From: Acidimicrobiales bacterium
GTDB taxonomy: Bacteria; Actinomycetota; Acidimicrobiia; Acidimicrobiales; SHLQ01
Direction of reading: 5' to 3'
Length of the DNA: 64,000 nt
Assembly (NCBI GenBank): GCA_020629635.1
Contig: JAHDCX010000001.1
Coordinates: 201,043-265,042 of the forward strand
Below the pieces are notes generated by a model that ran no database searches, had not been told where the DNA came from, and saw only the letters and a program-made list of their open reading frames with translations. Numbering within the stretch: position 1 is the stretch's first letter; the number at the start of each line of letters is the position of its first letter. Position numbers and translations under genes: made by a program. Positions 1-64,000 of the stretch are shown here, one piece after another.

Positions 1-2
1 AA

Positions 3-1031
3 CTGGCGGAGCTTCGTGCGGACCCGGAGGACCGGGCTCAAGGCGTCGTTCTCGAATCCAACCTCGACATTGGCCGCGGTCCCGTGGCCACGGTTCTGGT
101 CCAGAAGGGCACGCTCCGAGTCGGGGATCCGATGGTCTCGGGTGCGGCCTGGGGTCGAGTCCGTGCGCTCATCAACGATCGCGGCGAAAGCGTCAAGGCC
201 GCCGGACCCTCCACACCAGTCCAGGTGCTGGGTCTCAGCGAGGTCGCCGAGGCCGGCGACGAGTTCGTCATCGCTCCGAGCGAGAAGGTGGCCTCGAAGG
301 TCGCCGACACCCGCGAACACTGGCAGCGCCAGTCGAGCCTCGGCCGCGATGCCGCCGCGACGAGTGGTGGCGCCCGACTCGAGGACATCTTCGAGCAGAT
401 CCAGCGCGGCGAGGCTGCGAAGCTGAACCTGATCATCAAGGCTGACGTCAACGGTTCGCTGGAGGCAGTGACCGACTCACTGCGCAAGCTCGAGACCCCC
501 GAGGTCAGCCCGACCTTCGTCCACCGTGGCGTGGGCGGCATCACGGAGAACGACATCTCGCTCGCTGGGGCGTCCAACGCAACCATCATCGGGTTCAACG
601 TCCGGCCGGACCGCAAGGCCCGCGAGATGGCCGAGGCCGAGCACGTCGAGATCCGTACCTACGAGATCATCTACAAGCTGATCGAGGACATCGAGTCCGC
701 GATGGTCGGCATGCTCGCTCCCGAGTTCGAAGAGGTCGTCACCGGCGACGCCGAGGTCCGCGAGATCTTCTCGATCCCGCGCATCGGCAAGATCGCCGGT
801 TGCATGGTCCAGAACGGCGTCATCACGCGTGGCTCCAAGGTGCGCTTCATCCGTGAGGGCACCATCATCTGGAAGGGCGACATCAAGTCGCTGCGACGCT
901 TCAAGGACGACGCCCGAGAGGTGGCCGCGGGCTACGAATGCGGTATTGGCCTCAGCGACTTCCAGGACCTCAAAGAGGGCGACATCATCGAGACCTACGA
1001 GGAGCGCGAGATCGAGCGTTCGATCTCGTAG
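3..1031 (+). CDS. infB: Translation initiation factor IF-2, C-terminal part (5' end outside window)
   Basis: Open from the left edge in this frame with no start in view, so this is the 3' portion of infB; the GTPase G-domain lies outside. Visible are the beta-barrel domain II (a GxVxE...GRGPVATVLVQ stretch followed by GTLRVGD), the IF2 domain 3 region (LNLIIKADVNGSLEA, then VGGITENDI), and the C-terminal fMet-tRNA-binding barrel ending IGLSDFQDLKEGDIIETYEE. IF-2 brings initiator tRNA to the 30S subunit and promotes 50S joining. It heads a translation/RNA-maturation run continuing through the DUF503 gene, rbfA, truB and ribF. Length and domain order fit the family; identification is secure. 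Confidence 0.97.
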   Translation: MAELRADPEDRAQGVVLESNLDIGRGPVATVLVQKGTLRVGDPMVSGAAWGRVRALINDRGESVKAAGPSTPVQVLGLSEVAEAGDEFVIAPSEKVASKVADTREHWQRQSSLGRDAAATSGGARLEDIFEQIQRGEAAKLNLIIKADVNGSLEAVTDSLRKLETPEVSPTFVHRGVGGITENDISLAGASNATIIGFNVRPDRKAREMAEAEHVEIRTYEIIYKLIEDIESAMVGMLAPEFEEVVTGDAEVREIFSIPRIGKIAGCMVQNGVITRGSKVRFIREGTIIWKGDIKSLRRFKDDAREVAAGYECGIGLSDFQDLKEGDIIETYEEREIERSIS

Positions 1032-1054
1032 CGCCCACCTGGTTCTGGTCGGTC

Positions 1055-1348
1055 GTGCACGTGCTCTCACTGGGCGTCCGAGTCCGGATCCGTCAGGCGC
1101 AGTCCCTCAAGGACAAGCGGTCGGTCGTCCGGTCGTTGCTCGAGCGCAGTCAGGCCAGGCACGGCGTGGCGGTCGCGGAGGTCGGCGACATCGACGATGT
1201 CGGCCTCTCGCGGCTCGGGTTCGTGACGGTGTCGGGTACGGTCGCCGTCGCCGAAGACACCATGGATCGCGTCGAGCGCGAGATCTGGAGCAGAACCGAG
1301 GTCGAGGTGCTCGACATGGAACGCACATGGATGGAGTTGGACCGATGA
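1055..1348 (+). CDS. DUF503 (YlxP-like) small protein
   Basis: A 97-residue product when started at GTG 1055; a second in-frame GTG lies at 1061. It resembles the DUF503/YlxP family of about 95 residues: a beta strand near the N-terminus (VRVRIRQAQSLKDKRSVVRSL), then a conserved AVAEVGD stretch. Family members typically sit between infB and rbfA and are suspected ribosome-assembly partners, but no biochemical role is established. It begins 23 nt after infB and its stop overlaps the rbfA start as ATGA, so it is very probably co-transcribed and translationally coupled. Function is inferred only from family and context. Confidence 0.85.
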   Translation: MHVLSLGVRVRIRQAQSLKDKRSVVRSLLERSQARHGVAVAEVGDIDDVGLSRLGFVTVSGTVAVAEDTMDRVEREIWSRTEVEVLDMERTWMELDR

Positions 1349-1731
1349 GTCGACGTCGCCGTCATCTTCCGAGCCGAGACCCTGGTGCACAACGGTCATC
1401 ACGGTTGAGCGAGTTGCTGCGCGAGATCATCGCCGAGGAATTGCAGCGCATCGACGACGAGCGTCTCGACTGGGTGTCGGTCACCCACGTCGCCACCGAT
1501 CGCAGCCTGGATCGCGCCGTCGTCTTCTTCACTGCTGCGCTCGGCGAGCCCGAGGACGAAGATGCCCTGGTCGACGTGTTCGAAGAACATCGGTCGCGCC
1601 TGCAGCACGCGATCGGTCGTCAAGCCACATTGCGGCGCACGCCGCCACTGCAGTTCGAGCCGGATCGTCAGCTCCGCACCGCCACGCGCATCGACGAACT
1701 GCTCGACGCAACCACCACCGAGGAGGAGTGA
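1345..1731 (+). CDS. rbfA: 30S ribosome-binding factor A
   Basis: A 128-residue protein starting at ATG 1345, which overlaps the previous stop (ATGA). After a basic N-terminus it shows the RbfA KH-like fold signature: RLSELLREIIAEELQRI, then VSVTHVATDRSLDRAVVFFTA, and a C-terminal LRRTPPLQFEPD segment. RbfA binds the 30S subunit and helps 16S rRNA 5'-end maturation and cold adaptation. The acidic tail (ATTTEEE) is a common family ending. The truB start follows after four bases, and the GAGGAGG encoded by the rbfA tail serves as the truB ribosome binding site. Confidence 0.95.
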   Translation: MSRRRRHLPSRDPGAQRSSRLSELLREIIAEELQRIDDERLDWVSVTHVATDRSLDRAVVFFTAALGEPEDEDALVDVFEEHRSRLQHAIGRQATLRRTPPLQFEPDRQLRTATRIDELLDATTTEEE

Positions 1732-1735
1732 CCTC

Positions 1736-2647
1736 TTGGGGCGACGGCGCCGAAGCGGCGGTCCCAACGGGTTCGCAATCATCGACAAGCCACAGGGCTG
1801 GACGAGCCACGACGTCGTGGCGAAGGCCCGCGGCGTCTTCGGGACTGGCAAGGTCGGTCACTCCGGCACCCTTGATCCCGACGCCACCGGGGTCCTGATT
1901 CTGGGCATCGGCAAGGGCACACGGCTGCTCCGATTCCTCGATGGTGCGGTGAAGCGCTACACGGGCGAGATTGTCTTCGGGGTCGAGACGGATTCGCTCG
2001 ATTCGACCGGCGTCGAAACCGTCTCTCACGACATGGCTGCAATCGATGTCGATGCCGCACGAGCCGCGGTCGCGTCGTCGTTGCTCGGCGAGATCGATCA
2101 GGTCCCGCCGATGGTGTCGGCCAAGAAGGTGGACGGACGACGTCTTCACGAACTCGCACGGGAGGGGATCGAGATCGAACGCCAGCCCGCACGGGTCCGG
2201 ATCGACGAGTTCGACCTCGAGACGACCGATGATCCGCTGCGCCTTCGTGCGGCCGTCGCATGCTCGGCGGGAACCTACATCCGTGTGCTTGCTGCGGACC
2301 TCGGTCGGTTGCTGGGTGGGGGAGCCCACCTCCACGGTCTGCGTCGTACCGCAATCGGATCGTTCACTGACGACGCCGCCGCCTCTCTCGAAGAGGCGAC
2401 GATTCGACCGATCGCCGACCTTCTCCGTGATCTCGACCCCGTCACCGTCGACGAGTCGACGGCCATCGACGTGTCCTTCGGCAAGGTGCTCGAACGCGAG
2501 GCCCTTGGGGCCGCCGGAGCAGGCCCGTACCCTGTTCTCGATGGCTCCGGGGAGTTGCTCGCGGTGTACGAAACACATCGCGGCGACACGGTGAAACCGG
2601 CCGTCGTCGTGACCGAACCGATCCGACCCTCCGAGGCGCTCCCGTGA
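1736..2647 (+). CDS. truB: tRNA pseudouridine(55) synthase
   Basis: Makes pseudouridine 55 in the T-loop of tRNAs. The 303-residue form starting at TTG 1736 is chosen because GAGGAGG ends seven bases upstream and the conserved NGFAIIDKPQGWTSHD motif follows near the N-terminus; upstream in-frame codons overlap rbfA. The catalytic aspartate is D47 in GTLDPDATG. A SAKKVDGRRLHELAREG stretch and the C-terminal SAGTYIRVLAADLG segment are typical of TruB. The final TGA overlaps the ribF GTG (GTGA), which implies translational coupling. Assignment is secure; the TTG start is a judgement. Confidence 0.95.
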   Translation: MGRRRRSGGPNGFAIIDKPQGWTSHDVVAKARGVFGTGKVGHSGTLDPDATGVLILGIGKGTRLLRFLDGAVKRYTGEIVFGVETDSLDSTGVETVSHDMAAIDVDAARAAVASSLLGEIDQVPPMVSAKKVDGRRLHELAREGIEIERQPARVRIDEFDLETTDDPLRLRAAVACSAGTYIRVLAADLGRLLGGGAHLHGLRRTAIGSFTDDAAASLEEATIRPIADLLRDLDPVTVDESTAIDVSFGKVLEREALGAAGAGPYPVLDGSGELLAVYETHRGDTVKPAVVVTEPIRPSEALP

Positions 2648-3585
2648 AGGTGATCTACGACTCCGACGACTCACGCATCGACGGCTGCGTCATGACGATC
2701 GGCGCGTTCGACGGGGTCCACCTCGGCCATCGCACGCTGATCGAGGAGGTGCAACGCCGTGCGGCACGCCGGGGCGTGGCCTCGGCAGTCGTCACCTTCG
2801 ATCGTCACCCGGCACTGATCGTGCGGCCCGAGTCCGCTCCCAAACTGTTGACCCGGCTGCCCCGCAAGCTCGAGCTTCTCGAGGAGCTCGGTGTCGATGT
2901 CGTCTATGTCATCGAGTTCGACGAGGAGCGTGCGACGACGACGGCAGCGACGTTCGCGGAGGACGTCTTCGCACGGCGACTCGGTGCGGTCGAGATTCTC
3001 GTCGGTTCTGACTTCCACTTCGGCAAGGGTCGCGAAGGAACGGTCGATTCCCTTGCAGAGGTCGGGATGTCGCTCGGCTTCGCCGTCGAGGGCATCGAGC
3101 TGATTCGTCACGACGACCAGGCGTCCGAGCACGTGTCCTCGACGGCGATCCGCCGGTCGCTCGCTGGTGGCGACGTCGAGGCAGCGGCCGCCATGCTCGG
3201 CCGGGAGTTCGAGATTCACGGCACGGTGACCCAGGGCGACCAGCGAGGGCGAACGATCGGGTTCCCGACCGCCAACATCGTGCTCGACGACGACATGGCC
3301 CGGCCCGCCAACGGCGTCTATGCCTGCACGTACATCCGGTCCGACGGCTCCACGTTCGCGGCTGCCACGAACGTCGGTGTTCGTCCGACGTTCTATGAGC
3401 AAGCCGACACCGCGGTCCTCGAGGCGCACCTGCTCGATTTCGACGGCGACCTCTACGGCGACAGCGCACGCGTCCGATTCCACCGATTCCTGCGGAGCGA
3501 GCGCCGGTTCAACGGCATCGACGAGCTGAAGGCGCAGTTGGCCATCGACATCGACCAGACCCGAATGGGGTCAAGTCTGACATAG
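2644..3585 (+). CDS. ribF: Bifunctional riboflavin kinase / FAD synthetase
   Basis: Converts riboflavin to FMN and FMN to FAD. The N-terminal adenylyltransferase domain shows TIGAFDGVHLGHRTLI near residues 18-33 and VGSDFHFGKGREG; the C-terminal flavokinase domain has GRTIGFPTANI and NVGVRPTFYE. 313 residues is normal for the family. Start is GTG 2644, overlapping the truB stop. The last residues (MGSSLT) and the TAG stop are supplied by the left arm of an 80-bp palindromic element at 3565-3644, so the native C-terminus was probably altered by that insertion. Core motifs are intact and the enzyme is expected to be functional. Confidence 0.95.
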   Translation: MKVIYDSDDSRIDGCVMTIGAFDGVHLGHRTLIEEVQRRAARRGVASAVVTFDRHPALIVRPESAPKLLTRLPRKLELLEELGVDVVYVIEFDEERATTTAATFAEDVFARRLGAVEILVGSDFHFGKGREGTVDSLAEVGMSLGFAVEGIELIRHDDQASEHVSSTAIRRSLAGGDVEAAAAMLGREFEIHGTVTQGDQRGRTIGFPTANIVLDDDMARPANGVYACTYIRSDGSTFAAATNVGVRPTFYEQADTAVLEAHLLDFDGDLYGDSARVRFHRFLRSERRFNGIDELKAQLAIDIDQTRMGSSLT

Positions 3586-3644
3586 CAACAGGTTGCTCTC
3601 GCCCCTCCGGCTTCCACCTCTTGCTATGTCAGACCTGACCCCAT
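3565..3644. repeat. 80-bp palindromic (REP/MITE-like) element
   Basis: Two 24-base arms, 3565-3588 and 3621-3644, are inverted complements with one mismatch (CAAGTC versus CAGGTC), around a 32-base loop. The left arm overlaps the end of ribF and provides its stop. The GGGGTCAGGTCTGACAT core resembles sequences I associate with REP-like palindromes mobilised by Y1 tyrosine transposases, but this is recollection, not a search. Only one copy was noticed in the window. As RNA the arms would form a very stable hairpin that could also act as a terminator or mRNA stabiliser downstream of ribF. Confidence 0.85.
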
Positions 3645-3654
3645 GTGGGGCGGT

Positions 3655-4533
3655 TCACTTGGGGCGGGGGTAATACATCCGCTGGACGATCTTGTCGGTG
3701 TCGGAGACCGGAGTTCTCCCGGCGAGCCAGACGCCGGCGAACTGCGCGGTACGGAATGCGGCGATCGCCGGTATGGCGCTCAGTTGCCTCGTTGTGAGGG
3801 CGGCGCGCACATCTGCGCTGATGTGGCGAACGGCCAGACCCGCACAGGTCTTGGCCGGCATTGGCGGTACGCCGGAGAAGCTCCGGTGGGCGATGGCTTC
3901 GCGTCGATATCGATTGAGTGTCTGGCGGAAGTGCTCTTCGTGGATGTGCGCGACCGTTGCGTCAGCCACGTAGGCGACGGTTCCGCCTCGCTGGCGAAGT
4001 TTGGTCGCCCATGCAATGTCCTCGAGCCCGGGAAGCGCTTCGTCGTAGGGAAAGTCTTCCCACCGGCTGCGACGGATCGCCGCGTTCGCGTTGTTGCAAA
4101 ACGCGTGGTCCTGGTCGTGGTTGTCGACATCGGGAAACCAGCTCTCGAACAGTCGCTGCTCCGAGAAGGTCGTCCGATCGTCACCGGTCTGACGACCGTA
4201 GGTGAGGCCGACCGCGGAGTTCGAGAACGGAGCGGTCAGCCGTGCCAACCAGGTGTCGTCGATCGGATACACGTGGGCACTTGCGAAGACGAGAATCTCG
4301 CCCTTGGCGGTTTCGCAGCCGAGGTTGAGCGCTCCGCCGAAGGTGAAGTCGCCGGGAGGAATGTGAACGACCCGAGCCCCATGCGCTTCGGCAATTTCGA
4401 CGCTGCCATCCGTCGACCCCGAATCGACGAGGATGACCTCGTCGGGACGTTCGGTCTGCCGGTCGACAGCGTCGAGGAGCGTCGGGAGGTGTTCGGCTTC
4501 GTTCAGGGCTCGAATGATCAACGAAACGTGCAC
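3655..4533 (-). CDS. Family 2 glycosyltransferase
   Basis: A 292-residue GT-A type glycosyltransferase. The N-terminus has VSLIIRALNEAEHLPTLLDAV, then EVILVDSGSTDGS (nucleotide-sugar site), a GGALNLGCETAKGEILVFASAH segment in place of a classical DxD, and an ALPGLEDIAWATKL motif in the acceptor half. No membrane segment is evident, so it is probably a soluble enzyme building a cell-envelope or secreted glycan; donor and acceptor cannot be told. GTG 4533 is preferred because a TAGTTT -10-like box lies eight bases upstream; an in-frame TTG at 4563 is the alternative. It lies antisense between ribF and rpsO, where those genes are often adjacent. Confidence 0.85.
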   Translation of the reverse strand: MHVSLIIRALNEAEHLPTLLDAVDRQTERPDEVILVDSGSTDGSVEIAEAHGARVVHIPPGDFTFGGALNLGCETAKGEILVFASAHVYPIDDTWLARLTAPFSNSAVGLTYGRQTGDDRTTFSEQRLFESWFPDVDNHDQDHAFCNNANAAIRRSRWEDFPYDEALPGLEDIAWATKLRQRGGTVAYVADATVAHIHEEHFRQTLNRYRREAIAHRSFSGVPPMPAKTCAGLAVRHISADVRAALTTRQLSAIPAIAAFRTAQFAGVWLAGRTPVSDTDKIVQRMYYPRPK

Positions 4534-4563
4534 GGGTGTCGAAACTATCTGGTGCCGTCGCAA

Positions 4564-4746
4564 GCGGGGTGGCGTCCGGATAGCATCATCGAGTCGGGCT
4601 CCGCTATGTGGAGTTCGACAAACACCTGAAAATTTGCGCCTCTGTTCGAGAGCGAAGGTTCAGTGTGGATTTCCCGGTCACGGGGCCACGCGCGCACACC
4701 GGATCTCACGGCCGAGGGGCTGGGTCAGACACCCGAGGAAACAACC
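4564..4746 (+). promoter_or_regulatory. Intergenic region carrying the rpsO leader
   Basis: About 180 bases between the divergent glycosyltransferase and rpsO with no convincing gene. It must hold the rpsO promoter, because the antisense glycosyltransferase cuts rpsO off from the ribF transcript. The rpsO ribosome binding site, GAGGAAAC, ends five bases before ATG 4747. No clear -35/-10 pair could be assigned. Confidence 0.5.
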
Positions 4747-5028
4747 ATGGATTCCGTACTCCCCCCGAAAAGCGACACGATGACATCGGTCCGAGAAGCC
4801 TTTGGCCTCTCTGAGACCGACACCGGTTCTCCCGAGGTCCAGATCGCGCTGCTCACCGCACGCATCTCGCATCTCACCGAGCACCTGAAGGTCCACAAGA
4901 AGGACCATCACAGTCGTCGAGGTCTCCTGATGCTGGTGGGTCAACGCCGGCGGATGCTCGACTACGTCAAAGAAAATGACGTCGAGCGCTACCGCAAGCT
5001 GATCGCCCACCTGGGCATTCGACGGTAA
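4747..5028 (+). CDS. rpsO: 30S ribosomal protein S15
   Basis: A 93-residue primary 16S rRNA-binding protein of the 30S platform. The family signature is clear: [45 protein letters not shown] and the C-terminal [12 protein letters not shown]. Start ATG 4747 is chosen for its GAGGAAAC ribosome binding site; upstream in-frame codons would add a poorly conserved extension. The usual start of S15 is close to this point, with a few extra residues here ([11 protein letters not shown]). It is followed by a strong hairpin and then pnp, the same gene order as in many bacteria. Confidence 0.97.
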
Positions 5029-5034
5029 GTACGG

Positions 5035-5060
5035 AACGAGCGGCCCAGCGGCCGCTCGTT
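5035..5060 (+). terminator. rpsO-pnp intercistronic hairpin
   Basis: AACGAGCGGCC at 5035-5045 and GGCCGCTCGTT at 5050-5060 form a perfect 11-bp stem with a four-base loop, seven bases after the rpsO stop. No T-run follows, so it is more likely a processing or attenuation hairpin than a strong intrinsic terminator. An RNase III-cleaved hairpin between rpsO and pnp is the known autoregulation site in E. coli; a similar role here is inference. Confidence 0.75.
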
Positions 5061-5272
5061 CTCGCGTCCGGGCCCTGTGCTCGGACCAGAACCACGCACA
5101 AGTCCTCAGGTCATCGGATCTGCGGCCGACACGATCGGTCGAACCCTCACATCAGCCAACGCTGGTGAGAAGACACGTCACAAGAAAGAGCCGAAGGTCG
5201 GCTCGCCAGTCCGGCAAGGTGCCGGGCCATAGATACCCGGGCGTGACGTCCTGGGTGAAGGAGAAGCCTTTC

Positions 5273-7648
5273 ATGGCTACCAAGCATTCCGTCAGCGACG
5301 CCGTCCTCGGCGCGCCCGACAAGATCATGTCGTTCGAGTCGGGCCAGCTGGCTTCGCTCGCCGACGGCGCCGTCCTGGCGCAACTCGGCCAAACGATGGT
5401 CCTCGTGACCGCCACGGCCTCGGACAAGCCGCGCGATGGTGCGAGCTTTTTCCCGCTCACTGTCGACATGGAAGAGCGCATGTACGCGGCGGGCAAGATC
5501 CCCGGGTCGTTCTTCCGTCGCGAAGGCCGGGCGAGCGAGGCGGCGATTCTCGTCGACCGCCTCACTGACCGTCCGCTGCGCCCCAACTTTCCCGACGGGT
5601 TCCGCAACGACGTTCACATCGTCGGCACGATCTTCGGCGCCGACCAGGAGAATCCCTACGACGTGCTCGCCATCAATGCGGCGTCCGCCGCACTGATGAT
5701 CTCTCGCATCCCGTTCGAGTCCGCTGTCGGCGCCGTCCGGATTGCGTACTCGGTCGAAGGCGAGTGGATTCCGCATCCCACCTATCAGGAGAGCGCCGAG
5801 TCGACCTTCGAGATGGTCGTGGCCGGTCGTCTCCTCGACGACGACGACGTCGCCGTGATGATGGTCGAAGCCGGTGGTACTGACAAGACCTGGGGTGCGT
5901 TCGAATCGGGCGCACCGACTGTCGACGAGGGCACCCTCGCCGAAGGCCTTGACGCCTGCAAGAAGTGGATCCGCCAGGCGATTGAGCTCCAGGAACAGCT
6001 CGTTGAGGCTGTCGGCGCCCCGACGAAGATGGACTTCCCGGTCCTCGGTGACTACTCCGACGACGTCAAGGCCGCCGTCGAAGGGCACCGCGAGCAGATC
6101 GCGGCCACGCAGACCATCAAGGACAAGATGGAGCGCCAGGGTGCCGAGTCGGCACTCAAGACCGAGATCGTCGACTCGCTCGCCGAGCAGTTCCCCGATC
6201 AGGGCAGCGCCATCAAGCAGGCGTTCGATTCGATCAAGAAGGACGCGGTCCGCAAGCGGATCGTTGCCGAGGGTCTCCGCATCGACGGTCGCAAGACCGA
6301 CGAGCTCCGCCCCGTCGCCTCCGAGGTCGATCTCATCCCGACCGCACACGGCTCGGGTCTGTTCACCCGTGGCGAGACGCAGGTGATCAACATCACCACG
6401 CTCGGCATGGGACGCATGGACCAGATGATCGATGGCATCGACCCGATCGATCGCAAGCGGTACATCCACCACTACAACTTCCCGCCGTTCTGCACCGGCG
6501 AGCCGGGCTTCATGCGTGGCCCGAAGCGTCGTGAGATCGGCCATGGTGCGCTCGCCGAGCGTGCGGTGTTCCCGGTCATCCCGTCCATGGAGGAGTGGCC
6601 GTACACCCTGCGCCTCGTCTCCGAGGTCCTGGCCTCGAATGGCTCGTCGTCGATGGCGTCGACCTGTGCGTCCACCCTCTCGCTGATGGACGCTGGCGTG
6701 CCGATCAAGGCTCCGGTCGCCGGTATCGCGATGGGCCTCGTCAAGATGGACGACCAGTACATCACCCTCACCGACATCCTCGGCGCCGAGGATGCGATGG
6801 GCGACATGGACTTCAAGGTCACCGGAACCCGCGACTTCGTGACGGCCCTCCAGCTCGACACGAAGATCGATGGCATCCCCGCAGACGTGCTCGCGGCGGC
6901 CCTCAATCAGGCCAAGGACGCCCGCCTGCAGATCCTCGACGTGATGGAAGCCGCGATCCCGGCTCCCCGCGACGAGGTCGGCCCGACCGCCCCGAAGATC
7001 ATCAGCTTCGAGATCCCGATCGACAAGATCGGCGAGGTCATCGGCCCCAAGGGCAAGGTCATCAACTCGATCCAGTCCGAGACCGGCGCCGACATCTCCG
7101 TCGACGACGACGGCATGGTCGGCATCGTGGCAATCGCCTCGCCAGATCGTGACAAGGTCGACGAGGCCGAGCGCCAGATCAAGCTCATCCTCGATCCCCC
7201 GACGGCCGAGGTCGGCGAGGTGTATCAGGGCAAGGTGGTCAACATCACCAAGTTCGGTGCCTTCGTCAACATCCTTCCCGGCCGCGATGGTCTCGTGCAC
7301 ATCTCCAAGCTCGGCGGCGGCAAGCGCATCGACAAGGTCGAAGACGTCGTGTCGCTCGGCGATGATCTCGAGGTGACGGTCGAAGACATCGACCCCAACG
7401 GCAAGATCTCGCTGCGTCCGACCAGCGCTCCGGAGCCCTCCGGTGGCGGTGACGGGGGTGGCCGCTCGGACTCGGGCTCAGACGATGCTGACTCGGGTTC
7501 GTCATCGGGTGGCAGCGGAACGCGTGAGGTCGCCTCGTTCGAGGACTCCTTCGACGCCGAGCTCGCCTCGGAAGTTGGCGATCTCGGTCCCGGCGCCAAT
7601 TCGGGTCCACGCCGTGGCGGTGGCGGAAACCGCCGCCGTCGTCGGTAA
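5273..7648 (+). CDS. pnp: Polyribonucleotide nucleotidyltransferase (PNPase)
   Basis: A 791-residue phosphorolytic 3'-5' exoribonuclease. Start ATG 5273 has GAAGGAGAAG upstream; the frame is open further but the extension is unconserved. Order: first RNase PH domain (FPLTVDMEERMYAAGKIPG, RREGRASEAAIL), helical linker, second RNase PH domain (FCTGEPGFMRGPKRREIGHG, SNGSSSMASTCASTLSLMDAG), a KH domain near residues 577-640 (IGEVIGPKGKVI) and an S1 domain near 647-717 (GKVVNITKFGAFVNILPG). The last roughly 75 residues are a low-complexity Gly/Ser/Asp tail ending in a basic GGGGNRRRRR, as in several actinobacterial PNPases. It is a main RNA-decay enzyme; its partner RNase J is also in this window. 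Confidence 0.97.
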   Translation: MATKHSVSDAVLGAPDKIMSFESGQLASLADGAVLAQLGQTMVLVTATASDKPRDGASFFPLTVDMEERMYAAGKIPGSFFRREGRASEAAILVDRLTDRPLRPNFPDGFRNDVHIVGTIFGADQENPYDVLAINAASAALMISRIPFESAVGAVRIAYSVEGEWIPHPTYQESAESTFEMVVAGRLLDDDDVAVMMVEAGGTDKTWGAFESGAPTVDEGTLAEGLDACKKWIRQAIELQEQLVEAVGAPTKMDFPVLGDYSDDVKAAVEGHREQIAATQTIKDKMERQGAESALKTEIVDSLAEQFPDQGSAIKQAFDSIKKDAVRKRIVAEGLRIDGRKTDELRPVASEVDLIPTAHGSGLFTRGETQVINITTLGMGRMDQMIDGIDPIDRKRYIHHYNFPPFCTGEPGFMRGPKRREIGHGALAERAVFPVIPSMEEWPYTLRLVSEVLASNGSSSMASTCASTLSLMDAGVPIKAPVAGIAMGLVKMDDQYITLTDILGAEDAMGDMDFKVTGTRDFVTALQLDTKIDGIPADVLAAALNQAKDARLQILDVMEAAIPAPRDEVGPTAPKIISFEIPIDKIGEVIGPKGKVINSIQSETGADISVDDDGMVGIVAIASPDRDKVDEAERQIKLILDPPTAEVGEVYQGKVVNITKFGAFVNILPGRDGLVHISKLGGGKRIDKVEDVVSLGDDLEVTVEDIDPNGKISLRPTSAPEPSGGGDGGGRSDSGSDDADSGSSSGGSGTREVASFEDSFDAELASEVGDLGPGANSGPRRGGGGNRRRRR

Positions 7649-7657
7649 ACACCGACG

Positions 7658-8908
7658 TTGACGATCACCGTCGAAACCAGCACGCTCGGAAACGGCCTTC
7701 GGGTCGTTTCCGAGCGGGTGCCGGGCCTTCGGAGCAGCGCTGTCGGCGTTTGGTTCGGCGTCGGCGCACGCGACGAGCGTCCTGACCAGGCGGGTGCGTC
7801 ACACTTCCTCGAACACCTGCTGTTCAAGGGAACTCAGACCCGAACTGCCCGCGCCGTCGCTGAGGCGATCGATGGGGTCGGCGGCGACATGAACGCATTC
7901 ACGGCGCGCGAGTACACCGCGTTCTACACGCGAGTCCCGGCGGCAAGCCAGGCCATGGCCACGTCGCTGCTCTTCGACGTCATCGCCAATCCTGCGCTTC
8001 GATCCTCCGACGTCGACGCCGAGCGGCTCGTGATCGGCGAAGAGCTGGTCGCTGCCCTCGACACACCGGACGACCTGGTGCACATCAGCCTCTATGAAGC
8101 GTTGTTCGACGGTCATCCACTGGGGCGCGAAGTGCTTGGCGCGGAGTCGACGATTGCGTCGATGAACGCCACAGACATCGCGGCGTTTCACCGGCGCTGG
8201 TATCGGCCGGCGAACATGGTCGTGGCGGCCAGCGGCGCAATCGATCATGACGAGCTCATGGCCTCGGTGGACGAGGCCTTCGGCGCGCTCGAGCCCGGCG
8301 AGGTGCCCAAACGGACGGCGCCCGCAGCGCTCGACAAGGCCACTGTCGCCGGTGAGCTACCCGTCGAGCAGCTCCACGTCGCCCTCGGTTGGCGGGGTCT
8401 TCCGCATGACCACGACGATCGTTTCGCCTTTGCGATCGCCAACCAGATTCTTGGAGGGTCGCCCTCCTCACGCCTCTTTCAGGACATCCGCGAAGAACGT
8501 GCGCTGGCCTACACGGTGTTCTCCTCGACCTCGAGCTACGCGGATTCGGGGTCGGCAACTCTCTACGCCGCAACGTCGGCTGCGCGCTCGACAGAGCTGC
8601 TCGGCGCGCTCGACGAGGCGGTTCGACGCTTCGTCGACGATGGGGCGACCGCCCGGGAGGTCGACTTGGCTCGACGAGGCTTCGAAGGATCCGTTCTGCT
8701 CGGACTCGAGGACTCCGGCTCTCGCATGCATCGGCTCGGTTCGAACCTGCTTCTCCGCGATTCGGTCGGGGATATCGATCGGTGGCTCGAGCGTCTACGC
8801 GCCGTCACGGTGGACGAGGTCAACGAGGTGATTCGCACCGTGTGGGGAAGCGTGCCTGTGCGCTCGTTCGTCGGCTCGGGTCGCGCGCTCTACGATGCCG
8901 TCGCATGA
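7658..8908 (+). CDS. M16 family zinc peptidase (processing-peptidase-like)
   Basis: A 416-residue insulinase-fold metallopeptidase. The inverted zinc motif HFLEH has ligands H49 and H53 and catalytic E52; the third ligand is a glutamate in the IGEELVAALD stretch near residues 128-129. The C-terminal half has the R/Y motif (ERALAYTVFSS) of the family, and the length fits single-unit M16B peptidases. Start is TTG 7658, nine bases after the pnp stop, so it is probably co-transcribed with pnp, a neighbour pair common in actinobacteria. The natural substrate is unknown. No signal peptide is seen. Its TGA overlaps the dapB ATG. Confidence 0.9.
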   Translation: MTITVETSTLGNGLRVVSERVPGLRSSAVGVWFGVGARDERPDQAGASHFLEHLLFKGTQTRTARAVAEAIDGVGGDMNAFTAREYTAFYTRVPAASQAMATSLLFDVIANPALRSSDVDAERLVIGEELVAALDTPDDLVHISLYEALFDGHPLGREVLGAESTIASMNATDIAAFHRRWYRPANMVVAASGAIDHDELMASVDEAFGALEPGEVPKRTAPAALDKATVAGELPVEQLHVALGWRGLPHDHDDRFAFAIANQILGGSPSSRLFQDIREERALAYTVFSSTSSYADSGSATLYAATSAARSTELLGALDEAVRRFVDDGATAREVDLARRGFEGSVLLGLEDSGSRMHRLGSNLLLRDSVGDIDRWLERLRAVTVDEVNEVIRTVWGSVPVRSFVGSGRALYDAVA

Positions 8909-9687
8909 CTGAGCCATCAGCAGAGTCGATTCGGGTCGCCGTCGTCGGTGCGGGCGGACGCATGGGCGAAACGGTGTGTGGCGCCGTTTCCGCGGCGCCA
9001 GATCTGACGCTCGCAATGCGGGTCGACCCGTCGTTGCCGCCAGCGGACGATGTCGTCGATTCGATCACGGGACTCGACGCCGGGTCGATCGACGTCGTCG
9101 TCGACTTCACGGTGGTTGACGTCAGTCGCGGCGTGCTGGCGTGGTGCGGAGCGAACGGCGTGCATGCCGTCGTCGGTACCACCGGATTCACGGAGCAGGA
9201 TCTCGAAGAGGTTCGAGCAGCGTTCACGTCGTCCAATGCGCTGATCGCGCCGAACTTCGCGATTGGTGCGGTCATGATGATGAGAATGGCCGAACTGGCC
9301 GCCGCCCACTTCGACACGGCCGAAGTGATCGAGTTCCACCACAACAACAAACGCGATGCGCCATCGGGGACTGCGATGATGACGGTCCAACGAATCGCCC
9401 AGGCACGAGCATCGGCGGCGAGCGGGTTTGCACCGGATCCGACCGAACACGTCGTTATCGACGGCGCACGTGGGGGCGCCGTGGATGGCGTCGGCGTCCA
9501 CTCGGTACGAATGGCGGGGATGGTGGCCCACCAGGAGGTCATCTTCGGAACGACCGGCGAGACGCTGACGATTCGTCACGACTCGATCGACCGCAGCTCG
9601 TTCATGTCTGGGGTCGTTCTCGCGGTGCGTCAGATCGCGGCGAGGCCCGGGCTCACGCTCGGGCTCGACGCGCTGTTGTTCGACTGA
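8905..9687 (+). CDS. dapB: 4-hydroxy-tetrahydrodipicolinate reductase
   Basis: Second committed step of lysine/diaminopimelate synthesis: reduces 4-hydroxy-tetrahydrodipicolinate using NAD(P)H. 260 residues, started at ATG 8905, which overlaps the preceding TGA (ATGA). The dinucleotide motif VAVVGAGGRMGETV is at the N-terminus, and the catalytic and substrate-binding loop EFHHNNKRDAPSGTA includes H145/H146 and K149. GTTGFTEQDL and FGTTGETLTIRHDS are further conserved blocks. dapA (13293) and dapD (25628) are elsewhere in this window, so the pathway is dispersed rather than one operon. Confidence 0.96.
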   Translation: MTEPSAESIRVAVVGAGGRMGETVCGAVSAAPDLTLAMRVDPSLPPADDVVDSITGLDAGSIDVVVDFTVVDVSRGVLAWCGANGVHAVVGTTGFTEQDLEEVRAAFTSSNALIAPNFAIGAVMMMRMAELAAAHFDTAEVIEFHHNNKRDAPSGTAMMTVQRIAQARASAASGFAPDPTEHVVIDGARGGAVDGVGVHSVRMAGMVAHQEVIFGTTGETLTIRHDSIDRSSFMSGVVLAVRQIAARPGLTLGLDALLFD

Positions 9688-9704
9688 GGGCCGGCGGCGT
9701 CGCC

Positions 9705-11636
9705 TCAGGCGGCCTGGGCGCGCCCGATCGGCGAAAGCAGCGACGCGAGATCCTGCGCCGGCATGGGTCGGTGGAAGCGGTATCCCTGCGCGAGGACTCC
9801 ACCCATCTTGTGAATCTCCAGCGCTTGAGTCGTCGTTTCGATGCCTTCGATGATGACGTCGCGTTCGAGCGCGAGACACAGCTCGATCAGTGAACGAGTC
9901 ATCGCAGCCGTGACCGGGTCGGTGACGACGTCGGAGACGAATGAGCGATCGACTTTGACCACGTCGATCGGCAGTTCGCGGAGGTGCGACAGCGACGAGA
10001 AACCGGTTCCGAAGTCATCGAGTGCGATCCGGATACCCGAGGCCCGAAGCTGTGCGAGCACGTCGACGACGGACGAGTCCGTCCGAAGCACGACAGATTC
10101 GGTGATCTCGACGAGCACGTTGGCTGGATTCACCCCGGCCTCAGCGACGGCGTCGATGAGTGAGTTGGCAAAGTGTCCGCGGGCGATCTCCCGAGCCGTG
10201 AAGTTGAGCGAGATCACGAAGTTGCCGTGTGCCGCCGCCATCTCCGCGGCAAACGCCAGCGCATCCCGAGTGACACCTTCGCCGATGCGATGGAGGAGTC
10301 CTGTTTCTTCTGCGACGTCGATGAACTCTCCGGGTGAGGCGAGTGAGCCGTCGGCCCGCCGCCACCGCACGAGCGCCTCCGCACCAATCACATCCGTCGA
10401 CGGCAGACGGACGATTGGTTGATAGCGGACCTCGAAGCGGTTTTCGTCGAGCGCAGTGCGGATGCCTGCTTCGACGTTGAAGCGGCGGGCAACGGCTTCG
10501 CGCAGAGTCGAATCGAAGACGACCCACCGATTTCGGTCCTTCTTGGCTTCGTATGCAGCGGTGTCCGCGTGCGTCAAGAGCTCGTCTGCCGTCGGATCGT
10601 CGGCGGTTGCCGCAATCCCGATGCTGACGCCGACGTGCAACCACCGTCCGTCGACGACGAAAGGGACCCGCAAGGCATCGATGATGGCGTCGGCGGCGGC
10701 GATCCCGGTGTCGACGTTGGCGTCGTCGAACACGACGACGAATTCGTCGCCGCCGAGACGGCCGAACAGTGCCGCAGTGACTGCGTCGAGGTTGGCGATT
10801 CGTTCGGCGATTGCCGAGAGCAGCGCGTCACCGCTGCCGTGGCCGAGGCTGTCGTTGACGACCTTGAAGTGGTCGAGGTCGCAGAACAGGACGACGGGAG
10901 CGGCGCCACGATCGAGTGAGTCCTGCAGATGGCCGAGCAGTGCGGCTCGATTCGGAAGACCGGTGAGCATGTCGTGGTAGGCCCGGTGTTCGAGCTCGTT
11001 GCGAAGTCGCGCCTCTTCGGTGATGTCTCGGCCGATTCCGAAGCATCGGCCGACCGTCCCATCGAAGTGCAACGCCCAGCGGACCAGCCGGTATTCGCCG
11101 CGCTTGGTCCGCATCCAGAACGTGGGTTCGGCGCGGCCATGATCGCGGAGGTCCTGCTCGACTGTCGCCCGAGTCTCCTGGTCATCGGGCGGGAGCAGCG
11201 TCCACGAGTCGAGGCCAAAAACCTCGTCGTGGTTGTAGCCGAGCATCTGCTCCCACGCGGAGTTGCTCTCCACGATGCGGCCCCACTGGTCGTAGACGAC
11301 AAAGAGCGAGTCGCCGGTGGAGAAGAAGCGTCGCACCAGGTGGTCGCCGGTGTCTTCTCGCTCGCCGGTGGCCAGTCGAACCGACCCGTCGGTCCGCAGC
11401 CGACGCACTCGCCATCGAGACACGCCGTCGTGGCCCACGGCAAGGCCCGGACTGGCGTCGTCGACCTCGCGGCCGACGAGTCGCTCGCCTGGGGTCGCCT
11501 CGAGCCACCGGTTGGCGTCGAGGAGCACGCCGTCTCCGTCGACGAGGGCTGCCGGGATGGGAAGCGAGGACAACATGGCGCGCCAGTGCGTCAGGTCGTC
11601 GTGGGCCACCTCGGTCATGGGTTTTGCTTCGGCCAC
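9705..11636 (-). CDS. PAS-GGDEF-EAL cyclic-di-GMP signalling protein
   Basis: A 643-residue protein with an N-terminal PAS-like region (about 20-100), a second PAS domain (about 108-205, ending FGIGRDITEEARLR), a GGDEF diguanylate cyclase domain with intact RLGGDEF at residues 295-299, and an EAL phosphodiesterase domain with EAL at 420-422. EAL metal and catalytic motifs are present: SLNFTARE, EITES, LDDFGTG, VDRSF and IEGIET. Both activities are therefore possible. No RxxD inhibitory site is seen at the expected place before GGDEF. No membrane segments, so it is probably a cytosolic sensor of a ligand bound by PAS. Start GTG 11636 is used; an in-frame ATG lies at 11618. Confidence 0.93.
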   Translation of the reverse strand: MAEAKPMTEVAHDDLTHWRAMLSSLPIPAALVDGDGVLLDANRWLEATPGERLVGREVDDASPGLAVGHDGVSRWRVRRLRTDGSVRLATGEREDTGDHLVRRFFSTGDSLFVVYDQWGRIVESNSAWEQMLGYNHDEVFGLDSWTLLPPDDQETRATVEQDLRDHGRAEPTFWMRTKRGEYRLVRWALHFDGTVGRCFGIGRDITEEARLRNELEHRAYHDMLTGLPNRAALLGHLQDSLDRGAAPVVLFCDLDHFKVVNDSLGHGSGDALLSAIAERIANLDAVTAALFGRLGGDEFVVVFDDANVDTGIAAADAIIDALRVPFVVDGRWLHVGVSIGIAATADDPTADELLTHADTAAYEAKKDRNRWVVFDSTLREAVARRFNVEAGIRTALDENRFEVRYQPIVRLPSTDVIGAEALVRWRRADGSLASPGEFIDVAEETGLLHRIGEGVTRDALAFAAEMAAAHGNFVISLNFTAREIARGHFANSLIDAVAEAGVNPANVLVEITESVVLRTDSSVVDVLAQLRASGIRIALDDFGTGFSSLSHLRELPIDVVKVDRSFVSDVVTDPVTAAMTRSLIELCLALERDVIIEGIETTTQALEIHKMGGVLAQGYRFHRPMPAQDLASLLSPIGRAQAA

Positions 11637-11678
11637 TCTTCATCGATCGTTGAGCATCCGCATGACCTGTGTGGGTGA

Positions 11679-11891
11679 TCAATTCCCCCAGTGGAGTTCG
11701 AGGGCGAGTTCTTCGGATCCATCCTCGGCCTCGTGCTCGATGATCAACTCGGCGTCGGCGGGCACGGTGAAACGGGCGTTCGCGACCTGAATTCGAAAGC
11801 TCTCGCCAGCCTCGAGGGCGTCGGCGAGCCGCCGGAGCGTTTCGACGAACTGGGTGGTTGCGACGTTTTTCTCGACATCACGGTCGGCCAT
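11679..11891 (-). CDS. amphi-Trp domain protein
   Basis: A 70-residue acidic protein started at ATG 11891 (MADRDVEKNVATTQF). The pattern, a helix rich in LRRLADALEAGE followed by alternating beta strands and ending ELALELHWGN with a tryptophan, matches the small amphi-Trp domain family (named for its amphipathic strands and C-terminal Trp), whose function is unknown. A longer frame upstream to 11993 crosses the promoter of the divergent gene and is not favoured. It lies 42 bases upstream of the PAS-GGDEF-EAL gene on the same strand and could be co-transcribed with it. Confidence 0.75.
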   Translation of the reverse strand: MADRDVEKNVATTQFVETLRRLADALEAGESFRIQVANARFTVPADAELIIEHEAEDGSEELALELHWGN

Positions 11892-11970
11892 CAGGGGGCT
11901 CCTCACTGGGTGCGACTTGAATGCTCGATGCGGCTGCGACCCTAGCCCGTGTCGGGGTACCGTGGCATCT

Positions 11971-12492
11971 GTGGCGACCCTTGATGCACCCACGCTCTCT
12001 GCGCCAGATGATGGACTGTCCGTGCGCTCGCTCGCGCCATCTGACCTCGATTGGATGCTGTCGTTGCTGGGTCGAACCTGCGGACGTCACCGGTCGAGCC
12101 GCAGCGAGTACATCGACGTCGCACCGCTGCCGGGGCTCGTGGCGACATCGTTGGGCCAGCCTGTCGGCCTCTGTCTCGTCCGTACCTGTACCGAGTCGCT
12201 CGAGATCGCTGCCCTGACCGCCGAGCCTGAGGTCGAGTTGGACCGCTGTTGGCAGGTCCTGTGTGATGCCGTCGTTGCGCAGGCGAATGCCGGGACACGC
12301 CGGATCTTCACTGTGCTCACAAACACCGAGCAGGCGGCGGCTGCGTCGGCACAACGCGCCGGTCTGCGTCTCGTGGCCGCCCGGCCAGGTGCGCTCGAGA
12401 TTGCTCGCCGGGTACGTCCTGACGTGACAACCCAGCAGACCGTGAACGGCCTGCTCGTACGCGATGAGCTGGAGTTCGAACGGCTTCTGTGA
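11971..12492 (+). CDS. GNAT-like acetyltransferase domain protein
   Basis: A 173-residue protein with a GNAT-like layout: LSVRSLAPSDLDWMLSLL at the start, a central strand LVATSLGQPVGLCLVR, an EIAALTAEPE strand, and a helix with AAAASAQRAGLRLVAARPG near the C-terminus resembling motif B. The canonical Q/RxxGxG/A acetyl-CoA loop is not obvious, so catalytic activity is uncertain. GTG 11971 is chosen because a TACCGT -10-like box (11958-11963) ends seven bases upstream, which suggests a leaderless mRNA. The stop overlaps the next start (TGATG), so it is coupled to the SURF1 gene. Confidence 0.65.
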   Translation: MATLDAPTLSAPDDGLSVRSLAPSDLDWMLSLLGRTCGRHRSSRSEYIDVAPLPGLVATSLGQPVGLCLVRTCTESLEIAALTAEPEVELDRCWQVLCDAVVAQANAGTRRIFTVLTNTEQAAAASAQRAGLRLVAARPGALEIARRVRPDVTTQQTVNGLLVRDELEFERLL

Positions 12493-13265
12493 TGTCGCCC
12501 CTCACCGGACCGAACTTCCGGTCGCCGCGATGGATGGTGTCGCACGCGTTCGTGCTTCTGCTGCTTGTTGCGTTCGTCGCGGCGGGGTTCTGGCAGCTCG
12601 ATCGCCTCGATGAGCGTCGGGACCAGAATGCGGCCATCCGTGCACGAATCGATGGAGTGCCCGTCGCGATCGATGCGCTGACCGACATCGACGCAGGGGC
12701 GCTCGAGTATCGGCCAGTGGTCGCCTCGGGACGGTTCAGCGATCGGGAGCTGCTGGTCTCGAACCGAGCAAACGACGGCGTGCCTGGCTTCTGGGCCTGG
12801 ACGGTGTTCGTTCTCGACGACGGCACCGAGACGATCGTCAATCGTGGATTCGTCCGTCGGACGATGGTGATCGGAGACGGCGCCGACGCCTCCACATGGG
12901 CGCCACCACGCGGACGCATGACAATTGCCGGCGTTCTTCGGGTTGGTGATCTCGAGGGACGGGTGTCGGCGTCCGAGACCGAGATCTCGCGCCCGGACGC
13001 ATCGGTCGCCGTCGCGGTGCTGGGCGTCACGCCGATTCTTGACCCCGAGATCTACGTCGAACTCGACGCCGCCGAGCCACCATTGCCAGCCGGCGGACCA
13101 GAGTTGATTCCGCCGCCTGAGCTCAGCGAAGGGCCCCATCTCAGTTATGCGTTCCAATGGTTCACCTTCACCCTCATCGGGCTGATCGGTTACCCACTCG
13201 CGCTGCGGCGGATACGTCGCGGCGATGCCTCGCGCGGGGACGTACCGGCAGGGGTGCCCGTGTAG
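12492..13265 (+). CDS. SURF1 family cytochrome oxidase assembly protein
   Basis: A 257-residue membrane protein with the SURF1 layout: one transmembrane segment near residues 16-34 followed by FWQLDRLDERRDQN, a large extracytoplasmic domain containing RGFVRR, and a second transmembrane segment preceded by GPHLSYAFQWFTFTLIGLIGYPLAL. SURF1 proteins help insert haem a into cytochrome c oxidase. Start ATG 12492 overlaps the preceding TGA. No cox genes are in the window, so the partner oxidase is encoded elsewhere. Confidence in family is high; confidence in the exact substrate is lower. Confidence 0.9.
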   Translation: MSPLTGPNFRSPRWMVSHAFVLLLLVAFVAAGFWQLDRLDERRDQNAAIRARIDGVPVAIDALTDIDAGALEYRPVVASGRFSDRELLVSNRANDGVPGFWAWTVFVLDDGTETIVNRGFVRRTMVIGDGADASTWAPPRGRMTIAGVLRVGDLEGRVSASETEISRPDASVAVAVLGVTPILDPEIYVELDAAEPPLPAGGPELIPPPELSEGPHLSYAFQWFTFTLIGLIGYPLALRRIRRGDASRGDVPAGVPV

Positions 13266-13292
13266 CCTCTGCGGATCGAGAGGAGAACCCCC

Positions 13293-14186
13293 ATGCCCCG
13301 CTTCGGACAGGTCCTGACGGCGATGATCTCGCCGTTCGACGGCGACGATGCCCTCGATCTCGACGGCGCCCAGACACTCGCCAAGTGGCTTGTCGAGAAT
13401 GGCAACGACGGTCTGGTCATTGCCGGGACGACCGGCGAGAGCGCCACCCTCACCCACGACGAGCAGATCGATCTGATCGCTGCAGTGGTGGAGGCCGTTG
13501 ATGTCCCCGTGATCGCCGGGACGGGGAGCAACGACACCCGTGCCGCCGTCGAACTCACCGAACGAGCATCCGCGGTGGGTGCCACCGGAATTCTGTCGGT
13601 CACGCCGTACTACAACCGGCCGTCCCAAGAGGGACTTGCGCAGCACTTCGCTGCGGTGGCCGCCGCCACCGATCTCCCGGTGATGTTGTACGACATTCCG
13701 GCTCGTTGCGGACGCAAGATCGAGACGTCGACGCTGCTCCGCCTCGCCGAGATCGACAACGTCGTCGCGCTCAAGGATGCCGCGGGGAACCCCGCCGAGA
13801 CGGCGTCGTTCATCGCCGCGGTCGGAGACGGGTTCGATGTCTACAGCGGAGACGATGCGCTCACGTTGCCGCTCCTCGCCGTCGGTGCGGTTGGTGTCGT
13901 CGGTGTGGCCACCCACTGGTGTGGAGTCGAGACCCGCGAGATGGTGCGTGCGTTCGCTGAGGGTGACGTGAGAGCCGCAACGGCCATGAACCAACGCCTT
14001 CTCGCCTCTTGGAGCTTCGAGACCGGCGACGACAAGCCGAACCCGATTCCCTCGAAAGCCATGCTCCGTGTCCTCGGTCTACCCGGTGGGGCCTGTCGAC
14101 TCCCGATGGGACCCGAGCCGGACTTCGTCGAGCCGCTCGCTCGCGACGTGCTGGCGGGCCTCGGCCGCGACGGATTCGAGCGCTGA
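13293..14186 (+). CDS. dapA: 4-hydroxy-tetrahydrodipicolinate synthase
   Basis: Condenses pyruvate and aspartate semialdehyde, the entry to lysine/diaminopimelate synthesis. 297 residues, a TIM barrel. The Schiff-base lysine is K161 in VALKDAAGN, Y133 lies in LYDIPARCG, and the TTGES loop is at about residues 45-49; these positions match the family numbering closely. An AGGAG ribosome binding site precedes ATG 13293. It starts 27 bases after SURF1 and the RNase J gene follows after three bases; the dapA-rnj pair is a conserved actinobacterial neighbourhood. Confidence 0.97.
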   Translation: MPRFGQVLTAMISPFDGDDALDLDGAQTLAKWLVENGNDGLVIAGTTGESATLTHDEQIDLIAAVVEAVDVPVIAGTGSNDTRAAVELTERASAVGATGILSVTPYYNRPSQEGLAQHFAAVAAATDLPVMLYDIPARCGRKIETSTLLRLAEIDNVVALKDAAGNPAETASFIAAVGDGFDVYSGDDALTLPLLAVGAVGVVGVATHWCGVETREMVRAFAEGDVRAATAMNQRLLASWSFETGDDKPNPIPSKAMLRVLGLPGGACRLPMGPEPDFVEPLARDVLAGLGRDGFER

Positions 14187-14189
14187 CCG

Positions 14190-15866
14190 GTGGCCGAACC
14201 TGTACGCATCACCTTCCTCGGTGGCTTGGGAGACATTGGACGCAACTGCGCCGTGCTCGAGACCGATGAACGCATGGTCATCCTCGATTGCGGCCAGATG
14301 TTCGGCGACGAGACCCAGCCCGGGGTCGAATCGATCCTCCCGGACTTCTCGTTTCTCGCCGAGAACGCGCATCGCATCGAGGGATGCATCGTCACCCATG
14401 CGCACGAGGATCACATCGGCGGGCTCGCGTGGCTGCTCGCCGAAGTTCCCGAACTGCACCTCGATTTCTATGGGACGCCATTCACGCTCGGGCTCGTGCG
14501 CCACAAATTGGGTGAGCGAAATCTGCAGTCCCGTGCGACGCTGCACACGATCGACGATGGCGACACACGAAAGATCGGGCCCTTCGACTGTGAGTTCCTT
14601 CCGGTCACCCACTCGACCCCATCTGGCCTGATCACGGCGTTCTCGACCCCGCAGGGCATCATCTTGCACTCGAGCGACTTCAAGCTCGACCACACGCCCG
14701 TCGACGGACGCATCACCGACCTCACCCGCATTGGCGCCTTGGCGAACAACCCGGGGATTCGTCTGCTGCTGGCGGACTCGACGAATGCAAGCTCTCCCGG
14801 ACAGTCGTCGTCAGAGTCAGAGGTCGGCGTGGTGCTGCGTCGGGTCTTCCACGAACATCGTGACCAGCGGATCATCGTGGGCGCCTTCGCAAGCCACATT
14901 CACCGGGTTCAACAGATCGCCGACGCTGCGCTCGAGCAGGACCGCACCGTGGTCACGCTCGGTCGGTCGATGAAACGCAACGTTGCGCTGGCCCGAGATC
15001 TCGGACTGCTGTCGATTCCGGACTCCCACATCGTGGACATCGCCGATGCGGACGAGCTCGACCCCGTCAAAACCTGCATCATCTCGACCGGCAGCCAGGG
15101 CGAGTTCCGTTCTGCGCTGACGCTCATGGCCGAGGCGGACAGTCGCTGGGTGACGATTGGCCCTCGCGACACGGTGGTTTTTTCGTCGCACCCGATCCCC
15201 GGCAACGAAGCTGCCGTGGCGCGGGTGCGTTCGGGGTTGGCGCGCCAGGGTGCCACGATCGTGCACTCGGGTCAGGTCGACATCCACACGACGGGCCATG
15301 GCAAAGAGGGCGAGCTGATGACCTTGCACGCCGTTGCCCAACCCGACCTGTTCATCCCCGTTCATGGCGAATACGAGCATCTGGTGGCACATGCCGCGCT
15401 CGCTCGTCGACTCGGCATGGACGAGAACCACGTGCTGCTCGCGCTCGATGGCGATCAGATCCTGTTGACCGATGACGGGATGAGCAAAGACGGCCAGGTC
15501 TCGGGGGAGTACATCTATCGCGATGGTCGAGGTGCTCGCCTCGACGAGCGCACGCTCGACGAGCGGCGCCTGATGGGCCGAGCCGGTTTCGTGGCGGTCA
15601 TTGCCGAAGTCGATCTCGGTCGTCGAGAGATCGTGTTCGGTCCGGTGGTCGAGAGTCGAGGCTGGGCTGCAACCGATCGTGGGGATCTCCAGCGTGCTGC
15701 GGAGGACCGGGCTCGAGAGGCGCTGGTCCGGGTACTTGCTGAGCGAGGGGACCTTCGTGACCTCGAGCGGGCGGCTCGCCGAGCGGTCGGTGGATTCGTC
15801 AGCGAGGCGACGGCACGACGTCCCGTGATCGTGCCGATCATTCGCTCGATGCCGCTCGACGACTGA
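14190..15866 (+). CDS. rnj: Ribonuclease J
   Basis: A 558-residue metallo-beta-lactamase/beta-CASP RNase with endo- and 5'-3' exonuclease activity in RNA maturation and decay. The zinc motif HAHEDH supplies H70, H72, D74 and H75. LGGLGDIGRNC at the N-terminus and STGSQGE and HTTGHGKEGEL in the beta-CASP part are characteristic. Start is GTG 14190, three bases after the dapA stop. Length is normal. GC-rich hairpins follow the stop (15875-15921). Confidence 0.97.
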   Translation: MAEPVRITFLGGLGDIGRNCAVLETDERMVILDCGQMFGDETQPGVESILPDFSFLAENAHRIEGCIVTHAHEDHIGGLAWLLAEVPELHLDFYGTPFTLGLVRHKLGERNLQSRATLHTIDDGDTRKIGPFDCEFLPVTHSTPSGLITAFSTPQGIILHSSDFKLDHTPVDGRITDLTRIGALANNPGIRLLLADSTNASSPGQSSSESEVGVVLRRVFHEHRDQRIIVGAFASHIHRVQQIADAALEQDRTVVTLGRSMKRNVALARDLGLLSIPDSHIVDIADADELDPVKTCIISTGSQGEFRSALTLMAEADSRWVTIGPRDTVVFSSHPIPGNEAAVARVRSGLARQGATIVHSGQVDIHTTGHGKEGELMTLHAVAQPDLFIPVHGEYEHLVAHAALARRLGMDENHVLLALDGDQILLTDDGMSKDGQVSGEYIYRDGRGARLDERTLDERRLMGRAGFVAVIAEVDLGRREIVFGPVVESRGWAATDRGDLQRAAEDRAREALVRVLAERGDLRDLERAARRAVGGFVSEATARRPVIVPIIRSMPLDD

Positions 15867-15874
15867 GAACGCAT

Positions 15875-15921
15875 CCCCGCTCGGGGGCGATTCTGCGCGC
15901 CCGTAGCGCGCTCGAACGCGC
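15875..15921 (+). terminator. GC-rich hairpins after RNase J
   Basis: CCCC/GGGG around a four-base loop at 15875-15886, and GCGCG/CGCGC around a six-base loop at 15906-15921, lie in the 110-base gap between the RNase J gene and ftsK. There is no T-run, so termination efficiency is doubtful. The rest of the gap should contain the ftsK promoter (TAGGGT at 15962-15967). Confidence 0.4.
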
Positions 15922-15976
15922 GCACCGCGCGAATCTCGCAACATCAGCCACACGGGTCAACTAGGGTGACGAGACT

Positions 15977-18577
15977 GTGGCAGCTCGAACCAACTCGTCG
16001 CGCACGAAGTCCAAGAAGAGCCCGGCCCGGGGGCGGCCCCCGGCTCGTGGTGCGAAGGCTCCGACGCGCTCCACAAAGCCGAAGAACTCCCGCAAGAAGC
16101 CGGCGGCACGTGCGCCCAAGAAGCGGACGTCGCCGACTCCGGCAGAAACCCTCCGCCATGCGCTCGACGGTCGGGGTGCGGACCTGACCGGACTCGTGCT
16201 GATCTTGTTCGGGGTCCTTGCGGCGCTGGGCATCTGGACCTCCACCTCGGGTCTGTTGGGCCGAGCATTCGACGAGGGGTTCGGGTGGCTGATCGGTGTG
16301 TTCCGGTTCTTCGCGCCAGTTCTGTTGGTCGCTGCTGGCGTCTCGGTGATTCGACGCGCCGGGCAGGCGCACGTGCTCTCACCTCGCTTGCTCGTCGGCG
16401 GGGCCATCGCACTGATCGCGACGGCCGGACTCGTGCATCTTGCCGGAGGCAGCCCGCCGTGGGGCTCGACCGTCGATGCCCTCAGTGGGGCCGGCGGAGT
16501 CGTCGGCCTCGCCGTCGGCGGCCCGCTCGTCGCCATCGCATCGACGTGGGGGGCAACCCTCATCCTCGTCTGTATGGGTCTCGGCGGCCTTATCATCATG
16601 ACCGGGCTGTCGCTGGGTGATCTGTTCGACTCGATCGGTCGCGGTGCACGGCCGATCGCAGGCGCTGCAGCAACCGGAACCCGGTCGTTGTTCGTCGTCG
16701 GCCGTCGAGACGACATCGACGACGAGGTCATCGATCTCGATGCGCCGGCCCCGTCGGCGGATGACTCGCCGACGATTTCGATCGGTGGCCGCCGCGAGGA
16801 CCACACCGTCGAGATTCCGGTCCCTCCCGCGGAGGAGCAGGCCGAGCCGACGCCGGCACCAGCCGAAGAGACCACGGCCGAAGCCGCACCATTCGACCAG
16901 GACGACACGGTACGTCCCGCCCCCACCGTGGTCGTCCCCGAACCTCCGAAGCCCGAACAGCTCGAGGCCGCCGAGCTGGCCGTCACCACCCAGGGCGAAC
17001 GCAATTGGGTTCTCCCATCGATGGGTCTGCTCAAGCGGTCGTCGTCGCAGAACGTCGACGAGTCGGCAGTGCTGCGGAGAGGGCGCATTCTCGAGCAGGC
17101 ACTCGCCGAGCACGGCGTCGAGACTCGCCTGATCAACATGGTGGTCGGCCCGACCGTCACTCGCTTCGAGCTCGAGCTCGGTACGGGCGTCAAGGTCTCG
17201 AAGGTGAAGAACCTCAACGACGACATCGCCTATGCAATGGCCTCGCCCGACGTCCGAATCATCGCCCCGATCCCGGGCAAGCAGGCGATCGGCGTCGAGG
17301 TCCCGAACGAGAGCCGCCAGATCGTCGCGGTCGGAGACATTCTCGGGTCGGTCGAAGCAACCGAAGCCAACGGCGCAATGGACGTTGCGGTCGGTCGGGA
17401 CATCAACGGGATGTCCCTGCTCGTCGATCTCGCCAAGATGCCGCACACGCTCGTTGCCGGTGCGACCGGCGCCGGAAAGTCGTCTGGCATCAACTCGATC
17501 ATCACCTCGTTGCTGATGCGCAATACGCCCGACGACGTCCGCATGATCCTGATCGATCCCAAGCGCGTCGAGATGACGCAGTACGAGCGGATCCCTCATC
17601 TGCTGACCCAGCCCGTGACCGACCCGAAGAAGGCCGCCAACGCCCTCGCATGGGCGGTCCGAGAGATGGAACGCCGCTACGAGCTTCTCGAGGAGTGCCG
17701 CTTCCGCGACATCGGGGGTTACAACGAAGCGGTTGACGCCGGGAAGCTGACCGCCAAGAAGGGCCAACTCGGTCCCGACGGTGAGCCTCGGATCTTCACC
17801 CGTCTGCCGTACATTCTCGTCGTCGTTGACGAGCTCGCCGACCTGATGATGGTCGCGGCGCGCGACGTCGAGGACTCGATCGTCCGGATCGGTCAGAAGG
17901 CGCGCGCCGTCGGGATCCACATGGTGATCGCCACACAGCGCCCCTCGGTCGACGTGATCACCGGCCTCATCAAGGCCAACGTTCCGGCTCGAGTGGCGTA
18001 CGCCGTGTCGAGCATGCAAGACAGCCGGGTCATTCTCGGCTCGCCCGGTGCCGAGCGCCTCGTTGGCAAAGGCGACATGTTGTTCCTCGACCCGACCAGC
18101 TCGACGCCGTTGCGACTGCAGGGCGCGTGGGTCGAGGAGAGCGAGGTCAAGAAGGTTGTCGGCCATTGGCGCAAGCAGATGCCCGAGGTCGAGACGAGCA
18201 GCGGTGCCGTCCTCGCCGAGCCCGCGCCGACCGGCGCAACCCCAGAACCCGCCCCGACCGATTCGATCACGCCGTCGCCTCCGCCGACCCCTGAGGCGGC
18301 GCCGCTGCCCGCTACCGCCGACCAGATCGTCGCCGATCGTCCGGCGCTCGACGATGACGCCGACGAGCTGCTCGAACAGGCGATGGAGCTCGTCATCAAT
18401 TCGGGTCTCGGCTCGACCTCGATGTTGCAGCGCAAGCTGCGAGTCGGATTCGCCCGAGCCGGTCGGATCATGGACGAGCTCGAGCAGAAGGGTGTCGTCG
18501 GCCCCTCTGAAGGCTCCAAGGCGCGTGAGGTGCTGTGGTCGGTCGAGGACCTCCAGCGCATGCGCGGTCACGGCTGA
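15977..18577 (+). CDS. ftsK: DNA translocase FtsK/SpoIIIE
   Basis: An 866-residue septal DNA pump for chromosome segregation. After a very basic N-terminus (about 55 residues, many Lys/Arg/Pro) come four predicted transmembrane helices between about residues 65 and 215, an acidic Pro/Glu-rich linker (about 240-335), then the RecA-like motor with Walker A GATGAGKSS near residues 495-503 and Walker B LVVVDELADLM near 614. The C-terminal winged-helix gamma domain (about 794-866, DELLEQAMELV ... LQRKLRVGFARAG) reads KOPS-like polarity sequences. Start GTG 15977. An alternative name is SpoIIIE-like; the two cannot be separated by sequence. Confidence 0.96.
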   Translation: MAARTNSSRTKSKKSPARGRPPARGAKAPTRSTKPKNSRKKPAARAPKKRTSPTPAETLRHALDGRGADLTGLVLILFGVLAALGIWTSTSGLLGRAFDEGFGWLIGVFRFFAPVLLVAAGVSVIRRAGQAHVLSPRLLVGGAIALIATAGLVHLAGGSPPWGSTVDALSGAGGVVGLAVGGPLVAIASTWGATLILVCMGLGGLIIMTGLSLGDLFDSIGRGARPIAGAAATGTRSLFVVGRRDDIDDEVIDLDAPAPSADDSPTISIGGRREDHTVEIPVPPAEEQAEPTPAPAEETTAEAAPFDQDDTVRPAPTVVVPEPPKPEQLEAAELAVTTQGERNWVLPSMGLLKRSSSQNVDESAVLRRGRILEQALAEHGVETRLINMVVGPTVTRFELELGTGVKVSKVKNLNDDIAYAMASPDVRIIAPIPGKQAIGVEVPNESRQIVAVGDILGSVEATEANGAMDVAVGRDINGMSLLVDLAKMPHTLVAGATGAGKSSGINSIITSLLMRNTPDDVRMILIDPKRVEMTQYERIPHLLTQPVTDPKKAANALAWAVREMERRYELLEECRFRDIGGYNEAVDAGKLTAKKGQLGPDGEPRIFTRLPYILVVVDELADLMMVAARDVEDSIVRIGQKARAVGIHMVIATQRPSVDVITGLIKANVPARVAYAVSSMQDSRVILGSPGAERLVGKGDMLFLDPTSSTPLRLQGAWVEESEVKKVVGHWRKQMPEVETSSGAVLAEPAPTGATPEPAPTDSITPSPPPTPEAAPLPATADQIVADRPALDDDADELLEQAMELVINSGLGSTSMLQRKLRVGFARAGRIMDELEQKGVVGPSEGSKAREVLWSVEDLQRMRGHG

Positions 18578-18586
18578 AATTCCCGC

Positions 18587-18592
18587 TATACA
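18587..18592 (+). promoter_or_regulatory. -10 box of a leaderless antiporter transcript
   Basis: TATACA ends six bases before GTG 18599, with no ribosome binding site between. The spacing puts the transcription start on or next to the start codon. No clear -35 element is seen. Confidence 0.5.
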
Positions 18593-18598
18593 CGTCCC

Positions 18599-19594
18599 GT
18601 GGACTTTCTGACCGAGCCAACCCTGATCGTCGCGCTCATCGAGGTCGTGATCGGTCTGTTCCTGCTCACGAAGGCCGCTGACCTCTTCGTCGATGGGGCG
18701 GTGGCCGTCGCCTCGGCCGCCAACCTGTCTCCCATCGTCGTCGGCGCAGTCATCGTGGGTTTCGGCACCAGCGCACCCGAACTCCTGGTCTCGGGCATTG
18801 CAGCGGCAAACGGCGACCTCGATCTCGGCGTCGGGAACGTCGTCGGTTCGAACGTCGCCAATCTGTCGCTCGTCCTCGGTGCTGCGGCACTGATCGTGCC
18901 GATCTTCGTTACTCGAGCCGTTCTGGCCCGAGAAGCGCCGCTCAGTCTCCTCGGCGTGCTGCTGTTCGCGTTCTTCACGCTCGGCGGGCTCGCCGTCTGG
19001 GAAGGCATCGTGATGCTCGTGGTGCTCGTCGCTGCGCTCTCGTGGGTCGTGTTCGGGGGCAACGAGGACGCGGTCGACGAACTCGACGTCGACCCCGATG
19101 CCAGCATTGGCCGTTCGCTCGGGACGACGCTCGTCGGGCTCGTCGGGACCGTGCTCGGTGCACAACTCATGGTCTGGGGGGCCCTGGCCCTCGCCGAAGA
19201 GTTCGGACTCACCGGCGGCTTCATCGGCTTCACCCTCGTTGCACTTGGTACGTCGTTGCCGGAGCTCGTCACCGCCGTTGCGGCGGCCCGCAAGGGCGAG
19301 ACCGAACTCATCCTCGGCAACCTGCTCGGCTCCAACATGTTCAACAGCCTTGCGGTCGGTGGGGTCATCGCCATCCTCGGCGCTGGCTCGATCGACGACG
19401 AGCTCATGCGGACCTACGGCATCGTCGCCATGGTCATCGTTGCCACCCTCGCGTGGATCTTCATGGTCGGCCGTCGCAAGGTGAGCAAGCCCGAAGCAAT
19501 CATCCTTCTCGCGGTGTACGCGTTTGCGATCATCGCGATCTCCGAGACCGGATTCGGCGAAGGCCTGCGCGACGCCATCGAGTCGATCGTCTGA
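18599..19594 (+). CDS. CaCA-family calcium/sodium (cation) antiporter
   Basis: A 331-residue membrane protein with about ten transmembrane helices in two inverted halves. The two alpha-repeat ion-binding motifs are VGFGTSAPELLVS (about residues 53-65) and VALGTSLPELVTA (about 216-228), followed by GNVVGSN and GNLLGSN respectively, the hallmarks of YrbG-like Ca2+/cation antiporters. An acidic loop (NEDAVDELDVDPDAS) separates the halves. Start GTG 18599 is probably leaderless. Its last 24 codons fall in a 143-bp repeat duplicated at 21408-21480, where an extra tail fragment remains. Confidence 0.92.
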   Translation: MDFLTEPTLIVALIEVVIGLFLLTKAADLFVDGAVAVASAANLSPIVVGAVIVGFGTSAPELLVSGIAAANGDLDLGVGNVVGSNVANLSLVLGAAALIVPIFVTRAVLAREAPLSLLGVLLFAFFTLGGLAVWEGIVMLVVLVAALSWVVFGGNEDAVDELDVDPDASIGRSLGTTLVGLVGTVLGAQLMVWGALALAEEFGLTGGFIGFTLVALGTSLPELVTAVAAARKGETELILGNLLGSNMFNSLAVGGVIAILGAGSIDDELMRTYGIVAMVIVATLAWIFMVGRRKVSKPEAIILLAVYAFAIIAISETGFGEGLRDAIESIV

Positions 19595-19664
19595 GCAGGC
19601 GGGCCACACCCCGTTAGCCTGACGGTGTGGCCGACCGATACTGGGTGGAGACACTCGGGTGTCC
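19522..19664 (+). repeat. Left 143-bp direct repeat bounding an insertion (attL-like)
   Basis: Identical to 21408-21550 except at two positions (19562 G versus 21448 A; 19576 C versus 21462 T). It spans the last 24 codons of the antiporter, the intergenic rimO promoter and the first 12 rimO codons. Sequence identity stops abruptly after ...GGGTGTCC. The antiporter here is intact, while rimO is cut after 12 codons. Confidence 0.95.
19615..19620 (+). promoter_or_regulatory. Duplicated rimO -10 box facing into the insertion
   Basis: TAGCCT lies six bases before the GTG of the truncated rimO copy and is identical to the box at 21501-21506 before intact rimO. Transcription from it would run into the inserted genes. 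Confidence 0.45.
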
Positions 19665-19677
19665 GAGAATTACTTAG
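19627..19677 (+). pseudogene. Truncated 5' fragment of rimO
   Basis: GTG 19627 begins the RimO N-terminus (MADRYWVETLGCP), and after the repeat boundary the frame runs into foreign sequence and stops at TAG 19675-19677, giving at most 16 residues. The intact gene starts at 21513 from the other repeat copy. The fragment keeps the rimO -10 box (TAGCCT, 19615-19620). Confidence 0.9.
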
Positions 19678-19706
19678 ATGACCAAAGGCAAAGGACACAT
19701 ACGGCC

Positions 19707-19934
19707 ATGACCACAACCTCCGCCTCGATGAGCCCCGGTCAGGTCGCTCGACGCCTTTGCGGGAAACGAAGCTACGGGCACACCCTCGAAGCGCTTGGTG
19801 CGGCATTCGGAACGACTCGACCCTTTGACGCGAGCGAGGCGGGCGCGGCTCTTCGTGGGCTGTTGCCCTTCGTTGCTGTCGACTGGACCGCCGTAGGAGC
19901 GCTCTTCGAGCGCGACGTCGTGGCCGCCCGCTGA
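19707..19934 (+). CDS. Orphan 75-residue protein in the insertion
   Basis: A small ORF started at ATG 19707, with AAGGA eleven bases upstream; an in-frame GTG at 19659 lies inside the repeat. The sequence (SPGQVARRLCGKRSYGHTLEALGAAF) has two probable helices and ends VGALFERDVVAAR. I do not recognise a family. It is the first ORF behind the duplicated rimO promoter and might be expressed from it. There is no signal peptide or membrane segment. Coding status is moderately supported by the ribosome binding site and frame length only. Confidence 0.45.
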   Translation: MTTTSASMSPGQVARRLCGKRSYGHTLEALGAAFGTTRPFDASEAGAALRGLLPFVAVDWTAVGALFERDVVAAR

Positions 19935-20228
19935 GGACACCTTCTTTATCCGGCGATCTCGGGCTGAGCTTGTACGCCCTACCAGACAGAGCAAGGCTCT
20001 GGTCGCGGCAACGGCCCGAGCTTCGCTCTTTGTAACGGCTGTTCCCCGTGGAAACACCGCGTGGGTGGTCATGAAGACCGTCGGCTATCGTTGAGCCAGC
20101 GCTGCAAACGCAGCCGAAATAGGAGAGGACTCCCCGCTCTAACGCCGGGAGCCCTCTCGTCATCACACACATTTTGGAGCAGCGAGCTGGCACTCGCTTT
20201 TCCTCACCAGAGATAAGGAGCTACACGC
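19935..20228. other. Gene-free stretch inside the insertion
   Basis: About 290 bases with no convincing ORF. It contains a short GCTGC/GCAGC hairpin at 20101-20114 and the larger hairpin at 20123-20158, followed by an AAGGAG ribosome binding site (20214-20219) for the next ORF. It may hold a terminator and a promoter or a structured RNA. Confidence 0.5.
20123..20158 (+). terminator. Imperfect 14-bp hairpin inside the insertion
   Basis: GAGAGGACTCCCCG (20123-20136) pairs with CCGGGAGCCCTCTC (20145-20158) with two mismatches around an eight-base loop. It could be an intrinsic terminator-like structure for the preceding ORF or a recombination-related palindrome. No long T-run follows. Confidence 0.55.
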
Positions 20229-20576
20229 GTGTATCAAGATCGTAGTGTAATTTTGGCCAATTTGCGAGTGGCGAACAAGGCTCTTGACGAGGCATCTCAA
20301 TGGGCGATGTCTCAGCCCGAGTCGCACCGATGCAGCGGACCACAGAAGCCCTTTAGGTCGAAGGTCACGACAGAGCCGAGGATCCAGGAGGCTCTCGATA
20401 CTTTGGAGTGCGCTCTGGAGTGTGACCCGCCAGAGCAAGTGAGGAGCCGTATCAACGCAGGTGTCGCTGTGCTCAGTCGAGCGCTGTCGGAGGTGGTGGA
20501 AACGAGGCGGCCGGTTCAAGGACGACCGATACCGGAGCTGCCCTTCGCTGGCGGCCGCCGCGTTCCGACCGGTTAG
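20229..20576 (+). CDS. Orphan 115-residue protein in the insertion
   Basis: Started at GTG 20229 with AAGGAG nine bases upstream, one of the best ribosome binding sites in this part of the window. Probably mostly helical: SVILANLRVANKALDEASQWAM, then IQEALDTLECALECDPPEQVRSRINAGVAVLSRALSEVVE, with a proline-rich tail. No family recognised and no membrane segment. Codon usage and GC look less extreme than in the flanking genes, consistent with acquisition. It could be a phage- or plasmid-type accessory protein, but nothing in the sequence proves it. Confidence 0.5.
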   Translation: MYQDRSVILANLRVANKALDEASQWAMSQPESHRCSGPQKPFRSKVTTEPRIQEALDTLECALECDPPEQVRSRINAGVAVLSRALSEVVETRRPVQGRPIPELPFAGGRRVPTG

Positions 20577-20609
20577 TCGTCGCCTCCACCTCCCGGTGAA
20601 ACTGAAGAG

Positions 20610-21179
20610 ATGAAGCTGAGGGACGCTGGCTTCCTGGGCTGCGGCATCGTCATCGGTGTCTTGGTCTCGTGGGTTCTCGGATTGATTCAGCCCACATCGG
20701 GGACGGCTGGCGCGGTCGGGCAGTGGGTCGCCGGGCTGGCAACTGCCGGTGGTGTGTTCTGGACCGCGCAGCAGACCAGAGCGGACGAACGACGACGACA
20801 GGCCAGATCTGCTGATCAGCTTCGGCGATGGGCGCGAGACAACCCCTCTATAGACGTTGCTTTCATCGGGCTTGAAGCACTCAAGTCATTCTCCGGGACA
20901 GCGTTGAGTGATGAGTTTCCGAACCTTCGGAGAGCGTCCGAGATCGTTGCGGACCATGTAAGGGGTCATCAGCCGGGCTCGACTGTCTTACTCGAACGGG
21001 AAGTAGGTGTGCGAGGCCCAGCCGATACGTTCAAGGCTTCGACGCCGACTTACATAAAGCTCGACGCTGCATTTCGAGCGATTAGGCATAGCGCTCTCGC
21101 AGGAAGCGACCTGAGCCCGTACGTTCTCGCTCGACTTGAGTCTGCCATCGTCGATCGCGATGACACGCGAGGCTCTTAG
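20610..21179 (+). CDS. Orphan membrane-anchored protein in the insertion (189 aa)
   Basis: An N-terminal transmembrane segment (about residues 8-27, FLGCGIVIGVLVSWVLGLI) and a second hydrophobic stretch (AVGQWVAGLATAGGVFWTAQQ, about 36-56) are followed by a basic charged region (RADERRRQARSADQLRRWARD) and a soluble helical domain of about 110 residues. The first part resembles small phage or plasmid membrane proteins of unknown role. Start ATG 20610 lies 33 bases after the previous stop, so the two are probably co-transcribed. No known domain is recognised. Confidence 0.55.
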   Translation: MKLRDAGFLGCGIVIGVLVSWVLGLIQPTSGTAGAVGQWVAGLATAGGVFWTAQQTRADERRRQARSADQLRRWARDNPSIDVAFIGLEALKSFSGTALSDEFPNLRRASEIVADHVRGHQPGSTVLLEREVGVRGPADTFKASTPTYIKLDAAFRAIRHSALAGSDLSPYVLARLESAIVDRDDTRGS

Positions 21180-21407
21180 CCGTCGTGTTCGATGGTGTGG
21201 AGGAAGAGGAGGGCCTCGACTTGCTTGTGGTCGCTAACGTCGATAGTCCAGCCTTCGAGCTCTCAACGTAGACGTTCTATCCATGATCGGCGTGCCGTGG
21301 TTTGTGGTGACTTGCGCCTGATGAGGCAGCGTGAACATCTCCGGGTCGCGCTTGCCCACGAGAAATGGCCACCGAGTCGTCTGCACGCAGCGGCCACACG
21401 ACGGATT

Positions 21408-21480
21408 GTTTGCGATCATCGCGATCTCCGAGACCGGATTCGGCGAAAGCCTGCGCGACGCTATCGAGTCGATCGTCTGA
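21408..21480 (+). pseudogene. Duplicated 3' tail of the antiporter gene
   Basis: Encodes the last residues of the antiporter (AIIAISETGFGESLRDAIESIV then stop in the original frame) without any 5' part. The preceding sequence, 21180-21407, has no recognised gene. It is a remnant of the integration or duplication event. Confidence 0.85.
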
Positions 21481-21500
21481 GCAGGCGGGCCACACCCCGT

Positions 21501-21506
21501 TAGCCT
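21501..21506 (+). promoter_or_regulatory. -10 box of rimO (leaderless)
   Basis: TAGCCT ends six bases before GTG 21513 and no ribosome binding site is present, pointing to a leaderless rimO mRNA. The same box is duplicated at 19615-19620. Confidence 0.5.
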
Positions 21507-21512
21507 GACGGT

Positions 21513-22775
21513 GTGGCCGACCGATACTGGGTGGAGACACTCGGGTGTCCCAAGAACGAGGTGGACTCCGACAAGCTCGTCGGGAAACTCGTGGCCGACG
21601 GGCTGGTCGCCGCTGAGCGCCCCGAAGACGCCGATCTGGTCGTCGTCAACACCTGTGCATTCATCGAATCCGCCCGGCAGGAGAGCATCGACACCGTGCT
21701 CGAGCTCCGGGACCGCGCCGAGGGCTCCCGAGTCGTCGTCACCGGGTGCATGGCCGAGCGATACGGCGACGAGCTCGCGGACGCACTCCCCGAGGCCGAT
21801 GCGGTGGCGGGATTCGGCGTGCCGGTCACGCTCGGGGTCAAACCTGCGCAATCCGTCCCGGAGTTCGACCTGCTCAACCTTCCGCGGCCCGCAGCGGCTC
21901 GACCATGGGCGTACGTCAAGATCGCCGAGGGATGCGACCGGAACTGTGGCTTCTGTGCGATCCCGTCGTTTCGAGGTCCACAACGCTCGAGAACGCACGA
22001 GTCGATCCTCGCCGAGGTGGAGGCACTCCATGCATCCGAGGTCGTGCTCGTGGCCCAGGACCTCGCCTCTTTCGGCCGTGACCAGGGGGTCGGTGAACGC
22101 ACGCTCCACGAGCTCGTCGAGCAGGTCGCCGACCGAGTCGAACGGGTTCGGCTCTTGTACCTGTACCCGTCCGATCTCGACGACCGGCTCATCGACGCGA
22201 TTCTGGCCACCGGGGTTCCGTACTTCGATCTGTCGCTTCAGCACGTCAGCCGACCACTCATGCGACGCATGCGTCGATGGGGCGACGGCGAACGATTCCT
22301 CGACCGGATCGATCGGATCCGGACCGCCGAACCCGACGCCGTGTTCCGCTCGAACTTCATCGTTGGTTACCCGGGTGAGACCGAAGAAGACCACGACCGG
22401 TTGCTCGACTTCGTCGAGGCCGCACAGCTCGACTGGTGCGGGTTCTTCGCCTGGTCGCCCGAGGACGGAACACATGCAATGACCCTTGATGGGCGGGTGG
22501 AGGAGTCGGTCGTCCACGAACGACTTCGTGAGTGCAGCGAGCGGCAGGACGAGATCACGGCGAGACGTCGCGACGCGCTGATTGGCGAGACGGTCGAGGT
22601 GCTCGTCGATCACGTCGGTGTCGGCCGTACCCATCGTGAGGCGCCCGAGATCGACGGCGTCGTCCACGTGCGCGACGATCTGGCCGTGGGGGATCTGCAC
22701 CAAGTCGACATCACCGATGCACTCGGTCCCGACCTCTACGCCGGAATCGCCCCCGATGCGGCGGAGCGCACCTAG
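21513..22775 (+). CDS. rimO: Ribosomal protein S12 methylthiotransferase
   Basis: A 420-residue radical-SAM enzyme that methylthiolates an aspartate of ribosomal protein S12. The N-terminal UPF0004 domain holds cysteines in ETLGCPKNE (C12), VVNTCAF and TGCMAERY that bind the auxiliary cluster; the radical-SAM motif is CDRNCGFC with C141, C145 and C148. A C-terminal TRAM-like segment (VEVLVDHVGVGRTHREAPEIDGVV) completes the family layout. MiaB is the closest alternative, but LGCPKNEVDS and the length favour RimO. Start GTG 21513 lies in the right repeat. The pgsA ATG follows the stop directly. Confidence 0.95.
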   Translation: MADRYWVETLGCPKNEVDSDKLVGKLVADGLVAAERPEDADLVVVNTCAFIESARQESIDTVLELRDRAEGSRVVVTGCMAERYGDELADALPEADAVAGFGVPVTLGVKPAQSVPEFDLLNLPRPAAARPWAYVKIAEGCDRNCGFCAIPSFRGPQRSRTHESILAEVEALHASEVVLVAQDLASFGRDQGVGERTLHELVEQVADRVERVRLLYLYPSDLDDRLIDAILATGVPYFDLSLQHVSRPLMRRMRRWGDGERFLDRIDRIRTAEPDAVFRSNFIVGYPGETEEDHDRLLDFVEAAQLDWCGFFAWSPEDGTHAMTLDGRVEESVVHERLRECSERQDEITARRRDALIGETVEVLVDHVGVGRTHREAPEIDGVVHVRDDLAVGDLHQVDITDALGPDLYAGIAPDAAERT

Positions 22776-23369
22776 ATGGCCACCGCCCGCCATCACGTTC
22801 GACACTTCCTGACGAACCCCGCGAACCTCATCACGAGCGCCCGGATCGCGGCGTCCCCGGTGCTCTTCGTTGCCATTCTCGACGCCGAGCCGACCCGAGG
22901 GACCTCGTGGCTCGCCTTCATCCTCGGCATTGTGTTTGCTGCGTCCGACTACCTCGACGGTCTCCTTGCGCGGCGCTACGAGTGGATCAGTCGATCTGGA
23001 GCGTTCCTCGATCCGTTGGCCGACAAGATCGTCGTGTTGGGTTCGATGTTCTGTCTCGTCGCCATCGACCGCTACGGCTGGGTTCCGGTGGCGCTGATCA
23101 CCGTTCGGGAGCTGATGATCACCGGGTTCCGCAGCTACTGGGTGAAGAACGGCCGCACCGTACCAGCCCGCACGCTCGGCAAGTACAAGTCGATCGTCCA
23201 GGGCGTTGCGCTTGCGCTCGCAGTGTTCCCGCCGCTGCAGGACTCCCAGACCGTCGTCGATATCCTTTTGTGGATTGCCGTGGCGTTCACGCTCTACTCA
23301 GGCGCCCTGTACCTGTTCGACGGGTCAGCGGCCACCCGGATGAGTGGCGACCTGCACGAGACCGTGTGA
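22776..23369 (+). CDS. pgsA: CDP-diacylglycerol-glycerol-3-phosphate 3-phosphatidyltransferase
   Basis: A 197-residue integral membrane enzyme of phospholipid synthesis. The CDP-alcohol phosphotransferase motif is complete: SDYLDGLLARRYEWISRSGA followed by FLDPLADKI, giving the DG..AR...G...D...D pattern. Four to six transmembrane segments are visible, starting with LITSARIAASPVLFVAIL. ATG 22776 immediately follows the rimO TAG, so the genes are co-transcribed. PgsA is preferred over other CDP-alcohol transferases because of the rimO-pgsA-cinA order. Confidence 0.92.
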   Translation: MATARHHVRHFLTNPANLITSARIAASPVLFVAILDAEPTRGTSWLAFILGIVFAASDYLDGLLARRYEWISRSGAFLDPLADKIVVLGSMFCLVAIDRYGWVPVALITVRELMITGFRSYWVKNGRTVPARTLGKYKSIVQGVALALAVFPPLQDSQTVVDILLWIAVAFTLYSGALYLFDGSAATRMSGDLHETV

Positions 23370-23399
23370 CGGCCAGAGAACGAACGAAGAGACCAGATC

Positions 23400-24665
23400 A
23401 TGCGTTGTGAAGTCGTCGCCGTCGGAAGCGAACTGCTCCTCGGGCAGATCAACGACACCAACTCGTCGTGGATCGGCAGCGAACTCGCCGCGGTGGGCAT
23501 CGACTCGCACTACCAGACCAAGGTCGGCGACAACCTCGACCGTATGGTCTCGGTGATTCGGCTTGCCCTCGAACGATCCGATGCGGTGATCTGCACCGGC
23601 GGCCTCGGTCCGACGCAGGACGACATCACCCGCGACGCGATCGCCGAGGTCATGGGTGTCCCGCTGCTCCTCGACGAGACGCTGGTCGACAAGATCGAGT
23701 CGATGTGGGGACTTCGGGGGCGCCAGATGCCCGAAATCAACCGTCTCCAGGCCCGCATTCCCGAGGGCGCCGATGCCATCCCGGTCCAGCCCGGCACAGC
23801 GCCGGGCATCGTGGCCGCATTCGAGTATGAGGGCGAACCGAAGGTCGTCTATGCCGTGCCCGGTGTGCCGTGGGAGATGCAGGAGATGATGACCGGGTTC
23901 ATCCTCCCCGATCTCGTCGCTCGTTCGGGGTCGTCCGACGTCATCGCGTCTCGAACGCTGCGGACGTGGGGCCAGAGCGAATCGGGGCTGGCCGAGCTGT
24001 TGGCGGACGAGATCGACCGGCTCGACGCGGCGGAGCCCTCAGAAGGCAGTGTGACCCTGGCGTTTCTCGCCAGCGGCATCGAAGGCCTCAAGGTCCGGAT
24101 CACGGCCAAGGCGCCCGATGCAGCGGCTGTGGCAGCGCTTCTCGATGACGAAGAGCAGCGGGTTCGCTCGATCATCGGACCGATCGTGTTCGGTCTCGAC
24201 GACCAGAACATGGAGTCGGTCGTCCTCGAGCTCTGCGCCGAACAAGGACTGACGATCGGCACGGCGGAGTCGCTCACCGGTGGTCTCATCGCCGAGCGAC
24301 TGACCAACACCCCGGGTTCGTCACGTGCGTTTCGCGGAAGCGTGATCAGCTACGCCACCGACATCAAGACCAGCGTGCTCGGCGCCCCCGAGGGGCCGTC
24401 GGTGAGCGAAGAGATGGTCGAGGCCATGGCGCTCGGTGCTTGCAAGACGCTCGATGCGGATGTCTCGGTGGCCACGACGGGCGTGGCGGGCCCCGACGGT
24501 TGGGAAGGTGTTCCGCCGGGAACCGTCTGGATCGCCACGTGCGTCGACGGCGTCGTCGAGTCGCAGCTTCTCCGATTCCGGACCGACCGCATGCGCACCC
24601 GTCAGTACACCGCGATCACCGTGCTCGATGCGCTGCGTCGGAGGCTGATCGATCGCGCCACATGA
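23400..24665 (+). CDS. cinA: CinA family protein: nucleotide pyrophosphatase-like plus NMN amidase domains
   Basis: A 421-residue two-domain protein. The N-terminal MoCF-like domain (about 1-170) begins EVVAVGSELLLGQINDTNS and has CTGGLGPTQDDITRD. The C-terminal PncC-type amidohydrolase domain (about 265-421) has GTAESLTGGLIAERLT, SYATDIKTSVLG and ATTGVAGPDGWEGVPPGTVWIA. CinA/PncC enzymes recycle pyridine-nucleotide by-products (NMN deamidation, ADP-ribose hydrolysis). It starts 30 bases after pgsA. The last 50 bases overlap the 3' end of the convergent MaoC-like gene. Confidence 0.94.
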   Translation: MRCEVVAVGSELLLGQINDTNSSWIGSELAAVGIDSHYQTKVGDNLDRMVSVIRLALERSDAVICTGGLGPTQDDITRDAIAEVMGVPLLLDETLVDKIESMWGLRGRQMPEINRLQARIPEGADAIPVQPGTAPGIVAAFEYEGEPKVVYAVPGVPWEMQEMMTGFILPDLVARSGSSDVIASRTLRTWGQSESGLAELLADEIDRLDAAEPSEGSVTLAFLASGIEGLKVRITAKAPDAAAVAALLDDEEQRVRSIIGPIVFGLDDQNMESVVLELCAEQGLTIGTAESLTGGLIAERLTNTPGSSRAFRGSVISYATDIKTSVLGAPEGPSVSEEMVEAMALGACKTLDADVSVATTGVAGPDGWEGVPPGTVWIATCVDGVVESQLLRFRTDRMRTRQYTAITVLDALRRRLIDRAT

Positions 24666-25122
24666 GCGCGTTGCGAACCGCTCGGCAGACGAGCGGTTCG
24701 TCGCCTCCGTGAGGGTCCACCTGGTAGGCCCGATGCTCGAAGGTCACGATGCCCCGGTCGGGCTTCGACGATGATGGCCGCATTGCGGTCACCTCGGTCT
24801 CCACCCGGATCGTGTCGCCATGAAACAGGGGAGCGGGAAACACGACTTCGTCGAAGCCGAGGTTGGCCACCGTGGTGCCGTGCGTCGTCTCGTGCACGGA
24901 GATCCCGACCACGATGCCGATGGTGAGCATCGAGTTGACCAGGGGCCGTCCGAAGGCCGTCGTCGACGCGTAGGCGGCGTCGAGGTGAAGCGGTGCGGGA
25001 TTCATCGTCTGCGTGGTGAACAAGACGTTGTCGGCCTCGGTGATGGTCCGGGTCAGCGCATGGTGGATGACCTCGCCGACCTCGAAGTCGTCGTACCAGC
25101 GTCCCTTCGCGATCATCGCCAT
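24616..25122 (-). CDS. MaoC-like (hot-dog) dehydratase
   Basis: A 168-residue single hot-dog-fold protein. WYDDFEVGEVIHHALTRTITEADNVLFTTQTMNPAPLHLD contains the hydratase 2 motif (the D/H around NPAPLHLD), and GRPLVNSMLTIGIVVGISV is the second conserved block. Such enzymes hydrate enoyl-CoA or mesaconyl-CoA-type thioesters; the substrate here is not known. Start ATG 25122 is seven bases after the msrB stop, so both are on one transcript; another ATG is at 25116. The gene runs 50 bases into the convergent cinA. Confidence 0.87.
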   Translation of the reverse strand: MAMIAKGRWYDDFEVGEVIHHALTRTITEADNVLFTTQTMNPAPLHLDAAYASTTAFGRPLVNSMLTIGIVVGISVHETTHGTTVANLGFDEVVFPAPLFHGDTIRVETEVTAMRPSSSKPDRGIVTFEHRAYQVDPHGGDEPLVCRAVRNALMWRDRSASDAAHRAR

Positions 25123-25129
25123 CGATGCT

Positions 25130-25528
25130 TCAGTCTTCGGCGTCTTCGTCGAGGCGAAGGGACGCCGAGTTCATGCAATACCGCAGACCGTTTGCGCCCG
25201 GACCGTCCGGAAACACGTGCCCGAGGTGGGCGCCGCAGTTTGCACAGATGGACTCCGTACGGATCATGCCGTGACTGAAGTCGCGCTTGTCCTCGATCGC
25301 TTCACCTTCCATCGGCTCGGTGAAGCTCGGCCACCCCGAGCCCGAGTCGTACTTCGTCTCACTGCGGAACAGCGGAGTGTCACACACTCTGCAGTGGTAG
25401 GTGCCGGCGGTCTTCGTGTCCCAGTACTCACCGGTGAATGCGCGTTCGGTGCCCGCTTCCTGAGTCACATGCCATTGCTCGCGAGTGAGGCGCTCGCGGA
25501 GTTCGTTCTCGTCCACGTCGTAGGTCAT
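25130..25528 (-). CDS. msrB: Peptide methionine-R-sulfoxide reductase
   Basis: Repairs methionine-R-sulfoxide in proteins. 132 residues from ATG 25528. The zinc CxxC pairs are CRVC and CANC, the substrate loop is [13 protein letters not shown], and the catalytic cysteine is in [12 protein letters not shown] 25528 is favoured over the GTG at 25537 because a TACCGT -10 box lies seven bases upstream on this strand, as in other leaderless genes here. Length and motifs are standard and the MaoC-like gene follows. Confidence 0.95.
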
Positions 25529-25535
25529 GAGGCGC

Positions 25536-25541
25536 ACGGTA
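25536..25541 (-). promoter_or_regulatory. -10 box of leaderless msrB transcript
   Basis: Reads TACCGT on the minus strand, seven bases before ATG 25528, with no ribosome binding site between them. Confidence 0.45.
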
Positions 25542-25627
25542 GCGTGCGGAAGGCCTTTGAGGCGGTTCTGCCTGGACCGTTCCGGGGCTGTTCAGAACAC
25601 CGATGGCCGTCGACGAGGAAGCACGCA

Positions 25628-26518
25628 ATGCAGGTTGAGACCCGAGGACACCGCTGGATCGACGTCGAGAGCGACACCGTACTCGACAGTTGGTATCCGG
25701 CCTCTGGAGAACCAGCGCGCGCCTGCCTTGCCGAGACCGTCGGTCTGGTTCGGGGCGAGACCTTCGAGATCAGCATCGACACCGAGTCGGCCCCCGACGG
25801 CGTCAGCGATGCCTATCTTCGGCTGCACCTGCTGTCCCGCCGGACTGTCGCCCCGCACGGCGTGACGCTCGACGGGATCTTCGGGCAGCTGACCAATGTC
25901 GCGTGGACGTCTGCCGGTCCCGTGCTGCCGGATCGGGTCGATGCACTCGTGTCCGCAGCAGCAGGCCACGGCGCCGCGGTCTCGGTGCACGGACTCGACA
26001 AGTTCCCTCGGATGCTCGACTACGTCGTCCCGTCCGGGGTCCGAATCGCCAATGCGAACCGGGTGCGCCTGGGAGCACACCTGGCCGAAGGCACCACCGT
26101 CATGCATGAGGGGTTCGTCAACTTCAACGCCGGCACCCTCGGCGCATCGATGGTCGAGGGGCGAATCTCTGCGGGCGTCGTGGTCGGCGACCACAGCGAC
26201 GTCGGCGGGGGAGCGTCCATCATGGGAACGCTTTCGGGTGGCGGCACCGAGACGATCTCCGTGGGCGAACGTTGCCTGCTCGGTGCCAACTCCGGTCTCG
26301 GCATCTCGCTCGGGGACGATTGCACGGTCGAGGCTGGCCTCTACCTGACCGCGGGCACCAAGGTGACGCTGCCAGACGGAGAGGTCACCGCCGGCCGCAG
26401 CTTGTCGGGCGTCAACGGTTTGTTGTTCCGGCGCAACTCGCTGTCGGGCGCCGTCGAAGCCATCCCCAACACCGACGCGAAGTGGGGCGGCCTCAACGAG
26501 GCCCTTCACAAGAACTGA
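25628..26518 (+). CDS. dapD: Tetrahydrodipicolinate N-succinyltransferase (actinobacterial type)
   Basis: Succinyl-CoA-dependent step of the lysine/diaminopimelate pathway. 296 residues from ATG 25628 with a GAGGAAG ribosome binding site. The C-terminal half is a left-handed beta-helix of hexapeptide repeats (VRIANANRVRLGAHLAEGTTV, ISAGVVVGDHSDVGGGASIMG, ISVGERCLLGANSGLGISLGDDCTVEAGL), and FVNFNAGTLG is the signature of the family. This long form matches the actinobacterial DapD group rather than the E. coli one. With dapA and dapB it shows that the organism uses the succinylase route. Confidence 0.93.
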   Translation: MQVETRGHRWIDVESDTVLDSWYPASGEPARACLAETVGLVRGETFEISIDTESAPDGVSDAYLRLHLLSRRTVAPHGVTLDGIFGQLTNVAWTSAGPVLPDRVDALVSAAAGHGAAVSVHGLDKFPRMLDYVVPSGVRIANANRVRLGAHLAEGTTVMHEGFVNFNAGTLGASMVEGRISAGVVVGDHSDVGGGASIMGTLSGGGTETISVGERCLLGANSGLGISLGDDCTVEAGLYLTAGTKVTLPDGEVTAGRSLSGVNGLLFRRNSLSGAVEAIPNTDAKWGGLNEALHKN

Positions 26519-26522
26519 TCGC

Positions 26523-26576
26523 GAACCACAGTTCGGCCTGGCGGCCGACCTGTGGTTCCCGGCCCGTAGGGCCGGG
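26523..26576. terminator. Double hairpin, bidirectional terminator
   Basis: GAACCACAG (26523-26531) pairs with CTGTGGTTC (26550-26558), with an inner CGGCC/GGCCG extension. A second perfect stem, CCCGGCCC/GGGCCGGG, spans 26558-26576. It lies between convergent dapD and the ABC ATPase gene and can serve both. Confidence 0.8.
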
Positions 26577-26583
26577 ATACGAC

Positions 26584-27759
26584 TTATTTGAGCGTCTCGC
26601 CGCTGGCGATGTCGAAGAAGTGGAATCGTCCCGAATCGATGACGAGCTCGATGTCGGCGCCGTTCTTCACCGGTGAGCGTGGCGAGACACGGGCCACGTA
26701 GGTCGCGGTCTCGTGGTCGGAGCTGAGCGCTGCGTCTCCCTCGTCATCGAGCGCATCGGCGACGATGTAGGGTTCGGCGTCAAGGCCGAAGTGCACGATG
26801 ATCTCGGACCCGAGCGATTCGACGAGGCGGGCGTTCGTCTTGAACGTCCGGGCAGCGTCTGGTGAATCGACGGTGCTGGCGTCTTCCATGTCCTCGGGAC
26901 GAAGGCCGACGACGACCTTGCTGCCGAGGGCGTTTGCGAGCTTCGAGCCGTCTTCGAAGGCCGGCACGTTGACCGTCACCGAACCGATGGTCACGGTCGG
27001 TTCACTCGCCGAGCCGCCCAGGACGCCTTCCATGAGGTTCATCGAGGGGGACCCGATGAAGCCCGCCACGAACACGTTGGCGGGATGGTCGTAGAGGTCC
27101 TGTGGCGAGTCGACCTGCATCAGGTAGCCCTTGTTGAGCACGGCGACACGATCGCCCATGGTCATGGCCTCGACCTGATCGTGGGTGACGTACAGGGTCG
27201 TCACTCCGAGATCGCGCTGAAGGCCGGCGATCTCGGCCCGCATGGCGACGCGCAACTTTGCGTCGAGATTCGAGAGCGGCTCGTCCATGAGGAAGGCCTT
27301 GGGCTGTCGCACGATTGCCCGTCCCATCGCCACGCGCTGACGCTGACCACCGGAGAGCTGGCCCGGCTTGCGGTCGAGCTGTTCGGTCAGGTCGAGGATC
27401 GCCGCAGCCTTGTTGACGCGCTCGGCGATCTCCGCCTTCGACACCTTGGCGAGCTTCAGCGCAAAGCCGATGTTGTCCGCCACGGACATGTGCGGATACA
27501 GCGCGTAGTTCTGAAACACCATGGCGATGTCGCGGTCCTTGGGTTCGACGTCGTTGACGACCCGACCGTCGATCGACAGTGTCCCTGAGCTGATGTCCTC
27601 GAGACCGGCAACCATGCGCAGCGCCGTCGACTTGCCGCAGCCCGATGGTCCGACGAGCACCAGAAATTCGCCGTCCTCGATGTCGATGGACAGATCGTGC
27701 GTCGCCTGGAAACCATTCGGGTACACCTTGTTGATGCCCTCGAGCTTCACTTCAGCCAT
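26584..27759 (-). CDS. Carbohydrate ABC importer ATPase (UgpC/MsmK-like), system A
   Basis: A 391-residue MalK-type ATPase with Walker [11 protein letters not shown]-loop [10 protein letters not shown], signature LSGGQRQR, Walker [12 protein letters not shown] and switch histidine in [10 protein letters not shown]. The C-terminal OB/TOBE regulatory domain (about 240-391) ends [15 protein letters not shown]. It would energise sugar import with the permease pair at 36197-38091 and binding protein at 33789, which have no ATPase of their own. It is transcribed away from galK; a weak operator-like site and the promoter lie in the 158-base gap. It may serve several importers, as MsmK-type ATPases do. 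Confidence 0.92.
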
Positions 27760-27870
27760 GTGCTTCCCCCCGGAGTGATGTTGTAAACCCTTTCATACAC
27801 CGTCGGAGGCCCCTTCAACAAGTTCCTCGGCGGTGCTGAGAAGAAGTCTGGCACAAATCGACGCCGCATG

Positions 27871-27884
27871 CTTAATCGTTTCAG
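27871..27884. promoter_or_regulatory. LacI-family operator candidate upstream of galK
   Basis: CTTAATCGTTTCAG matches the CG-centred palindrome CTTAAACGTTTAAG at 12 of 14 positions, 34-47 bases before the galK start. A weaker relative lacking the central CG (TAAACCCTTTCAT) lies at 27784-27796 next to the divergent ATPase start. Confidence 0.55.
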
Positions 27885-27917
27885 GACCCGATCGCCGGGC
27901 GAGTACACTTGCGGCCC

Positions 27918-29012
27918 ATGAGTCGTCATCGTGTCCTTGCTCGTGCGCCCGGCCGGGTGAACCTCATTGGCGAGCACACCGACTACAACGACGGCTTTGC
28001 GATGCCCATGGGTCTCCCGTTCGAGACGTCGGTGCTGTTCGAGCCACGGAGCCAGCCCTCCGCGGTCATTCATAGCGACGGTCATCCGTCGATTGAGTTC
28101 GACTTTTCGGTGCCACCAACGTCGGTCGACTCCTGGGGGCGGTACGTCGCCGGCATGGTCGAGCGGTATCTCACCAACGTCGGGCCGTCTCTCGGCTTCG
28201 AGGCCCGCGTGTCCACGACAATTCCCGTCGGTGCGTCGCTGTCGTCGTCTGCCGCACTCGAGATGGCGGTCGGAGTCGGCCTGCACGCCCTCAACGACAC
28301 GGCCCCGGACATGGCTGAGCTCGCTCGATGGGGGCAACACGTCGAGAACACCGTCATCGGGATCCAGAGCGGCATCATGGATCAGCTCATCAGCGCCACC
28401 GCAACGTTGGGCCATGCCACCCTCCTCGATTTCCGGACCTTCGATCGCCAACCAGTCGAGATCCCCGATACCGCAACCGTCGTGGTCATCGACACGTTGA
28501 CTCGTCGGGAGCTGGCTGACTCGGAGTACGACAAGCGACGAGCGGCCTGCGAGGCGGCGTGCGCCCAACTCGGTGTCGCCGCACTTCGTGACGCGACGTT
28601 CGATGAGGTCGCCGCCATCGCCGATGCCCTGCTTCGCCGTCGCGCCCGACACGTCGTGACGGAGAATGCCCGTGTGCAGGAGATGGCAGCCGCGCTCGCC
28701 GAGGGCGATCTGCCAGCTGCGGGAGCCGCCATGGACGAAAGCCACCGGAGTCTCTCGGTCGACTACGAGGTGTCGGGGCCCGCCCTCGACGCCGTGGTCG
28801 AGCACGCCCAGGCATTCGACGGTTGCGTCGGTGCACGGATGACCGGGGGCGGATTCGCCGGATGCGCCGTTGCGCTCGTTCGGAGCGAGGCCGTCGAGGA
28901 GTTCGTCGAGTACATGGCCGGTGCCGCAGGCGGCCCTGTCCCGAGCGACGGTCCGCTGTGCTGGCCCGTTGCCCCGTCGGCAGGCGCGTCGGCGACGACG
29001 ATCGCCGAGTGA
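27918..29012 (+). CDS. galK: Galactokinase
   Basis: Phosphorylates galactose at C1, the first Leloir step. 364 residues, GHMP fold. The galactokinase signature RVNLIGEHTDYNDGF is at residues 13-27, the GHMP ATP loop is TTIPVGASLSSSAALE, and the C-terminal motif is GARMTGGGFAGCAVAL. Start ATG 27918 is preferred over TTG 27909; TACACT (27904-27909) is a possible -10 box. The stop is five bases from the convergent lacI-type gene. No galT or galE is in the window. Confidence 0.94.
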   Translation: MSRHRVLARAPGRVNLIGEHTDYNDGFAMPMGLPFETSVLFEPRSQPSAVIHSDGHPSIEFDFSVPPTSVDSWGRYVAGMVERYLTNVGPSLGFEARVSTTIPVGASLSSSAALEMAVGVGLHALNDTAPDMAELARWGQHVENTVIGIQSGIMDQLISATATLGHATLLDFRTFDRQPVEIPDTATVVVIDTLTRRELADSEYDKRRAACEAACAQLGVAALRDATFDEVAAIADALLRRRARHVVTENARVQEMAAALAEGDLPAAGAAMDESHRSLSVDYEVSGPALDAVVEHAQAFDGCVGARMTGGGFAGCAVALVRSEAVEEFVEYMAGAAGGPVPSDGPLCWPVAPSAGASATTIAE

Positions 29013-29017
29013 CTCCG

Positions 29018-29998
29018 TCAGGCCATCGCTGACTGAAAGCTCTCTCGCTCGACCAGGTCGACCGGAAGGACAACCTCTCGGGTCTCGAGTTCGGGTTCGT
29101 CGATGCGGCTCAGCAACAAGTCGACCGCAGATCGACCCATTTCTTCGATCGGGAGCCGGACGGACGTCAGCGCGGGGCTCATCAGCTCGGCGAGCGGCAC
29201 ATCGTCAAATCCGATCACGGACACGTCCTCGGGGACCCGCCTGCCCCCACGGTGAAGCGCCTTCAAGATGCCGATCGCCTGAATGTCGTTCGCCGTGACG
29301 ATGCACGTGACATCGGAGTCGAGCATGCGATCGACGAGTTCGTGATCGACCTCGGCCGAATAGGGGAGCGCGTACTCCCACTCGATCGCGACGTGTCCTT
29401 CGAGTGCTCCCACGAGACCGTCCCGTCGTGTGCGGGCCGTACCCGACCAATCGGGGCCCGAGACCACGCCCACGCACCGATGGCCGTTGGCCACGATCAG
29501 TTCACCCTGGAGGCGGCCGCCGGTGTGCACATCTGCTCGTACGAGATCGAACTCGTCGGTTTCGGCATCGATCGACACGACGGGTACGCCGATATCCGCT
29601 GGTGTCCACGAACCTTCGCCGACGGGAATCCACACCAGGCCTTCCGGCATCCGGTCGGCGAACCGCTCGATGCCCTCTTGCTCGAGCTCGGATTGTGCGA
29701 ACGCATCGAGCAGAACGACGGCGAACCCGGCCGCGCGGGCGGCATGGTGCACGCCTTTGGCGACTTCTGGGCAGAACGGGTTCGACAGGTCGGGAAGTGC
29801 CAGACCGATCGTGCGCGATCGGCCGGTTCGGTGCGCAACGGCAAGGCTGTTGGCGCGATACCCGAGCTGGTCGACGCACTGTCGCACGCGATCCGCCGTC
29901 GCTTCGGACACCGACCCCGAGTCGTTCAGGACGTAGGAGACGGTGGCGGTACTGACTCCGGCCAGCTCGGCCACGTCTTTGATGGTGACCCGGTTCAT
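29018..29998 (-). CDS. LacI-family transcriptional regulator
   Basis: A 326-residue repressor. The N-terminal helix-turn-helix with hinge is classical (VTIKDVAELAGVSTATVSYVLNDSGSVSE ... RVRQCVDQLGYRANSLA), and the rest is a periplasmic-binding-protein-like effector domain (IGLALPDLSNPF, VIGFDDVPLAELMSPALTSV). It is the last gene of a minus-strand run with the GH36 gene 14 bases upstream. The effector is probably galactose or a galactoside. It is the obvious candidate to bind the CG-centred palindromes at 27871, 35304, 38181 and 41077. Confidence 0.93.
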   Translation of the reverse strand: MNRVTIKDVAELAGVSTATVSYVLNDSGSVSEATADRVRQCVDQLGYRANSLAVAHRTGRSRTIGLALPDLSNPFCPEVAKGVHHAARAAGFAVVLLDAFAQSELEQEGIERFADRMPEGLVWIPVGEGSWTPADIGVPVVSIDAETDEFDLVRADVHTGGRLQGELIVANGHRCVGVVSGPDWSGTARTRRDGLVGALEGHVAIEWEYALPYSAEVDHELVDRMLDSDVTCIVTANDIQAIGILKALHRGGRRVPEDVSVIGFDDVPLAELMSPALTSVRLPIEEMGRSAVDLLLSRIDEPELETREVVLPVDLVERESFQSAMA

Positions 29999-30012
29999 GG
30001 AGTCGGTCCCGT

Positions 30013-32130
30013 TCAGGTTGCGGTCGCCCGAAGATGCAACAACACCGCGGACTCCGGGTCAAGCGCCGGCAGCTGCAACCCGAGCGACCGCAGGACGTCT
30101 CCTCCCACGGATTCGACTCCGGTGACGGTCCAGCTGGGTTGACGCCCGGCGAGGCCGAGGGCGGTGTCCGCGAGGCGGATCAGCGAAACAGCGTACGACC
30201 GGTCCGCGTCGAGTCCGGGAAATCGGACGCGTTCTGGGGTGGCGTGGCGCGCAACCTCGAGCTGGGCGACCGAGAAGAGGGCCTCGGTGCGGTCCTGAGC
30301 CACGACGCCGAAGACGTGAAGCCCGGGATCGGCGCAATCGACGTGCCAGACCGTTCCGGTGTGGAGCAGGGTCCGGTGTTCTTTGTGCAGGTCGAGGACG
30401 GACGTGATTGCCTTGAGGTCTTCTTCGGACGCGTCGAGCAGGTTCCACTCGATGCCGAGATGCCCGAAGAACGCGGTGCTCGCACGGAACCCGAGGCTGT
30501 GGCGACGGCCCGACGTGTGACTCTTTGGCGGTCCGATGTGTGCGCCCATCACCTCGGGCGGGAAGAACCGCAGGAAGCCGCGCTGGATTCGCTGGCGTTC
30601 GAGCGCGTCGTTCGAATCCGACGTCCAGATTCGATCGGTGCGGCCCAGGATGCCGTAGTCCGACCGTGCGCCGCCCGACGAGCAGCTCTCGATCTCGACT
30701 CCGGGGTGGCGTAGCCGGAGCTCATCGATCAGTGCGTACACGGCCACCGTTTGTGCATGTGCGGCTGCCTGTGCTCCTGAGCCGGGCTGGGTGAGATCGC
30801 GGTTCATGTCCCACTTGACGTAGGAGATCTCGTGGCCGCCGAGCAGCGCATCGAGGTGGCCGAGGATGCGATCGAAGACTTCGGGTCGGGACAGATCGAG
30901 CAGCAGCTGGTTGCGGCCGGTGATCGGCTCGTACCCGTCGACGCCGAGCACCCACTCGGGGTGCTCCCGATACAAGTCGGAGTCCGCATTGACCATCTCG
31001 GGCTCGACCCAGATGCCGAACTCCATGCCGTGTCCGAGGACGTGGTCGATCAGCGGTTGGAGCCCGTCTGGCCAGACAGAGTCGTCGACCCACCAATCGC
31101 CGAGGCCCGCACGGTCGTTGCGGCGGCCGTGGAACCAGCCGTCATCGAGCACGAAACGTTCGACGCCGACCTGAGCCGCTCGATCGGCCAGAGCCCGCAG
31201 TGTGTCGAGGTCATGGTCGAAGTAGACGGCTTCCCAGGTGTTGAGGTGGATCGGTCGGGGAGCTTCCGGCGAGGGGTGGGAGTCGCGAGAACGAAGGTGT
31301 CGATGGAACGAGCGGCTCACCCCGTTCATGCCTTCGTCGCTCCACGCAAGGTAGAGCGTTGGGGATTCGTAGACGTCGCCAGCTCCGAGCCGGAGCTCGC
31401 CACCGAGGAGGATCTCGCCGAGTTGCAGGACGCGCCGCCCATCGGTCAGAACCTCCGCTCGAACGGCGGCGTTCCCTGACCATCCCAAATGTGCGCCCCA
31501 AACGCGTCCGGTCTCGTTCGTGAACGAGGCTTGTCCAGCGAACACCATCGGCGGCTTGTCGTGCGACGTCCGCCCACGTCGATTGGCGACCTCGATCGCT
31601 CCGACACGCCAGGGGAGCCGAACCTCGTGGAACTCGTGAACCCAACGTCCTTCGGGGACCTGCAGTTCGGTGATCTCGGGCGACACCGGCACCGTCATCG
31701 CCATCCGCTCCAGTACCCAATCGGTAGAGCCGACATTTTCGACCGCTGCCTGGACCGTCACCACGCCGTCGGTGCCGAGGCGCAGGGTTGTCGTGACCTG
31801 GAGGCCGGCGCGGTCGTCGACGGCCATCGTACGGAGCGAGTGCGCGTCGGCTTCGGTCTCGACATGGACGAAACGAGGAGACCAGGCCGAGCCGTCGTCT
31901 CGACGCCCGAGGAGGCCGGGGAGGCCCGGCCAGCCGTCTGCCTCAGTCGGAAAGATCGTGGCAGGGGCCTCTTGATCGAGTGACGCATTCGGAATCGGCC
32001 GTTCGAGGATCGTCGCCAACGTGTCACCGGCGGCGGACAGCGGACGGCCGAACCAGACGATCAGCGGTATGCCGGTGCTCGTGTCGACGACGAGCTGGCG
32101 GTGCGGTGTGGTGAGAGTGGTCATCGTCAC
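30013..32130 (-). CDS. GH36 alpha-galactosidase
   Basis: A 705-residue retaining alpha-galactosidase. The nucleophile is D441 in YVKWDMNRD and the acid/base is D505 in RIWTSDSNDALER, with the family CSSGGARSDYGIL loop between. The N-terminal beta-sandwich (about 1-300), central TIM barrel (VGVERFVLDDGWFHGRRND begins it) and C-terminal sheet are all there. No signal peptide, so the substrate (melibiose- or raffinose-type) is imported first. It lies 11 bases after the CRTAC1-like lipoprotein gene and upstream of lacI, on the operon that starts with the binding protein at 35201. Confidence 0.95.
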   Translation of the reverse strand: MTMTTLTTPHRQLVVDTSTGIPLIVWFGRPLSAAGDTLATILERPIPNASLDQEAPATIFPTEADGWPGLPGLLGRRDDGSAWSPRFVHVETEADAHSLRTMAVDDRAGLQVTTTLRLGTDGVVTVQAAVENVGSTDWVLERMAMTVPVSPEITELQVPEGRWVHEFHEVRLPWRVGAIEVANRRGRTSHDKPPMVFAGQASFTNETGRVWGAHLGWSGNAAVRAEVLTDGRRVLQLGEILLGGELRLGAGDVYESPTLYLAWSDEGMNGVSRSFHRHLRSRDSHPSPEAPRPIHLNTWEAVYFDHDLDTLRALADRAAQVGVERFVLDDGWFHGRRNDRAGLGDWWVDDSVWPDGLQPLIDHVLGHGMEFGIWVEPEMVNADSDLYREHPEWVLGVDGYEPITGRNQLLLDLSRPEVFDRILGHLDALLGGHEISYVKWDMNRDLTQPGSGAQAAAHAQTVAVYALIDELRLRHPGVEIESCSSGGARSDYGILGRTDRIWTSDSNDALERQRIQRGFLRFFPPEVMGAHIGPPKSHTSGRRHSLGFRASTAFFGHLGIEWNLLDASEEDLKAITSVLDLHKEHRTLLHTGTVWHVDCADPGLHVFGVVAQDRTEALFSVAQLEVARHATPERVRFPGLDADRSYAVSLIRLADTALGLAGRQPSWTVTGVESVGGDVLRSLGLQLPALDPESAVLLHLRATAT

Positions 32131-32141
32131 GGGGAGAACCT

Positions 32142-33764
32142 CTAGGGACGTCGAGAGATCGTGTGTGTCGACGCGGTCGACAGGTCGGTCAGGGTGGTCA
32201 TGGTTCCGTCGGGCCAGCGAATCTCCACGTCGACCACGGCTTCGTCGCCGACCCCGATGTGCGCGTCAGGTGTCGCGGCAGAGAGGTAGCCGCGACTCGA
32301 CATGATATGTCGCTGCTGCTCACCAGCCGAAGTGGTTACACGGATGCGGGCACCGAGTGCCCGACGGTTCTGCACGCCGGGTTGGACGAGACGCAGCACG
32401 ATCGATGCGCCGTCGCAGATCTGATTCTCGAAGAGCCGGGCCGGCTCGTCGAGGTTGTTGACGACGATGTCGAGGTCTCCGTCGCCGTCGAGGTCGGACA
32501 TCGCCATTCCCCGCCCGCCTGCGGGATCGCCAAGGTCCCAGTCTGTCGCCTCGGCGAGCGTGCCTCCATCGTTGCGGAATGCCACGTTTGGTTCGACGAG
32601 TCGGTTGTCCGGGAGGAAGCCGAACAATTCGTCGGAGCGCATACCGGTGGCGACATAGAGGTCGAGGTCGGCATCGTTGTCGAGATCGCCGAAGATCCCT
32701 GACCAACTCCACCCCGTGGCGGTCTCGGCTCCTGGTTCGCTGACTCGCCACCCGGATCCCGTTCCGAGCGAGAGCACGTTCTCTGGAAACTGGATGTCGT
32801 CGACGACGGGGGCCGCGGCGAGATCGGCGAACACCTCGCGGTATCGATCGTCGTCCGGAACCATGGGCTTCATGTCGGTCGAATAGAGGTCGACTCGAAG
32901 GTCATTGTCGACATCGGCGACGTCGTACGACATTGTCGAGTAGGACGTGCGACGGAGTTCACGGGCGTCTCCGAAGCTGCCGTCATCGAGCCAGTACTGA
33001 TCGGGTGTTGCCAAGTCGTTGCCGACGAGGAGGTCGGCGTCGCCGTCATCGTCGAGGTCGGTCATCACGAGCGCGAGCGCTTGGGCCGACTCGGCGAGTC
33101 GGGTTTCGGTCCACGAATCGGACTCGCTCCGATAGCTGATGACTCCCGTATTGTCCCCGAGCACGGGACTGTTCCGCAGGAGCGAGAGCTCGGCGTTGTA
33201 CGAGCCGGTCGCAAGATCGAGGTCGCCGTCCCCATCGAGATCACCCCAGGCCATCGAGTACGCAACGGCGCGGACGCCGTCGATCAGCGTCCGCTCGAAG
33301 TCGGCGAGCCCGGACCGCTGGAGGTACGCAACGGGCGGTCCGATACCCGTCGTGACGACGATGTCGGGTCGACCGTCGGCGTCGACATCGGGGGTTGCGA
33401 CGCCGCGGAATCGTCCTTCCGCAAAGTCGTGCGTCGCGAACTCGAGGTCGCCGAGATTCTCGAGGACGTGCGACTGGTCGAAGAGGTTGGTCAACACGAT
33501 GTCGTCGTCTCCGTCGAGGTCGAGATCGTCGATCGCCACTCCGGCGCCGGTCCCGTCGAACGTGGACGCGGTGTTTCCGGGTCCGGAGGTGATGTGGTCG
33601 AGGTCATGGGCGACGAATCCTCCCGAGCAGGCGCCGGCAACGTGGCGCACCGACGTGAGATCAGCAGCGGTGTCGGAGGCGCATCCGGCCAGGATGAGTG
33701 CCCATACGAAAACGAGCGGGGCCCGCCCTCGCCATGAAGCGAAAGCGGGCCCCGACGTGATCAT
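32142..33764 (-). CDS. CRTAC1-like FG-GAP/ASPIC lipoprotein
   Basis: A 540-residue secreted lipoprotein. The signal peptide ends in lipobox LAGC near residue 28. At least seven FG-GAP/VCBS blades follow, each with a calcium-type D-x-D-x-D-G-x-x-D loop (for example DLDLDGDDDIVLTN, GDLDGDGDLDLATGS, SDLDGDGDLDIVVNN), forming a beta-propeller. The C-terminal ASPIC/UnbV domain is LGARIRVTTSAGEQQRHI ... VEIRWPDGTMTTL. Such proteins are usually extracellular, with glycan- or matrix-binding suspected. Its position between the sugar-binding protein (24 bases upstream) and alpha-galactosidase genes suggests a surface role in capturing or organising galactoside substrates; that is inference. Confidence 0.88.
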   Translation of the reverse strand: MITSGPAFASWRGRAPLVFVWALILAGCASDTAADLTSVRHVAGACSGGFVAHDLDHITSGPGNTASTFDGTGAGVAIDDLDLDGDDDIVLTNLFDQSHVLENLGDLEFATHDFAEGRFRGVATPDVDADGRPDIVVTTGIGPPVAYLQRSGLADFERTLIDGVRAVAYSMAWGDLDGDGDLDLATGSYNAELSLLRNSPVLGDNTGVISYRSESDSWTETRLAESAQALALVMTDLDDDGDADLLVGNDLATPDQYWLDDGSFGDARELRRTSYSTMSYDVADVDNDLRVDLYSTDMKPMVPDDDRYREVFADLAAAPVVDDIQFPENVLSLGTGSGWRVSEPGAETATGWSWSGIFGDLDNDADLDLYVATGMRSDELFGFLPDNRLVEPNVAFRNDGGTLAEATDWDLGDPAGGRGMAMSDLDGDGDLDIVVNNLDEPARLFENQICDGASIVLRLVQPGVQNRRALGARIRVTTSAGEQQRHIMSSRGYLSAATPDAHIGVGDEAVVDVEIRWPDGTMTTLTDLSTASTHTISRRP

Positions 33765-33788
33765 CTGGATTGATGATTCAGGTGGGGA

Positions 33789-35201
33789 TCAGGATCCGAG
33801 GATGCCATTCACCTCTTCGGCGACGCCGCCGAGGAGGTCAGCAGCGGTGCCCTCGCCACGGAGGACCTGCTCCATGGCCGGACCGACGAGTGCTTCGATC
33901 TGTGAAGCGGAGTCGGTGATCGGGAAGAGGAACGTGGTCTCGTTGTCCACGTGGGTCGTGAAGGCGCTCACGTCGACACCATTGGTCGAGTGGGCGTCCT
34001 GGGCGACCTTCGTCGCGCTCGGGATGGCCGGGAACACGACGGCGCCGCCGCCGACGACTTCCTGACATGCCGGCGAAGCCATGTACTTGACCCACTCCCA
34101 CGCCTGGTCGGGGTTCTCCGACGAGGTGGTGATCGAGTCGGCGAGGCCGTTGAACATCGACGCACGGTCACCGGCGGGGCCGATCGGGGTCGGAGCGTAG
34201 GAGACCGGCACCTCGGTGGCGTCACCCGACAGGGTCGAGATCATCCACGAGCCGTTGGTCATGAGCGCCGCGTTGCCCTGCTGGAAGATGGTCGTGCCAC
34301 CAAGCGACTGCACGTCGGCGATCGGCGTGATGTAGCCGGCCGCAATCCAGTCAGCGAACCACTGGACGGTCTCGGCGAGTGCCGGATCGGCGTAGTTGGC
34401 TTCGTCGGCCCAGACACCGTCGACGGCGGTCCAGCCATTCGATGCGGCGAAGGCCGAGAACGTGGTCTGGCCGAACGCACCGAAGTTGCCCTCGAGGCCG
34501 AAGCCGTAGACGGCGCCAGCTTCGATGTCCATGGCGGACGGATCGAAGTCCGGCGAGTCGCCGGTGTTGCCGTTGGCGTCGACGGTCAGCTTCTGGACCA
34601 TCTCACCGAAGGTGCCGCCGTCCTGGGGGTTCCAGGTGAGCTCGGCGAGGTCGGCGTTGGAGAGGCCAGCGTCGGCGAGCTTGTCGTCGTTGGCGACGAT
34701 GGCGATGGTGTCCCAGTCCTTGGGGAGGCCGTAGCGCTCGCCATCAGGAGAGGTCCACAGCTCGGCGAGACCCGGGAAGTAGTTGGAGACGTCCACGCCG
34801 TCGCTGTCGACGTAGTCGTTGAGCGAGACGAGCACGCCAGCCTCGACGAACTCCGGGTACCGGGCGAGGTGGTCGGTGAAGACGTCCGGTGCGGTGTTCG
34901 ATGCGAACGCTGCGGTCAGGCCGTCCCAGTAGTCGCCCCAGCCGAACTGGCTGATCTCGACGGTGATGTTCGGGTTGGCCGCGGTGAAGGCGTCTGCGCA
35001 CTCCTGGTAGAACGGCTGTTGATTGCCGTCCCAGAGCCAGTAGTCGATCGTCACGGCTTCGTCCGACGATCCGCTGTCGCTCGATTCCGAGCCGCTGTCG
35101 TCGCCAGTTGCGGTGTCGTCGGCACCGTCGCTACCGCACGCAGCAGCGATGAGGCCGAACACCATCAGGAGCGCAACGAGGCTGCGCCACTTCTTGTTCA
35201 T
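33789..35201 (-). CDS. Carbohydrate ABC importer substrate-binding lipoprotein, system A
   Basis: A 470-residue extracytoplasmic sugar-binding protein of the MalE/UgpB type. Start ATG 35201 has a GGAGGGG ribosome binding site; the signal peptide ends in lipobox IAAAC. After a Ser/Asp/Gly linker, TIDYWLWDGNQQPFYQECADAFTAANPNITVEI is the typical N-lobe start, and NGSWMISTL and DQAWEWVKYMASPACQE are family blocks. The permeases are in a separate minus-strand operon (36197-38091) with a DeoR-type gene between. It heads an operon of binding protein, CRTAC1-like, GH36 and lacI. Confidence 0.93.
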   Translation of the reverse strand: MNKKWRSLVALLMVFGLIAAACGSDGADDTATGDDSGSESSDSGSSDEAVTIDYWLWDGNQQPFYQECADAFTAANPNITVEISQFGWGDYWDGLTAAFASNTAPDVFTDHLARYPEFVEAGVLVSLNDYVDSDGVDVSNYFPGLAELWTSPDGERYGLPKDWDTIAIVANDDKLADAGLSNADLAELTWNPQDGGTFGEMVQKLTVDANGNTGDSPDFDPSAMDIEAGAVYGFGLEGNFGAFGQTTFSAFAASNGWTAVDGVWADEANYADPALAETVQWFADWIAAGYITPIADVQSLGGTTIFQQGNAALMTNGSWMISTLSGDATEVPVSYAPTPIGPAGDRASMFNGLADSITTSSENPDQAWEWVKYMASPACQEVVGGGAVVFPAIPSATKVAQDAHSTNGVDVSAFTTHVDNETTFLFPITDSASQIEALVGPAMEQVLRGEGTAADLLGGVAEEVNGILGS

Positions 35202-35385
35202 TTTCCCCTCCGAGGAGTATCGGTTCGCCACTGCGGGTGCGGTGGCTATGAATTCACCACATGGTAACCGAAGTCACACACAAACGCCCGTCAGTTCAGG
35301 CGCTCGAACCGTTTAAGTCAGCCGAAAATGGGAGCAAAATGAACAGTAACGCACATACTCTGTGTGTTGGTGGTAAAAACCGGTG
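35202..35385. promoter_or_regulatory. Divergent promoter region of binding protein A and DeoR-type gene
   Basis: 184 AT-richer bases between the divergent starts. It contains the CG-centred operator candidate at 35304-35317 and CA/TG runs (ACACA near 35276-35280, TGTGTGT near 35361) that could be part of a DeoR-type site. Promoter boxes cannot be fixed. Confidence 0.5.
35304..35317. promoter_or_regulatory. LacI-family operator candidate upstream of binding-protein operon
   Basis: TCGAACCGTTTAAG matches CTTAAACGTTTAAG at 10 of 14 positions with a perfect right half (CGTTTAAG). It lies about 100 bases before the binding protein start and 70 before the DeoR-type gene. Confidence 0.45.
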
Positions 35386-36204
35386 ATGGGTGATTCTCCG
35401 GAAGCTCGAGATGTTCGTTTGCTTGGCCCAAAACGACGCGAGCGAATTCTTCAGATTTTGGGACGGCGAGGCTCCGTGCGGACGAGCGAGTTGGTCGCAG
35501 AGCTCGGCGTGTCGCCGATGACCGTCCGACGCGACATCGATCTCCTCGCGGACGCGGGGTCGCTCCGCCGGGTGCACGGAGGTGCCGCGGTCGCTGGCGG
35601 CACGCCGAGCACGTCATCCGACGAGCCGGCGTTCGCGCTCAAGTCGGTCCGTCAGGAAGCACAGAAGCGCGCAATTGCGCGCGAGGCGGCTGCCCTCGTT
35701 CGCCCGGGGTCGTCGGTGGCGCTCACGGCTGGATCGACGACCGCGGCCCTCGCGATCGAGCTGGCCAATGTGCCCGACATCTTCGTCTTCACCAATTCGC
35801 TCGCGGTTCCCGAGCTCATTTCGGCCGATGACGGTCGAACGGTCGTCGTGGCAGGCGGCTCGGTCACTCGCTCACGAGCATTGGTCGGTCCCATTGCCGA
35901 AGGTTCGGTGGCCGGGCTCCACGTGGACACGGTCTTCGTCGGGGTGCACGGCATGGCGTCGTCCGCGGGTTTCACGACCCCCAACATGCTCGAGGCGCAG
36001 ATCGTCCGTCGGATGGTCGATGCCGCCGAGCGTGTCGTGGTGCTTGCCGACCACACCAAGTGGGGTGTTGTCGGCCTTCAGTCGATCATGCCGCTCGAGC
36101 GTGCCGATGTTGTCGTCACCGATCAGGGGATCGCCGACCCGGCCCACGACGAGTTGGTCTCGAGGGTCGCCGACGTTCGGCGACCCTCGAGTGACGTCAC
36201 TTGA
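35386..36204 (+). CDS. DeoR-family transcriptional regulator
   Basis: A 272-residue sugar-phosphate-responsive repressor. The N-terminal HTH is PKRRERILQILGRRGSVRTSELVAELGVSPMTVRRDIDLL, with RRVHGGA after it; the C-terminal DeoRC sensor domain has ALTAGSTTAALAIEL and VVVLADHTKWG. ATG 35386 is used (GTG 35383 is adjacent). It is divergent from the binding protein operon, and its stop overlaps the convergent permease gene by eight bases. It probably senses a phosphorylated sugar intermediate such as a galactose- or tagatose-phosphate; the ligand is inferred only. Confidence 0.93.
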   Translation: MGDSPEARDVRLLGPKRRERILQILGRRGSVRTSELVAELGVSPMTVRRDIDLLADAGSLRRVHGGAAVAGGTPSTSSDEPAFALKSVRQEAQKRAIAREAAALVRPGSSVALTAGSTTAALAIELANVPDIFVFTNSLAVPELISADDGRTVVVAGGSVTRSRALVGPIAEGSVAGLHVDTVFVGVHGMASSAGFTTPNMLEAQIVRRMVDAAERVVVLADHTKWGVVGLQSIMPLERADVVVTDQGIADPAHDELVSRVADVRRPSSDVT

Positions 36205-37159
36205 TCCCGGAGAATTGGATGCTGTCGACGATTCGGCGACCGAAGGCTGCGAAGATCAGGATCACCGGCAGCGCGGCAAGGAGCGTCCCGGACATGAGCC
36301 CGGACCAATCCGGCTGCGTTCCGGGCTGTTGCACCGAGAACGCGTTCAGCGTCACGGTCAACGGCGCGACCTCGGGGTCCTTCGCGACGACGAACGGCCA
36401 GAAGAACTCGTTCCATGCGGTGACGTAGGCGAGCACCCCCATCGTCACCAGCTGTGGTGAGGCGATCGGCAGGATCACCGAACGGAAGATCCGGAAGTGG
36501 TTCGCGCCGTCGATGAGCGCCGCCTCTTCGAGCGATCGGTTGATCGACAAGAAGAACTGCCGCAGGAAGAACACCGCAAAGGGCGTCATCAAGAAGAACG
36601 GTGCAATGGCCCCCTGGTAGGTGTTGAGCCAGCCGCTGTTCGCGTCGCCGAACAGCCACGTGGGCATGTCGCGCATGAGCAACAAGTTGGGGATCAAGAT
36701 GAAGATTGGCGGCAGCATCATGCCGGCAATGAACATGAAGAACACCGCTTCTCGGCCCTTGAACTTCAACCTTGCCAGGGCGTAGGCGGCCAAGGCGCTG
36801 AAGAACACCTGGCCGATCGCGATCACCGTTGCGATGATCACGCTGTTCTTGAGGCCGAGGAGATAGTCGAACGAGGCGCTGTTCTCCCGCCCGGATCCCT
36901 CCTGAATCTCCGCATCGGTCGCCCGTCCGAGGACCCGTTTGAAGTTCACATCCGTCGGGTCGGGAGGAAGGAGACCCTCTGCGCCACCCGGGGCGAACAG
37001 ATCGGGGTTCGTGGTCAGTGCGGTTCGCAGCGCCCAATAGAACGGGAACAACGTGACGATCATCAAAAGAACGAGCAGCGCCCAGGCGACTCCACGTCCC
37101 ATTCGTGCCGCGCGTGAGACCTCTTTGCGGCCGGCCATGTCTCGAAGTGCTGCAGTCAT
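36197..37159 (-). CDS. Carbohydrate ABC importer permease (MalG-type), system A
   Basis: A 320-residue permease with six transmembrane helices (the first is VAWALLVLLMIVTLFPFYWAL) and an EAA coupling loop, EEAALIDGANHFRIFRSVILPIASP. The start ATG overlaps the stop of the upstream permease (ATGA), so the pair is translationally coupled. A periplasmic insert follows TM1 (about 50-100). It pairs with the MalF-type protein at 37156 and probably uses the ATPase at 26584 and the binding protein at 33789. Frame upstream of the ATG belongs to the other permease in another reading frame. Confidence 0.93.
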   Translation of the reverse strand: MTAALRDMAGRKEVSRAARMGRGVAWALLVLLMIVTLFPFYWALRTALTTNPDLFAPGGAEGLLPPDPTDVNFKRVLGRATDAEIQEGSGRENSASFDYLLGLKNSVIIATVIAIGQVFFSALAAYALARLKFKGREAVFFMFIAGMMLPPIFILIPNLLLMRDMPTWLFGDANSGWLNTYQGAIAPFFLMTPFAVFFLRQFFLSINRSLEEAALIDGANHFRIFRSVILPIASPQLVTMGVLAYVTAWNEFFWPFVVAKDPEVAPLTVTLNAFSVQQPGTQPDWSGLMSGTLLAALPVILIFAAFGRRIVDSIQFSGIK

Positions 37160-38091
37160 GATGAAAGATCCGATTCTCCTGCACGCAGGATCTTGAGCTG
37201 GAAGTAGGTGATCCCCATCAGGACGACCAACAACATCACCGACATCGCCGAGGCGTAGCCGAGCTGCGACTGTACGAAGGCCTTTTCGTAGATGTAGATG
37301 TAGATCACGCGGGAGGCGTTGACCGGTCCGCCGGGTCGGCCGCCAAAGCCGCCGGTGGCGACTTGGACGGTGTCGAACACCTGGAACGAACCAATCACTG
37401 TCACGACGAGCACGAGTGCCAAGACGGGCCGAAGCAGTGGGATCGTGATGCGGGTCAGCATCTGCATTTCCGTTGCCCCGTCGAGGGCCGCCGCCTCGTA
37501 GAGCGAGCCAGGAATCGTCTGGAGGCCAGCGAAGATCAGCAGTGCCGTGTACCCCATGTGGCGCCAGGTGTTTACGCCGGCGATGGTCGGGATCACCGCT
37601 GTCGTGCTGGTGAAGAAGTCCGAATCGATCCCGAACCATCCGAACACGTCGGCGACATATCCGAGATTTGGGTCGAGGAGCCACACGAAGAGCAGCGCGA
37701 CGACGACGTTGGGGATGAGCCATGGCAGCAACACGACGCCTCGGATGAACGCCGATTTCGTGAGGCGATCCATCATGACGGCGATGAGCACAGCGATGAT
37801 CGTCTGGCTGACGATGTTGATCAACACGTACCAGGCCGTCACCTTGATGGCGTTCCAGAAAAGGTCGTCCTGGAGGAGCTCGGAGTAGTTCTCGGTGCCG
37901 ATGACTTCACCGCGTCCCGACAGCAGGTTCGTGTCGGTGAAGCTGAGGTAGATCCCCCGAATCGAGGGGACCAGATAGAAGACGACGAATCCGATCAGTG
38001 CGGGTAGCAAGAACCAGAACGCGACTTTCCACCCCCCGTAGAGGTTGAGCTTCGACCCGCCCACGGCGGGTCGATTGGAAATTGCGGTCAT
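37156..38091 (-). CDS. Carbohydrate ABC importer permease (MalF-type), system A
   Basis: A 311-residue permease from ATG 38091 with six transmembrane helices (VAFWFLLPALIGFVVFYLVPSI is the first) and EAA loop YEAAALDGATEMQMLTRITIPLLRP. An upstream in-frame extension to 38178 is unconserved. The gene begins the permease operon; a near-perfect CG-centred palindrome lies 90-103 bases upstream. Confidence 0.93.
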   Translation of the reverse strand: MTAISNRPAVGGSKLNLYGGWKVAFWFLLPALIGFVVFYLVPSIRGIYLSFTDTNLLSGRGEVIGTENYSELLQDDLFWNAIKVTAWYVLINIVSQTIIAVLIAVMMDRLTKSAFIRGVVLLPWLIPNVVVALLFVWLLDPNLGYVADVFGWFGIDSDFFTSTTAVIPTIAGVNTWRHMGYTALLIFAGLQTIPGSLYEAAALDGATEMQMLTRITIPLLRPVLALVLVVTVIGSFQVFDTVQVATGGFGGRPGGPVNASRVIYIYIYEKAFVQSQLGYASAMSVMLLVVLMGITYFQLKILRAGESDLSS

Positions 38092-38180
38092 GTGGCCTCC
38101 CCCTCGCATCCCCCGATGCGTGCCTGAGTTTGTTGCGTAGGATCGGGCAACGCCTAATCCCTCACCTGATGAGTCCACAA

Positions 38181-38194
38181 CATAAACGTTTAAG
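38181..38194. promoter_or_regulatory. Best LacI-family operator candidate, upstream of permease operon A
   Basis: CATAAACGTTTAAG matches the palindrome CTTAAACGTTTAAG at 13 of 14 positions. It is the strongest of the four sites and lies between the permease operon start (38091) and the end of the Asp-box protein gene (38214). Confidence 0.65.
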
Positions 38195-38213
38195 TTGCAA
38201 GTCCATCCACGAA

Positions 38214-39662
38214 TCAGTCGGGGATCGGATAGCTCCGGAGCTCCCCGATGAAACCGCTCCGATCCACCCGGAGCGTGACCACGCCCTCGTCACCGTCGAC
38301 TCGGACCACCTGGCGGACAATGTCATCCGTGACGAGGTCGAGCGGGTGCCAACGAGGCCGCGAGGCCCAGGAATCGAGTGAAGCGATCCACGCGCTGCCC
38401 GCACCGCCGACGACGAGCGCAACCTCGCCGTCGGCTCCCAACCCGACCGAGAGCGGGGGAGCCGGTGTCGGCAGCACGGATTCGAGCGACCACGTCTGCC
38501 ACATCTCGTCGGTGCGGTAGAGGCCGGTCGAATCGATCGCGACGAGCCGACCGGCGTCGTCGATGGCGAGCGGGTTCGCGATCTGCGAAACGGTTGCGTC
38601 GGCGACGATCGGGGTGGCAGTTCGGGAACGCTCGCCGTGGTTCCGCCACGCCAACACTTCGGTGCTCGGCGCGGCTGCGGTCATTGAGCTCGGGTCGATC
38701 CCGCCCAACGGATCAACGATCAGCAAGGCGGTCCCGCGCTCGTCGGTCGTCGCCGCAACGACGCGCTCGCCCACGGCGAGCTCGTGGTCGATCGCCATCT
38801 CGCCGAGCGCATCCCAGACCATGATCGTTTGCGCGCTCGCGGCGAGGAACGCGAGCGACCCGAGTGTCCGGGCTCTTGCCGGGTCGTTGTCACCGATTCG
38901 GCCGATTGACTTGCCGACGCAATCGAGCAGTTCGAGCGATCCGGATGCCTCAGCCCTGACGGCACAGGTGCGAGACACGAGATCCGGTGCGGCATAGGCA
39001 CTGAGGATTCGATGGAGCGCCGTGCGGTCTCGATCGGCGTCAGGAGGTTCTTCGGCCACGACCACGAACCATCTCCCGTCGGCCGCGGCAAGGGTCGGCC
39101 AGGTCCCGCTCGCGTCACGTCCCAGCGCCACGACCTCGTCCCACCGCCTGCCATCGATTGAGCGATGCACGGCAATGCGGTGATCGCTGCCGACTCGTTC
39201 GCGGCGAAGTGCATAGCGGGTCGATCCGTGGTTCGACACCGCAAGCATGTTGCCTGGCGAGACTGGTGAGTCGACTTCGGTCCACCGGAGCCCGTCGTCG
39301 GATTCGACGAGCGTGCCGCCGATGAACGAGGCCCGCACGGCGAGCAGTGACCCGTCAGCGGTTGGTGACGGGGTCCGCAGAACGTCGCCGGAGGGGGCGA
39401 CAGCAACGGCCTCGAGCTTCGTCGAGGCGACCTCGACGATCGTCGTGGCCTCGGCGGCGGACCCGCCGTCGACCGTGGTGGTCGGGGATGATGGTGTCTC
39501 GAGCGGATCGGTCTCACTGGAGTGAAGGGCACCAATCACGACTGCGCACAGGCCGAACACGACCAGAAGCGCACCAACTCGGGCGCTGCGGTCTCGCCGG
39601 CTGAACTCGGGTGCCGGAGGAGGGGCCGTCGTCGATTCGACGTCGACCCGAACGGATCGCAT
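38214..39662 (-). CDS. Membrane-anchored Asp-box (BNR-like) propeller protein, unknown function
   Basis: A 482-residue type II membrane protein: a short basic cytoplasmic N-terminus, one transmembrane segment (about residues 28-46, VGALLVVFGLCAVVIGAL), a Thr/Ser/Pro linker, then about 400 extracytoplasmic residues. Two clear Asp-box-like motifs, SDDGLRW (121-127) and SIDGRRW (168-174), plus YRTDEMWQTWSLE later, suggest a sialidase-type beta-propeller. I recognise no catalytic set. It begins 26 bases after the GH4 alpha-galactosidase gene and is probably co-transcribed, so a surface role in galactoside or glycan binding is plausible but unproven. Start ATG 39662 is chosen because upstream frame overlaps GH4. 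Confidence 0.75.
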   Translation of the reverse strand: MRSVRVDVESTTAPPPAPEFSRRDRSARVGALLVVFGLCAVVIGALHSSETDPLETPSSPTTTVDGGSAAEATTIVEVASTKLEAVAVAPSGDVLRTPSPTADGSLLAVRASFIGGTLVESDDGLRWTEVDSPVSPGNMLAVSNHGSTRYALRRERVGSDHRIAVHRSIDGRRWDEVVALGRDASGTWPTLAAADGRWFVVVAEEPPDADRDRTALHRILSAYAAPDLVSRTCAVRAEASGSLELLDCVGKSIGRIGDNDPARARTLGSLAFLAASAQTIMVWDALGEMAIDHELAVGERVVAATTDERGTALLIVDPLGGIDPSSMTAAAPSTEVLAWRNHGERSRTATPIVADATVSQIANPLAIDDAGRLVAIDSTGLYRTDEMWQTWSLESVLPTPAPPLSVGLGADGEVALVVGGAGSAWIASLDSWASRPRWHPLDLVTDDIVRQVVRVDGDEGVVTLRVDRSGFIGELRSYPIPD

Positions 39663-39688
39663 CGTCGGTTCGGAATTGGTTGGCGCGT

Positions 39689-41068
39689 TCAGCTCCCGGC
39701 GCCGAGACGCTCGCCCGAAACGAATGGCGGAATCAGGTCGCCGTGTGCCGCGATCAGTTCGTCGACCAGGCTCCAGATCTGGTCGAGATCGAGCTCCGCG
39801 CTGGTATGCGGGTCGAGCATGGCCGCGTGGTAGACGTGCTCGCGATTGCCCGACAGGGCGGCTTCGACGGTGAGCTCTTGCACGTTGATGTTCGTCTGCA
39901 TGAGGGCGGCCAGGTGCGGCGGGATCGCGCCGATCTTCGTTGGCTGAACCCCGTTGGCATCGACGAGGCACGGAACCTCCACGCACGCCGAATCCGGCAG
40001 ATTGTCGATCAGGCCATCGTTGGCGACGTTGCCGTACACGACTCGTGGAGTTCCGGTCTCGATCGAGTGGATGATGCCGGCGCCGTACTCCACGCTCGGC
40101 GTCACGTCGAGCTCGACGTCGGGGTCGGTGAGCTCGGCCCGCATCGTCTCCCAGGCCGCGATCTGGCGTTCGCATCGCCGGGGATATTCGTCGAGCGGTA
40201 CGCCGAAACGCTCGAGCAGGTCGGCGCGGCCGTCCTTGATGAAGTACGGGACATATTCGGAGAAGTGCTCACTCGACTCGGTCACGAAGTACCCCAGGCG
40301 TTCGAACATCTCGTATCGGACGGCGTCAGAGAGGCCCTCCACGCCACCGTCGGACCGTTCTGCGTCGCCACGCAGAGGTATGTCGTTGGCTTCGCGGAAC
40401 GCCCGAAGCGCAGGATAGAGATCCTCGATCCCGTCGCCCGTACGCCGTCCGAACTCGAGATAGAAGGCCATGTGGTTGATGCCGGCGCATCGATATTCGA
40501 GTTCGTCGGCGGGCACGCCGAGGTCGCCCGCGAGTTGCTCTGCGGTGTGCTGCACGGAGTGGCAAAGCCCCACGGTGGCGATGCTGCTCGCTCGCGCAAT
40601 GGCCATGCAGTTCATCGCCATTGGGTTGACGTACTGCAACAGTGTTGCGTCTGGGCACCGGCGCTCCATGTTGTGGGTCAGGTCGAGCAGCACCGGAATC
40701 GTTCGGAGGCCGCGCATGATGCCGCCAATGCCGAGTGTGTCGGCGATCGTCTGCGTGAGCCCGTACCGACGAGGGATGTCGAAGTCGACCACCGTGGCGG
40801 GCTCGTAGCCACCCACCTGGAACATCGTGATGACGTGATCGGCGCCATCGATTGCCTCGTCCTGCGAGAGTGTGGACTCGATGGCCGGCGTGGCACCAAC
40901 GGCGTCGGCAACCTTGTGGGCCACGATGCCGCTCGTCTCGAGCCGATCGGCGTCGATGTCATGGAGACGCAGGGTCGCCCCTGCGAGTTCGGGAAAGGAC
41001 AAGATGTCGCCGAGCAGGTTCTTGGCGAAGACCGTGCTTCCTGCTCCGATGAACGCAATGGTCGTCAT
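39689..41068 (-). CDS. GH4 alpha-galactosidase (MelA-like)
   Basis: A 459-residue NAD+- and Mn2+-dependent glycosidase of family 4. The dinucleotide-binding start is IAFIGAGSTVFAKNLLGDIL, followed by HNMERR, LLQYVNPMAMN and the GLCHSVQ motif (metal-binding Cys/His) seen in MelA-type alpha-galactosidases; GINHMAFYLEF is the second metal/substrate block. Cytoplasmic, no signal peptide. It starts eight bases from the operator candidate at 41077 and is divergent from lacZ. Substrate within GH4 (alpha-galactosides versus alpha-glucosides or glucuronides) is inferred from motifs and neighbours. Confidence 0.9.
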   Translation of the reverse strand: MTTIAFIGAGSTVFAKNLLGDILSFPELAGATLRLHDIDADRLETSGIVAHKVADAVGATPAIESTLSQDEAIDGADHVITMFQVGGYEPATVVDFDIPRRYGLTQTIADTLGIGGIMRGLRTIPVLLDLTHNMERRCPDATLLQYVNPMAMNCMAIARASSIATVGLCHSVQHTAEQLAGDLGVPADELEYRCAGINHMAFYLEFGRRTGDGIEDLYPALRAFREANDIPLRGDAERSDGGVEGLSDAVRYEMFERLGYFVTESSEHFSEYVPYFIKDGRADLLERFGVPLDEYPRRCERQIAAWETMRAELTDPDVELDVTPSVEYGAGIIHSIETGTPRVVYGNVANDGLIDNLPDSACVEVPCLVDANGVQPTKIGAIPPHLAALMQTNINVQELTVEAALSGNREHVYHAAMLDPHTSAELDLDQIWSLVDELIAAHGDLIPPFVSGERLGAGS

Positions 41069-41076
41069 GAACCGAA

Positions 41077-44081
<3,005 letters not shown>

Positions 44082-44107
44082 CGGCATCAGACCCAGCGTG
44101 TGGGAGA

Positions 44108-44980
44108 TCAGCCCTTGCTGGCGCCGACGGCGAGCCCGGAGATGAACTGTCGGCGGAGGGCCAGATAGATCAACACCGTGGGCAGCACGACGATCAACGA
44201 GCCAGCAGCGACGAGGTTGTCGTCGGTGAAGAACTCGCCGGACAGGTTGCGCAACGACGAGGTGATCGGCAGATCCCGACCCTTCTGGACGAGAACCACC
44301 GCCCAGAAATAGTCGTTGTAGATCCACGCGAACTCGAGCGTCGCAAGCGCTCCGAGCGCCGGTCGAGTGAGCGGCATCACGATCTGCCAGTACTGCCGCC
44401 AGAGGCTGGCGCCGTCCACCATGGCGGCTTCGTTGAGTTCCTTCGGAAGCGTCTTCATGTAGTTCGACAACACGAAGGTGCAGAAGCCGGACTGGAACGC
44501 CACATGGATGAGGATCAGCCCGAGAAGGGACCCGCGAAGCTCTCCGGACTCGGAGAAGATCGGAAACTCCGGGATCGGGATCCGGTTGTAGATCTGGAAC
44601 AGCGGCTGGATGATCGCCTGCGGTGGGAGCAGATTTCCAGCGGTGAACAACATCAGCAGGGCGATGTTGAACTTCCACGAGTACCGGCTGACGGCGAAGG
44701 CCACCATGCTCGAGAAGAACAGCACGAGGATCACCGCCGGGATGACGACGATGAACGTCACGAACCAGTGGCGAGGCATGTTGCCGCGCTCCCAGGCGTT
44801 CCGGAAGTTGTCGAGCGTCAGGGTCTCGGGCCACGAGAAGAAACCGTTCGGGTCGACCGACGTCTCGGCGTAGGGGCGAAACGCGCTGATGATCATGCCG
44901 ATGATCGGCAGGAGCCAGATGAACGCAAGCACGAACAAGAACGTCTGGGCGATCACCTGATTGCGGCGGCGCGTGATCAT
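44108..44980 (-). CDS. Carbohydrate ABC importer permease (MalG-type), system B
   Basis: A 290-residue permease from ATG 44980 with six transmembrane helices (QTFLFVLAFIWLLPIIGMII first) and EAA loop NEAAMVDGASLWRQYWQIVMPLTRP. ATG overlaps the upstream TGA (ATGA). It is the third gene of a minus-strand run of binding protein (47342), MalF-type and MalG-type permeases; the ATPase is divergent at 47523. No operator-type palindrome as in system A was found near this operon. Confidence 0.93.
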   Translation of the reverse strand: MITRRRNQVIAQTFLFVLAFIWLLPIIGMIISAFRPYAETSVDPNGFFSWPETLTLDNFRNAWERGNMPRHWFVTFIVVIPAVILVLFFSSMVAFAVSRYSWKFNIALLMLFTAGNLLPPQAIIQPLFQIYNRIPIPEFPIFSESGELRGSLLGLILIHVAFQSGFCTFVLSNYMKTLPKELNEAAMVDGASLWRQYWQIVMPLTRPALGALATLEFAWIYNDYFWAVVLVQKGRDLPITSSLRNLSGEFFTDDNLVAAGSLIVVLPTVLIYLALRRQFISGLAVGASKG

Positions 44981-46002
44981 GACGGCTCCTCCCGGAATGT
45001 CGATCGCAGATACCAGATCACGAACCCGAAGCACAGGAGCAGCAGCATCACGCCGTAGGCCGAGCCGCGGCCGACGTTGCTCGACTCACCGAGGATCGAC
45101 TCGGTCACCAGAATCGAGAGCACGTCGGTGCTGATTGGATTGTTCAACACGTCGATGATGTCGAACACTCGCAGCGCCTCGATCACGGTGATGACCAGGA
45201 TCACGACATTCACGGGCTTGAGCGAGGGGAAGACCACGTTCTTGAAGGCCTGCCATTCGCTCGACCCGTCGATCGCGGCAGCCTCCTTGAGCGACGGATC
45301 GACCGATTTCAGGCCCGCGAGATAGAGCACCATGATGTAGCCGACATGTCGCCAGATCATCGGTGCGATGATCGCCAAGAAGTTCTGGGTGAGTCCGTAC
45401 TCGCCGATCGGAATGATCTGATCCGAGTTGCCGAGCCAGGAGATCTGATCGCCTTCGGCCGTGCGATTCAACAACACGTTCAGCACACCCTGGCGGGGCG
45501 AGTAGATCACGGACTTCCAGATGAAGCCGACCACGGCGAGCGACAGCACCACCGGGAAGTAGAAGACGCTCTGATAGATCGCCGTTCCCTGGAGGTTCTT
45601 GTCGAGGATGTACGCAATCAGGATGCCGAGCGGTGTGGCGACGAGAAAGAGGAACAACAACACCCAGAAGTTGTTCAGCAGCGCCTCGTAGAGGTCCTTC
45701 TCGAAGACCGTGAACAGCTGGCGGTAGTTGCGGGTACCGACCCACTCCATGTTGTCGAACCGGAAACCATTCCAGTTCGTGAACGACAACAGAATCGTGA
45801 TGATGGCCGGCACCCAGATGAGGGTCACATGCAGGAATGTCGGGATCCCGACCATTGTGGTCAGGACCCGTCGGTCCGTGTCGGTCAGCAACGAGTACCG
45901 CCGTCGTCGACCCCCTGAGGAGGCCGACGACGACGGCTCGTCGTTCGGGGTTTCGTCCGCCGACTCGAGCGAGTCACCGGAGGGGTTGTGCGTCGCGGTC
46001 AC
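44977..46002 (-). CDS. Carbohydrate ABC importer permease (MalF-type), system B
   Basis: A 341-residue permease from GTG 46002. A cytoplasmic Ser/Asp/Glu-rich N-terminus (about 1-45) precedes six transmembrane helices (first ILLSFTNWNGF region after FLHVTLIWVPAII) and EAA loop KEAAAIDGSSEWQAFKNVVFPSLKP. It lies 14 bases downstream of the binding protein gene and is coupled to the MalG-type gene. The substrate is probably an oligosaccharide, given the neighbouring lacZ. Confidence 0.93.
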   Translation of the reverse strand: MTATHNPSGDSLESADETPNDEPSSSASSGGRRRRYSLLTDTDRRVLTTMVGIPTFLHVTLIWVPAIITILLSFTNWNGFRFDNMEWVGTRNYRQLFTVFEKDLYEALLNNFWVLLFLFLVATPLGILIAYILDKNLQGTAIYQSVFYFPVVLSLAVVGFIWKSVIYSPRQGVLNVLLNRTAEGDQISWLGNSDQIIPIGEYGLTQNFLAIIAPMIWRHVGYIMVLYLAGLKSVDPSLKEAAAIDGSSEWQAFKNVVFPSLKPVNVVILVITVIEALRVFDIIDVLNNPISTDVLSILVTESILGESSNVGRGSAYGVMLLLLCFGFVIWYLRSTFREEPS

Positions 46003-46016
46003 CGGACGAGCCCCGA

Positions 46017-47342
46017 TCAGCTGCCGGAGTTGAAGTCAGCGAAGATCGCGACCTTCTTCTCCTCGAGGTCGGCCAACAGGGTGTCGACGTCGCCCGGGCT
46101 CTCGATGAACTCCGCGAACATGTCGCCGGCAGCGCCAGCGAAGTCCGGGATGGTGTCACGGTCGAGGAACTGGGAGATGCCGGTCGCCGCCGACGCGAGC
46201 GCCGAAGACTTCTTCTGCAGGTCGTTGTAGACGCTGGTGTTTGCACCCGAGTTGGAGGCCACGACCGAGGGATCCTCGGACAGGTAGGCGTCCTGCGCGA
46301 GCGGCGTCGACATGTGCAGCAGCATCTCCTTCGCCGCTGCCTCGTTGGTGGGCTCGGCGACCATCTGCCAACCATCGATCGGCGCATCGAGCGCCGCCGC
46401 ACCGATCTCTGGATCGAGCTCGGGGAAGTTGAAGAAGTCCATCACCGACGCATCGGTGAGCGCCGATGCGGCGAAGGTGCCGAGCAGGTACATGCCCACG
46501 CGGCCTTCTTCCATGTCGATGGCGGCTTCCTGCCAGGTGCGGCCATTGGCGCCTTCCTGGTGGAACGGAAGCAGATCCGCCCACGTGCTGAACACGGCGC
46601 GGGTGCGGTCATCGGTCCACGACTCGTTTCCGCCCATCAGGTCGACGTGATAGTCGTAGCCGTTGATGCGCAGGTTGAGTGCGTCGAACGTGCCCATGAT
46701 CGGCCACTTGCCGTCGTTGGCGAACGCGAACGGCGTGATGCCGGCGCTCATCATGTCTTCGGCGAGGCTGAGGAGTTCATCCTGGTTGGTGGGTTCGCTC
46801 CAGCCGTTCTCCGAGAAGACGTTCTTGTTGTAGTTGACGGCCCACGTGTAGAAGTTCGTCGGCACGAAGTACTGGTTGCCGTCCGAGGCGGTCGATGCAG
46901 CCTTGAAGCCTTCGCCCAGCCCCGAGATGTTGTCCCACACGTCGGAGATGTCACCGACGAGGCCCTGATCCGCAAAGAACTTGTTGCGGAATCCGGCGAA
47001 CCAGGCGAGAACGTCGTCGTCCTGAGCCTGCAGGATCGTCGTGATGTTCTCCTGGTACGTGTTGTGGTCGAGCGTGTTGATCACGACGTCGACGTCTGCG
47101 TTCGGGAAGGCATCGACGACGGCCTGAAGGCCGGCCTTGGGCGCCTCGTCCGAGGCGTTGGATCCCATGTTGAGCGTTCCGGATGCCGATCCGATCTCGC
47201 CGCTGAAGCCATCGTCCCCACCACACGCGGTGAGAATGCCGCCACCGGCGACGACGAGGCCGCCTGCGGCAGCGCCCTTGAGTACCGAACGGCGCTTGAC
47301 GTGGCCGTCCCACGCGGTCGGCGAAGGATACGAGTGAGTCAT
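46017..47342 (-). CDS. Carbohydrate ABC importer substrate-binding lipoprotein, system B
   Basis: A 441-residue binding protein with a Tat-type signal (KRRSVLKG near residues 16-23) ending in lipobox LTAC, unlike the Sec-type signal of the system A protein. VINTLDHNTYQENITTILQAQDDDVLAW and PTNFYTWAVNYNKNVFSENGW are typical MalE/UgpB-like blocks. Start ATG 47342; upstream frame to 47432 is unconserved. It heads the system B operon, divergent from its ATPase. Confidence 0.93.
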   Translation of the reverse strand: MTHSYPSPTAWDGHVKRRSVLKGAAAGGLVVAGGGILTACGGDDGFSGEIGSASGTLNMGSNASDEAPKAGLQAVVDAFPNADVDVVINTLDHNTYQENITTILQAQDDDVLAWFAGFRNKFFADQGLVGDISDVWDNISGLGEGFKAASTASDGNQYFVPTNFYTWAVNYNKNVFSENGWSEPTNQDELLSLAEDMMSAGITPFAFANDGKWPIMGTFDALNLRINGYDYHVDLMGGNESWTDDRTRAVFSTWADLLPFHQEGANGRTWQEAAIDMEEGRVGMYLLGTFAASALTDASVMDFFNFPELDPEIGAAALDAPIDGWQMVAEPTNEAAAKEMLLHMSTPLAQDAYLSEDPSVVASNSGANTSVYNDLQKKSSALASAATGISQFLDRDTIPDFAGAAGDMFAEFIESPGDVDTLLADLEEKKVAIFADFNSGS

Positions 47343-47522
47343 GGTGGATTCCCCTCCTGATTTTCCGGCGTTTGCCGGGACTCGGCGGAGGGCCGCCATG
47401 GTGCGCTGCCCCCCGGAATTGCACAGTTTCATGTTCTGTCGAGACCCGTCAAGGCGGGCACGGTTGTGGACCGGCCTGACGAGCCGGCCTATTGTCGCAC
47501 GACCAAGGGGGGAGATTGGGCC
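47343..47522. promoter_or_regulatory. Divergent promoter region of importer B
   Basis: 180 bases between binding protein B and ATPase B. A GGGGGAG ribosome binding site precedes ATG 47523. No CG-centred palindrome like that of system A is seen, so regulation is probably different. Promoter boxes not assigned. Confidence 0.4.
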
Positions 47523-48692
47523 ATGGCATCAGTCGAATTGAAGAAGGTTCAGAAGGTCTACGACGGAGCGGTCGATCCGGCGGTCAATGACCTCGATCTG
47601 GAGATCGAGGACGGCGAGTTCATCGTGTTCGTGGGCCCGTCTGGCTGCGGGAAGTCGACGGCGCTGCGGATGATCGCCGGTCTCGAGCAGATCACTGGCG
47701 GTGAGTGTGTGATCGGCGATCGGGTGGTCAACGACATCCCGCCGAAGGACCGCGACATCGCAATGGTGTTCCAGAACTACGCGCTGTACCCCCACATGAC
47801 GGTCGCCCGGAATCTCGACTATCCGCTGCGGATCGCTGGTGTGGAGAAAGCCGAGCTCGACGAGCGCGTGACGCAGATTGCGCGGACCCTTCAGCTGACC
47901 GAACTGCTCGAGCGCAAGCCGTCGCAGCTCTCCGGCGGCCAGCGCCAGCGGGTGGCGATGGGTCGGGCGCTCATCCGTCGTCCAGCGGTCTTCTTGATGG
48001 ACGAACCGCTGTCGAACCTCGACGCCAAGCTGCGCGTCTCGATGCGCTCGGAGATCGCACGGATCCAAGAAGAGCTCGGTGTGACGACCGTGTACGTCAC
48101 TCACGACCAGGTCGAAGCGATGACCATGGGCGACCGTGTCATGGTGCTCAACGCCGGCAAGCTCCAGCAGGTCGCCCCGCCCGAGGTGCTCTACAACAAG
48201 CCCGGGAACGTGTTCGTGGCGGGTTTCATCGGTTCGCCGGCGATGAACCTCTGGCAGTCCAAATATTCGATCGATGGCGACGGTGGCTGGGTCGAACTCG
48301 GTGGGCAGCAGGTCTCGGTGCCCTCGGCCACCGCGGAGCGGATCGGACTCGGCGCGTACGCCGGCAAGGACATCACCGTCGGAATCCGTCCCGACGATGT
48401 GCACGACGACGCCACCGATGAGTCGTCTGGCTCGGTCAACGTGACGGTGAAGGTCCGTGAGGCGCTCGGGTCCGAGGTGATCTGCCACTTCGACGCCGGC
48501 GTGTCCCGCATGATCATCGACGACCCCGATCTCGAAGAGATGATGGCCGAGGGAATGGCTCCCGACATCGACTTCGTCGGCCGTTTCTCACCCGAGAGCG
48601 ACGTCCAGCCGGGCGAGGAACGGCGCGTCCGATTCGACGTCAACAAGCTGCACTTCTTCGACGCCGAGTCGGGGCTCCGCATCGACACCTAG
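47523..48692 (+). CDS. Carbohydrate ABC importer ATPase (UgpC/MsmK-like), system B
   Basis: A 389-residue MalK-type ATPase with Walker [11 protein letters not shown]-loop [10 protein letters not shown], signature LSGGQRQR, Walker [12 protein letters not shown], and a TOBE/OB regulatory C-terminus ending KLHFFDAESGLRIDT. Start ATG 47523 has GGGGGAG upstream. It is divergent from the binding protein gene and is closely similar in core to the ATPase at 26584, suggesting paralogues. It ends eight bases from the convergent helicase gene. Confidence 0.94.
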   Translation: MASVELKKVQKVYDGAVDPAVNDLDLEIEDGEFIVFVGPSGCGKSTALRMIAGLEQITGGECVIGDRVVNDIPPKDRDIAMVFQNYALYPHMTVARNLDYPLRIAGVEKAELDERVTQIARTLQLTELLERKPSQLSGGQRQRVAMGRALIRRPAVFLMDEPLSNLDAKLRVSMRSEIARIQEELGVTTVYVTHDQVEAMTMGDRVMVLNAGKLQQVAPPEVLYNKPGNVFVAGFIGSPAMNLWQSKYSIDGDGGWVELGGQQVSVPSATAERIGLGAYAGKDITVGIRPDDVHDDATDESSGSVNVTVKVREALGSEVICHFDAGVSRMIIDDPDLEEMMAEGMAPDIDFVGRFSPESDVQPGEERRVRFDVNKLHFFDAESGLRIDT

Positions 48693-48700
48693 GGGATCGG

Positions 48701-50383
48701 TCAGTCCGTCCAGCGGCGGGTCTTGACTTTCTTGCCCTTGACCGTCGTTTTCCCGAGGCGGGCGACCACCTCGTCGACGGCGTCTTCAGGCACGCCGACC
48801 ACCGAGTGATGTTCGGTGATGCGGATCGGGCCGATCTCCGATCCCGCCAATCCCGTTTCGTTTGCGATGGCGCCGACGAGGTCACCGGGTCGGATGCCCT
48901 TGTTGCGGCCCGCGCCGACATACACCCATCCGGGGCTCGCGTCGGCGTTTCGGCTGCGGTCGCGGCCGGCCTTCGACTTCGGGCCCTTCCTGCCGTTTCG
49001 GTCCGTTCGGTCCTTGCGACGCGGCCGGGTCACGGAAGCGTCCTCGATCTCCGCGACGTCTGCCGAGCCGGAGCCGAGAAGAAGGGTGAGCGACGCACGC
49101 AGGATGTCTTCGTCGCTGTGGTGCGAGCCGACCACCGTCCGAATCTGTTCGACCGTACCCGCAGCCGCCTCGGGCTTGTCGAGGAGCTCGCGCAACGACT
49201 CGCCCAAACGGCGAACGCCTGCGGCCTCGACATCGGCCACGGTTGGTAGCGGCGCAACCGGGATGTCCGATCTCGTCGATCGGGCGATGCGGTCGACGAG
49301 ATCGCGTTGGCGTGGAGTGGCGAGTGAGATCGCCACGCCGCGGCGCCCCGCACGACCGACTCGACCGACGCGGTGGGTGTAGACGTCGGGCGAGGTCGGA
49401 AGGTCGAAGTTGACCACGTGGCTGAGGTGATCGATGTCAAGGCCGCGAGCGGCGACGTCGGTGGCGATCAACAGGGACGCCGTGCGATCTCGAAGCCGAG
49501 CGAGCACCCGATCGCGCTGCGCTTGATCCATGCCGCCGTGCAGGGCCTCAGTCCGGATGTTGCGACCGTTCATCGCGACCGTGAGTTCGTCGACGTCGGT
49601 CCTGGTCTTGCAGAACACGATGGCGGCGGACGGTGGGTCGGCCGCAAGAATCCGGCCGAGCGCAGCAGGCTTGTCCTTCTTGTGGACGAGGTGGACCCGC
49701 TGGTCGACGAGCACCGGCTCATCGTCTCCTCGCTGCGGTCGGAGGTCGATCGTTTCGGGGTCCGACAGGTGTGTCGAGGCGATCTCGCGGATCCGTCGCG
49801 GCAACGTGGCGGAGAAGAGGATCGTCTGACGATCCGGTGGCGTCGCACCGAGGATTGCGTCGATGTCTTCGGCGAAGCCCATCTCGAGCATCTCGTCGGC
49901 TTCGTCGAGGACGACCGCATCCAGCTGCGCGAGGTCGAGCGTTCCTCGACGCAGGTGGTCCATGACCCGCCCTGGCGTTCCGACGACGATGGCGGGCCGG
50001 TCCTTGAGCGAGCGCAACTGTGGGCCGATCGGGCTGCCTCCCGTGAGGCAGGACACGTGGGTTCCCAGCTCAGCGCCGTAGTCGCGGATCGCCTCGGCCA
50101 CCTGAGTTGCCAGCTCTCGGGTCGGAGCGAGAACCAGAGCCTGCACGGTCTTCGTGTGATGGGTCCGATCGAGAAGCGGCAGGGCGAACGCTGCGGTCTT
50201 GCCGGTACCGGTCGCGGCGCGGCCGAGAAGGTCGCGCCGCAGCAGGAGAGTGGGAATCGCCGCAGTCTGGATCGGCGATGGTGTCTCGTAGCCGCGGCGG
50301 TCGAGTGCTGCAAGGAGCTCTGGTCGGAGCCCGAGGTCGGCGAATGTCGCCTCGGGATTCGAGTTCGGGGCGTCGGTGTCCAT
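48701..50383 (-). CDS. DEAD-box RNA helicase with DbpA-type RNA-binding domain
   Basis: A 560-residue cold-shock/ribosome-assembly type helicase. Motifs: Q (TFADLGLRPELLAAL ... PIQTAAIP), I (AATGTGKT), Ia (PTRELATQ), II (DEAD in VVLDEADEMLEMGF), III (SAT), V (TDVAARGLDI), VI (HRVGRVGRAG). After a basic Arg/Lys-rich linker (about 450-475), a DbpA-like RRM fold (WVYVGAGRNKGIRPGDLVGAIANE ... KKVKTRRW) closes the protein. Start ATG 50383 follows a GGAGGG site; ATG 50401 is an alternative. It resembles CsdA/DeaD/CshA; the exact orthologue is not fixed. Confidence 0.93.
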   Translation of the reverse strand: MDTDAPNSNPEATFADLGLRPELLAALDRRGYETPSPIQTAAIPTLLLRRDLLGRAATGTGKTAAFALPLLDRTHHTKTVQALVLAPTRELATQVAEAIRDYGAELGTHVSCLTGGSPIGPQLRSLKDRPAIVVGTPGRVMDHLRRGTLDLAQLDAVVLDEADEMLEMGFAEDIDAILGATPPDRQTILFSATLPRRIREIASTHLSDPETIDLRPQRGDDEPVLVDQRVHLVHKKDKPAALGRILAADPPSAAIVFCKTRTDVDELTVAMNGRNIRTEALHGGMDQAQRDRVLARLRDRTASLLIATDVAARGLDIDHLSHVVNFDLPTSPDVYTHRVGRVGRAGRRGVAISLATPRQRDLVDRIARSTRSDIPVAPLPTVADVEAAGVRRLGESLRELLDKPEAAAGTVEQIRTVVGSHHSDEDILRASLTLLLGSGSADVAEIEDASVTRPRRKDRTDRNGRKGPKSKAGRDRSRNADASPGWVYVGAGRNKGIRPGDLVGAIANETGLAGSEIGPIRITEHHSVVGVPEDAVDEVVARLGKTTVKGKKVKTRRWTD

Positions 50384-50484
50384 GCGCGCCCTCCATGGCA
50401 ACGTCTGCCCGGATCGGGCCGCTCCACGTTACGGGCTGGATCGGGTCGCCCCATGCGCCATCGGTCTCATCTGGACACGCTCGC

Positions 50485-50490
50485 TAGAGT
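50485..50490 (+). promoter_or_regulatory. -10 box of leaderless oxygenase transcript
   Basis: TAGAGT ends six bases before ATG 50497 with no ribosome binding site between. Confidence 0.5.
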
Positions 50491-50496
50491 TCAGCC

Positions 50497-51447
50497 ATGG
50501 GCATTGGGGTCACCACCGTCGAATTGTCCTCGGACAGTTTCTCTGATGATCTCGATCGAGCGCTTTCCGGGTCAGGGTTCGTCGAGCTCGTCGAGCACGG
50601 CTTCGATCCGCACGCAACGGCGGCGTTCCGGGTGGCCTGTGACGCCTTCTTCTCGCTCACCAGCGACGTGAAGGCCGCGCATGTCGTCGACGAACCGCTC
50701 GCCAATCGTGGCTGGCGCGCGCCCGGTAGCGAGTCGCTCGCCTACAGCCTCGGGAGGGATGCGCCGGCCGACGTGTTCGAGAGCTTCAACATGGGTGCGA
50801 TGGGTCGAGGTGCTTCGGAGTTCCACGGCACGACGCCGTGGCCCGATGAGGTCGTCCCCGGGTTTTCCGACGCAGCGCACGCAATGCTCGGGGCCTTCGA
50901 AGCGCTGAGCCGACGCCTTGATCGAGTTCTGGGTGAACGACTCGGTGTGGACCTCGAATCGGTGAGCAACGCCGGCCCCGACATGATGGCGGCGATCGAC
51001 TATCACACCGGACACACGGAGGCGTTCGAGGACGGCCAGCTCCGGATGGGTGCCCACAGCGACTACACCACGTTCACGATGCTGCTCGCAGATCCGGTGC
51101 CGGGCTTGCAGATCGTTGGGTCCGACGGTCGATGGGTCGACGTTCAGCCCGCACCCGGAGCGCTCTTGATGAACGTGGGTGATCTCCTCGCGATGCTGTC
51201 GAATGACCGGTACCCATCGACGTTGCATCGGGTGGTCCCGCCGCGCCGCGCGGCCGGTGCGAGTCGACGATCGGTTGCCTACTTCCATTACCCGAACCTC
51301 GACGTCGAGGTTGCGCCGGCGGTAGACAGCGAGGCGCACTACGAGCCCATCACGGTCGAAGCCCACCTGCGCTCCAAACTGGCCGCCCCGAAGACCCACA
51401 AACGCTCAACCGGTGTGTCGACGCTCGCTGGACGTCTCGATCGCTGA
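50497..51447 (+). CDS. 2-oxoglutarate/Fe(II)-dependent oxygenase (isopenicillin N synthase-like)
   Basis: A 316-residue double-stranded beta-helix oxygenase. The iron ligands are H187 and D189 in GAHSDYTTFT and H244 in LHRVVPP; the 2-oxoglutarate arginine is in RRSVAYF about 15 residues later. N-terminal GFVELVEHGFDPHATAAFRVACDAFF is the family's DIOX_N region. Substrate unknown. The next gene is a convergent IclR regulator 15 bases away, followed by an FAD oxidoreductase pair, so a role in small-molecule or amine breakdown is possible but not shown. Confidence 0.88.
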   Translation: MGIGVTTVELSSDSFSDDLDRALSGSGFVELVEHGFDPHATAAFRVACDAFFSLTSDVKAAHVVDEPLANRGWRAPGSESLAYSLGRDAPADVFESFNMGAMGRGASEFHGTTPWPDEVVPGFSDAAHAMLGAFEALSRRLDRVLGERLGVDLESVSNAGPDMMAAIDYHTGHTEAFEDGQLRMGAHSDYTTFTMLLADPVPGLQIVGSDGRWVDVQPAPGALLMNVGDLLAMLSNDRYPSTLHRVVPPRRAAGASRRSVAYFHYPNLDVEVAPAVDSEAHYEPITVEAHLRSKLAAPKTHKRSTGVSTLAGRLDR

Positions 51448-51462
51448 GAGCTCGGCGAGCCG

Positions 51463-52134
51463 TTAGCTCGAGTCTCGCAGCGACAGCTCGATCGAGCGGG
51501 CCGTGTCGAGCACGGCGCCCTCCGAGTCGTGCGTGTCCGCGGGTTCGAACCGCGAGGCTGGGCCGAGGAGGGACACTGCGGCGACGACCCGGTCACCCAG
51601 CCAGATGGCGGCACTGATGGCGCCGACGTCGATCTCGACTGCGCCGAGATTTCTGTGGGGGGGTCCAGCCGGCTCGTTCTCGAGGAGCGCCTCGCCCACG
51701 GCTGTGCCCTCGAGCGGTACCGCTCGCCCGACCCAGCCCACGTGGCGGATCGTCTTCGTGCCCTCGGCGGTGGCCAGGTAGAGCGCCTCGTCGCCGGATC
51801 GGACGGCGAGGTAGGCCGACTCGCCGGTCTCCTCGGCGAGGTGCTGCAGGTGGTGCTGGCTTTGCGCCCGAAGCCGGCTCCAGGTCGCAGCGGTCTCGGT
51901 GTGAATCGCGAGTCGGAGCGCCCGGGGCCCGAGCACGTAGGTGTCGTCCTCTCGGCGTTCGACCCATCGGCGCTCGGTCAGCACGCGGAGATGCCGAAGC
52001 GTTGTGCTGGTCGGGATGTCGGTCGCGCGGGCAAGTTTGGTGAGGCCGGCGGGACCGGCGTCGGCGAGTGCCTCGAGGAGGTCGAGGGTTCGTTCGGCGG
52101 AGCGACTCGCGTGAAGCGTGGCGTTGGAGGCCAT
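51463..52134 (-). CDS. IclR-family transcriptional regulator
   Basis: A 223-residue regulator: N-terminal winged HTH (RTLDLLEALADAGPAGLTKLARATDIPTSTTLRHLRVL) and C-terminal effector domain (ESAYLAVRSGDEALYLATAEG, GRAVPLEGTAVGEALL, AAVSLLGPASRF). Start ATG 52134 is favoured because TATCCT on this strand ends six bases upstream. It is divergent from the 52230-54418 gene pair and is the obvious candidate regulator of it. Confidence 0.92.
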   Translation of the reverse strand: MASNATLHASRSAERTLDLLEALADAGPAGLTKLARATDIPTSTTLRHLRVLTERRWVERREDDTYVLGPRALRLAIHTETAATWSRLRAQSQHHLQHLAEETGESAYLAVRSGDEALYLATAEGTKTIRHVGWVGRAVPLEGTAVGEALLENEPAGPPHRNLGAVEIDVGAISAAIWLGDRVVAAVSLLGPASRFEPADTHDSEGAVLDTARSIELSLRDSS

Positions 52135-52140
52135 GTCCAA

Positions 52141-52146
52141 AGGATA
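52141..52146 (-). promoter_or_regulatory. -10 box of leaderless IclR gene
   Basis: TATCCT on the minus strand, six bases before ATG 52134, with no ribosome binding site. Confidence 0.5.
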
Positions 52147-52229
52147 GGGCGCATCGCGCAGATTTCATCTGGTGAAATAGCGTTGCTGCCTGTTGGCAAC
52201 CGGCGGTTTGTCGTGCCATATTCGTCGCC

Positions 52230-52934
52230 GTGACCGCACCCGCTGGTCCGGTCGAACTCGCGCCGGACGAGACCACCGCTGCGCACCCCTGCGCGGATGT
52301 GGCCCACTACCCGCGCGATCTCGCGCTGATGAACTACCTGCTGCAGGACATGCGAGCGCTGATCCGGTCGGCAGCCGCAGGAAGACGCACGATCACTGCG
52401 CACGAGCGTGTCGAATGGCGAGTGCACGACCTGCTCCGCCGGACCATCGTGTGCGACCCCGATGCAATTGTCGACGCCCGCACGATGCACGTCGTCGGGT
52501 TCTTCAGCGACCGCGCCATCGACGTCGACCGCACACCCCTCTACGACGCCGAAGACGGGCTTCTCGACCGTCTGCGGCACCACCGCGGGATGCTGAGCTA
52601 CAGCTCGATGGAACTCATCGACGACCATTGGGCAAACCTCGTCATCCACGACGCGCCGTCGGACCGAGACGATTGGCGGGCCGATCCGGTGCACACCGCT
52701 GCGGTCAACGACATCTCGCCCACCGTCTACAACTCCGTTCGGATCCACATCGGGTGTCTGCTCGACGGTGTCGTCGGATCGAACACCATCCTGCTCGAGC
52801 GAAGCGCCTACTTCGACTATCAGAGCTCGCCCCACTGGCAGGCCACCCGCGCACTTCCCGGTGCGATCAGCGAGCGCCTCGCCGGCCCACCCCATCACGA
52901 CAACAGCCTGCCCGACCTGGAGGAACACCGATGA
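52230..52934 (+). CDS. Protein of unknown function coupled to an FAD oxidoreductase
   Basis: A 234-residue soluble protein, not recognised. It begins at GTG 52230, with CATATT seven bases upstream, and its last bases overlap the next ATG (ATGA), so it is translated together with the FAD oxidoreductase. The sequence has a helical N-terminus (LALMNYLLQDMRALIRSAAAG) and a beta-rich middle (GMLSYSSMELIDDHWANLVIHD ... VRIHIGCLLDGVVGSNTILLER). No signal peptide or membrane segment. The coupling suggests a partner or a second subunit of the same reaction; a ferredoxin- or cupin-like role cannot be supported. Confidence 0.8.
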   Translation: MTAPAGPVELAPDETTAAHPCADVAHYPRDLALMNYLLQDMRALIRSAAAGRRTITAHERVEWRVHDLLRRTIVCDPDAIVDARTMHVVGFFSDRAIDVDRTPLYDAEDGLLDRLRHHRGMLSYSSMELIDDHWANLVIHDAPSDRDDWRADPVHTAAVNDISPTVYNSVRIHIGCLLDGVVGSNTILLERSAYFDYQSSPHWQATRALPGAISERLAGPPHHDNSLPDLEEHR

Positions 52935-54418
52935 CCACGACCGAACCCGGCCCACACGGTCCCGCCGTCCCCAATCCGACCGAGCACAACCAGTGGTATC
53001 CGTTCCAGGATCGCCCGCTGCCAAGCGAGATCGATGGAATTCTCGCAAACCCGGCAGTCGTGCCCACGAGCGCGACCGACCCGCTTCCCGCGTCGGCGAA
53101 GTTCGTGGTGGTCGGCGCCGGGATTCACGGCATGTCGACGGCGTTTCACTTGGCCAAGGCGCTGACCGAGAGCGGACGCGGGACCGGCGCCGACGTGGTG
53201 CTCATCGACAAGCAGGGGCCGGGCGCCGGAGCCACAGGCCTGGCATGCGGGTGCGTCCGCAACATGTACATGACCGGACCGCTGCATGCGATTCTTCGGG
53301 CCAGCGTCGAGGTCTGGGAGTCGGATCCGATCAACTTCGGATTCCAGCAGGTCGGCTACATCTCGGTGGGCGAGAAGAACCAGGTTGATGAGTACCACCA
53401 GATTCACCAATCCCAGAACGACTCGGGTTTCCGGAGCGACCTCTACGTCGGCGCCGAGGCCGAGTCGTTCCTGAAGGGCATCTGGCCCGACTTCAAGATG
53501 GGGTCTGCACACGTCGCACTCCACGAGCTGCGATCGGGATACGCGGGCACGCACATGGTCATGTGGGGCCTCGACCAGAAGTGTCGGCAGTGGGGTGTGA
53601 CGCGGGTCTATGGCGTCGAGGTCAACGGCTACGACACCGACGCCACTGGATCGGTCACCGGCGTCCAGACGTCCGAGGGATCAATCGCCTGCGAGCAGGT
53701 CGTCGTCGGTGCCGGGGCATGGACACCGCACCACTGGGAATGGCTCGGCGGAGCGGACACGACCGACCTGACCTACGCAGACGGAACCGTCGTCGAGAAC
53801 TCGCCGATGTGGACGTTCTGGAGACTGCTCGAGGGCGAAGTCGTCCTACCGCCGGGTGTCGACTTCCGGACCGCGGACCAAAAGGATGCGCCGGTCCTCC
53901 ACGTCGAGCTGATGGACACCCCGGTGTACGGCGCCGACGGACAGATGATTCACGACCACGTCTACACCTATCTGCGCTACGCCGCCGAGCGAGTCGGAGT
54001 ACCGGGCATCCAGGGCGGCACGATCCCGATCAAGCTGACGACGGACGAGGACCAGGAGCCGTACGGCCATCTCAACGACCGCTACCAGGCCGACGACTGG
54101 TTTGCCGAGTACTACACCCGAACCCTCGAGATGTTGTTCGAACGCTTCGAAGGCATCGGCCCGTGGTTCAAGCAGCGTCGCAACGGCGGCATCGGTGCCT
54201 TCACCGCAGACAATGTGCCGATCTTCGATCACGTGCAGGACAACGCCTACGTGATCGCCGATTCCAACCATGGGTTCAAGATGATCGGTGTGGGCAAGCT
54301 CGTCGCCGACGAGCTCGTCCATGGCGTCACACCGGACGAGCTCAAGCCGTTCACCGCTGCTCGTTTTGCGAACGGCGGAACCTTCGGCAGCACGAACTCG
54401 AACAGCCCCTGGGTCTGA
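52931..54418 (+). CDS. FAD-dependent DAO-type (amine/sarcosine) oxidoreductase
   Basis: A 495-residue flavoprotein. The Rossmann motif is FVVVGAGIHGMSTAFHLAKAL near residues 55-80, followed by VVLIDKQGPGAGATGLACG; the second FAD block is EQVVVGAGAWTPHHW, and a C-terminal NHGFKMIGVGKLVADEL closes the DAO fold. The family oxidises N-methylated or other amino compounds; the substrate is not indicated. Start ATG 52931 (GGAGGAA ribosome binding site) overlaps the preceding stop. Two cysteines in LACGCVR near the FAD site are unusual. An in-frame extension to 52193 overlaps the upstream gene and is rejected. Confidence 0.85.
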   Translation: MTTTEPGPHGPAVPNPTEHNQWYPFQDRPLPSEIDGILANPAVVPTSATDPLPASAKFVVVGAGIHGMSTAFHLAKALTESGRGTGADVVLIDKQGPGAGATGLACGCVRNMYMTGPLHAILRASVEVWESDPINFGFQQVGYISVGEKNQVDEYHQIHQSQNDSGFRSDLYVGAEAESFLKGIWPDFKMGSAHVALHELRSGYAGTHMVMWGLDQKCRQWGVTRVYGVEVNGYDTDATGSVTGVQTSEGSIACEQVVVGAGAWTPHHWEWLGGADTTDLTYADGTVVENSPMWTFWRLLEGEVVLPPGVDFRTADQKDAPVLHVELMDTPVYGADGQMIHDHVYTYLRYAAERVGVPGIQGGTIPIKLTTDEDQEPYGHLNDRYQADDWFAEYYTRTLEMLFERFEGIGPWFKQRRNGGIGAFTADNVPIFDHVQDNAYVIADSNHGFKMIGVGKLVADELVHGVTPDELKPFTAARFANGGTFGSTNSNSPWV

Positions 54419-54435
54419 GCTCGGACTCGTAGGGT

Positions 54436-56196
54436 TCAGCCCAACCCGAACAGCTCGAAGGCTCGGTCGATCGCCGTCTGCGCAACCATCGCACCGAGGC
54501 GACGCCCCTCGACGTCGTCTGCGGCAATGTGGATGCCTCCGTGAATTCGCGAGACGCCCGCCTCGTCGGCGGCATCTCGATAGGTCGCCCATTGCAGCTC
54601 GACCGGCTGTTCGGGCCCATCGTCGAATCGCAGCCAACCCGCGGGCGCCGTCCATGTCCCGAGGCCGCCCGGAAAGAACTCCGAGCCCGTGATGGCTGTG
54701 AGCACCTCGGCGCCTGCTCTCGAGAACGTCGAGTGTCCCGACACGTAGCCGGGGAACGACGGCGTCACGAAGGTGTCGAGCTGGTACGGGACCCAGGTCG
54801 TGGCGTCGATCCAGCGAATTCGGTCGTCGTCGTCGTGGAGGTCGGCGTGTCCGGCCCAGCCGTTGACGACGACGGTGCCGGGCGCAAAGCCGACGTGGCG
54901 TGTCGAGGCGGTTTCGTCGGTGACGATCTCGATCACGTCGGCCTCGAGCGGAAGCCCGAGCGGGTCGAACGACGGTTGTTCGGGATCGCTCGACTGGCCG
55001 GACTCGGCCATGGTTCGGATGAGGGTGATCGGCCGCGAGGAGTCGAACTGTCGCTTGGCTCCCCATGCGGCGATCGCCGCATCGTGCATCGCGCCGTTGA
55101 GGGTGACGTACATGCGCAGGTCCCATTCGAGCCTGGAGAGCTCCTCGCCGAAGCCCGCGAAGCGGAATTCGCTCATCTCGTCGGCCACGTCGTTGGCGAC
55201 GGTGTTCCAGTGTCCGGGCGGCGTCTCCGAGCTCGGGCCGTCCGCCCAGAATTCGGCGATGACTCGGCCGTAGTCGGCCTGACGGACACGATTCGGAGCG
55301 TAGGGGGTGCCGGTGACGGGGTTGGTCCCATATCGCGGACGCGGGCTGGTGTCGATCACGTCGTTGGCCGAATCGTCGAGCTGTCGTTGGAATTGCACGA
55401 CCTCGACGACCTGTGTGAACAACTCCGGGTCAGCCTCGGCAAGCAGCGGCGGGGGGTCGAGCGCGATTGGTATGCCGTCGGCGGCCGCCCGTAGAGCAAA
55501 GGACTCGACGAACCCCCAGTGGGGCCCGATGTAGGACTGCAGCGGGACGATCTGACTCTGCTCGTTCTGGGTGATCGATTCTTCGAGTTGGAGTGGCTGC
55601 CACCGGTCCGGGTTCGTCGCGGCTGCGCCCGACTCGCTGACACGCAGTGGCGAGTTTGTCGGCACGTAGGTGAGATCGAGGTAGCCGTCGAGCTCGAGGG
55701 AGCCGTCGTCAATGAACCGTTCGATGGTGGCGCGGCCGATGTCGACGCCCAGCGCCGCGGCTTGCGATGACGGGTCCTCGGGATCGAGGCACTGCCGCCG
55801 AAGCTCGTCGTCGAAGGCGGCGAGTGAGGAGGCGCCGCCAACCGCATTTCGGTAGCGGGCGGTCAGGACGGTGTGCGCAGCCCACGTGATCGAGACCGCC
55901 CGTTCTTCGCTGTTGCCTGCCGCCTCCCGGTTCACGTAGACCGGGTCGGCAGAAGCGTCATACGCCGCCCAGGCGTCCCACATTGCCGTCGATGAGTGGA
56001 AGAGGTTGCGGGCGTGAACGGTCGGTGCAGGCGTGTCTCGACGAATCGCATCGAGCACCTGTTCGTTCCAGCGGCGGGCGACGCTTTGCCCATCGAGTGC
56101 GTCATGGCAGATCGATGCGACCGCGGCGTCTCCACATGCCGTAGCGAGCACGGTGGTCCACACGACAATGGCGGCGAGCCGTCTGAAGCGAAGCAC
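54436..56196 (-). CDS. Vanadium-haloperoxidase-like / PAP2-type lipoprotein
   Basis: A 586-residue exported protein with signal peptide and lipobox LATAC near residue 21. The PAP2/vanadium-peroxidase core is visible: KRQFDSSRP (K-x6-RP), SFPGYVSGHSTFSRAGA, and a C-terminal SRIHGGIHIAADDVEGRRLG with the catalytic histidine. A long N-terminal helical half (about 30-330) is typical of secreted vanadium-dependent haloperoxidase-like proteins. Whether it binds vanadate and oxidises halides or acts as a phosphatase cannot be told. No linked genes point to a pathway. Confidence 0.85.
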   Translation of the reverse strand: MLRFRRLAAIVVWTTVLATACGDAAVASICHDALDGQSVARRWNEQVLDAIRRDTPAPTVHARNLFHSSTAMWDAWAAYDASADPVYVNREAAGNSEERAVSITWAAHTVLTARYRNAVGGASSLAAFDDELRRQCLDPEDPSSQAAALGVDIGRATIERFIDDGSLELDGYLDLTYVPTNSPLRVSESGAAATNPDRWQPLQLEESITQNEQSQIVPLQSYIGPHWGFVESFALRAAADGIPIALDPPPLLAEADPELFTQVVEVVQFQRQLDDSANDVIDTSPRPRYGTNPVTGTPYAPNRVRQADYGRVIAEFWADGPSSETPPGHWNTVANDVADEMSEFRFAGFGEELSRLEWDLRMYVTLNGAMHDAAIAAWGAKRQFDSSRPITLIRTMAESGQSSDPEQPSFDPLGLPLEADVIEIVTDETASTRHVGFAPGTVVVNGWAGHADLHDDDDRIRWIDATTWVPYQLDTFVTPSFPGYVSGHSTFSRAGAEVLTAITGSEFFPGGLGTWTAPAGWLRFDDGPEQPVELQWATYRDAADEAGVSRIHGGIHIAADDVEGRRLGAMVAQTAIDRAFELFGLG

Positions 56197-56227
56197 CCCG
56201 AAACGGTACCGCCGGGGGCTGTCGTCG

Positions 56228-56233
56228 TACGAT
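56228..56233 (+). promoter_or_regulatory. -10 box of leaderless PhnD-like gene
   Basis: TACGAT ends six bases before ATG 56240, with no ribosome binding site between. Confidence 0.5.
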
Positions 56234-56239
56234 CACTCG

Positions 56240-56920
56240 ATGCGAGCCACCACACTTCTCGCGGGCAATACGGCCGAACCACTCTCGGGGATCTGTGCCC
56301 AGCTGACCGACGCCGGCGTGCCGACGTTCTTTGACCGTGACGAGCCGTTCGATTCGCGGCTCGCTGCGGTGAGGTCGGGCGAGGTCGACGTGGTGTGGGC
56401 GTGCGGGCTTCTCACGGCCGAGTTGATCGACGAGGACGCGCTGCTCGACCCGATCGGCATTCCCGAACTCGTCGGACTCGACGAGGGTCGCTATCACTCG
56501 ATGATCGTGGCTCGCGATGGCCTCGGTGAGGCCGAGGGGCGTCGTGGGCGGCTCGCGGTCAACGAATATGGTTCATGGTCGGGATGGCATGCCTACCGAG
56601 TGCATCGGCACCGTGCGGGTGGCTCGGTCGACGAACATCGTTCGATCGTGCTCACCGGCGGCCACGAGGCGAGCCTGGCGGCGATGCGAAGCGGGGTGGC
56701 AGACGTCGCCTCCATCGACTCGTCGGTCTGGGCGACGGCCGACAAGACCGCGCTGCACGTCGTTGAAGAAACCGCCCGTTGGCCGGCTCCTCCGGTCTCG
56801 GTTCGTTCCGACATCGCCGACGAGGTTCGAGACGTGCTCAGGTCGTGCCTGCCGTGGGCCGCTCAGCGCCGCGATTTCGACGACATGCTCACCATCTCGC
56901 GGTCACCCCTGGGCGCATGA
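56240..56920 (+). CDS. PhnD/SsuA-like periplasmic-binding-fold protein without signal peptide
   Basis: A 226-residue protein resembling the phosphate/phosphonate-binding (PhnD-type) fold: FDSRLAAVRSGEVDVVWACGLLTAELI, LAVNEYGSWSGWHAYRVH, a helical turn with GGHEASLAAMRSGVADVASIDSSVW, and PAPPVSVRSDIADEV. It is shorter than transported binding proteins and starts directly in the fold at ATG 56240, without a signal peptide, so it is probably cytoplasmic. No permease or ATPase is near. It might be a sensor or an enzyme of the NMT1/PhnD superfamily. Function unknown. Confidence 0.75.
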   Translation: MRATTLLAGNTAEPLSGICAQLTDAGVPTFFDRDEPFDSRLAAVRSGEVDVVWACGLLTAELIDEDALLDPIGIPELVGLDEGRYHSMIVARDGLGEAEGRRGRLAVNEYGSWSGWHAYRVHRHRAGGSVDEHRSIVLTGGHEASLAAMRSGVADVASIDSSVWATADKTALHVVEETARWPAPPVSVRSDIADEVRDVLRSCLPWAAQRRDFDDMLTISRSPLGA

Positions 56921-56942
56921 CCAGACAGAACGCGGCGGGCTC

Positions 56943-58265
56943 CTAGGCGGAAAACAACAGCCACAGACCGGCGATCGAATAGCAGACCATGACCACGAGC
57001 ATGGTCTGTTGGCTTCGGGCGGCATCGCGAGGGTCGAAGCGACTGACGGCAAGATCATGGGCGTGGAGCACGGCGAGGACATGGCCCACGACGATCGAGA
57101 CCGCTTGAACCCAGGCGACGAGGTCGACGTCGATGAGCGTGAGGTCGACCTCGCCGGTCGCGACCCCGAACCAATCCGTCGCCGGGCTGCCATCGGCATT
57201 CGTCCGGCCGTACGGGTTGGACAGTCGAAACCAGAACGACTGGCTCTGGTCGACGAGCAGCTGTGCGTAGTGGGCGATCACGTACGCCCACACGATTGGC
57301 ATCAGTGACGGACCGAACGCATCGGCAGCCTCCTGGTGGGAGATCCCGGTCACTCGCGCGATCGTTCGGGCCCCGATCCAATAGAGCAATGCGGCGATCG
57401 CGATCATCACCACGATGCCGACGGTCTTCGGCGGTACGGCGCCCCAGCCGCTCGGCCGACCGATGATGTCGGTGAAGATCGGGCTTTCGGAGAATCCGTC
57501 GAAGCTGGTCCCGCCGAGCACGATCAGAATGGCCATCGTCGTGCCGGGCAGGACGTTGACGGCCGACAGTCCGGAGAGCGGCCGCCGGAGGATCAGCGAG
57601 CCGTCTCGCACGGCCACGGGCGCCATGGCGGCGGTCAGCCCGAACACGACGTCGAGGCCGTCCGCTCGGTCGAGCCAGTCCTCGCCGTGGCGCAGCAGTC
57701 CGGCGACCATGAGCCCGGTGTAGACGAGCATCGCCCACCCGAGGATGCGTGGTGAGTCGCCGGCGGGATGCACGAGCTCGACGAACAAGAAGCCGAACAG
57801 CGTCGCGGCGGCGATCCACCGATGCGGGGGAGCGGGTGCGTCGCCGATCCGGGGAAGGATCAATGCCAACGTCCGGAAGGGGTTGAGCGCCTTCCAGATG
57901 TCGCCGACGAGCGCCGACACGATCGGGATGAACACCCACAACATCACGTAGATCGTGACGGGCGCCAGGTTCACCTTCTCGCCAGGCACGTCCTCGCCGA
58001 AGAGCGCCGCGCCGAGGGTGAGGCCGAGCAGCGCCATGCCGATGGCTCTGAGCAGCCACGTGCCGATCGCGACGGGGATTCGTGACCGCGAGACGACTCG
58101 AATCGGTGCGTCGGTTCCCAGCTTCGGGCGCTTCCACAGGGCTCCCAGCGCAACGAACGAAAGCACCAGCGCCGCTGCGGCAGCCCAGCTGAACTGCCAC
58201 AGCGGCAACGGAAGCGTTCCGCGAGAGCCGACCCCGTGGGCCAGGACGTGAATCGGGTCGAGCAC
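56943..58265 (-). CDS. Polytopic membrane protein of unknown function
   Basis: A 440-residue protein with about eleven or twelve transmembrane helices, beginning LWQFSWAAAAALVLSFVALGALW. I do not recognise a transporter family; there is no conserved MFS or ABC motif. Notable is a histidine-containing helical stretch near the C-terminus (SIVVGHVLAVLHAHDLAVSRF). It lies five bases downstream of the His-rich lipoprotein gene, which starts the operon, so the two are likely to act together. A role in metal or respiratory handling is inference only. Confidence 0.75.
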   Translation of the reverse strand: MLDPIHVLAHGVGSRGTLPLPLWQFSWAAAAALVLSFVALGALWKRPKLGTDAPIRVVSRSRIPVAIGTWLLRAIGMALLGLTLGAALFGEDVPGEKVNLAPVTIYVMLWVFIPIVSALVGDIWKALNPFRTLALILPRIGDAPAPPHRWIAAATLFGFLFVELVHPAGDSPRILGWAMLVYTGLMVAGLLRHGEDWLDRADGLDVVFGLTAAMAPVAVRDGSLILRRPLSGLSAVNVLPGTTMAILIVLGGTSFDGFSESPIFTDIIGRPSGWGAVPPKTVGIVVMIAIAALLYWIGARTIARVTGISHQEAADAFGPSLMPIVWAYVIAHYAQLLVDQSQSFWFRLSNPYGRTNADGSPATDWFGVATGEVDLTLIDVDLVAWVQAVSIVVGHVLAVLHAHDLAVSRFDPRDAARSQQTMLVVMVCYSIAGLWLLFSA

Positions 58266-58270
58266 GGTGA

Positions 58271-59164
58271 TCAGGAGACGACGATCTCGGCGATGAATGC
58301 CCGCGACGTCTCGAACTCGATCTCGAATCGTCCGGGTACGTCGGCGGTGAACAGGATCATGCCGTCGGTGTCGGGGCCGACGGCCGCGAGGATGTCGTAG
58401 CCGTGCACGTGGACCTCTTCGGCGACGTCGCTTTCGACGATGACCATCACGATGTCTCCGAGGTCGACCTCGACACGGTCCGTCTCGGTGACGACGTCGC
58501 CAGCGGCGAAGGCGGCGGTGAGCGTGACCGTCGCGTCTGCGGCGGTCAGCCCGTCTTCGATCGCCGCGTTGGCGTTTGAGTGATCGTGGTCATGATCGTG
58601 GCTGTCGTCGATCCTCGCCTCCCCGGATCCGGTGAGGGTTGCGCCCGCGCGGATCGCGACGCCGTCGACCGCCCAGGCGGCGTGGTCGTTGGTGTTGAGC
58701 TCGACTTCGACGAGATGCTCGCCCTCGGGCACCGTGATCATGCGTTCGGTGTCGACGAAGCGTTCGACTTTCTCCCCGTCGATGAGGAGATGCATGTGTC
58801 CTTCATTGGGTACCGACTCGCCATCGATGTCGTCCGGGGTGATCGTGAAGTTGGTCAGCGCCACGGTCATGACGAACATGCCTGGCTCGTCGGTCTCGGC
58901 GAAGTCGACCGCGACTGCCGGTATCGGGTCGCCATCGGCGACCTCTGCCAGCCTCGAATGATCTTCGTGGTGATGGTCGTGGTCGTGGTCTTCCTCGGAG
59001 GTCGGGTCGCCAGCGTCGCTGACATCTCCTGTCGTGGTGGTGGCGGTCTCGGCCGCGTCGGCGTCGATCGCTCCGGTGTCGGTTGCGGTTGTCTCGCTCC
59101 CGCACGCCGTCGCGACGAGGGCGACGGCAAAGAGTGCGCCGATCAGGCGCAGCAGGGTGTTCAT
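58271..59164 (-). CDS. His-rich exported lipoprotein with cupredoxin-like C-terminus
   Basis: A 297-residue lipoprotein; signal peptide with lipobox VATAC near residue 20. Two histidine/aspartate clusters, DHDHDHHHEDH and DSHDHDHDHS, are typical of zinc or copper chelating proteins. The C-terminus (EVHVHGYDILAAVGPDTDGMILFTADVPGRFEIEFE) resembles a cupredoxin-like beta-barrel, although a complete copper site is not evident. Start ATG 59164. It is followed by the polytopic membrane protein with a five-base gap. A metal-binding or metal-delivery function is plausible. Confidence 0.8.
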   Translation of the reverse strand: MNTLLRLIGALFAVALVATACGSETTATDTGAIDADAAETATTTTGDVSDAGDPTSEEDHDHDHHHEDHSRLAEVADGDPIPAVAVDFAETDEPGMFVMTVALTNFTITPDDIDGESVPNEGHMHLLIDGEKVERFVDTERMITVPEGEHLVEVELNTNDHAAWAVDGVAIRAGATLTGSGEARIDDSHDHDHDHSNANAAIEDGLTAADATVTLTAAFAAGDVVTETDRVEVDLGDIVMVIVESDVAEEVHVHGYDILAAVGPDTDGMILFTADVPGRFEIEFETSRAFIAEIVVS

Positions 59165-59250
59165 GGGTGGGGTCCTTTCGATCATCATCGGTTGCCGTCG
59201 CGCCCGGACGGGTCACGCGGCCAAGCAGGCGCCATTCGGGGCGCTGCGGG

Positions 59251-59799
59251 TCAGGAGATGATGTCGAGCGGAGGTCCGCGCCAGGACTGGGAGCTGCCGA
59301 AACCGGTGAGTTCAGTCGCCGTCGACGCACCGATGCGTCGGGGGACGACTCGTTGGGCCGAGCGCCGATCTGGATCTGCAGACGTGATCCCTGCGGCGAT
59401 CGCTGCGACGGCCGAGGACACGGCACGGGCCAGAACCAGGGAAACGAGGGGAGTCGCCGCAAGACCGATCCAGAACACGGCCTCGCCGAAGAGCGCAGTG
59501 GCACCAAGCCCGCTGGCCACACGCTCGATCGATTCGAGCATCGTGTACGCACCGATGATCGCCACCATGAGCGTGACTGGGGAGATGTCGAGTCCCCGTT
59601 GGCGGATGCTGCGCATCACCGATCGAGCAATGCCGGCGACTGCCCCGAGGGAGGCGACGAGCCACAGCAGCCCGAGGTGTCCGTGCGCGATTGTGGACTC
59701 CGTGCCGGCCAGCGAGCTGATCGTGTAGCTCACCTGATGGACGGCGAGAACGCCGACCCCGGCCAGGAGCAGTGTGTCGAGACGCCGCACGAGCTTCAC
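59251..59799 (-). CDS. Small membrane protein of unknown function
   Basis: A 182-residue protein with about four transmembrane helices (TLLLAGVGVLAVHQVSYTISSL, LGLLWLVASLGAVAGIA, LMVAIIGAYTMLESI, AVFWIGLAATPLVSLVLARAV). GTG 59799 is chosen; frame further upstream overlaps the MFS gene. It ends GPPLDIIS and lies downstream of the MFS gene on the same strand with a 22-base gap. Together with the lipoprotein and polytopic gene downstream it might form one unit, as the order on the minus strand is MFS, this gene, lipoprotein, membrane protein. No family recognised. Confidence 0.65.
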   Translation of the reverse strand: MKLVRRLDTLLLAGVGVLAVHQVSYTISSLAGTESTIAHGHLGLLWLVASLGAVAGIARSVMRSIRQRGLDISPVTLMVAIIGAYTMLESIERVASGLGATALFGEAVFWIGLAATPLVSLVLARAVSSAVAAIAAGITSADPDRRSAQRVVPRRIGASTATELTGFGSSQSWRGPPLDIIS

Positions 59800-59821
59800 G
59801 GTACCCGCCCGAATCGCTGCG

Positions 59822-60982
59822 TCACGGTCGGACGGCGGTGACCTCGGTCGTGTTTGCGGCACGGATCTGCGACAGCGCGTAGGCGAGGAGCAGGGCGGCG
59901 ACGGTCGCGGACATGCCGAACGAGCCGATCGGCCCGCCGGCAAGATCGAACAACGAGGGGGCAGCGAGTGCCGACGCCGCGGCAGCGATCTGTCCGACCG
60001 CATCGAGGAGGCCGGTTCCGATCGCCGATTCTTCGGCGCCGGTTTCGTCGATGACGACCCGGGCGCTCGAAGGAAAGATGACCGACTCCATGAACGTCTG
60101 GGCGAAGGCCAGGACCATGAATCCGATCAACGCCTCGAAGATCCCGATGAGGACGACGATCGGCACGAACGCCATGAGTGCACCGATCAGCAAGCGGTGC
60201 GGTTGCGACGCCGAATCGGCGGCTCGCCCGGCAAACGTCGGGACGACGAGCAGCGGCGATCCAACGACGACGAGGACGAGGGCGACACCGAGATTTCCGA
60301 CTCCGAGCGATGTCAGGTACTCGTCGACCGTCGAGTCGAAGACGCCGATGTTGAAGAAGACGGCGGCCTGCGCCGCGGCGGCCGCACGGACGCGTGGCCG
60401 GCGAAGCCACGGCAACATTGACCCCGCGTTCGTTCGTGAAACCGCAATCGGGGCGGCGTTCAGCCATCGCAGCACGGGGACGGCGAGAACGGCGAGGGCC
60501 ACGGCGATGGCCGTGTACGGCACCCAGATCCCGCCGAACCCCTCGAGCAGCGATCCGAGCGCGGGCCCGAGAAGAAACCCGCCGACGGCGAACGAGACCA
60601 ACGCCCCGAGCATCTCACCGCTTCCATCCCGTGATTCGCCGATCAGCGCCTTTCGGGTAGCGACGCCGAACACCCCGAGTCCAAAGGACGCGATCGCACG
60701 AGCGGCGAGGATGCTCCACAACTCATCGGCGAACCCGAGCCAGAGGTTTCCGCCGATCCCCGTGGCGATCCCCACGGCACCGATGGCCACGAGGTGCCCA
60801 CGGTCGCCGAGGGGCGAGACCAGCAACGCCACCAACAACGTCACGACGAAACCGATCGACGAAACCGCACCGACGCCGAACGCGCCGATGCCGAAGTCGG
60901 ATTCGATGTCCTCGAGGAACACGAACGTGACTCCCGCGGACGACACGAGGACCCCGTAGGTGACCAGAGCGAGGCGGTACAT
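59822..60982 (-). CDS. MFS transporter
   Basis: A 386-residue major facilitator with twelve predicted transmembrane helices; LVSPLGDRGHLVAIGAVGI in loop 2-3 is a variant of the G-D-R/K motif A. Charged loop after TM6 (RWLNAAPIAVSRTN). ATG 60982 follows a minus-strand TAGCGT box by six bases, so leaderless. Substrate unknown. It is divergent from the ureohydrolase gene at 61076 and may share its regulation. Drug efflux is one possibility but is not shown. Confidence 0.88.
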   Translation of the reverse strand: MYRLALVTYGVLVSSAGVTFVFLEDIESDFGIGAFGVGAVSSIGFVVTLLVALLVSPLGDRGHLVAIGAVGIATGIGGNLWLGFADELWSILAARAIASFGLGVFGVATRKALIGESRDGSGEMLGALVSFAVGGFLLGPALGSLLEGFGGIWVPYTAIAVALAVLAVPVLRWLNAAPIAVSRTNAGSMLPWLRRPRVRAAAAAQAAVFFNIGVFDSTVDEYLTSLGVGNLGVALVLVVVGSPLLVVPTFAGRAADSASQPHRLLIGALMAFVPIVVLIGIFEALIGFMVLAFAQTFMESVIFPSSARVVIDETGAEESAIGTGLLDAVGQIAAAASALAAPSLFDLAGGPIGSFGMSATVAALLLAYALSQIRAANTTEVTAVRP

Positions 60983-60988
60983 CAACTC

Positions 60989-60994
60989 ACGCTA
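60989..60994 (-). promoter_or_regulatory. -10 box of leaderless MFS gene
   Basis: TAGCGT on the minus strand, six bases before ATG 60982, with no ribosome binding site. Confidence 0.45.
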
Positions 60995-61075
60995 CGAGCT
61001 GGACCGTGAGAGCGGCCGCGGGTGCCTTCGTACACCTCGGGGTGTGCGATCATCGCGGCCGAGACAGGAGGATCG

Positions 61076-62026
61076 ATGACGGACAACCCCCAGCCGCTGG
61101 GCGGCAATCAGATGCCTCGATTCGGTGGGATCGCCACGTTCATGCGGTTGCCGGGAACGACGCCGATCGAGGAGCTCGACGTGGCGGTCGTCGGTGTGCC
61201 GTTCGATCTCGGCACGTCGAATCGACCCGGCGCTCGGTACGGCCCGCGAGACATGCGCGCCGAGAGCGTGCTCCTCCGCCCGTACAACATGGCCACTCGC
61301 GCGGCTCCGTTCGACAGTCTCCGGATCGACGACACCGGAGACGTCGCCACGAATGCGTTCAACATCTTCGACTCGATCGAACGCATCACCGCGCACTACG
61401 ACGACCTGCTCGCCCATGACGTCATTCCGATCACGATGGGCGGTGACCACACGATCGCACTGCCGATCCTCCGGTCGATCGCCAAGAAGCACGGTCCCGT
61501 CGGAATGGTTCATGTCGATGCGCACACCGACATCAACGACACGATGTTCGGCGAGAAGATCGCCCACGGCACGCCGTTTCGGCGGGCGGTCGAAGAGGAC
61601 CTGCTCGATGGCCAGCGCGTCGTTCAGATCGGGATGCGCGGAACCGGGTATGCCGCGGACGATTTCGACTGGAGCCGAGATCAGGGCTTCCGAGTCGTGC
61701 AGGTCGAGGAGTGCTGGCATCGCTCCCTCGAACCGCTGATGGCTGAAGTGCGCGAGCAGGTGGCCGGCGGTCCCGTCTACCTCAGCTTCGACATTGACGG
61801 ACTCGACCCGGCCTTCGCTCCGGGCACGGGTACGCCAGAGGTTGGCGGGCTCACCGTGCCACAGGCACTCGAGATCATCCGAGGATGCCGAGGCCTGGAC
61901 ATCGTCGGTGGTGATCTGGTCGAAGTCGCGCCGATCTATGACCCGACGGGACTCACGTCGCTCACCGGTGCCAACCTGCTCTACGAGATGCTGTGTGTGT
62001 TGCCCGGCGTCGAGTACCGCGATTGA
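61076..62026 (+). CDS. speB: Agmatinase-type ureohydrolase
   Basis: A 316-residue Mn2+ enzyme that hydrolyses a guanidino compound to urea and an amine. The metal motifs are GGDH (MGGDHTIALP), DAHTD (VHVDAHTDIND) and SFDIDGLDPAFAPGTGTPE. Agmatine is the usual substrate; guanidinobutyrate and guanidinopropionate hydrolases share the same motifs, so the symbol is tentative. ATG 61076 has an AGGAGG ribosome binding site. The MFS gene at 62023 overlaps its stop (TTGA), which suggests that one protein imports or exports its substrate or product. Confidence 0.85.
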   Translation: MTDNPQPLGGNQMPRFGGIATFMRLPGTTPIEELDVAVVGVPFDLGTSNRPGARYGPRDMRAESVLLRPYNMATRAAPFDSLRIDDTGDVATNAFNIFDSIERITAHYDDLLAHDVIPITMGGDHTIALPILRSIAKKHGPVGMVHVDAHTDINDTMFGEKIAHGTPFRRAVEEDLLDGQRVVQIGMRGTGYAADDFDWSRDQGFRVVQVEECWHRSLEPLMAEVREQVAGGPVYLSFDIDGLDPAFAPGTGTPEVGGLTVPQALEIIRGCRGLDIVGGDLVEVAPIYDPTGLTSLTGANLLYEMLCVLPGVEYRD

Positions 62027-63492
62027 CCGCCTCGTCCGCAGCCGGAGCAAAGCCGGGAATTCTCGACGCAGCGCACCGGCGACTCACCATCGCTGCGATG
62101 TGTCTCGTTGCCGTCGTCGCCTACAACAATCTCGCCGTCTCTGCCGCCCTGCCGTCGATCGGTGACGACTTCGGCGCGCTGCGCTGGTTGCCTTGGGTCG
62201 TCACCGTCGAGTTGCTTGCGTCCGCCGTCGCCACATTGGCCGCCGGGCCGATCATCGACGCGTTCGGCGTCCGTCGCGTCGCCCGCGTGGCCATGCTGGG
62301 ATTCGGCGCGTCCTGCGTGATCTGCGGATTCGCACCGTCGCTCGCGACGCTGATCGCTGGGCGAGCGATGCAGGGACTCATGGCCGGCGCGATCTTCGCC
62401 GCCATGCTCGTCACCGTTGGGCTCGGGTATCCCGCCCCGCTCCGGCCACGCGCCTACGCCGCCAACTCCGCGGTCTGGGGCGTGATGGGTGTCGCCGGCC
62501 CCGCCCTGGCGGCCATCGTGATCGGCTTCGGCGAGTGGCCGTGGGTCTTCCACGTCAACCTCCCGTTCGTTGCGTTTGCGATCGCGGCTGGCTGGAACAT
62601 CTTCCCGGAGCGCCAACCCGGCGCGCCGACGCTGCGGATCGATGGACGCGGCCTCGTGCTCGTCGTTGCGTTCTCGATCACCGTGCTCGTTGGATTGTCC
62701 GAGCCGACGCTCCGCTCCCTCGCTCCGCTCGCGATCGGCGGCGCCTTCGCTGCGCTGTACCTTCGCCATGCCAGCAACTCGCTCGAGCCGATTCTGCGGC
62801 GAGAACATCTTTTTGCGCTTCGGTTCCGATACATCCACCTCGTCGCGGTCTTTGCCGTGCTCGGCGGCATCACCGCGAACACCTTTCTTCCGGTCTGGAT
62901 GAAGGCGGCGCAAGGCGCCACGTCGGCCTCCGCTGCCTTCTCGGTGGTGTGGCTGACGCTCGGCTGGACGACCGGCGCCTTTCTGTCGAGCCGGGTTGCT
63001 GAACGAAGACGAGTCGAAGACGCGGTGTCGTTGGGCGCGCTCGTGTTGTTTGCAGGCACATGCATCGTTGCGATCGCCGTACTTGCCGATGTGGCCGTTT
63101 GGGTCGTTTTCGCTGGGTTCGTGTTGACCGGTGTCGGCGTCGGCGCGGTGTCCACCGGCAGCCTCGCGTTGATGCAGTCTCGTGCGACGCCGACGGAGAT
63201 GGGCCGCACGAACTCGGCCTTCCAGTTCCTCCGAACGCTCGGATTCGCGTTCGGAGCGGCCCTTGGCGGCCTCGCCATGTTCGGAACCGCGGCCGCACGC
63301 TTCGGCGACGCCGATGCGGTGCGCGATCTGCTTGGCGATGACGCCGAGGCGGTGTCGCCGGCCGTCATCGCGGCGGTGGACGAAGGCTTCGGCCGCTCCG
63401 CGCTGATCGGCTTGATCTGCGCCGCAGCGTGCGTGGCCGGTTCCCGTGCCGTGGCTTCGGCTCGAGGTCTCCGCCATGAAGGTCGGCGATGA
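62023..63492 (+). CDS. MFS transporter (DHA2-like)
   Basis: A 489-residue transporter with about fourteen transmembrane helices; GRAMQGLMAGAIFAAML resembles the TM5 motif of DHA2-type exporters, and AGPIIDAFGVRRV is a motif A variant. TTG 62023 is chosen as start because it overlaps the speB stop and the frame upstream has no good start. Its substrate may be a polyamine or guanidino compound by neighbourhood, but drug export is the family default. Confidence 0.85.
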   Translation: MTASSAAGAKPGILDAAHRRLTIAAMCLVAVVAYNNLAVSAALPSIGDDFGALRWLPWVVTVELLASAVATLAAGPIIDAFGVRRVARVAMLGFGASCVICGFAPSLATLIAGRAMQGLMAGAIFAAMLVTVGLGYPAPLRPRAYAANSAVWGVMGVAGPALAAIVIGFGEWPWVFHVNLPFVAFAIAAGWNIFPERQPGAPTLRIDGRGLVLVVAFSITVLVGLSEPTLRSLAPLAIGGAFAALYLRHASNSLEPILRREHLFALRFRYIHLVAVFAVLGGITANTFLPVWMKAAQGATSASAAFSVVWLTLGWTTGAFLSSRVAERRRVEDAVSLGALVLFAGTCIVAIAVLADVAVWVVFAGFVLTGVGVGAVSTGSLALMQSRATPTEMGRTNSAFQFLRTLGFAFGAALGGLAMFGTAAARFGDADAVRDLLGDDAEAVSPAVIAAVDEGFGRSALIGLICAAACVAGSRAVASARGLRHEGRR

Positions 63493-63727
63493 CTGGCTGA
63501 ACTCGGGATTCGTCGGCTGTGCCAGACTCCAGCGGTAGGCAGCGGGACGCGTCGAGCACGAGGAAGGGGGAGGCGGCGGTGCACGCATCACCGACTCAAC
63601 CCGACCTGCTCCGGGGTACCCCCGGGGTCGCAACGATGCAGAGCCATCGCATCGGATGCGGGGCAGCAGGCTTCGCCTGCGAGTCCGCACCCACGACACG
63701 CACAGTCGGTGCGTCCCGCTGTCCACG
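63493..63727. other. Gene-free region before the right-edge gene
   Basis: 235 bases with no convincing gene. A GCAGGC/GCCTGC hairpin with a three-base loop lies within 63660-63690, and a Gly/Cys-rich small frame (63519-63731) is not supported by a ribosome binding site. It may hold a terminator of the MFS operon and the promoter of the next gene. Confidence 0.4.
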
Positions 63728-64000
63728 ATGAGATCACCCGCGTTCGATCGTCGGTCCGAGCTTGCGGAGGTCATTGCCTTCGCATTCCGTGATGGGTCGT
63801 GGGACGTGGCGTCGATGGCGGCACGAGCCGCGCATGATCTCGGGCTCGGTGATGGACGTCCGTTCGAGCCGCTGGCCGCGCACGTCTGTTCGGTGTACCC
63901 CGATCCTGCCGAGTCTTCGACACGGTCGCTCGCCCAGCTGGTCGAATCCGTTCTCGGCGCGATGGCGGCGGATCGGGCCGCGACGTTCGACGGCGAGCTC
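63728..64000 (+). CDS. Uncharacterised protein, 3' end outside window
   Basis: Open frame from ATG 63728 to the window edge, 91 codons, beginning MRSPAFDRRSELAEVIAFAF. Basic and helical, with PLAAHVCSVYPDP and STRSLAQLVESVLGAM. No ribosome binding site is obvious. I do not recognise a family from this much sequence, and the remaining length is unknown. Confidence 0.5.
   Translation, partial: MRSPAFDRRSELAEVIAFAFRDGSWDVASMAARAAHDLGLGDGRPFEPLAAHVCSVYPDPAESSTRSLAQLVESVLGAMAADRAATFDGEL

Follow-up and report, generated by a model that had tools for sequence, protein, structure and literature searches.

The junction between a calcium/sodium antiporter-like gene and rimO is interrupted, in the 64,000-nucleotide stretch of an Acidimicrobiales genome analysed here (the window, to which all coordinates refer unless a contig is named), by 1,743 bp of DNA lying between two 143-bp direct repeats. 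The order of the genes would suit an actinobacterium. Judged by eight congeneric genomes, in which the antiporter-rimO junction is uninterrupted and the repeat region occurs once, this interior is an insertion. We tentatively read it as a decayed or integrase-less, CIME-like integrative element that would have entered by site-specific recombination at the promoter and 5′ end of rimO, a reading that is quite possible but short of probable. The find is a modest one, a single insertion in a single genome, which consists of an unusually long, two-sided repeat pair around an unplaced interior. The locus is made up as follows.

18599–19594, plus strand: intact gene for a calcium/sodium antiporter-like membrane protein (331-aa ORF; 70–77% DNA identity in congeners)
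19522–19664, plus strand: left direct repeat, attL-like, made up of the antiporter 3′ end, the intergenic region (where the rimO promoter probably lies), and 38 bp from the start of rimO
19602–19632, unstranded (second copy at 21488–21518): inverted repeat GGCCACACC-N13-GGTGTGGCC, spanning the putative −10 box and the GTG start of rimO
19665–21407, unstranded: inserted interior, 1,743 bp, unique to this genome among those searched
19707–19934, plus strand: orphan ORF1, 75 aa, linked to the truncated rimO start by adjoining or overlapping stop and start codons (TAG-ATG, ATGA)
20123–20158, plus strand: strong hairpin of 13 pairs with no U tract (z = −3.5 for the 106-nt stretch folded)
20229–20576, plus strand: orphan ORF2, 115 aa, predicted helical (low-confidence model)
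20610–21179, plus strand: orphan ORF3, 189 aa, with a hydrophobic N-terminal part (low-confidence model)
21408–21550, plus strand: right direct repeat, attR-like, the source of the rimO promoter and 5′ end
21513–22775, plus strand: intact rimO (ribosomal protein S12 methylthiotransferase), named from its own sequence (72–75% DNA identity in congeners)

The two repeat copies agree at 141 of 143 positions, exactly as the original prediction had described them, and differ at G19562/A21448 and C19576/T21462. When the entire contig of 633,634 bp (one of 37) was compared with itself, the match had an E value of about 1e-65, and a chance origin is therefore excluded. No second pair of the same kind was returned by this comparison. 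The lipoyl-domain pair at about 22.3 kb represents a domain repeated in tandem; the copies at about 350 kb, like the short ones near 77 kb, overlap or are closely spaced and look tandem; and the remaining long repeat set is confined to the opening 4.5 kb.

The repeated sequence belongs to the host. Its left edge falls inside the last 25 codons of the antiporter gene, of which it takes in the final 73 bp, and it continues through the intergenic region to cover 38 bp at the start of rimO; the corresponding region of the congeners is about 69–74% identical. Because each copy carries the antiporter end, the promoter, and the rimO start, both flanking genes are intact. In the alignment with the eight congeners, conservation within the intergenic region is highest in a hexamer (TAGCCT/TAGTCT-like) that closely precedes the GTG/ATG start. 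The hexamer is found in both copies and would fit the −10 box of a leaderless rimO transcript. The left promoter copy leads into a 16-codon rimO fragment, the stop of which directly abuts the ATG of a mini-ORF that overlaps the start of ORF1. Since this copy would read through the fragment and the mini-ORF toward ORF1, the insert may borrow the rimO promoter. The inverted repeat at 19602–19632 has 9-bp arms and a 13-bp spacer and is a weak candidate for the recombination core, to be taken as a lead only, because an inverted repeat as good is present in 5% of host 143-mers.

The two differences between the copies were compared with the eight relatives. The codon at 19562/21448 is Gly (GGC) in the left copy and Ser (AGC) in the right one, while the relatives have Ser in five cases, Ala in two, Thr in one, and Gly in none. 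At 19576/21462, the C of the left copy is shared with seven of the eight, and the T of the right copy looks derived. There is thus apparently one change per copy, a pattern that would establish neither a right copy decaying as a duplicate nor a foreign source for it.

The original prediction had called the interior unlike the host, which holds, and the insertion foreign, which is supported by the eight empty sites in the genus and by an interior found in this genome only. Its G+C content is about 60%, against 65% for the host (0.56–0.66 in 300-bp windows, compared to 0.61–0.71 outside), and the GC3 of its ORFs is 0.62–0.71, compared to 0.79–0.84 for host genes. The ORFs fit host codon usage poorly; the annotated frame is still the top-scoring one of the three forward frames. 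The models of ORF2 and ORF3 are single-sequence structure predictions, both of low confidence. The hairpin at 20123–20158 may be terminator-like or regulatory. On the minus strand at 21180–21270, near the right end of the insert, a 28-residue reading, ELEGWTIDVSDHKQVEALLFLHTIEHDG-stop, resembles the terminal part of a broken gene; no convincing match was found for it.

The interior occurs once in its own genome and is absent from the other 18 family genomes searched. Searches of ORF1–ORF3 against Pfam, NCBIfam, PADLOC, and PHROGs gave nothing above noise, Rfam returned no RNA family for the interior, and none of the family searches recognised a recombinase, transposase, relaxase, or rep gene, in line with the earlier remark that no recombinase could be recognised. 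Nor were transfer, packaging, or phage-related genes found. The search of 19665–21407 in plasmid sets, part of a check that had been proposed, gave no match, and the viral and phage collections contained nothing similar. No convincing homologue of ORF1 or ORF3 was found in 297 genomes of the order, nor in scans of genome contigs, which detect close relatives only. The four best order-level matches of ORF2 were rejected as chance, as they fall on one common stretch and the one inspected (L025) is antisense to a long ORF. Likewise, the weak matches of ORF3 were rejected as short and scattered, none reaching 1e-4 across 396 genomes of the phylum.

These results bear on the classes of element to which the insert could belong. 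No transposase and no terminal inverted repeats beyond chance were found (0.41–0.98 of shuffles do as well), there is no second copy of the interior, and the repeat contains no tRNA gene, which supports the original argument that the insert is not a classical IS, a tandem duplication, or a tRNA-targeting island; the features of a MITE are absent as well. Nothing positive, on the other hand, speaks for the suggested satellite element: neither a helper nor a phage or plasmid relative was seen, and integrase, packaging, and replication genes were not found either. The insert is closest to a CIME (cis-mobilizable element, a decayed ICE/IME with attL and attR), with which it shares direct repeats that we infer to be att sites, an empty site in relatives, a preserved target gene, and an interior devoid of integrase and transfer genes. 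It differs in its longer, two-sided repeat and in that no ICE/IME relative was found at the site. As no ICE or IME with the same att sites was present in the collections searched, we call the insert CIME-like rather than a proven member of the class.

The structure demands either a single crossover with a junction-bearing molecule, site-specific or of the RecA type, or a duplication made at insertion. In the preferred scenario, a circle with an attachment site that is a copy of the host junction would recombine site-specifically with the host site; here, the circular intermediate, the recombinase, and the crossover point are all hypothetical. The integration would create attL (19522–19664) and attR (21408–21550), and the junction copy brought by the element would restore the rimO promoter, leaving both neighbours undamaged. 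The integrase would either have been deleted, as in a CIME-like remnant, or act in trans. A review (PMC5704250) describes IMEs that sometimes target the 5′ end of housekeeping genes, one of the flanking repeats sparing the target, and refers to decayed elements without integrase that keep attL and attR as CIMEs. The present insert resembles such 5′-end IMEs and ICEs in that the element-borne copy restores the promoter and 5′ end of its target but, unlike them, has no integrase or transfer module. In the literature passages on 5′-end targets, rimO is not named as a target of IMEs or ICEs.

In favour of the decayed-element reading are the eight empty sites, the host-sequence repeats with whole genes, the lack of terminal inverted repeats, six tyrosine recombinases in the genome, the tRNA islands described below with their 54-bp and 105-bp repeats, and the inverted repeat with 9-bp arms over the rimO start. 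Against it, the 143-bp repeat exceeds the 8–60 bp given as usual for tyrosine-recombinase elements in the same review (PMC5704250), and repeat sequence lies to either side of the candidate core. Furthermore, in none of the genomes searched did the antiporter-rimO junction contain an integrase, a relaxase, or a related island. A more far-reaching reading, in which a minimal, recombinase-less 1.7-kb element inserts at the rimO promoter through a 143-bp target copy, is mobilized in trans or through host recombination, and has ORF1 expressed from the captured rimO promoter, is a long shot in our judgment.

We have also considered a RecA-mediated, Campbell-type integration, in which a circle, plasmid, or excised fragment would happen to have brought along some 143 bp of junction sequence originating in the same strain or one very close to it. 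The anatomy of the locus is exactly that of a single-crossover product, and the circle integration put forward in the original prediction is therefore compatible with it; it is not proven by it, as a site-specific recombinase would leave the same structure. The Ser codon of the right copy, being the majority state of the relatives while the Gly of the left copy has no counterpart among them, could mean that the right copy came from another strain. However, this argument amounts to one nucleotide, and the other difference seems derived in the right copy itself. In addition, the repeat and the interior are absent from the plasmids and phages searched, and no recognisable rep or mobility gene is present in the interior, so that we regard this route as credible but unlikely. 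Somewhat more doubtful is the capture of filler DNA at a widely staggered double-strand break, where filling in of the overhangs would duplicate 143 bp in the manner of a target duplication and NHEJ would join the ends. Such capture is possible because the genome encodes Ku, and it would agree with ends lacking inverted repeats and with an interior that resembles unplaced, perhaps partly broken genes; yet overhangs of 143 nt are long, the repeat pair is unique in 633 kb, and the two inter-copy differences say nothing for it.

An assembly or binning artefact, with foreign DNA misjoined through an overlap, would explain why the composition of the interior differs from the host and why it is absent from every relative searched. 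We consider it very improbable: the locus lies inside a 633-kb contig, the repeat copies differ at two positions, and a false join would need a foreign contig bearing both the antiporter tail and the rimO head. Least probable of all is a non-autonomous transposon that duplicated its target site over a very long stretch, as reported for IS1549/IS1634. Long and variable duplications (8–514 bp) are documented for these elements (PMC2266710), and the long direct host repeats around the insertion are a point of likeness, whereas the insert has neither the transposase nor the terminal inverted repeats of such insertions.

Should the insert be an att-flanked remnant, the likely integration sites of this bacterial order would come to include the 5′ end of rimO, with a target copy long enough to retain the promoter. 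If no recombinase was involved in its entry, the insert would offer a clear natural example of how orphan genes can be added by homology-carrying circles or by break capture.

The empty-site comparison, which had been proposed as a check, found eight congeners uninterrupted. Elsewhere the junction is broken a second time: G002, a species that is sister to G006 and about 93% identical to it in this region, has its antiporter and rimO genes on different contigs, C23 and C29 (L008, L013, L057, L058). The breakpoints are 2 bp apart in the intergenic region, the neighbouring DNA is unrelated, and signalling-type genes are found upstream of rimO. There is no direct repeat at the G002 junction, no integrase was seen, and neither is shared with the present insert. 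This interruption may reflect an insertion or a rearrangement, or else a fault of binning, and it suggests no more than that the antiporter-rimO junction may tolerate interruption.

Two of the integrases elsewhere in the genome belong to tRNA islands. One, of about 11.9 kb (L051:660-12577), is at a tRNA-Gly with 54-bp repeats, and the other, of 12 kb (L052:1193-13547), is at a tRNA-Lys with 105-bp repeats, the repeats being 91% identical in both cases; long att repeats that spare the target gene thus occur in this genome. The tRNA-Lys island also contains, as read by eye, a type III-like restriction-modification pair, a possible AbiE-like pair, and a reverse-transcriptase-like gene, and it looks like a defence island. 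A further integrase gene (L053:10766-12184), with no direct repeats found in the 20 kb examined, is a candidate to act in trans. The genome also has a solitary integrase at C6:111856-112359. Finally, the window contains inverted copies of about 650 bp at 27034–27684 and 47601–48251, 20 kb apart and 77–83% complementary, which are probably paralogous genes.

Follow-up and report, generated by a model that had tools for sequence, protein, structure and literature searches.

An orphan-bearing insert between long direct repeats of the rimO start region in an Acidimicrobiales bacterium

A 1,743-bp insert carrying three ORFs was found on the forward strand at 19665-21407 of the window (the whole 64,000-nt stretch of Acidimicrobiales DNA that was analyzed), between two copies of a 143-nt direct repeat of host DNA (Table 1). 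With slightly more confidence than doubt, we read this insert as a fragment of foreign DNA, probably from a phage or plasmid, that was caught by illegitimate recombination with a 143-bp duplication of the host site. The event is a new case of an already known kind, with orphan content, and the long duplication, which spares rimO and copies its promoter, is the most distinctive point of the case.

Table 1. Features of the insert and its surroundings, in window positions.
Feature	Positions	Strand	Basis or remark
Calcium/sodium antiporter gene, intact, left neighbor	18599-19594	+	TIGR00367, 192.3 bits (cut-off 179.65)
143-nt direct repeat, left copy	19522-19664	+	Antiporter gene end, rimO promoter region and first rimO codons
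Start of rimO, truncated and reading into the insert (16 codons, then TAG)	19627-19677	+	Read from sequence
10-codon frame (ATG..TGA) directly after truncated rimO	19678-19710	+	Stop overlaps ORF1 start (ATGA)
ORF1, 75 aa orphan, probable gene	19707-19934	+	6-nt Shine-Dalgarno AAAGGA at 11 nt; codon score
Strong hairpin, 11-12 bp, in the ORF1-ORF2 gap	20123-20158	+	Fold of 20060-20230
Second short stem with a few T, before ORF2	20181-20198	+	After the hairpin
ORF2, 115 aa orphan, possible gene	20229-20576	+	6-nt Shine-Dalgarno AAGGAG at 8 nt; weak coding scores
ORF3, 189 aa orphan membrane protein	20610-21179	+	Amino-acid score, hydropathy
28-codon tail and stop of a probable broken convergent gene	21176-21262	-	Codon score
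143-nt direct repeat, right copy	21408-21550	+	Leaves rimO with its own upstream region
rimO, intact, right neighbor	21513-22775	+	TIGR01125, 386.6 bits (cut-off 356.95)

Insertion site and direct repeat

The two copies of the repeat are identical at 141 of 143 nt, with mismatches at 19562 and 19576 (left-copy numbering), and both neighboring genes are intact, the end of the antiporter gene lying within the left copy and the start of rimO within the right one. At the first of these mismatches, the antiporter tail in the right copy (21448) has a serine codon and resembles several relatives in this, whereas the intact gene in the left copy has a glycine codon; the serine codon is a hint as to which copy is the original one, and not a decisive one. 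Both copies also hold an inverted repeat, GGCCACACC..GGTGTGGCC, at 19602-19632 around the rimO start, the second arm of which contains the start codon.

The gene rimO was detected in every one of 19 family genomes, one of them being that of the window itself, and an empty site was found in 8 of 10 same-genus relatives, where rimO follows the antiporter gene directly, within 100 bp, without the insert. The other two relatives were uninformative, as one (G010) has no antiporter gene within 1.5 kb and the contig of the other (G017) begins inside rimO; the insert was seen in none of the ten, these two included. The GC content of the insert is 0.604 vs 0.652 for the window, and GC at third codon positions is 0.62-0.71 in the insert ORFs vs 0.79-0.84 in the adjacent rimO and antiporter genes. 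The empty site and the composition of the insert support the insertion that the original prediction had assumed, and its foreign nature.

Transposons and insertion sequences carry a transposase and terminal inverted repeats, and generate target duplications of a few to about 14 bp. Searches with Pfam, PHROGs and NCBIfam profiles detected no recombinase or transposase, integrases included, and no known satellite genes among the three ORFs, and no inverted repeat pair joins the ends of the insert. A transposon or insertion sequence was rejected on the lack of a transposase and of terminal inverted repeats and on the 143-nt length of the repeat, which is far longer than transposon target duplications and was counted in favor of capture by illegitimate recombination.

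A clean direct repeat around a compact insert, with both neighbors intact, would also suit a small integrative element that is non-autonomous, an integrase from elsewhere recognizing its ends and its 143-bp attachment region, and the three ORFs being its cargo. Six tyrosine recombinase matches were found elsewhere in the genome, which favors such an element, and the insert may have moved in trans. Against it, the full-length repeat matches the genome at these two places only and the insert is present in a single copy, its proteins were not found in the same-genus and order relatives searched, and its right end holds the probable gene remnant described below. We regard an integrative element as unlikely.

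Coding content of the insert

The original prediction had named three ORFs with products of 75, 115 and 189 residues, and all three are there at the positions proposed, on the forward strand. Their length is within chance and is no evidence of genes here, as 193 of 1000 dinucleotide shuffles of the insert contained an ORF of at least 189 aa, and five ORFs of at least 75 aa were observed vs a mean of 6.13 in 1000 such shuffles. Coding scores were compared with those of chance ORFs drawn from 2000 shuffles. To train the codon model, 26 ORFs of the window were picked by length and GC pattern or as known neighbors, and the model therefore describes the host and not the donor. The codon score of ORF1 was reached by 0.07% of 8384 chance ORFs and its amino-acid score by 1.25%, and none of 1293 chance ORFs of at least 150 aa reached the amino-acid score or the hydropathy peak of ORF3, the codon score of which was reached by 0.9%. 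The scores of ORF2 are weak, 8.7% and 25.5% of 4577 chance ORFs being as high. Composition thus supports ORF3 and ORF1 as putative coding sequences, and ORF2 shows little coding signal besides its Shine-Dalgarno site.

Two of the ORFs had been said to start after good Shine-Dalgarno sites, unlike their neighbors, and this agrees with the 6-nt matches before ORF1 and ORF2 vs 0 of 26 host genes of the window (2 of 26 for a 5-nt match), the starts of these host genes being taken from the ORF finder and possibly off in some cases. Before ORF3 stands a 5-nt match, at a distance of 10 nt, of a kind found at times in host genes. For ORF2, the case for a possible gene is made mainly by its perfect Shine-Dalgarno site. 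Its product is predicted to be helical, with low confidence (AlphaFold2 model, mean pLDDT 63.6), and a Foldseek search of this model against viral proteins returned nothing at E ≤0.001.

The ORF3 product carries a strong N-terminal hydrophobic segment, with a 19-residue mean hydropathy of 2.50 from residue 8, and its layout comprises one strong and one weak N-terminal helix followed by a helical soluble part. The AlphaFold2 model has a low mean pLDDT (53.1). The product is best seen as a membrane-anchored helical protein, a membrane anchor having been proposed for the last gene of the insert. ORF2 and ORF3 are in the same frame, with one TAG and 11 open codons between them (20574-20609), an arrangement in which read-through or a broken fusion is possible.

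The right-end stretch of the insert is probably the tail of a broken convergent gene. In a 27-codon window on the reverse strand (21182-21262) the coding score was 0.72, a value reached by none of 500 shuffles, and the TAA of this frame (21176-21178) overlaps the TAG of ORF3 (21177-21179), an overlap of the kind seen where convergent genes are closely packed. Since this frame lacks a start codon and runs into a stop upstream, it was taken as a remnant. On the forward strand, the same stretch had a codon score of 0.54 vs 0.72 on the reverse strand, and an amino-acid score of 0.47 vs 0.36. For comparison, the mirror frame had the higher codon score in 39 of 407 host-gene stretches in which it is open, so that the reverse strand is favored for the remnant, not proven. 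Further upstream on the reverse strand (21282-21362) the score was 0.32, which is level with the mean of 0.316 for the best window in shuffles. No match beyond chance was found for the right-end stretch in PHROGs, Pfam, phages or plasmids, and among 377 genomes it matched its own genome only. The three ORFs had been described as the whole cargo of the insertion, which is probably wrong given the probable remnant at its right end; nor is the description as a compact unit supported, in view of that remnant, the common frame of ORF2 and ORF3 with one TAG between them, and the lack of a recombinase.

Several of these observations could be explained if the insert were mostly non-coding or decaying DNA in which only ORF3, perhaps once fused with ORF2 across the TAG, was a gene and nothing works now: the ORF lengths within chance, the weak scores of ORF2, the frame shared by ORF2 and ORF3 with its single TAG and 11 open codons, and the right-end stretch without a start codon. 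However, 11 open codons are often expected by chance, and both the perfect Shine-Dalgarno site before ORF2 and the coding scores of ORF1 and ORF3 argue against decay, which we consider unlikely.

The gap between ORF1 and ORF2 measures 294 nt. The stretch 20060-20230 folds at -66.5 kcal/mol (z -2.91), with 2 of 200 shuffles as good, and might act as an attenuator or terminator or represent a small RNA. Its hairpin at 20123-20158 was not among the calls of the terminator scan, and a degenerate pattern of this hairpin had no match in viral contigs. The folded stretch had no Rfam match up to E 1, and a known Rfam RNA was rejected as its identity.

Relatives and origin of the insert

Profile searches with Pfam, PHROGs, NCBIfam and PADLOC gave no convincing match for the three proteins, as expected from the earlier statement that they belong to no recognized family. 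No relative of ORF1, ORF2 or ORF3 was found among PDB sequences, phage records, plasmids or viral contigs, and no relative of ORF2 or ORF3 in the genome contigs. Among the matches examined, no relative of any of the three was found in 397 genomes of the order, and none of ORF3 in 381 genomes of the phylum; one of the matches outside the examined set is L077, from the phylum (E 2.6e-4, 32% over 69 residues). A blastn search for distant matches with the whole insert found none in plasmids or phages. The collection scans depend on exact matches of short peptides, which limits their reach to close relatives, and distant relatives of the ORFs may therefore exist.

Weak genome matches, at E 1e-4 to 0.01 for ORF2 and 2e-4 to 0.01 for ORF1 and ORF3, were examined in part. 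Those examined were rejected as homologs, being mostly arginine/serine-rich stretches in the wrong frame or antisense, low-complexity sequences, or unrelated proteins. Two candidates for relatives of ORF3 (L055 and L003) were rejected, as all they have in common with it is a layout of a membrane helix followed by a charged helix. Among small phage proteins of unknown function, residues 33-63 of ORF3 weakly match PHROG 18449, its best PHROG (E 0.0052), and a frame in Listeria phage HB17054, its best phage match (31 residues, 42% identity, E 0.4), the latter on the strand opposite to the annotated gene; these matches are insufficient for homology.

The original prediction had pointed to a phage-defence or satellite cargo, that is, a compact membrane-anchored anti-phage defence or satellite operon. 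Shine-Dalgarno sites before the ORFs, a membrane helix encoded by the last gene, the orphan status and the foreign nature of the DNA all agree with such an operon. Nevertheless, neither PADLOC, where the best matches (E 0.033 and 0.053) are at chance level and point to no known defence-system family, nor PHROGs gave a convincing match, and no known catalytic or sensor domain was found in the ORFs with Pfam and NCBIfam. A known defence system was rejected on the PADLOC result. As the searches returned no relatives at all, none could be placed beside phage or defence genes, and there is thus no defence neighborhood to be seen. The idea is left unsupported by these searches and by the best phage similarity given above, and an absence of homologs, which the original prediction had itself named as evidence against it, is what was found and by that wording counts against the idea. 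We consider a defence or satellite operon highly unlikely.

In favor of the capture of a slice of foreign DNA, the ORFs contain no recombinase, the insert has no terminal inverted repeats and a gene seems to be cut at its right end, so that the insert has the look of a piece of some larger DNA. As no donor sequence was found, its phage or plasmid origin is drawn from composition and Shine-Dalgarno use alone. The capture could have proceeded by end joining at a staggered break, a guess from the Ku protein encoded in the genome, or alternatively by one crossover with a circle bearing a copy of the site.

Illegitimate recombination is known to produce small variable segments in bacterial genomes (PMC2884548). 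Like these, the insert is a short region present in one genome, absent at the collinear site in relatives and matching no known mobile element, with no recombinase, transposase or terminal inverted repeats; unlike the segments as described in passages of that source, it is a pure insertion with a 143-bp site duplication. In homology-facilitated illegitimate recombination (PMC3240628), one end of the foreign DNA is joined through homology and the other end illegitimately. Both cases have foreign DNA joined to a chromosome, whereas here no donor is known and a circle crossover or a staggered break would account no less well for the two long copies of the repeat. On direct repeats, the passages of PMC4432121 offer only general remarks about how duplications arise.

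The duplicated rimO promoter

A TANNNT box lies 6 nt before the rimO start, inside the repeat. In its actual form, TAGCCT, the box ends 6 nt before the rimO GTG, at 21501-21515 and again at 19615-19629. In all nine same-genus loci examined, the rimO start follows a TAGYCT or TATCCT box. The gene rimO seems to be transcribed leaderless, which fits these boxes before the start codon. A scan for sigma-70-type promoters called no site. Because the promoter box is part of the repeat, the left copy would start a transcript that runs through 16 rimO codons (from 19627), the TAG and the 10-codon frame into ORF1.

Under capture by illegitimate recombination, the duplication would leave the right-hand rimO with its own leaderless promoter, and the left-hand promoter copy could transcribe the orphan ORFs. 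ORF3 might then be made as a membrane-anchored accessory protein, of a kind carried by many phages and plasmids, with ORF2 as a possible soluble partner. This recalls proto-genes that arise by promoter recruitment, in which a rearrangement places an existing promoter before a previously unexpressed sequence (PMC11101190). Here, too, a copy of a putative existing promoter now stands before another sequence; in contrast to those proto-genes, the DNA downstream of the promoter copy is probably of foreign origin and already coding in part. We give hardly any credence to a more specific reading, in which the insert is a minimal cargo unit that borrows a promoter. On integration at the rimO start it would duplicate a long piece of host DNA, leaving rimO its leaderless promoter, and the other promoter copy would drive a Shine-Dalgarno-led pair of genes, one for a helical protein and one for a new membrane protein whose role would be accessory and perhaps in defence.

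GC-rich DNA such as this gives little reason to take a series of ORFs for genes, and where few host genes start after a Shine-Dalgarno site, such sites help in recognizing foreign ones. If the reading of the insert as captured foreign DNA holds, the locus would be a snapshot of the entry of orphan genes into a genome, in which a foreign scrap is caught and a duplication both spares the neighboring genes and supplies a promoter.
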